From positions 1-20,395 of IMG/VR virus record IMGVR_UViG_3300042923_000156: 20,395 nucleotides of DNA; one strand, 5' to 3'. Shown here piece after piece: positions 1 to 20,395 of the stretch. This DNA comes from a virus. How positions within the stretch are numbered: the stretch's first letter is position 1; every line of letters starts with the position of its first letter. The position numbers and the translations under genes are program-made. The notes beneath the pieces are model-generated. The model ran no database searches. It was not told where the DNA came from and was given only the letters and a program-made list of their open reading frames with translations.

Positions 1-26
1 AAATAGGGTCCCGCACACAATTATTA
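1..26. repeat. Left inverted terminal repeat (replication origin end)
   Basis: The first 26 bases (beginning AAATAGGGTCCCGC) are the exact reverse complement of the last 26 bases of the window, and identity stops at base 27. Short perfect inverted repeats at the ends of a linear genome that also encodes a protein-primed polymerase mark the termini where terminal protein is covalently attached and replication starts. The AAA start resembles the repetitive 3-base ends used by phi29-type phages for sliding-back initiation. That mechanism is inferred. Confidence 0.95.
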
Positions 27-121
27 AGTTCCCCAATGAATGGTACATAAATGCACATTAATGGTGGCCATATGTGCATTCAATTACATCCATGAGTTTA
101 ATTGTGTGCGGGGCCCCTATT
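1..121. repeat. Left-end imperfect palindrome with inverted copy of the terminal repeat
   Basis: Positions 99-121 repeat the terminal repeat in inverted orientation: TAATTGTGTGCGGG (99-112) and CCCTATT (115-121) match the right end, with GC in place of A between them. The centre of the segment is also palindromic: AATGCACAT (50-58) pairs with ATGTGCATT (72-80), and ATGG (61-64) with CCAT (68-71). The 121 bases could therefore fold into a terminal panhandle or hairpin. No gene lies within 1-119. Nothing comparable is seen at the right end. Confidence 0.8.
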
Positions 122-353
122 ATGAGACGCCTGTGACAAAGCAACAAAATAGCCAATTACAGCATTCTTGCTCAACACAGGTTGTTCTGAATTCTTCAAT
201 CAATTGTTGGACTCTTAACCTGTATTCTGACGCCTCAACTTCTGCCGTGTGAATCACTATGTAGTTATCAGTGTTTCGGTGCAGGTCACGAATTGTGTTT
301 GCGTATTCAACACGTAGCGCGTTTAGTCGTCGCGTGTATTCTGCAAAGTCCAT
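120..353 (-). CDS. Small hypothetical protein with a chimeric C-terminus
   Basis: This 77-aa ORF is preceded by a good ribosome binding site (GAAAGGAT, 6 nt before ATG). Residues 1-63 are charged and look helical, with no recognised family. From about residue 64 the reading frame enters the duplicated ATPase fragment (123-163), read out of the ATPase frame, giving a Cys/Phe-rich tail (CNWLFCCFVTGVS). The stop codon lies in the inverted terminal-repeat copy. The authentic C-terminus was therefore probably replaced when the left end was rearranged. It is the last gene of the left module. Function unknown. Confidence 0.65.
   Translation of the reverse strand: MDFAEYTRRLNALRVEYANTIRDLHRNTDNYIVIHTAEVEASEYRLRVQQLIEEFRTTCVEQECCNWLFCCFVTGVS
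123..163 (+). repeat. Displaced duplicate of part of the packaging ATPase gene
   Basis: Positions 126-163 are identical to 6117-6154 except at one base (T134 versus C6125), and the match extends to 123 with one further mismatch. The orientation is the same at both sites. The copy starts 2 bases after the internal terminal-repeat copy ends. Here the ATPase sequence is read in a different frame, as the tail of the 120-353 gene. Confidence 0.9.
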
Positions 354-385
354 TTATTTATCCTTTCGGGATGAACCATTCATTG

Positions 386-406
386 CAGTAAGCGCATTGC
401 TTACTG
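386..406 (-). other. Stem-loop at the 3' end of the 401-706 gene
   Basis: CAGTAAGC (386-393) pairs with GCTTACTG (399-406) around a 5-nt loop, overlapping the stop codon of the upstream gene. There is no U-tract, so it is more likely an RNA stability or coupling element than a terminator. Confidence 0.45.
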
Positions 407-706
407 TTGCCTCGGCGGCGGATTATGTGATGTGAGTGCATATGCCTCATCCGCCAAATCAAATAATGAAGCACGGTGTTTGTACCATTCTGTGAACCAC
501 ATTCCGTTAGCGCGTCTGTTACCTAGGAATGTGTAATCGGTTGAGTTGAGTTTGAGCGTTCGATTGATGACATATCGGAGAGTTGTGATTGTGTCTCTAC
601 CGGTCACACGCGGCACTGTGACGCGATGAATGACAGTGCCGCTAGCGATAAGCCATGTGTCTAGTTTCCGTGTCCTAGATTCGAGTGTGAGGCTTATTAG
701 CATCAT
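401..706 (-). CDS. Hypothetical protein (101 aa)
   Basis: The ATG overlaps the stop of the upstream 45-aa gene as ATGA (703-706), indicating translational coupling; a second ATG follows at once. The protein is basic in its first half (VIHRVTVPRVTGRDTITTLRYVINRT) and carries a Trp/Tyr-rich stretch (MWFTEWYKHR) near residue 70-80. I recognise no family. It belongs to the small-gene module 120-2691, whose members share spacing and ribosome binding sites. Confidence 0.75.
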   Translation of the reverse strand: MMLISLTLESRTRKLDTWLIASGTVIHRVTVPRVTGRDTITTLRYVINRTLKLNSTDYTFLGNRRANGMWFTEWYKHRASLFDLADEAYALTSHNPPPRQQ

Positions 707-840
707 GCCTCATAGCGGTGCGCGTATTCATATTCATAAGCGTTGTTTGCGCGTAGCGTTGTAAGTAACATGTTTCGTTCTAGGACACTTTCTACGCGGT
801 CAATCTCGTTTCCAGTTGTGGCATTAAATACAACCCACAT
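703..840 (-). CDS. Small hypothetical protein (45 aa)
   Basis: A 46-codon frame fills the gap between its neighbours exactly. It is preceded by GGAAAGGAT, 6 nt before the ATG at 838-840, and its TGA overlaps the next ATG. The product (MWVVFNATTGNEIDRVES..., ending EYEYAHRYEA) looks like a compact single-domain protein. No family recognised. The strong ribosome binding site and perfect fit in the operon make it credible despite its size. Confidence 0.7.
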   Translation of the reverse strand: MWVVFNATTGNEIDRVESVLERNMLLTTLRANNAYEYEYAHRYEA

Positions 841-843
841 TTA

Positions 844-1101
844 CTAATCCTTTCCTGCTGTAGTACCGATACACCCGTTTCTGTCGATATAGAAACTGTG
901 CTCATTGTCGCGATATTCAGCATTTGTAATTCCAAATGCGAGCATGCTATCTACCGCTGTAGATGTATTCCAGTCATAACCATTCTTGTCAGTGATGGTT
1001 ACCGCGTATCGGGGGTTGCCGTTGACACTGCGATTCATGGGCTTAGTTGCAGTGACTCGCCCGCGCACAATGGCAAAACCTTTAACATTGTTTTCAGCCA
1101 T
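844..1101 (-). CDS. Hypothetical protein (85 aa), beta-rich
   Basis: The chosen ATG (1099-1101) has AAAGGAT 6 nt upstream and overlaps the end of the preceding gene by 8 nt; upstream in-frame ATGs lack such a site. Residues 6-60 alternate in a beta-strand pattern (GFAIVRGRVTATKP, YAVTITDKNG), which recalls an OB-like barrel. That is only an impression, with no nucleic-acid-binding motif that I can defend. Function unknown. Confidence 0.75.
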   Translation of the reverse strand: MAENNVKGFAIVRGRVTATKPMNRSVNGNPRYAVTITDKNGYDWNTSTAVDSMLAFGITNAEYRDNEHSFYIDRNGCIGTTAGKD

Positions 1102-1336
1102 TGTTAATCCTTTCCGCATCTGCCCACGGTGCAATTTCGTAATTCACTTCCATAGCGGCAACAACCACACGCGCATATTCCGTGGTTTGTCCACCAGTGA
1201 GAATATCGCGTGCCACCTTTTCGGCGTGTGCGCTATTCAGAATTCCCTGCACTTGCGCATCAAGATAAAACGTGGGCATCTGTCGCCCGTTGACTGTTGC
1301 CTGAATGCAGTAAAGCGTCTGAGTAATGGTTGCCAT
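1094..1336 (-). CDS. Hypothetical protein (80 aa)
   Basis: The start at 1334-1336 is preceded by GGATGG, 7 nt upstream, and lies two bases beyond the stop of the previous gene. The product begins MATITQTLYCIQATVNGRQ and contains VNGRQMPTFYLDAQVQGI (residues 15-32) and an AHAEKVARDIL helix. The wording looks like a conserved small-phage protein, but I cannot name a family. It sits in the coupled left module. Confidence 0.75.
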   Translation of the reverse strand: MATITQTLYCIQATVNGRQMPTFYLDAQVQGILNSAHAEKVARDILTGGQTTEYARVVVAAMEVNYEIAPWADAERINNG

Positions 1337-1338
1337 GA

Positions 1339-1671
1339 TTAGTCCATCCAAACTGTGAAATGCCATGAATCGGTTTTGTAATCGAAATGTGCGCCCATCA
1401 TTGATTGAGCGCCGCTAGTGCTGTATTCAACTGTGACTTTATGTGTTTCGCCCCAACAGCATGCGTAGACATTTGAGCCCCATCTATCGTCAATGGTGCA
1501 TTCATGCTCGGGAATGCGCTCAATGGCAATAACACGCGGCGTGTTAAGCATGCGCCAATTGAATGCGTAAACGTTTCTCAGAGCCGCTTTACCGGGAACG
1601 TTGTACGTCCGGCGAATAAAGCGCACAGCGGCGATAGGCAGTCTTTCGCGCGGCGTCAATTTCTTGGCCAT
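1339..1671 (-). CDS. Hypothetical protein (110 aa)
   Basis: The start at 1669-1671 follows GAGAGG with a 7-nt spacer; a longer in-frame reading would run into the upstream gene in another frame and is rejected. The N-terminus is basic (MAKKLTPRER, RFIRRTYNV). The C-terminal half contains Cys, His and Trp residues (ECTIDDRWGSNVYACCWGETHK, about residues 57-78) that could bind metal, but no standard zinc motif is complete. Function unknown. Confidence 0.75.
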   Translation of the reverse strand: MAKKLTPRERLPIAAVRFIRRTYNVPGKAALRNVYAFNWRMLNTPRVIAIERIPEHECTIDDRWGSNVYACCWGETHKVTVEYSTSGAQSMMGAHFDYKTDSWHFTVWMD

Positions 1672-1687
1672 GATTAAGCCTCTCGTT

Positions 1688-1876
1688 TTAGTACAGGTCG
1701 CTGTATTTGAATTGTGTAATGCAGTAGCGCGCTTCTCTATTGCGCTCTGCGATTGCCTCACTGCGTGTAGCAAATGAAAGAATCTCGCCGGTCCACAGAT
1801 AAAGCTCCCACGGTTTACCGCTTGTGTATGGGTAGTACACAATGGGCATCAGGTTAATGATGTGTATGAATTCCAT
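1688..1876 (-). CDS. Small hypothetical protein (62 aa)
   Basis: The chosen ATG (1874-1876) has GAAAGGAT 6 nt upstream. A longer reading to 1924 would pass through the 1906-1933 hairpin and is rejected. Residues 1-30 are hydrophobic and aromatic (MEFIHIINLMPIVYYPY, WELYLW); the C-terminal half is charged (RSEAIAERNREAR). It may be membrane-associated, but there is no clear transmembrane helix. No family recognised. Confidence 0.7.
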   Translation of the reverse strand: MEFIHIINLMPIVYYPYTSGKPWELYLWTGEILSFATRSEAIAERNREARYCITQFKYSDLY

Positions 1877-1905
1877 GATTGATCCTTTCGTTAAGGGAAT
1901 GGGAA

Positions 1906-1933
1906 CCGGGCACAATGTCGCCATTGTGCCCGG
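1906..1933 (-). terminator. Perfect 12-bp GC-rich hairpin after the 1941-2273 gene
   Basis: CCGGGCACAATG (1906-1917) pairs perfectly with CATTGTGCCCGG (1922-1933) around a TCGC loop, just 3' of the upstream stop codon. There is no U-tract on either strand, so it may be a partial terminator or an mRNA-end stabiliser within the operon. One of several such junction hairpins in this genome. Confidence 0.55.
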
Positions 1934-1940
1934 CGCTCAT

Positions 1941-2273
1941 TCACTTATCGCGGCGCGGCTTGTGCTTCGGCACAAGAATGAAAGTCAACGTGACTTCACC
2001 CTTATAAATAGGGTTGCCACTCTTCTCCCGCTCACCTACCTTTTCGCGCTTGCTGTCATCGCGGCTCTTGAGTGATGCCGTACGGTCTACCGCGTTAGCG
2101 GCTTCCGCGATGAGCACACGCTGTGCAGTCTCCTTTGCGGCATCGAGTGTCACAGTCCACGCGGTAGCGGGCTCTTTATCCGCCGCCGCTTTGAATGCGA
2201 CCATTGTTTCCGCGTAGGGATTAACCTTTTCTTCCGCAGTGAACGTGCCGAAAGTGCCGATTGTGTTTGCCAT
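1941..2273 (-). CDS. Conserved hypothetical protein, paralogue of the 15851-16255 gene
   Basis: This 110-aa protein (start preceded by AAAGGA, 7-nt spacer) aligns without gaps over about 104 residues with the product of 15851-16255, about 72% identical by eye. Shared stretches include WTVT, RTASLK/KTASLK, RDDSKR, REKSGNP, GEVTLTF and LVPKHK. The Lys/Arg-rich C-terminus would fit nucleic-acid binding, which is inference. It lacks the acidic, proline-rich C-terminal tail of its paralogue and sits in the left accessory module, so it is a diverged second copy under different control. Function unknown. Confidence 0.85.
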   Translation of the reverse strand: MANTIGTFGTFTAEEKVNPYAETMVAFKAAADKEPATAWTVTLDAAKETAQRVLIAEAANAVDRTASLKSRDDSKREKVGEREKSGNPIYKGEVTLTFILVPKHKPRRDK

Positions 2274-2319
2274 TGTCTTTTCCTTTGCTTGTGTGTCGTG
2301 CGATGAATTGAATGTCTAT

Positions 2320-2691
2320 TTAGTTGTAAGTAATGGTTACGGGTTCCTGCCAAATTGACTTAACGCCGATACCGAATCCCAAAGCATGCTGGAATGTGAC
2401 GTCAATTTCAATCTTGCAGTTGTCCCAGCATTCACCATTCAGCATTGACTGAATGCTGTATAGCGAACGCTCATCAGTGTGTCCCAGTAGTGAAATGATT
2501 ACAGATTCACACTGGCGTGCATCGAATACTGCCGAATTACCGTGTGCAAGATTCAGCACTTGAGAGCGAATTCGATCAATCGACACACTGTCATCTGCGC
2601 GCCAGTAAACGGATCCGTGAGCGCTTTTCAGTTGCACGCTATGAACGGTGCCTGCAATTGATTTGCTGTTGTCAATGTTGATGAATGTCAT
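2320..2691 (-). CDS. Hypothetical protein (123 aa), first gene of the left module
   Basis: The start at 2689-2691 is chosen because AAAGG lies 6-7 nt upstream. A longer in-frame reading to 2814 would translate through the 2723-2766 hairpin and give a Arg/Pro-rich extension unlike the rest. The product (MTFINIDNSKSIAGTVHS..., with ESVIISLLGHTDERSLYSIQSML near 62-84) has no recognised family. As the gene next to the DnaA-box island it is the one most directly exposed to regulation from there. Confidence 0.7.
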   Translation of the reverse strand: MTFINIDNSKSIAGTVHSVQLKSAHGSVYWRADDSVSIDRIRSQVLNLAHGNSAVFDARQCESVIISLLGHTDERSLYSIQSMLNGECWDNCKIEIDVTFQHALGFGIGVKSIWQEPVTITYN

Positions 2692-2722
2692 CTGTCTACC
2701 TTTCATGTTGGGGAACTCAATA

Positions 2723-2766
2723 CGCGGCACATTTCGCGGCCTCATCCATCCGCCGTATGTGCCGCG
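2723..2766 (-). promoter_or_regulatory. Leader hairpin ahead of the 2320-2691 gene
   Basis: CGCGGCACAT (2723-2732) pairs with ATGTGCCGCG (2757-2766), and GCGG (2736-2739) with CCGC (2750-2753) inside it. In the minus-strand transcript this stem ends about 30 nt before the start codon and could act as an attenuator or stabiliser of the leader. Confidence 0.5.
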
Positions 2767-3015
2767 CGTTGAATCACTCAATCGCGCGGCTTGTGTTCGC
2801 TGTTGTGTTGTCAATGTTCCTGCGTATCGCCCTGTGCACTTTCCCTGTGCCTCTTGTGCGTATCGCTTGTGAAGTTTCGTCGTGCAGGATCAGTGTATCA
2901 AGGGCGAGTTTCCTATGAGTCTTACGGCGTGTCTTGTGTGGTTCACACAACGAATGAGTCGAGATTGATTGAAAGTCTGTAGGGAACCTATATGTACCGG
3001 TCGGTATAGAAACTC
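2767..3015. promoter_or_regulatory. Gene-free leader/promoter region with inverted repeats
   Basis: No credible gene is seen here. TTGTGTG (2934-2940) and CACACAA (2944-2950) form a 7-bp operator-like palindrome with a 3-bp centre. TGTACCGG (2993-3000) recurs inverted as CCGGTACA (3043-3050), bracketing the first two DnaA boxes. A promoter for the left module must lie in or above this region, since a terminator closes the late operon at 3334-3367, but I find no convincing -35/-10 pair. Confidence 0.4.
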
Positions 3016-3223
3016 TTATCCACAGGGTTATCCACAGTCCAGCCGGTACAGTTATAAGTTATCCACAGGGCTATCCACAGGTTTCTGTGGATAAGTCATC
3101 AAAGATTAATTTTTCCTGTGCATCCCGGGCGTGTTGCGATTTTGACTTGACTTTTGAGTTATCCACAGCCTGTTAGCGAACTGTGGAGAGTCATCCACAG
3201 GGTTATCCACAACCTGTGGATAA
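3016..3223. promoter_or_regulatory. oriC-like cluster of DnaA boxes
   Basis: Exact TTATCCACA occurs on the plus strand at 3016, 3028, 3059, 3159 and 3203, and on the minus strand at 3086-3094 and 3215-3223. Near-matches lie at 3071 (CTATCCACA), 3191 (TCATCCACA) and 3182-3190. Three pairs are spaced exactly 12 bp apart with GGG between boxes (3016/3028, 3059/3071, 3191/3203). Two pairs form inverted repeats (3072-3093 and 3203-3223). An AT-rich stretch (about 3095-3120) separates the two groups. TTATCCACA is the established bacterial DnaA-box consensus. Seven exact 9-mers in 208 bp cannot be chance. Confidence 0.9.
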
Positions 3224-3248
3224 CTTTGTATCAACACAACCCGCGCGT

Positions 3249-3265
3249 GCGCGCATAATGCGCGC
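3249..3265. promoter_or_regulatory. 17-bp GC palindrome
   Basis: GCGCGCAT (3249-3256) and ATGCGCGC (3258-3265) form a perfect palindrome around one base, between the DnaA boxes and the late terminator. It is operator-like; its binding partner is unknown. Confidence 0.45.
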
Positions 3266-3333
3266 GAAAACTTCATTTTCATTCTGAATAGCGAGTTTCT
3301 GAAAACGTATTTTACTATTTGTTTGTACGCGAA

Positions 3334-3367
3334 AACCGTGAGGGTCATTATTTAGACCCCCACGGTT
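3334..3367 (-). terminator. Rho-independent terminator of the late operon
   Basis: Arms of 13 nt (3334-3346 and 3355-3367, one mismatch; AACCGTG...CACGGTT) surround an 8-nt AT loop. On the minus strand the stem is followed by TTTTC. It closes the long right-to-left transcription unit before the DnaA-box island, so the left module needs its own promoter. Confidence 0.7.
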
Positions 3368-3391
3368 AAATTTCGCTTAGCGCGTTTCCCC

Positions 3392-3538
3392 TTATACCGG
3401 TGCAACCTTGAGAATTATACACGCATCGTTGGTTAGCGATGTGATGAATGTTCCAAGATCGTCTGCACTAATTTTAGTTTCGGTGAGATCAATCATTCCA
3501 AAACTAACTCTGAGCCACTTAACTCTATATGTCACCAT
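3392..3538 (-). CDS. Small hypothetical protein (48 aa)
   Basis: A 49-codon frame starts at ATG 3536-3538, six nt after the stop of the 66-aa gene, with AAGGA 11-12 nt upstream inside that gene. The product (MVTYRVKWLRVSFGMIDL..., ending ACIILKVAPV) reads like a small beta-alpha protein with no unusual composition. It ends 24 nt before the terminator, as expected for the last gene of the operon. No family recognised. Confidence 0.6.
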   Translation of the reverse strand: MVTYRVKWLRVSFGMIDLTETKISADDLGTFITSLTNDACIILKVAPV

Positions 3539-3544
3539 TTTATT

Positions 3545-3745
3545 TCACATTCCTTGTGTTAGTAGAAAGAACAAAAGCCCAACCTTATTGCGCGGAATCA
3601 ATCGCCCTGAATCTCGTGCGGCTTGTCGAAAAGGATTGGTGGGTCGAATCGCGTTGCGCTTCCGTTCAGGAAAATTTCGCTGGTCTGTCCAGTAAGCAAG
3701 TGCTCTGTCTTTGACGGCTTGATAGCCTGGCCCGATTTCTGACAT
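3545..3745 (-). CDS. Small basic hypothetical protein (66 aa), overlapping the 80-aa gene
   Basis: The ATG at 3743-3745 has AAAGG 8 nt upstream. The product is basic and polar (YWTDQRNFPERKRNAIRPTNPFRQ, residues 18-41) and ends in a hydrophobic stretch (VGLLFFLLTQGM). It shares 148 bp with the 3598-3840 gene in another frame. Both have ribosome binding sites, so an overlapping pair is possible, or only one is expressed. Function unknown. Confidence 0.5.
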   Translation of the reverse strand: MSEIGPGYQAVKDRALAYWTDQRNFPERKRNAIRPTNPFRQAARDSGRLIPRNKVGLLFFLLTQGM

Positions 3746-3840
3746 TCTTTAACCTTTACAATCCGCTTGTTGAGTCGCATTATTAGCGCGTATGCTACGA
3801 TGATTGCAAGATAGCAAACGATAATTGATACAGTGTGCAT
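3598..3840 (-). CDS. Small membrane protein (80 aa)
   Basis: The ATG at 3838-3840 is preceded by AAAGG with a 5-nt spacer. Residues 4-21 (VSIIVCYLAIIVAYALIM) form one N-terminal transmembrane segment, followed by RLNKRIVKVK, so the polar C-terminal 55 residues are probably cytoplasmic. It sits just beyond the endolysin gene and its terminator-like hairpin. Candidate roles are a lysis accessory or superinfection-exclusion protein; neither is proven. It overlaps the 66-aa gene out of frame. Confidence 0.65.
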   Translation of the reverse strand: MHTVSIIVCYLAIIVAYALIMRLNKRIVKVKECQKSGQAIKPSKTEHLLTGQTSEIFLNGSATRFDPPILFDKPHEIQGD

Positions 3841-3870
3841 TTCTGCCTTTCATTGCCCGATGCAACCATT

Positions 3871-3915
3871 AAACCACAAGGGCCGCTGTTGTGTCAACAG
3901 CGGCCCTTGTGGTTT
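3871..3915 (-). terminator. Long perfect hairpin after the endolysin gene
   Basis: A 20-bp perfect stem (3871-3890 with 3896-3915; AAACCACAAGG...) closes over a 5-nt loop and begins one base after the endolysin stop codon. The minus-strand exit is TTTAA, a weak U-tract. It is probably a terminator or strong attenuator between the lysis genes and the 3392-3840 cassette. Confidence 0.7.
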
Positions 3916-3916
3916 G

Positions 3917-4588
3917 TTAGTTGGCGTCAGGATAGCCCGAATTGTTGTACGTCTTAGCCGCCTGAACAGCGTTCCAATCGTATTCATTAAGTTCTGGAAG
4001 CTTGTCAAGGTTAATGTTGTACGCCTTAACAAGTGCCGCCAGATGTGCACTGTCTGGAATGAAGAAACCGGTCTCAGTTTCAACAACGAACGCCTGATTG
4101 CCGTTAGTGAAAACCTGGTGGTGAACGCGAATGCCGGGCATATCTTCCTCTTCCTGTGTAATTACTAGTGGCTTAGAATTGTCAGCGGCTGTCTGACCAT
4201 AATGCTTATCGTGCCATTTAAAATACTCGCCGTGCCAAATTTCATCGCGCTTAGTAGGTTTACCGCTAGCATCAAAATAGCGTGCAGTCTGACGCCAACC
4301 ATTATCGCGCCACACCTGCGCGGCATGTGAGTTGTACCAATCATCTGAATCTGCGGCATAGCCTTTGCAGTGTACAGAATCTTTAGCGGGGAGCGCATAC
4401 GGTGCCCACGGTCCGCCATACTGGCTATAGGCAATCCATTTAGCATAATTTGCATCAGCCTTTTCAGGTGAGCGCCATGCTTCATTAACGTCTGCTGGCC
4501 TGCCAAGTTGCGCATCAATTCGCAGTAGTGATGCCGCCGGTTCTTCGGCAAGTTTTCCGCGATTATGTCCAATGTCTACTAGCGGCAT
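3917..4588 (-). CDS. Endolysin, peptidase M15 (VanY/D-Ala-D-Ala carboxypeptidase-like)
   Basis: A 223-aa lysis enzyme that should cut the peptide part of peptidoglycan from inside the cell. The M15 zinc signature is complete: S71-V-H73-C-K-G76-Y-A78-A-D80 matches SxHxxGxAxD, and E116-I-W118-H119 matches ExWH, giving ligands H73, D80 and H119 with E116 as the likely base. The catalytic domain covers about residues 20-130. The C-terminal part (about 150-223) is an unidentified, possibly wall-binding, domain. There is no signal peptide, so export depends on the adjacent holin. GTGGGG lies 7 nt before the ATG, and the start overlaps the upstream gene by 26 nt. Confidence 0.9.
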   Translation of the reverse strand: MPLVDIGHNRGKLAEEPAASLLRIDAQLGRPADVNEAWRSPEKADANYAKWIAYSQYGGPWAPYALPAKDSVHCKGYAADSDDWYNSHAAQVWRDNGWRQTARYFDASGKPTKRDEIWHGEYFKWHDKHYGQTAADNSKPLVITQEEEDMPGIRVHHQVFTNGNQAFVVETETGFFIPDSAHLAALVKAYNINLDKLPELNEYDWNAVQAAKTYNNSGYPDAN

Positions 4589-4889
4589 TTGGATACCCCA
4601 CTCGTTCCATTATTTCATCAAACATTTCAAGCGGTTCAGGCGTAAGTTCCGGCCGATGTAGAAGCATCACATCAATAGCCTTATTCTCTGTCGGACCCCA
4701 TGCGAGAAGTGTTGCACCATCATGTGTCATAAGATAGCGCGTGTTACCATGATCCATGCGCTTACCAACGGTTCCAGTAAGGGTTGTAGTAATACCCCGT
4801 TCTTCACGGTGAGTAACCTTTACCGTGTCGCCAATCTCAATAAGAGACGGTTGAATAGTTCGCGGAAACTGATAGACCGATTTCCGCAT
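4563..4889 (-). CDS. Hypothetical protein (108 aa) in the lysis block
   Basis: It lies between holin and endolysin and overlaps the latter. Residues 17-75 look like a small beta-barrel: IEIGDTVKVTHREERG, then LTGTVGKRMDHGNTRYLM, then DGATLLAW, resembling an SH3/KOW-type fold in pattern only. The C-terminal third is acidic and Pro-rich. No catalytic residues or membrane segments are visible. It may modulate lysis or be unrelated; the function is unknown. The ribosome binding site (AAAGAAG) is weak, so translation may be coupled to the holin gene. Confidence 0.75.
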   Translation of the reverse strand: MRKSVYQFPRTIQPSLIEIGDTVKVTHREERGITTTLTGTVGKRMDHGNTRYLMTHDGATLLAWGPTENKAIDVMLLHRPELTPEPLEMFDEIMERVGYPNAASRHWT

Positions 4890-4893
4890 TGTA

Positions 4894-5166
4894 CTAGTTC
4901 TTCTTTACGTAGCCAGCAATAAAACTAAGTCCGGCTGTGAGGATCAATCCAATTGCCTGTTCAACATTGGTAGGAATGTCAATACCTGCCGCAGTCTCAA
5001 TGATGTAGGTGGCAACTTCACCAACTGCAAAACCCACACCGGCACCAATTGTAGCCGCAACCACCTTAGGCTGAGGAGCGTTGCTGTGCTTAACAGTCTC
5101 AGTGGCAGTTGGAGTTTCGGCGCTATGCGTACCGTTCTTAATGTTCTCGTAAATGTTGTCAGACAC
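4894..5166 (-). CDS. Holin (two transmembrane segments), GTG start
   Basis: This 90-aa membrane protein has a polar N-terminus (1-33) and two hydrophobic segments: VVAATIGAGVGFAVGEVATYII (about 35-56) and AIGLILTAGLSFIAGYV (about 71-87), ending KKN. This matches the size and topology of small actinophage and lactococcal r1t-type holins, which form the membrane lesion that releases endolysin. Translation starts at GTG (5164-5166) with AAAGG 8 nt upstream and overlaps the end of the previous gene by 8 nt. The rare start may hold holin levels down. Confidence 0.85.
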   Translation of the reverse strand: MSDNIYENIKNGTHSAETPTATETVKHSNAPQPKVVAATIGAGVGFAVGEVATYIIETAAGIDIPTNVEQAIGLILTAGLSFIAGYVKKN

Positions 5167-5401
5167 TGGTCAGACCTTTCTGAATAAGAAATGCGATGGT
5201 GGTAATAAGAATGCCCATGACAACCCACTGAGCCGCAAGTTGGGCCTTAATTTTAGAGATTTCCTCTTTGAGAGTGCTGATTTCTTTGTCGAGTTTTTCA
5301 TCAATGTTACCAACCATTGTATGAATTTCCCGTAGAGTTATAAATATTCCTGGCGGCTTAAGGTGTCCACTACTTTCAGTCATATCATCCTCAGTATTCA
5401 C
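5159..5401 (-). CDS. Coiled-coil membrane protein, XhlA-like lysis accessory
   Basis: This 80-aa protein has a coiled coil (about residues 24-56, DEKLDKEISTLKEEISKIKAQ) followed by one C-terminal transmembrane helix (WVVMGILITTIAFLI, about 59-73). This is the layout of XhlA-type holin partners and antiholins. Two starts are possible: ATG 5399-5401 with AGG 9 nt upstream, or residue 7 (5381-5383) with GAGG 5 nt upstream. A dual start could yield two forms, as in classical holin/antiholin pairs. Placed between the ATPase and holin genes. Confidence 0.8.
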   Translation of the reverse strand: MNTEDDMTESSGHLKPPGIFITLREIHTMVGNIDEKLDKEISTLKEEISKIKAQLAAQWVVMGILITTIAFLIQKGLTSV

Positions 5402-5410
5402 TTGTACCTA

Positions 5411-6553
5411 CTATCTCTTAAACACCGGTATAAAGGCATTACGGGTGGATGCTACTTCAAACCTCATCCTATCATGCCGGTAGGCTGATCGTAGCATGCC
5501 CATAGTTTTGTCCTGAAAAGTGGCGAGCCTTTTACCTTCACTCATCCATTCCTCAACGAGCGTGACAAAGTCCTCGTCATTGGCTGGACGCTTCTCCTGG
5601 CAATAGAAGAAATTAGTTTTTGCATCATACCATACGCTAAAGATTCCATTCTGTGTCTCAACAGTGTACACATAGGTTGCGGTCTTTGGCTTGCGACCAA
5701 TCATGCTTTTATGATTGTCAGAGAATTTATTACCTACTGCATAATCGGCATAGTCTGGATCGGTTGCACGAATAAACTGCCCAAATTCAGTTGCCTCAAT
5801 CTCAGCTTCAAATGCCTCTGAAACTGGGAAGTGCCATAGCATCTGATACGTACCATTATCGCGCGGCACCATAAAGATGAAGTTGTTTTCATCCTGCTTA
5901 TCAGGGTCAACTTTATAATGTATAAAGTAGGGGTTTTCGATCCGTACAGCGTTTGCAAGTAGTAGAACGCGAACACCTGGCCGATACCGTGAAACAGTGT
6001 TGTAAAAGTTGACAAGTTTAGTCGGCTCATTTGGTAGGTACTGCCCTCCCTTTTCAATAATAAACTCGTCATAAGTGATTGTCGAAACTTTAGGAAACTG
6101 TGCAGACTTAAAGTGCGACGCCTGCGACAAAGCAACAAAATAGCCAATTACAGCCCATGGTCGGTTTTTAAGTTCCGCGTACTTTGTTGGAGATGCTTCT
6201 GCTTTCCACCCTCTAATACGAAAATCCCAATTAGGCCAAACATGTTCAATGTCCGCAAAGAACGTTTCCTTAGCAATTGCTAGTTCTTCCTTATAGCGAC
6301 GAAGATAAATAAATTGCTTATCAACCGATTCAACTTCGTGAACGGTAACCATCTTCTTAGTGTTGCGACCTCGACCATTAACTTCTTTTTCAATAGCCTT
6401 AAACTTAATTGTTCTAAGTGAGTCGTTAATACTTTTTCGCTTACTTCCCCAGGTCTTACCCATGCCACGACCGCCACAAACGCCATTCCATGTGGCATTA
6501 AAAGAAAACAGTTTAGCAAAATCGTAGTACTCAGTAATCGCGTTAGTGCTCAT
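5411..6553 (-). CDS. DNA packaging ATPase (phi29 gp16-like)
   Basis: A 380-aa motor protein that pumps DNA into the prohead. Walker A is GGRGMGKT (27-34) and Walker B is TITYDEF (158-164, with D162-E163), followed by VLLLANAV (196-203) in the sensor region. This is the gp16/FtsK-HerA-like arrangement of phi29-family packaging enzymes. Residues 50-77 carry a basic insertion (EVNGRGRNTKK). The C-terminal domain (about 230-380) corresponds to the nucleic-acid-binding part of gp16. The start overlaps the M23 gene stop as ATGA. The gene lies before the lysis genes, whereas in phi29 it follows them. Part of it (6114-6154) is duplicated at the left end. Confidence 0.95.
   Translation of the reverse strand: MSTNAITEYYDFAKLFSFNATWNGVCGGRGMGKTWGSKRKSINDSLRTIKFKAIEKEVNGRGRNTKKMVTVHEVESVDKQFIYLRRYKEELAIAKETFFADIEHVWPNWDFRIRGWKAEASPTKYAELKNRPWAVIGYFVALSQASHFKSAQFPKVSTITYDEFIIEKGGQYLPNEPTKLVNFYNTVSRYRPGVRVLLLANAVRIENPYFIHYKVDPDKQDENNFIFMVPRDNGTYQMLWHFPVSEAFEAEIEATEFGQFIRATDPDYADYAVGNKFSDNHKSMIGRKPKTATYVYTVETQNGIFSVWYDAKTNFFYCQEKRPANDEDFVTLVEEWMSEGKRLATFQDKTMGMLRSAYRHDRMRFEVASTRNAFIPVFKR
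6114..6154 (+). repeat. Source copy of the ATPase fragment found at 123-163
   Basis: This internal segment of the ATPase gene, just N-terminal to Walker B (encoding around WAVIGYFVALSQAS), is the apparent donor of the left-end copy. Two differences are seen over 41 bases, one within the central 38. Confidence 0.9.
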
Positions 6554-7167
6554 GGAATAAGCACCCCACCATCACCGTAAGCGTTAAAGAAGTCAACCGG
6601 GTTAATGGTTGTGCGCGAAGAACTCCATGACGGATTAGCCGGGTCGCTAACAAGATCACCGCCAGGCGTAACGCGATGAATTTCAAGATGTAGATGTGCG
6701 CCAAAACTGTTGCCAGTGTTGCCAATTGGCCCCAGTGTCTGGCCCTTAGTAACCGTTGCACCCTCTGACACAACGGGTGCAGTGTTCATATGCCCATAAC
6801 GACTGTACCAGTCCCACCCATCAAACGTGCCATGGAAAATGTCTGCACAGTTGCCATACCCACTATTAAAGAAAACGTTGTGCACAGTTCCATCGCCAAC
6901 GCATGGAATAGGCTGACCAGTAACCGCAGGACCACCGGACCAGTCTCGTCCTTCATGGAATCGTGAGCCGCGCGGGCCATATTCAGATGTTACATAGTCA
7001 TCAGAATATGGCTGAGAAAAATCGCCAGTTCCGCCGCCACCGCCAGAAGAAGCAAGAGAAACAAGCCAAATACTACCTTGAGTAGGGTACGCCTGCGCTT
7101 TTGAACCGTCCTCATAGTAAACTTTAAAAGAGTTTCCAACCTGCTCAAGATGTGTTGCTTTAACCAT
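6550..7167 (-). CDS. Tail-tip peptidoglycan hydrolase, peptidase M23
   Basis: A 205-aa virion enzyme, probably at the tail tip like phi29 gp13, opening the wall at infection. The LytM/M23 signature is complete: H71 and D75 (HEGRD), H126 (YGHM) and H158-L-H160. The N-terminal domain (1-40) is separated from the peptidase by a glycine run (42-46). The lysozyme-like N-terminal domain of phi29 gp13 is absent. There is no signal peptide, as expected of a virion protein. A 14-bp hairpin precedes the gene and its stop overlaps the ATPase start. Confidence 0.92.
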   Translation of the reverse strand: MVKATHLEQVGNSFKVYYEDGSKAQAYPTQGSIWLVSLASSGGGGGTGDFSQPYSDDYVTSEYGPRGSRFHEGRDWSGGPAVTGQPIPCVGDGTVHNVFFNSGYGNCADIFHGTFDGWDWYSRYGHMNTAPVVSEGATVTKGQTLGPIGNTGNSFGAHLHLEIHRVTPGGDLVSDPANPSWSSSRTTINPVDFFNAYGDGGVLIP

Positions 7168-7187
7168 TTTATGCCCGAACTACTTAG

Positions 7188-7222
7188 AGTGGCGGGCCAC
7201 GTTTAATTCGTGGCCCGCCACT
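7188..7222 (-). terminator. Perfect 14-bp GC-rich hairpin between appendage and M23 genes
   Basis: AGTGGCGGGCCACG (7188-7201) pairs with CGTGGCCCGCCACT (7209-7222) around a 7-nt AT loop, 7 nt after the appendage stop codon. There is no U-tract on either strand, so partial termination or RNA processing between late genes is more likely than full termination. Confidence 0.6.
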
Positions 7223-7229
7223 GCTCAAC

Positions 7230-9611
7230 TTAGAATGAAATTTCTCGCCAACCGCCAGTCACGCCTAGCAACAGAATTGATCCTCCTGCTGGAACAACCT
7301 TTGCGGCACCGCTCGCAGTTGCCATATTGCCACCGTTGTTAACCGTTAGCGTGAATGCGCTAGTGTTGGTAAACAAAATCATTGCACCGCGCCTAGGCGG
7401 CACCGGCATTGTTCCAAGTGTAGTGTTACCACTTAGCGAAACCGCTACTGAAATGATTGGTTCACGGCTATTCATCAGGGCGGCTAGAAATACCGTGTCA
7501 GTCATGTTTGCAGTTGACGCAACTTTATACGATGAGGACGACTCATTCGCAATTAGCATGCTGTAATCAACAAAACTGTCTGTTGTTAGCGTGTCCACAA
7601 ATGAACTCGATGGGCGATTTGCGAGCATAATGTTGCGTGCTCTAATAATCTGGCCCGCCGAGTTGTGGAACAGTTTGGTAAATGTGCGCGTAACGTCGCC
7701 GTGTACGGTGATGTTACTAACTTCAAAGATTGATTCCGGTGTTGCGGAAACCTGGAAAATTGAAAGAGCACCGTTTGTAGTGATGCCGTCCACATCAAAC
7801 TGCCAATTAGCCCCACGAATGTAGGTGTTGTCAAACACATTCGCAGAAACACCGCGCGCACCTACAAATGTAATGTCAATGTTTTCAATATTTGCCACAA
7901 TGTTGTGCAGTTTAAGTCCGTGGCGCTTAATCCCTCGACCGTGCACATTTGAAATGTGGACTGAGCGCAATTCACGCTCATTAAAATGCGCTGTATTCTC
8001 AATGTCATTCACATAAATTTCAATTGCGTCTTCGGCACCATTAATAGACACATTGTTTACAGTGTGGCCATAAGATTGCCCGTTGATTTCACTGAAAATT
8101 CTAACAGCGGCATTTGAAATGTTGACGGCTTTCAGCCCATTTACAACATTCTCCCGACCTCTAAGGGCTACAGCAAACCTGGCATTTGTAACTGTGCAGT
8201 CTGTGAAACTATTGAATGCTCCTGAAGTGTGGGTTCCAATTCCAGTGTTCGTTGGCGAATCAATCACACAATTAGAAATGTGTGAAAACATGGGTCGGCC
8301 ATAGCCCGCGTAATCATTCGATGCCACCGGAAGAAACGCGTGACCGTCAGTGAAGCCAGAACGCACCGTATTTGCATAAAGTCGGTTGAGCCTAAGCCCC
8401 TGCGAACTAAAATTAGAAACCGCGTATCCAAGTCCGCCATTGGCAATGCTATTAAGCGCCCACCTAACGCGAACATCCTCAACGGTTGGAGCAAAGCATC
8501 CAATTACGGAAATTCCAACAGAAGTTGTTTTGATAATTTCAACGCCTTCAACATGTGCTGAATGCAGATTCTCAATAACAAGAGTGCGAGACTGGTAAGC
8601 GTTGGCAAGATGTGTGCTACTAACATCAAAAGATCCGCCAACCCAACTGACAGGCTTATTCTGCAAGCGCCCAACTCTAATGGCTGTGGTAAATGTGTCA
8701 ACCTGAACCCCCGTAAGAGTTGCTGTAAGACCGCTAATGCTATAGACAGTGAAGAACTGCCCAAGTCTACCTTGAAGCGGACTACCATTGCCCTCATCGC
8801 GGCTACCAGGAATAACGTCATCACTGATAATTTTTACAACATCGCCACGCGCCCATGGCATGGCATTTTCGGTGCCAATAATGACAACATTTACGGTGTC
8901 GTCACCCTCTGTAATTGTTGAGGCGCTAATTGACGTGACACCAACAAACGCATCGAAAGTGCCCGAAAGCGCAACACTTGTAAAATCACCATCTTTGATA
9001 AACTTTGCGTTTCTAGCATCAAAGTCTAGAGCCTTACCACCGTTAGTGATTGTGGTAGAAATTTTGTAGGTTCCATTAGGGAATACAATCCGACCATTTT
9101 CGGTTGCCGCCGCAACAGTAAGAGCGATCGCCGCCGAGTCATCAGCAGTCCCGTTTCCAATAGCACCATAATCAAGCACATTAAATGTGCCCGTCTTTTT
9201 GACGTATCGTGCATCAAGTTCAGACTGTGAAAGTCGACCATTGTTAATAGTTTCAACAATTGCATCAACTGCGGACTTTGCGGCATAAAACGCGTCAGTT
9301 ACAGCCCGAGTATCAGAGCCAGGATCGTTAAAGATCCCTGCTACTACCGGGTCCTGGACTTCTACACTGTTACTAATGACAAGTTCAATTGCCGCGTTAA
9401 CAACATCAATGAGTCGTGTAACTTCTTCTTCAAAGTCATCAGCAAGTGCCGCGTAGTTCTCATTAATCCATGGAACAAGTACCCGTGTAAGGTACTTCTT
9501 AATGCCCTCAACCTTGCGCAACATAGTGTCACCGTCACGAATCGTGAGCGGTGCAACCTGAGGCACCGGCTTAAACGGTGCGGTGTAATCGGGCAGAACG
9601 GGAATGGTCAT
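7230..9611 (-). CDS. Tail appendage/spike with pectate-lyase-type beta-helix
   Basis: A 793-aa receptor-binding or depolymerising tail protein, in the position of phi29 gp12. The N-terminal 135 residues, with helices around 33-80 and 100-125, should attach to the collar. FNVLDYGAIGNGTADD (143-158) is the classical opening of the pectate_lyase_3 right-handed beta-helix, and the following 500 residues are rich in N/G turns and I/V strands. A separate beta-rich tip (about 710-793) ends GGWREISF. The start at 9609-9611 has GGAG 6 nt upstream; an upstream in-frame ATG lies inside the previous gene. The substrate sugar cannot be told. Confidence 0.88.
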   Translation of the reverse strand: MTIPVLPDYTAPFKPVPQVAPLTIRDGDTMLRKVEGIKKYLTRVLVPWINENYAALADDFEEEVTRLIDVVNAAIELVISNSVEVQDPVVAGIFNDPGSDTRAVTDAFYAAKSAVDAIVETINNGRLSQSELDARYVKKTGTFNVLDYGAIGNGTADDSAAIALTVAAATENGRIVFPNGTYKISTTITNGGKALDFDARNAKFIKDGDFTSVALSGTFDAFVGVTSISASTITEGDDTVNVVIIGTENAMPWARGDVVKIISDDVIPGSRDEGNGSPLQGRLGQFFTVYSISGLTATLTGVQVDTFTTAIRVGRLQNKPVSWVGGSFDVSSTHLANAYQSRTLVIENLHSAHVEGVEIIKTTSVGISVIGCFAPTVEDVRVRWALNSIANGGLGYAVSNFSSQGLRLNRLYANTVRSGFTDGHAFLPVASNDYAGYGRPMFSHISNCVIDSPTNTGIGTHTSGAFNSFTDCTVTNARFAVALRGRENVVNGLKAVNISNAAVRIFSEINGQSYGHTVNNVSINGAEDAIEIYVNDIENTAHFNERELRSVHISNVHGRGIKRHGLKLHNIVANIENIDITFVGARGVSANVFDNTYIRGANWQFDVDGITTNGALSIFQVSATPESIFEVSNITVHGDVTRTFTKLFHNSAGQIIRARNIMLANRPSSSFVDTLTTDSFVDYSMLIANESSSSYKVASTANMTDTVFLAALMNSREPIISVAVSLSGNTTLGTMPVPPRRGAMILFTNTSAFTLTVNNGGNMATASGAAKVVPAGGSILLLGVTGGWREISF

Positions 9612-9613
9612 TA

Positions 9614-10378
9614 TTATCTCCAATATCCTTCGCGTGCAAAATACTCATCGCCACTGTCGAGAACAAGCATAAACATTTCCTCAACCTCCGCAAGAACCAT
9701 CGTATCAATGTTAATGATTGAATTGCGGAATTTATTGATAAGGTCAGATGCCGCACCTTGATAACCGGTAACCAAGTTTTCAGAATTAGCGTCTTGGCTA
9801 CTGTTTGCTTCGGATTCATTTGTTGCGGAAGTGTCCGCTGTGCTATCGCCACTAGAATCCGTTCCAGTAGTGGCATAGTCCCCGCTAGGTGAAAGTGAAA
9901 CCTGCGGAAAATTTGAATTAACGACGTGTGCGTTAGATGTTGACTTGCTATCGCTATCGGTCTTAGAATCTGTTTTCTCGTTCCCCTCTACGTGATTGCT
10001 TCCAATGCTCTGAATTCGCATTGTGTCTAGTGCGCTGTACTCAATCATTGTAGACTCGTACAACTGATTAAAGAACGGCATGATCTCATCCATCTTTGCG
10101 GCAAATCGCTGTGCCCACATTTCGATGGTTTCCTGACCGATTTCCCGGTAGAAATATGAGTTGATGATCTTACCGTTTAGAATCTTGCGATAGTTTTCAT
10201 CAAAGATTGGATAATACTCAAGACCGAGTGGCGCGTAATCTGGGATAATTGGCATGCGACCATACTTTGCGCCATTAAATGAAAGTTCTTCATACTCAAG
10301 AACGTAGTCATCAGGGTCCATAGTCTCACCGAATAGTGATTCCAAGACCTCTTCAACTCGCAGAGTGAAAGAGCCCAT
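9614..10378 (-). CDS. Lower collar (tail tube) protein, phi29 gp11-like
   Basis: A 254-aa structural protein that joins the portal to the tail knob. The N-terminal half (40-120; PIIPDYAPLGLEYYPIFDENYR, YFYREIGQETIEMWAQRF, IMPFFNQLYEST) has the typical lower-collar pattern. Residues 127-201 are a Ser/Thr/Asp/Asn-rich low-complexity linker, followed by a helical C-terminus. The family has a similar disordered insertion before its C-terminal helices. The start overlaps the portal stop as TAATG, indicating translational coupling. Position and order (10-11-12) match phi29. Confidence 0.9.
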   Translation of the reverse strand: MGSFTLRVEEVLESLFGETMDPDDYVLEYEELSFNGAKYGRMPIIPDYAPLGLEYYPIFDENYRKILNGKIINSYFYREIGQETIEMWAQRFAAKMDEIMPFFNQLYESTMIEYSALDTMRIQSIGSNHVEGNEKTDSKTDSDSKSTSNAHVVNSNFPQVSLSPSGDYATTGTDSSGDSTADTSATNESEANSSQDANSENLVTGYQGAASDLINKFRNSIINIDTMVLAEVEEMFMLVLDSGDEYFAREGYWR

Positions 10379-11418
10379 TACTTCACCGCCTTGTCGTCAG
10401 TCTTAGGCTTAACTTCATCAGCCATGCCATTAGCCTCAGCAATGGCCTTAGCCTGCGCCTCTACTTCAACGTTATAATCAACCTTGATGTTAGTATCGAA
10501 AATGTCGTTAACATAGTCAAGTGCCTGCCGTCGCGCGTTAAGTGCAACATAGCGCATCGAATCTGTCTGAGCATCGTTTGCCCCAACCTCAGACTCGACA
10601 AGTCGCTCTTTCTTGTCCTGATTGGCGTTATCAATGCCAAGAAGTCCCATGCACTCATTCCACCATCGAGTTCGCAACACACTAAGTTCACTCAAAGCCG
10701 TGGAGTCAATGCCAAGATCAAGTGCAGTGATGTTGTCCTCAGGACGTGCCGCGCCGGTAACTTCAATAGCCTCAACACCCATGTCCTGCTGACGCGCAAT
10801 ATTACGCATTGACAGTTGGGTGTTGGGCGTTGACGTTATAACCTTATTGCGTCGAGCGTTCTTAGCGTTAATTTCAAGTGAACGATCAGTCGTCGCAAGC
10901 CGCGTCGAATAAATCTGAACAATATCAATGTCAGGAATGCGGAGAGCGTTGGGGTACATGCCTACAGCCTTACGACGCTTTTCGTCATCCGGCAAATCCA
11001 TGTCAGAAGCAGGAATGTATGCGCTTAGCTGCTTAGGCTTAAAAGTATCGCCAGCAACTCCATCAAGAATGATCTGATTACCCGGACCGATCGTTGTAAA
11101 CGAAAGTGGATTCTCATAGAAGTTGTATGCGCCAACACCTGCGCCGCTAACTGCAAGCAACTTTTTGTAGTCATCATCCCAGTACCAAACAACTAGGCCA
11201 TTAAACAACATACACTTTTCAATGAAGCGCTGATCGGCAGAGTCGGGCAAATTATCATACTTAAAGCGATTCAAGGCAAGTTCAGCAATGTTGCGCTCAA
11301 GCATCCATTGAATGCGGCGCTCCCGCTCCATGCCAGGATTTCTTGACTTACCACTACCACCATATAGAGGGGATTCCAAATAGTAATCAAGCCCACTGCC
11401 CCGCTTATTGGCACTCAT
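10378..11418 (-). CDS. Portal / upper collar connector, phi29 gp10-like
   Basis: A 346-aa protein that should form the dodecameric portal through which DNA is packaged. Recognisable stretches are the N-terminal helices (ERERRIQWMLERNIAELALNRF), the FNGLVVWYWDDDYKK strand region (72-86), and the WNECMGLLGIDNAN...KKERLVESEVGAN block (253-281) typical of phi29 connectors. The tail is Lys/Asp-rich. Length is close to the 309 aa of phi29 gp10. It overlaps both neighbours by one base (TAATG). Confidence 0.93.
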   Translation of the reverse strand: MSANKRGSGLDYYLESPLYGGSGKSRNPGMERERRIQWMLERNIAELALNRFKYDNLPDSADQRFIEKCMLFNGLVVWYWDDDYKKLLAVSGAGVGAYNFYENPLSFTTIGPGNQIILDGVAGDTFKPKQLSAYIPASDMDLPDDEKRRKAVGMYPNALRIPDIDIVQIYSTRLATTDRSLEINAKNARRNKVITSTPNTQLSMRNIARQQDMGVEAIEVTGAARPEDNITALDLGIDSTALSELSVLRTRWWNECMGLLGIDNANQDKKERLVESEVGANDAQTDSMRYVALNARRQALDYVNDIFDTNIKVDYNVEVEAQAKAIAEANGMADEVKPKTDDKAVK

Positions 11419-13637
11419 TAGTAAGCGATCCCTTCAAGCGGCGCATTACTCGCCATATCAATTTGTCCAATGTCGCCCGGGTTGGCCCAGACTGTCGTCC
11501 CTTTCTCCATGATACCACGTAGCCCGTACTTGTGCCCCTCTGGAATGCCCGCCGCCGCAATATAAGTTTCACTCATCTTCCAGTAAGTAAACTTAGTCAT
11601 TGCTTTAAGATCCTGTGGCGGCGTTGCAAAAATACGCATTGCCCAGCCGTAGCGTAGCCAATATTCACCAACAATTTTCATGTTGGCGTCATCAAGAAGT
11701 TTCCAGCGCAAAGAAACTTCCATTGTACCATTTGCAAGATTAACGTGATCTCCGCCAAACTGGCCACTAACACTAGGCTGGATCATTTCAGCGTCCTGAA
11801 CCTTAGCATTAATGCCCGCAATGGCATTGGCATAATCACCCTTAGCACCAAAGCGCGCAAGGTCCACGTTAGTATCCCGCGAAAGTCCTGCCTGCTGATT
11901 CTGGCGTGTAGTGGTGTCCTGCATTCCACTCATCTGAGCACTAGCGTTGGCATTATTTGCCTGATTTTGAATCTGAGCGTTTGCAATTCCTGCCGCCGCA
12001 TTAGCGGCACCATTAGCCACACCGGCCGCCAGTCCTGCCGGGCCAAATGCACCACCCGCAAGACCCCCGCCAAGACTAGCAAGCGCGTTAACCCCAGACT
12101 GCTGAGTAAGAGCATTTGCATTGTTAGCCGTCTGAGCGCCCAACACGCGTGAGTTGATATTGGTGTAATCCTGATTTGCCTGAATAGCGCCAGTAGCAAC
12201 ATCAAAGTTTGCCTGTGCGCCTGCAAGCGCTCTTTGCTGTGACCAGTCTGCGCTAGAGCGCTGATAGGAAAGCGTATTTGCATTAGATGCCAAGTAAGAA
12301 ATTGACATGTTGTTAACAATGGGCATTGTGGGGAAGTCTGAAATCTGCGTGAGCATATCAAGATAATCACCACCGTCATCACCCATTTCTGCAATGACAT
12401 TTAGAAAATTTGTTGCGGCCGCTGGTGAGAAGCCAATGCTAATTAGTTCCTCATAAGTGACATTGAATAGTGGTTCAATAGGCTGACCATTAGAATTGTA
12501 GCGTCTTGGCGTGATCTGTACTCGCTGTGTGGGCGGTACATAGTTAACTCGTTCAAGAATAAATGCATCAGGATCGTTCCACGCTTCCGGGCGAAGAACA
12601 ATAGGATTGCCCGACCATGTGGTTAGTTCAATCATCATGTAGGGGAATGTAAAGAACTTCCACTTAACATGTTCGTAGCGGCCAGGAATGAAGTTGTGGA
12701 GTCCCGCATCATTGCGCCAATTGTTAAAAAGCTTATGCTTTACAGGGTATGGCCAGTAACTTGCAATGTGGGTCGGCACGCCTGACGGTTGCCAACTAAT
12801 TCCAGAACCAAGCGGCATGTAGCGATCAAGTTCTGGTACGGCTGTTACCGATACAATGCCCTGACCAATCCACGGAGTATCTTCAATAGCATTCAAAAAT
12901 GATGAAAATGATTGTGGCGATTCAAATGCGTAAAAGGTTGCTCCAGAAGCAAGACCGCTAATAGTTGAGCCAGGCCCTGTGTTGTTATTAGGATTTTCCT
13001 TTGTTCCAGGGTCTTGAAAAAGATCGACGGTGCTAACAACTAGCACGTTTGTCTTCTGCTGAATTCCCTCAAACCCAACAATTTCCTCAGTACGCTTTAC
13101 AATCTGCCTATACTGCGCGCCAATATCAAGACCCTCAGGGACTGTAAGATGTGTACGCCCATAGTTGGCAAACTTGTTAGCATTTGCAACTGCCAGATGA
13201 CCGCGCTCAATATAGCAATTACCCCATGTCACGTCATAGACATAAGTCTGCCAAATGTCCAACTGCAACTTTACTCGCGTAACACCGGCATTCACATACT
13301 CACACTCAAGAATGAAATAGTAAAAATCCTTCTGAATGTCGTCATACACTGACGGCATAAGCGGGTTAGATGCTCGAAGATAGTTAAAACGGTTTGCACG
13401 GTTGTATGGGATGTTAAGATAAACATCCTCTCCGGGCTTAGCATATGTCATCTGCTCAATCGTGATGCCTGAACCTGCACGAGAGTTGACATACTGATTA
13501 AGAGCGTCGCGGCTATCGAAGCGCACAACGTCACGATAAGTGTTATCCCAGTTAACGTTAATAAGATCAAGCCGTGTCCCCGCAGTCCACACGCTATAAT
13601 CAAAATCAATGCCTGCCGGGTAGTCTGGATAGCCCAT
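11418..13637 (-). CDS. Tail knob protein, phi29 gp9-like
   Basis: A 739-aa distal tail tube protein. The N-terminal part (TRLDLINVNWDNTYRDVVRF; DFYYFILECEYVNAGVTRVKLQLDIWQTY, about 104-132) is typical of phi29 gp9. Residues 470-590 are Ala/Asn/Gln-rich with a hydrophobic Gly/Ala core at about 516-555, matching the long hydrophobic loops of gp9 that plug the tube and enter the membrane at infection. The start at 13635-13637 has AAAGG 7 nt upstream; a longer in-frame reading reaches into the intergenic hairpin. In phi29, gp9 is 599 aa, so this protein is larger. Confidence 0.92.
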   Translation of the reverse strand: MGYPDYPAGIDFDYSVWTAGTRLDLINVNWDNTYRDVVRFDSRDALNQYVNSRAGSGITIEQMTYAKPGEDVYLNIPYNRANRFNYLRASNPLMPSVYDDIQKDFYYFILECEYVNAGVTRVKLQLDIWQTYVYDVTWGNCYIERGHLAVANANKFANYGRTHLTVPEGLDIGAQYRQIVKRTEEIVGFEGIQQKTNVLVVSTVDLFQDPGTKENPNNNTGPGSTISGLASGATFYAFESPQSFSSFLNAIEDTPWIGQGIVSVTAVPELDRYMPLGSGISWQPSGVPTHIASYWPYPVKHKLFNNWRNDAGLHNFIPGRYEHVKWKFFTFPYMMIELTTWSGNPIVLRPEAWNDPDAFILERVNYVPPTQRVQITPRRYNSNGQPIEPLFNVTYEELISIGFSPAAATNFLNVIAEMGDDGGDYLDMLTQISDFPTMPIVNNMSISYLASNANTLSYQRSSADWSQQRALAGAQANFDVATGAIQANQDYTNINSRVLGAQTANNANALTQQSGVNALASLGGGLAGGAFGPAGLAAGVANGAANAAAGIANAQIQNQANNANASAQMSGMQDTTTRQNQQAGLSRDTNVDLARFGAKGDYANAIAGINAKVQDAEMIQPSVSGQFGGDHVNLANGTMEVSLRWKLLDDANMKIVGEYWLRYGWAMRIFATPPQDLKAMTKFTYWKMSETYIAAAGIPEGHKYGLRGIMEKGTTVWANPGDIGQIDMASNAPLEGIAY

Positions 13638-13657
13638 TATCTCACCTTTTATTTGCA

Positions 13658-13691
13658 TGTGGGGCGCATAGCCTATGCTATGCGCCCCACA
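13658..13691 (-). terminator. 14-bp hairpin between capsid and tail knob genes
   Basis: TGTGGGGCGCATAG (13658-13671) pairs perfectly with CTATGCGCCCCACA (13678-13691) around a 6-nt loop, 15 nt after the capsid stop. There is no U-tract on the minus strand. It may lower tail transcription relative to capsid or protect the capsid mRNA end. Confidence 0.6.
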
Positions 13692-13706
13692 CTTATTTCA
13701 GCTTAT

Positions 13707-15350
13707 TTACGGTGCAACGTAGGTGAAGACCCACGAAGCAGTAGCGCCAGTAGCAAGTTCCTTACCTGCACGAGCAACAGCAGTAATAGTCTTCGGCGTG
13801 CCGTTGACCACAGTAATCACAGCGCCGTTGTTAAGGTTGGTTGCACCATCCTTGTACTGAACGCCGTTCACAGTCGGAATCGTGATGACGTTATCAGTGA
13901 AGTCAGGCTCAACCGGCACAACTTCCTCAAGAGCGTCACTGTCAGAATCCTCCTGCACAATCACGCCAGGACCGTCCCAAACAATCTGGTCACCCTTAAC
14001 TGCACGAGTAGTGGACTCAGTGTAGCCACCCTCAACAGCCGTAGCCGTGATCGTAAGAACCTCAGCCGCCTCATCAGGCCCAACGTAAATGCTACCGTTG
14101 TTACTAATCCGCGTGAACGGGGAAGTCTGACCAGTCAGAGTCAACTGAAGAGCCGCAACCCCGCCAACAGGGCTAGTAACTCCCTCAACGCGGATATCGT
14201 AAAGTACGCCACGCTCAAGCGCAGTAGCCTCAACAGTGCCCGCACGATCGGTGAACGTGAATCCGCCGATATCAGTAATCACACGCTGATCGTTAATAAC
14301 GATAGTGTCCTCACGAAGCGAGTTGAACAGAATAAGCGGTGCGAACGGTGACGCGCTAATCGTCTGCCAATGGTGAAGCCAGTGGTTCGTAGTCATCTTC
14401 GCAGGGTTGAACTGTGAAGTCGTCTGAATAAGGTTATCAGCAACCACGAAGAACTTGTTAGAAGTCAGGATAGCCTGAGCACCATCAATACCAATGTCCT
14501 CACTAGGCAGAACAATGCGGCGCGCTTCCATAGAAGCCTTGTCCATGTTAAATGCTGCGGCCAGAGCCTCAACATCCATAGCGGCCTCAGACTTGGCAGT
14601 CGTGATGAGAACCAGTTCATCAGGCGTGGTTGCAATCGGCATACCTGCCGGGTTGTAAATACGCGAAATAAACGGAAGAGTGTTCTTCATCTCACGCAGA
14701 CGGCGAAGCAGGAACTTAGACTCTTCAGCACCGGAAGTCTTATCCCCAACATCAGGAACATTAATGTTGAAGTATGCGCCGTTACGATCAAACTCACGAA
14801 GAATTCGAGTCATAAGCTTGTACTCATCGTACTGGTCCGAAGTCTGCGGAACCTGCATAGCACTCGTAACAAACGAGCCAAGTTGCCCGCCAAGAAGTGC
14901 CGTGCGCAGACCCGGAACGTTGATCGTAAAGACGTACCGATCCTGACGATTACGCTTATGGAACGCGGAACGTACCTCAATATCGTGCTGACCGAAAATC
15001 TCCTTCTCCAGTTCGTCACGATCAGAGTCATAATCAACAGCCGTCAGAAGACCCAACTGAATTTCTTCAATCGTCTCACCCTCCTCAAGCGTGCCAATCT
15101 TAAACTCACGAAGCGGGTTCGTCCAAAGAGTGTTACGGAACATGACCATAGCCAACTGGTCAACAAACGCCTCTTCAACCTTATTGCGCCCAGGAATCCA
15201 GTTCCAGATATTGTCAATCGTAGAACGCAGATTAGCCTGAGTAGCCTCAGGAATGCGCGTGGTGTACTCATCACCAGCAACATTGCGAACAGCGTTAAGC
15301 CAGGCCGCCGAATCAATCTTCTCGACCAGAGGCCGAATATTCTTTACCAT
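13707..15350 (-). CDS. Major capsid protein with Ig-like C-terminal domains, phi29 gp8-like
   Basis: A 547-aa capsid subunit. Residues 1-346 form the HK97-type core as in phi29 gp8 (for example EFKIGTLEEGETIEEIQLGLL, 82-102). Residues 360-453 look like a BIG2-type Ig domain, which gp8 also carries. An acidic linker (about 466-483) leads to a further beta-rich domain (484-547, VNGVQYKDGATNL...TASWVFTYVAP) that gp8 (448 aa) lacks. The extra domain may replace a separate head fibre, as no 8.5 homologue is seen. It has the best ribosome binding site in the genome (AAGGAGG, 8-nt spacer), as expected for the most abundant protein. Confidence 0.95.
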   Translation of the reverse strand: MVKNIRPLVEKIDSAAWLNAVRNVAGDEYTTRIPEATQANLRSTIDNIWNWIPGRNKVEEAFVDQLAMVMFRNTLWTNPLREFKIGTLEEGETIEEIQLGLLTAVDYDSDRDELEKEIFGQHDIEVRSAFHKRNRQDRYVFTINVPGLRTALLGGQLGSFVTSAMQVPQTSDQYDEYKLMTRILREFDRNGAYFNINVPDVGDKTSGAEESKFLLRRLREMKNTLPFISRIYNPAGMPIATTPDELVLITTAKSEAAMDVEALAAAFNMDKASMEARRIVLPSEDIGIDGAQAILTSNKFFVVADNLIQTTSQFNPAKMTTNHWLHHWQTISASPFAPLILFNSLREDTIVINDQRVITDIGGFTFTDRAGTVEATALERGVLYDIRVEGVTSPVGGVAALQLTLTGQTSPFTRISNNGSIYVGPDEAAEVLTITATAVEGGYTESTTRAVKGDQIVWDGPGVIVQEDSDSDALEEVVPVEPDFTDNVITIPTVNGVQYKDGATNLNNGAVITVVNGTPKTITAVARAGKELATGATASWVFTYVAP

Positions 15351-15353
15351 GTG

Positions 15354-15671
15354 CTAGTCCTCCTTAAAGAACTGGTCAAAGCCTTCTTTTACAGGTGTTT
15401 CGGGCTGTTCATTATTCTCCTGACCGGCCCGAGGATCAGCGGGAATTTGGTTGGCAAGACGCCAGTTTGCCGCCATTTGCTTCTGAATTTCCATATCCCT
15501 TGCGGCGATGGTGGAATCTTTATCCTGATTCTGAGTAGTCAGTTCAGCGATGTGAGCCGTAGCGGTATTGATTTCTTCATTGTGCAACTCAAGCAGAGTC
15601 TGAGCAATAACAGCCGGGTCGATATTATCCTTACCCTCAAGACTGTTAATGTACTCTTCAACCTTACCCAT
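15354..15671 (-). CDS. Scaffolding protein, phi29 gp7-like
   Basis: A 105-aa protein directly upstream of the capsid gene, separated by 3 nt. It has a short N-terminal helix (GKVEEYINSLEG), a long predicted coiled coil (about 25-75, LLELHNEEINTATAHIAELTTQNQDKD), and a charged C-terminus (GFDQFFKED) typical of capsid-binding ends of scaffolds. Size matches phi29 gp7 (98 aa). Start at 15669-15671 with AGGAG 6 nt upstream. It should guide prohead assembly and then leave. Confidence 0.88.
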   Translation of the reverse strand: MGKVEEYINSLEGKDNIDPAVIAQTLLELHNEEINTATAHIAELTTQNQDKDSTIAARDMEIQKQMAANWRLANQIPADPRAGQENNEQPETPVKEGFDQFFKED

Positions 15672-15692
15672 TTTATTCTCCTGATATTAAGC

Positions 15693-15722
15693 GAGGGGAG
15701 GACACCTAAGTGTCCTCCCCTC
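15693..15722 (-). terminator. Perfect 13-bp hairpin ahead of the scaffold gene
   Basis: GAGGGGAGGACAC (15693-15705) pairs with GTGTCCTCCCCTC (15710-15722) over a CTAA loop. It lies about 20 nt before the scaffold start, in the leader of the morphogenesis genes. No U-tract on the minus strand. It directly abuts the TAATCGGGCA repeat at 15723. Confidence 0.6.
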
Positions 15723-15732
15723 TAATCGGGCA
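15723..15732 (-). repeat. Inverted partner of the CCCGATTA leader repeat
   Basis: TAATCGGGCA at 15723-15732 is the exact complement of TGCCCGATTA at 16274-16283. The two copies face each other across the 15851-16255 gene, and each has a GC hairpin on its outer side. Confidence 0.6.
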
Positions 15733-15738
15733 TCCGGT

Positions 15739-15819
15739 GAGCAGACTCAGCAGGTTGCAAGGCCCATCCTACCATGATCCCGAGCCAACGGGTGCATCAT
15801 CTGGTAGCCTGTCCCGCTC
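15739..15819 (-). ncRNA. Candidate structured RNA element between the 15851 and scaffold genes
   Basis: This gene-free 81-nt stretch can fold into one nested stem: GAGC (15739) with GCTC (15816), CAGG (15751) with CCTG (15808), CTACCA (15769) with TGGTAG (15802), TGAT (15775) with ATCA (15796), and CCCG (15779) with CGGG (15789), closing an AGCCAA loop. The pairings are direct from the sequence. Whether it works as a leader regulator, processing signal or independent RNA is unknown. No known riboswitch motif recognised. Confidence 0.4.
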
Positions 15820-15850
15820 TATTCCGAATACCACATTTATGAAATTTTGA

Positions 15851-16255
15851 TTACTTAGATGCAGGCTTAGGCGTCGGCTTAGGCGCATCCTCAGCCGGTG
15901 CCTCATCCATCTCAACACCATTAGCATCGGTAGTGCGACGGGCCTTGTGCTTAGGCACCAGAACGAAAGTCAGAGTAACTTCACCCTGATAAACAGGGTT
16001 GCCGCTCTTCTCGCGCGTACCAACAACGGTGCGCTTCGAGTCATCGCGGGCCTTAAGCGAAGCCGTCTTACCAAGCGCGTTAGCCGCCTCAGCGATTGAC
16101 ACGCGCTCAGTAATCTCCTTTGCCGCATCAATCGTGACAGTCCACGAAGTCTTAGGGTCCTTAGCGGCCGCCTCAGCGAAAGCCTCAAAGGTCTCCTTAT
16201 AGGGGTTCTCCTTCTCAGGAGCAACATACGTTCCGAAAGTTCCGATGGGAGCCAT
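15851..16255 (-). CDS. Conserved hypothetical protein, possible DNA-binding replication accessory
   Basis: A 134-aa product, about 72% identical by eye over 104 residues to the 1941-2273 protein. The core (IGTFGTYVAPEKENPY; WTVTIDAAKEI; KTASLKARDDSKR; GEVTLTFVLVPKHKARR) is followed by a unique acidic and Pro/Ala-rich tail (about 112-134). The start at 16253-16255 has AAAGGA 9 nt upstream; the longer reading would begin inside the 16294-16324 hairpin. It lies between the polymerase and morphogenesis genes. The phi29 dsDNA-binding protein gp6 is otherwise unaccounted for, so a gp6-like role is possible, but no sequence motif shows it. Confidence 0.85.
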   Translation of the reverse strand: MAPIGTFGTYVAPEKENPYKETFEAFAEAAAKDPKTSWTVTIDAAKEITERVSIAEAANALGKTASLKARDDSKRTVVGTREKSGNPVYQGEVTLTFVLVPKHKARRTTDANGVEMDEAPAEDAPKPTPKPASK

Positions 16256-16269
16256 TTCAATCATTCCTT

Positions 16270-16283
16270 TGTTTGCCCGATTA
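16270..16283 (-). repeat. 14-bp leader repeat ahead of the 15851-16255 gene
   Basis: TGTTTGCCCGATTA (plus strand) lies just upstream of the ribosome binding site; the identical 14-mer stands in the same place ahead of the SSB-like gene (19770-19783). Candidate operator or translational control site. Confidence 0.65.
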
Positions 16284-16293
16284 GGGATTGGGG

Positions 16294-16324
16294 AGGGGCG
16301 AGACATTTTAGGTGTCTCGCCCCT
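16294..16324 (-). terminator. Perfect 12-bp hairpin after the DNA polymerase gene
   Basis: AGGGGCGAGACA (16294-16305) pairs with TGTCTCGCCCCT (16313-16324) over a TTTTAGG loop, 28 nt after the polymerase stop codon. No U-tract follows on the minus strand. It separates the replication genes from the next gene and could reduce read-through. Confidence 0.6.
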
Positions 16325-16351
16325 GCTGATGTATCAACCTTAGCACACGTG

Positions 16352-18109
16352 CTAGCGAAGTTTCAACTCAAAAGGTACATCACGCAGAACAACCCCGCCC
16401 GGCACCACCTGAGGATTCAGTTTACCGTGAATAATTTTACCGTCTTTAAGATCGTCAAAAGTCAACGCACCAGACGTCTCAATTGGTAGCCCAGCAATTC
16501 TGTTAACATACTCGCCGTCATGTTTCAGTTCGAGATACGCTTTCGGCCGAATGTAAAAGGCATTCTTAAAGTTGTATTCGTGCTTCCATGCACCAAGTTT
16601 TGTCGGGTGAATATCAATGGAATCTGGAATCGAATCCTGCAAAAGATGTAGGCTGTCCGTGTCCGCGTAAGCGAATACTGGATAGTTGTTCTGAGCGGCA
16701 CGGATTGTGATATCTCTCGCATATGAAGTGATAAACACACCTGCCGCTGTGTAAACGGGATCACGAGTTTCAGGGTCTGATCGAACCAAACGAACTTTAC
16801 CATCTTCGAGGACGGGAATTTTTGACGTAACGTTGGGGTTTGACGCAAACTTTCCATAAAGACTATTAAGATGTAGCTTTGCAATCTCACGTTTTCCTCC
16901 TGTTTCGTTCGCTTTGATTTCCGACCATTTATCAATGTATGTGTCAAACAAGCCAGTTTCAGCCTTGAAAGACCATCCGCCTTCATAAGACAAAACTTCA
17001 ATGTCATAGTGGTCTAGGTACAAATCCCAGTCCACATTTGTCACCATAAGCGTTGTTGGCTCAGTAATCTCTCGCAGATACTCAGTACCAACAAACATGT
17101 TAGTACCCTTGATCTGAATGCATGGGATGTGATCTTTCTTCAACTTCCCTGTAAACGTCACACTAAAAATTGTCAGCGGGTACTCGTCAGTAGGGTTTGG
17201 AGCACCCTTAAACGGTTGCGGCATGTCATACGGGATGGGGTATGACTTCATAACATGCGGATAAAGGGAATTAACATCAAGCACAAGGCCAGAACCTACA
17301 ATGCGCCCAGAAAACCTAGGATCTGCATACGTGAAGCCGCCACGATATGCCCGTCTAATGTCACTATCAATCTCGAAATGTAGTGTGGGGAAGAGTGAAT
17401 CGAAATACTTTGCACCATTGAGTTTCTTGTACTCGGCCAGAGCGTCACTTGCAACAGTCAATTTAGTCATCCCATTCGCTATAACTTGCTTCATTGCCTG
17501 AGCGATGATAGAAACATCGCGCCTCACATAGTCTTCTTCTTCAGCATCCAGCACATGCCCAACCGGGCGAAACTTCTTATAATCAAGTTCACCCTTAGAC
17601 ATTTCCAAATTGAATGACTTAGCAATTCGCCGCACACCCATTGGAAGTTTCTTTAGCGAATCTCTAAACTCTGTCGTGAAACCGGTGTCCCACTTCACAG
17701 TAATAGAGTAAAACTTGCCCATATCAGAAATGAGCGTTTTAAAGGTGTTGGTCATTCCCAACACCTTTTCTTCAAGGTGTATGTAGCCGTGCTTCAAAAG
17801 CCAATCAAGGATGAAAGCACCGTCGAATCTGAGATTGTGGAAGTAGACTGTTCCGTTTCCCCTAGAAACTCTCTCCATGAACGAGCCGACATTGTTTCCA
17901 ATTTCGACTTTTTCATATTCTGGAGTATCAATGGGCACGAATCCCCAAGCCCACACTCGGCAATCGTGAGGATCTGTTGTTGTCTCGAAGTCTGCACAGT
18001 AGTCAATCCTTGTGTCTTTCTTGCCACGGCTACTAGTTCGCGGCTTCTTAATTACTTCTCTAACCGATGCCGCATTCTTCGTAAAGAATGCGTCAAGAGT
18101 CATTGACAT
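16352..18109 (-). CDS. Protein-primed family-B DNA polymerase (phi29 type)
   Basis: A 585-aa replicative polymerase, primed by the terminal protein. Exonuclease motifs: Exo I D40-F-E42-T, Exo II N92-L-R-F-D96, Exo III Y194-x3-D198. The YRGG-F linker motif is at 255-259. Polymerase motif A is D278-V-N-S-L-Y-P, motif B K411-L-H-L-N-S-L-Y-G, motif C Y481-A-D-T-D-S, and the KxY motif K523-A-Y. All catalytic residues are present, so it should be active in synthesis, proofreading and strand displacement. Length is close to the 575 aa of phi29 polymerase. Start overlaps the upstream stop as TAATG; a second ATG follows two codons later. Confidence 0.98.
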   Translation of the reverse strand: MSMTLDAFFTKNAASVREVIKKPRTSSRGKKDTRIDYCADFETTTDPHDCRVWAWGFVPIDTPEYEKVEIGNNVGSFMERVSRGNGTVYFHNLRFDGAFILDWLLKHGYIHLEEKVLGMTNTFKTLISDMGKFYSITVKWDTGFTTEFRDSLKKLPMGVRRIAKSFNLEMSKGELDYKKFRPVGHVLDAEEEDYVRRDVSIIAQAMKQVIANGMTKLTVASDALAEYKKLNGAKYFDSLFPTLHFEIDSDIRRAYRGGFTYADPRFSGRIVGSGLVLDVNSLYPHVMKSYPIPYDMPQPFKGAPNPTDEYPLTIFSVTFTGKLKKDHIPCIQIKGTNMFVGTEYLREITEPTTLMVTNVDWDLYLDHYDIEVLSYEGGWSFKAETGLFDTYIDKWSEIKANETGGKREIAKLHLNSLYGKFASNPNVTSKIPVLEDGKVRLVRSDPETRDPVYTAAGVFITSYARDITIRAAQNNYPVFAYADTDSLHLLQDSIPDSIDIHPTKLGAWKHEYNFKNAFYIRPKAYLELKHDGEYVNRIAGLPIETSGALTFDDLKDGKIIHGKLNPQVVPGGVVLRDVPFELKLR

Positions 18110-19032
18110 TATTTACCCTTACGCTGACGGCGATCCACGCGGAAATCGTTGCGCTGTGTTTTCAGATTAGCCTGCTGTTGAGCAACCCCAGCCTCTCGCG
18201 TGGCTTTACGCTTTTCACTTTCATCAATAGCCCAATCGGCGGCAGGGATAGCCTCATGGAATTTCTGCTCAATAACTCTATCCTGACGTCGCTCCTTAAA
18301 GTTACCCTCATTACGCTCCTTTTCAAGTTCGTAAAAGAGGAAAATTCCAGAAGCAACGTTAGTGCCAAACCAGAAAAGGTCAAAGGCGTCATCATCCATT
18401 TGATGCACCTTAACCTCAAGAGAAAGATTGTCGCCAATTTCAGAGGCTCGCTCACTATCGCCAAGATAGTCAAGAACTTTCTGCAAGCGCTCACGCTCTT
18501 CAGAAAGTTTTTCACCAAGGTATTCAGGCCGCATCTGATCTTTTAGTTGCGCCGTCAACTTCTCCATTGCACTCTGGCTCGCAATATCAGACGCTTCACG
18601 ATCGAATCGCTTATACGGTCCAAAACGCCCATGGCCTCCAGCCTTAGGAAGCGCCGTAGCAAGATCTTTAATAGCAAACCCTGTCGGGGACTTAACACCG
18701 CTAAGGTTGTCATCCCGCCTATTTTGAAGATCATCGAGCCTACGCTCAGTGGGCTTGTAAATCTTGTTAAAGTAGCCCGCGCGCAAAGGTGCGCCACCCT
18801 GCCCCGCTACAAACTGGTTGCTACGATTCATAAATGTCTTAAGTTCGCCAAGATATTCACGCATACGTTCCGGGCTACGCATACGATTATGGGCGCTAGG
18901 GTCGCGGCGAGGATCAAACTCAGAGCCGCCGACCTTAGCGCCCTTAGTGCGCTCAGTACGGTTAATCTTATTACTTACTGCTTTATATGCCTTGTCAATT
19001 TCTTTCTTAAGGCGCTCGCTCTCAGCGCTCAT
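18109..19032 (-). CDS. Terminal protein (replication primer), by position
   Basis: A 307-aa protein encoded directly upstream of, and overlapping, the polymerase gene, as the terminal protein is in phi29 (266 aa). It is highly charged and helical: a basic N-terminal domain (1-75), an intermediate region (NQFVAGQGGAPLRAGYF, about 72-88), and a long helical part (about 155-215). The C-terminus is Lys/Arg-rich (RKATREAG...DRRQRKGK). In phi29 the primer residue is a Ser near the C-terminal domain; the equivalent cannot be assigned here. No transmembrane segments. Start overlaps the 53-aa gene as ATGA. Position and composition support the call; sequence alone would not. Confidence 0.8.
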   Translation of the reverse strand: MSAESERLKKEIDKAYKAVSNKINRTERTKGAKVGGSEFDPRRDPSAHNRMRSPERMREYLGELKTFMNRSNQFVAGQGGAPLRAGYFNKIYKPTERRLDDLQNRRDDNLSGVKSPTGFAIKDLATALPKAGGHGRFGPYKRFDREASDIASQSAMEKLTAQLKDQMRPEYLGEKLSEERERLQKVLDYLGDSERASEIGDNLSLEVKVHQMDDDAFDLFWFGTNVASGIFLFYELEKERNEGNFKERRQDRVIEQKFHEAIPAADWAIDESEKRKATREAGVAQQQANLKTQRNDFRVDRRQRKGK

Positions 19033-19190
19033 GCGCCCGCACCGGTGCCAACAGTGAAGCGCGCTACACCGTGCGCCTCTTTAAGATCGGTAAAAGTATC
19101 GAGAAGCAACTCGAAAGCGTTAGGCTCGCCGTGTCTAACAACAATCCAAACTTTCCACAGACCATCACGCCAACGAATTTTTGCACGCAT
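19029..19190 (-). CDS. Small hypothetical protein (53 aa) ahead of the terminal protein
   Basis: The start at 19188-19190 is preceded by AAGGAT with a 6-nt spacer; longer readings enter the 19221-19248 hairpin. The product begins MRAKIRWRDGLWKVWIVV and contains FELLLDTFTDLKEAHGV (residues 26-42). It looks like a compact beta-beta-alpha protein with aromatic and basic residues at its N-terminus. Its stop overlaps the terminal-protein ATG, so the two are translationally coupled and it may assist early replication. No family recognised. Confidence 0.75.
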   Translation of the reverse strand: MRAKIRWRDGLWKVWIVVRHGEPNAFELLLDTFTDLKEAHGVARFTVGTGAGA

Positions 19191-19220
19191 TTTCTTATCC
19201 TTGTCCCGAGACGCGAAACA

Positions 19221-19248
19221 GGGCCAGCCAGTGAAAACTGACTGGCCC
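19221..19248 (-). terminator. Hairpin with GAAA loop between the SSB-like and 53-aa genes
   Basis: GGGCCAGCCAGT (19221-19232) pairs with ACTGACTGGCCC (19237-19248), with one mismatch and a 4-nt loop (GAAA on the plus strand). On the minus strand TGTTTC follows, only a weak U-tract. Probably partial termination, giving more SSB-like protein than terminal protein. Confidence 0.55.
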
Positions 19249-19303
19249 CGCAAGGTGTTGAGTTATTATTAAGTTATATGTTTCTTACTACCGTGGCGAA
19301 AGT

Positions 19304-19756
19304 TCAGACGTACTTAAGCGTCAGGAAGAAGAATCCGTTACGACCCTTTTCGCGAACCGCGCGAACCTCAAGCGGCTCCTCCCAAGTGTCCGGCGTACCG
19401 AACATCGACGGGTGAAGAACCTGCTTGAGCGACTGAGCGATGCCCTTAGAAGTGGCGTAATACGCCTCTCCATCCTCAGCAACGAGCGTGGTACGAATAC
19501 CGGACTCAAGTTCGCCCGTGTTCTCGTTCGCAATATCGACCTCCTGGAGAACGATATCAACCACGCGAACAGCAAAACCGTCCTTGCCAGCCTCAGTGGC
19601 AAGATCGTTGAGCGACTTGGCGCTGTTGACTGCCTGAAGATACTTCATCTTTTCAGCGCGCGTGTTCGTCTTGAGCGACGAGTAAACACCCGCCGCCTCA
19701 GTGATGCTCTCAACCGTGGCGCGAACGGGGGTCTGAACTGCAACTGCATCCGACAT
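19304..19756 (-). CDS. Probable single-stranded DNA-binding protein (phi29 gp5 position)
   Basis: A 150-aa product of the first gene of the operon, with a strong ribosome binding site (AAGGAG, 6-nt spacer). The N-terminal third is helical; residues 62-150 form a beta-rich domain (VRVVDIVLQEVDIAN, GIRTTLVAEDGEAYYATSKGIAQSL, PLEVRAVREK, ending FFFLTLKYV). This pattern resembles the phi29-group SSBs and related small-phage proteins that coat the displaced strand. The call rests on fold pattern and place in the replication block. Its leader shares a 14-bp repeat with the 15851-16255 gene. Confidence 0.65.
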   Translation of the reverse strand: MSDAVAVQTPVRATVESITEAAGVYSSLKTNTRAEKMKYLQAVNSAKSLNDLATEAGKDGFAVRVVDIVLQEVDIANENTGELESGIRTTLVAEDGEAYYATSKGIAQSLKQVLHPSMFGTPDTWEEPLEVRAVREKGRNGFFFLTLKYV

Positions 19757-19769
19757 TTATTTCTCCTTG

Positions 19770-19783
19770 TGTTTGCCCGATTA
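19770..19783 (-). repeat. 14-bp leader repeat ahead of the SSB-like gene
   Basis: TGTTTGCCCGATTA, identical to 16270-16283 and likewise positioned a few bases upstream of the ribosome binding site in the leader. Shared control of the two genes is inferred. Confidence 0.65.
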
Positions 19784-19825
19784 TTGTGGGTCTTATTGGG
19801 TGGATGTTAGCCACGAAGCACATGC

Positions 19826-19853
19826 ATTATGGGTTTGCCGTTACTTCTGCTAA
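19826..19853 (-). promoter_or_regulatory. Candidate promoter of the main operon
   Basis: On the minus strand a -35-like TTAGCA (19848-19853, 4/6 to TTGACA) and a -10-like CATAAT (19826-19831, 5/6) are 16 bp apart. This places the start of transcription about 60 nt before the first gene. It is the best sigma70-type match seen in the gene-free right end. Confidence 0.5.
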
Positions 19854-19984
19854 CTCTCATTTCTGCACAGTCACCTACCACTTTGCAATGGGAACAATTA
19901 CGGTGAGGCTGTCATTAATTTGAGCAACCCGTTCCACAGAGGGTTAAACTGCCCGCCAATGTGTGCTTCAATACACTAAGCCAT

Positions 19985-20160
19985 AGACCGGTACTTAAAA
20001 CCTAGTCACAAGCCGGGATTCAAACCCATCTTCATTGAGCCGGATATTTAGTTGTTAATGGCGTTTATAGTCCGCAAGTGACTTTGCTTGGAATCCCAAC
20101 ATTGGGCGCGCGCCGAACATCTGTATTAGCGCCTTCCCGAGTAATCGACTGGGCTTTCTT
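19985..20160 (+). ncRNA. Candidate packaging RNA (pRNA-like), plus strand
   Basis: This part of the gene-free right end can form a three-way junction: GTCAC (20005-20009) with GTGAC (20078-20082), CCGG (20013-20016) with CCGG (20040-20043), a weak hairpin at 20051-20071, and a small CTTCATTGAG hairpin stacked in the second arm. The GGGATTCAAACCC stretch (20015-20027) closely resembles GGGGATTAAACCC of phi29 pRNA, where AACC is the right-hand kissing loop; here AAAC (20022-20025) could pair with GTTT (20063-20066) in the opposite hairpin. Location 240-410 bp from an end and outward orientation also fit phi29. A -10-like TACACT is at 19972; no good -35 is seen. Confidence 0.4.
20136..20160 (+). 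terminator. Possible terminator of the plus-strand RNA
   Basis: CCC-g-AGT (20136-20142) pairs with ACTGGG (20048+100, that is 20148-20153) over AATCG, followed by CTTTCTT. A weak stem with a pyrimidine-rich tail. It would give a plus-strand transcript of about 175 nt from 19985. Confidence 0.35.
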
Positions 20161-20170
20161 CCCCTCCCTG

Positions 20171-20191
20171 CCGATAGCTCAACTCTATCGG
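20171..20191. other. 7-bp perfect hairpin in the right-end region
   Basis: CCGATAG (20171-20177) and CTATCGG (20185-20191) surround a CTCAACT loop. No U-tract follows on either strand. It could be an RNA stem or a protein-binding site. Nothing else is seen between 20192 and 20253. Confidence 0.45.
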
Positions 20192-20253
20192 ATGCCATGA
20201 GTGGACGGTGTTAACGGCTCGAACAAACCTCCTTGTGGGAACCCTACAAACGT

Positions 20254-20369
20254 CATAAATATCCGCTTATTTGGATTTATGTTGATTAATAATGTTTAGG
20301 ACACATTTCATGAATATTCGGTTAATAAATTGGATTATTGATGTGTTAATTACATTTCAATCGGCAAAG
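20254..20369. promoter_or_regulatory. AT-rich subterminal region of the right end
   Basis: No gene is present. CATAAAT (20254-20260) pairs with ATTTATG (20275-20281), extended by CC/GG across a 2-nt bulge. The remainder is AT-rich, with repeated TTAAT words. On the minus strand TTGAAA (20355-20360) and AATAAT (20334-20339) resemble a promoter but with a short 15-bp spacer. Likely helps end opening during initiation or carries a second early promoter. Confidence 0.35.
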
Positions 20370-20395
20370 TAATAATTGTGTGCGGGACCCTATTT
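20370..20395. repeat. Right inverted terminal repeat (replication origin end)
   Basis: Exact reverse complement of positions 1-26, ending ...GGGACCCTATTT. Both ends being present shows that the window is a complete linear genome rather than a fragment. Confidence 0.95.

Follow-up and report, generated by a model that had tools for sequence, protein, structure and literature searches.

Background

The closest described systems to the locus reported here are bacterial origins, DnaA titration loci, DnaA-regulated promoters and the injection stop region of phage T5. In oriC, clustered and phased consensus DnaA boxes are intergenic, with an AT-rich segment nearby, a GC-skew switch and dnaA and dnaN as neighbors. 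Titration loci are clusters of high-affinity boxes outside an origin: plasmids carrying DnaA boxes titrate DnaA and raise the initiation mass, and E. coli datA titrates strongly (PMC5835720), while DnaA-box clusters of B. subtilis sequester DnaA and so inhibit initiation (PMC11019786). The prophage-encoded protein YfdR has been reported to target DnaA (PMC4776307). For DnaA-regulated promoters such as B. subtilis sda and E. coli nrdAB, the boxes are located upstream of the promoter at set distances. The T5 injection stop signal is described as carrying repeats, palindromes and DnaA boxes that presumably contact host components (PMC13250531, 2026). For phi29-like phages, literature searches turned up no description of a DnaA array.

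The phage genome

The window, i.e. the whole analyzed stretch of 20,395 bp and the full length of its record, belongs to a protein-primed, linear, phi29-like podovirus of bacteria. It encodes a family-B polymerase, a single-strand DNA-binding protein (SSB), phi29-like morphogenesis genes and, by position alone, a terminal protein, the candidate for which has no PHROG match (Table 1). The identical inverted ends of 26 bp each (AAATAGGGTCCCGCACACAATTATTA) indicate that the record is very probably complete, and the gene order resembles that of phi29-like phages of Curtobacterium, Microbacterium and Arthrobacter. Polymerase, SSB, ends and gene order thus agree with the original prediction of a protein-primed linear phage with terminal repeats. 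Two further repeats were noted: an 18-nt near-inverted internal copy of the terminal repeat sequence (GGGTCCCGCACACAATTA) at 99-116, near the left end, and a 41-nt direct repeat, 95% identical, whose copies are located at 123-163 in the right-end module and at 6114-6154 inside the packaging ATPase gene. A DNA-level search of the region against 50,697 phage records gave no match. Among bacterial genomes the polymerase has only two distant matches (43-44%), both in MAG contigs, and therefore no direct host is indicated.

The DnaA-box array

Exact copies of the DnaA box TTATCCACA occur seven times in the window, all at 3016-3223 and nowhere else in the 20,395 bp, compared with an expectation of 0.169 for the whole window under a first-order Markov model; the chance bound for seven exact boxes in 208 bp is about 6e-21. 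The DnaA-box array is real. The seven exact boxes and at least two near-matches originally described were all recovered, the latter being one-mismatch boxes at 3071 and 3191 and a weak reverse-strand box at 3182, as were the three pairs with 12-bp spacing (3016/3028, 3059/3071 and 3191/3203) and the two inverted pairs (3071+/3086- and 3203+/3215-). The supposed AT-rich gap inside the array did not hold up, as the gap at 3095-3158 lies at the 36th percentile of 50-bp stability and is not specially unstable. It remains correct that the array is non-random, conforms to the DnaA-box consensus and is found in a phage whose replication should proceed without DnaA. The DnaA profile (PF00308) has no match in this genome, and no dnaA gene scored above the cut-off in 50 further box-bearing viral contigs. 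Contamination with host chromosome was considered and rejected, as independent contigs carry their arrays at one and the same position and the window lacks dnaA.

Host DnaA is the predicted ligand of these sites. It is very improbable that some other protein, of phage or host, happens to read TTATCCACA, given that this 9-mer is the exact classic DnaA box, shows the spacing of described DnaA arrays and is found again in phages that are unrelated and infect unrelated hosts.

Table 1. Features of the window discussed in the text
Feature	Positions	Strand	Remark
Inverted terminal repeat, left	1..26		'right end', on the side of the small-gene module
Right-module paralogue (110 aa) of post-polymerase gene 15851-16258	1941..2273	-
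First gene of right-end small-gene module	2320..2691	-	123 aa; downstream of the array
Exact DnaA box TTATCCACA	3016..3024	+
Exact DnaA box	3028..3036	+	12 bp after box 3016
Exact DnaA box	3059..3067	+
One-mismatch box CTATCCACA	3071..3079	+
Exact DnaA box, inverted	3086..3094	-
Motif M, CAACACGCCCGGGATGCA	3119..3136	-	element upstream of promoters in Microbacterium phages
Exact DnaA box	3159..3167	+
Weak box CTCTCCACA	3182..3190	-	weak box also at this alignment position in G004, G005, G007 and G025
One-mismatch box TCATCCACA	3191..3199	+
Exact DnaA box	3203..3211	+
Exact DnaA box, inverted partner of 3203-3211	3215..3223	-	pair with the highest conservation in the clade
AT-rich segment of lowest stability, located between array and terminator	~3274..3323		0.6th percentile of stability
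Imperfect hairpin AACCGTGGGGGTC...GACCCTCACGGTT, probable late-operon terminator	3334..3367	-
Protein-primed family-B DNA polymerase	16352..18109	-	PHROGs match
Putative terminal protein	18109..19032	-	between SSB and polymerase, as in relatives
Phage SSB	19304..19756	-	PHROGs match
Inverted terminal repeat, polymerase end	20370..20395

Distribution and conservation in phi29-like relatives

Polymerase relatives were collected from IMG/VR and their entire records were scanned for boxes. Box clusters were identified in 12 records, namely the window and eleven uncultured relatives, with exact boxes numbering 7 in the window, 8 in G004, 3 in G005, 5 in G006, 4 in G007, 3 in G008, 2 in G014, 6 in G015, 3 in G022, 4 in G025, 13 in G027 and 7 in G029. 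In the polymerase tree all 12 belong to one 19-member phi29-like clade (support 94/88). The array is conserved and clade-specific, and its position is constant in all 12 genomes, where it occupies the gap that separates the late-operon terminator from the right-end small-gene module. As four of the 19 members are partial contigs that stop short of the region, 15 are informative, and 12 of these keep the array, the exceptions being the sister genomes G010 and G028 together with G026. The named isolates scanned (phages of Curtobacterium, Microbacterium, Arthrobacter, Glutamicibacter, Rhizobium, Actinomyces and Bacillus) carry no box cluster. Close relatives that lack the boxes and keep the flanking genes had been named as a sign of passive acquisition; G010 and G028 do lack the boxes and retain flanking sequence, but on the tree they are most simply explained as losses within a clade that keeps the array in 12 of 15 informative members. 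The array is therefore dispensable in some lineages, but it is not a one-off passive acquisition.

Within the islands, identity is 82% in box columns versus 46% in other columns, while the neighboring genes change. In gene orientation, the reverse of the window's, the conserved core reads TTATCCACA-3-TGTGGATAA-3-TGTGGATAA, continues in five members with a weak TCTCCACA box and then has TGTGGATAA boxes again about 56 and 68 bp past the first. The 53 spacings between neighboring boxes include 25 of 11-13 bp and 10 of 20-21 bp, with phasing near 10.5 bp (R=0.70); kinship of the sequences inflates these counts, and the phasing is no more than suggestive (p about 0.07) when the 18 distinct spacings alone are considered.

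The composition of the arrays bears on titration as their main role, in which the array would serve mostly as a DnaA sponge and the replicating phage DNA would halt new rounds of host replication, sparing nucleotides. The 12 islands hold 65 exact consensus boxes versus 17 with one mismatch, i.e. dense boxes of high-affinity consensus outside an origin, and the number of boxes ranges freely between 2 and 13, both as expected of a sponge. Like datA and the B. subtilis clusters, the array is a non-origin cluster of high-affinity boxes that could in principle sequester DnaA; unlike them, it resides on a phage genome at a fixed place and with a conserved layout. A sponge, however, needs no fixed place, conserved order, phasing or promoter spacing, and the members with 2-4 boxes (G014, G005, G008 and G022) would be weak sponges. 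We therefore regard titration as rather unlikely to be the primary function.

Flanking regions and the question of a second origin

In gene orientation, the late genes are followed by a terminator-like hairpin, the AT-rich segment, the array, in several members a TTGACA element, the small-gene module and the right terminal repeat. At the place of the imperfect hairpin of the window, perfect hairpins are found in G005-G008, G015 and G025. The low-stability segment is located 80-190 bp upstream of the array and does not exceed the 0.6th percentile of stability in 10 of the 12 genomes; it is also retained in the box-less G010 and G028. The genes of the right-end module are mostly non-homologous between clade members. 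The product of its first gene in the window has no Pfam match. For the product of the paralogue at 1941..2273, the AlphaFold model (pLDDT 81) gave weak matches only, repeatedly to Alba nucleic-acid-binding proteins (best E 0.13), and this protein is perhaps a DNA-binding protein with a role like that of phi29 p6.

A second origin, at which host DnaA would open the island and load the host replisome for plasmid-like persistence or an extra mode of replication, was one of the three options originally put forward. An oriC-like box cluster accompanied by a low-stability segment is compatible with it, and Streptomyces linear replicons, which combine a linear genome with a terminal protein, provide a precedent of form. 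Like oriC, the array consists of clustered and phased consensus boxes in intergenic DNA near an AT-rich segment; unlike oriC, it has no skew switch and no dnaA or dnaN neighbors, its AT-rich segment persists in box-less relatives, and the boxes may be as few as two, with only 2-3 exact ones in G014, G005, G008 and G022. From left to right of the island, the gene-strand GC skew drops in 10 of the 12 genomes, stays level in one and increases in another, a drop being opposite to the pattern of an active bidirectional origin, although gene content differs between the two sides. No DnaA gene is present, and neither Rep nor partition domains were seen among the right-module proteins tested. An oriC-type origin, tested by skew, stability and gene content, was accordingly placed last of the three; we consider it very improbable. 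Overall, the array resembles a switch next to the genes used first, which may double as a DnaA sponge, more than it does a second origin.

Promoters beside the boxes

A forward TTGACA within 60 bp downstream of the array was found in 6 of the 12 genomes versus 0.4 expected, although these genomes are related and do not represent six independent events; upstream of the array or in reverse sense, TTGACA was found in none of the 12. The gap between array and TTGACA is 17 bp in G005, G007, G015 and G025, 29 bp in G006 and 39 bp in G008, where a degenerate extra box in the gap brings the nearest box-like site to about 29 bp. The -10 matches in these relatives are weak to moderate, the best being CATTAT. 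No TTGACA is present within 60 bp downstream in the window, G004, G014, G022, G027 or G029, and the window has no convincing consensus promoter adjoining its array.

Similar arrangements are more general in phage DNA. Among 57 distinct cases in IMG/VR of a TGTGGATAA pair followed by TTGACA, 24 have gaps of 17-21 bp (p 2.9e-6), and 21 of 54 do so after removal of the clade itself (p 5e-5), these p-values being somewhat optimistic as the range was picked after viewing the histogram. Two control patterns were flatter at these gaps, with 7 of 33 and 6 of 47. TANNNT occurs 16-18 bp from TTGACA in 35 of the 57 cases (4.6% expected at equal base frequencies), and the cases are mostly promoter-like, resembling the sigma-70 type; as TANNNT is equally frequent at other gaps, it supports promoters near boxes generally and not the 17-21 bp spacing. 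Box pairs and promoters are thus linked in phage DNA at large. In several viral contigs (L318, L319, L309, L323, L096, L098, L345 and L334), with the pair about 17-19 bp upstream of TTGACA, an extra exact DnaA box is located inside the -35/-10 spacer.

The Microbacterium phages Zooman, A3Wally and Big4, with genomes of 192-195 kb, are unrelated to the clade. Like the arrays of the relatives, they carry a DnaA-box pair directly upstream of a promoter: in Big4 the pair is followed after 15 nt by TTGTAC-18-TATACT, and in Zooman and A3Wally by motif M and then a promoter. They differ from the clade in being another kind of phage with only 2-3 boxes. Motif M, shared by Zooman and A3Wally with the window and G010, is followed in the window by no consensus -35/-10. 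The box-less flank of G010 has motif M (CGACACGCCCGGGATGCA) directly before TTGACA-17-TAAATT, and that of G028 has an M-like element before TTGCCA-17-TAACTT. Among the 50,697 phage records, motif M matches 54 Microbacterium phages of several unrelated kinds and one Mycobacterium record, and in Microbacterium phages it is found upstream of promoter-like sequences. A published Microbacterium phage survey mentions neither DnaA nor the letters of motif M. From shared motifs only, Microbacterium or one of its close relatives is the probable host of the window.

In G015 (L198) and G025 (L268), the array promoter is closely followed by a structured RNA of about 127 nt with an 18-bp closing helix, the sequence of which differs between the two while pairing is kept; a role in packaging is possible, as is some other noncoding-RNA function. 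A clade-wide packaging RNA was rejected, as the structure is confined to these two genomes. Rfam has no match in the window, and the relatives gave only sub-threshold chance matches.

Taken with the DnaA-regulated promoters, these data are best accounted for by an array that serves the right-end small-gene module as a DnaA-responsive operator and adjusts its transcription, with titration as a probable by-product. As at sda and nrdAB, candidate promoter elements follow the boxes at defined distances in some relatives, with a -35 in G005-G008, G015 and G025, and box pairs precede promoters in the unrelated phages; unlike sda and nrdAB, the phage arrays are larger and occur on lytic phages, and in the window such spacing was not found and no promoter is evident. 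The lack of a clear promoter beside the array of the window is the weak point of the operator reading, against which also count the 13 boxes of G027, more than an ordinary operator needs, and the ability of G010, G028 and G026 to manage without boxes. Control of the adjacent small genes, the third of the original options, is the best supported of them, by relatives and unrelated phages and not by the window's own promoter. We favor the operator tentatively, placing it a little short of an even chance; it is the best single account, with titration next, and both may hold.

Arrays in unrelated phages and DNA entry

The 36-nt core has matches in 257 phage records, of which a spread sample of 58 shows a median separation from the closer record end of 6% of the length. 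By lineage, 16 of 24 groups with similar arrays have them no more than 12% away from an end of the record (p about 1e-5), the groups having been chosen by eye and the ends being arbitrary in circularly permuted or circularized records. The T5-like phage SP15 has four boxes in its noncoding pre-early region. In the T7-like Klebsiella phage K10PH82C1 (L277), a noncoding pair of DnaA boxes with 12-bp spacing is located ahead of the early genes at 3244-3264, and the unannotated 20.9-kb faecal phage contig MT836067 (L274) has a dense set of eight exact boxes near its middle, at 9760-10113.

DNA of phi29 enters the cell right end first. By this analogy we infer that the right-end module of the clade is the first to enter, in which case DnaA bound to the boxes behind it could pause entry in a T5-stop-like manner so that the first genes are expressed first. 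The array is located 2-16% from the right end in 12 of 12 records, and the boxes of SP15, the description of the T5 injection stop and the end-proximity of most lineage groups point the same way. Like the T5 region, the array is noncoding, repetitive, proximal to the presumed entry end and beside genes probably expressed first, with pairs of DnaA boxes; unlike T5, the clade is of an unrelated phage type and replicates by protein priming. However, it is itself unproven that DnaA boxes take part in the entry of T5 DNA, and to our knowledge the two-step entry of phi29 works without such boxes. End-proximity is equally expected of early promoters, with record ends partly arbitrary and groups assigned by eye. 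An entry-pause site is thus an improbable explanation.

Proposed role and implications

Under the operator reading, host DnaA would bind the boxes, which are helically phased and separate the late-operon terminator from the right-end module. This module probably comprises early genes and would be the first into the cell. Bound DnaA would modulate transcription of the module, either by activation from upstream or by repression or road-blocking. As genome copies accumulate, the boxes would soak up DnaA, the promoter state would change and host initiation would tend to stop.

In lytic phages of many unrelated kinds (phi29-like, T5-like, T7-like, large Microbacterium and Streptomyces phages, and lactococcal 949-like phages), DnaA-box arrays may have come by convergence to lie next to the early genes that enter first, the host initiator serving as a sensor and switch through which viral genome entry, copy number and early transcription are coupled to a stop of host replication. 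We offer this generalization as speculation and regard it as rather unlikely.

A virus that replicates without the host initiator nonetheless keeps an ordered array of its predicted sites. If DnaA controls the early genes or is soaked up by the array, host takeover would be exerted through DNA sites and not through a viral protein. That unrelated lytic phages repeatedly have such arrays close to their ends makes the idea testable in isolates with cultured hosts, such as Zooman, Big4 and T5-like phages, and bears on what the DnaA boxes do in the injection stop region of T5.
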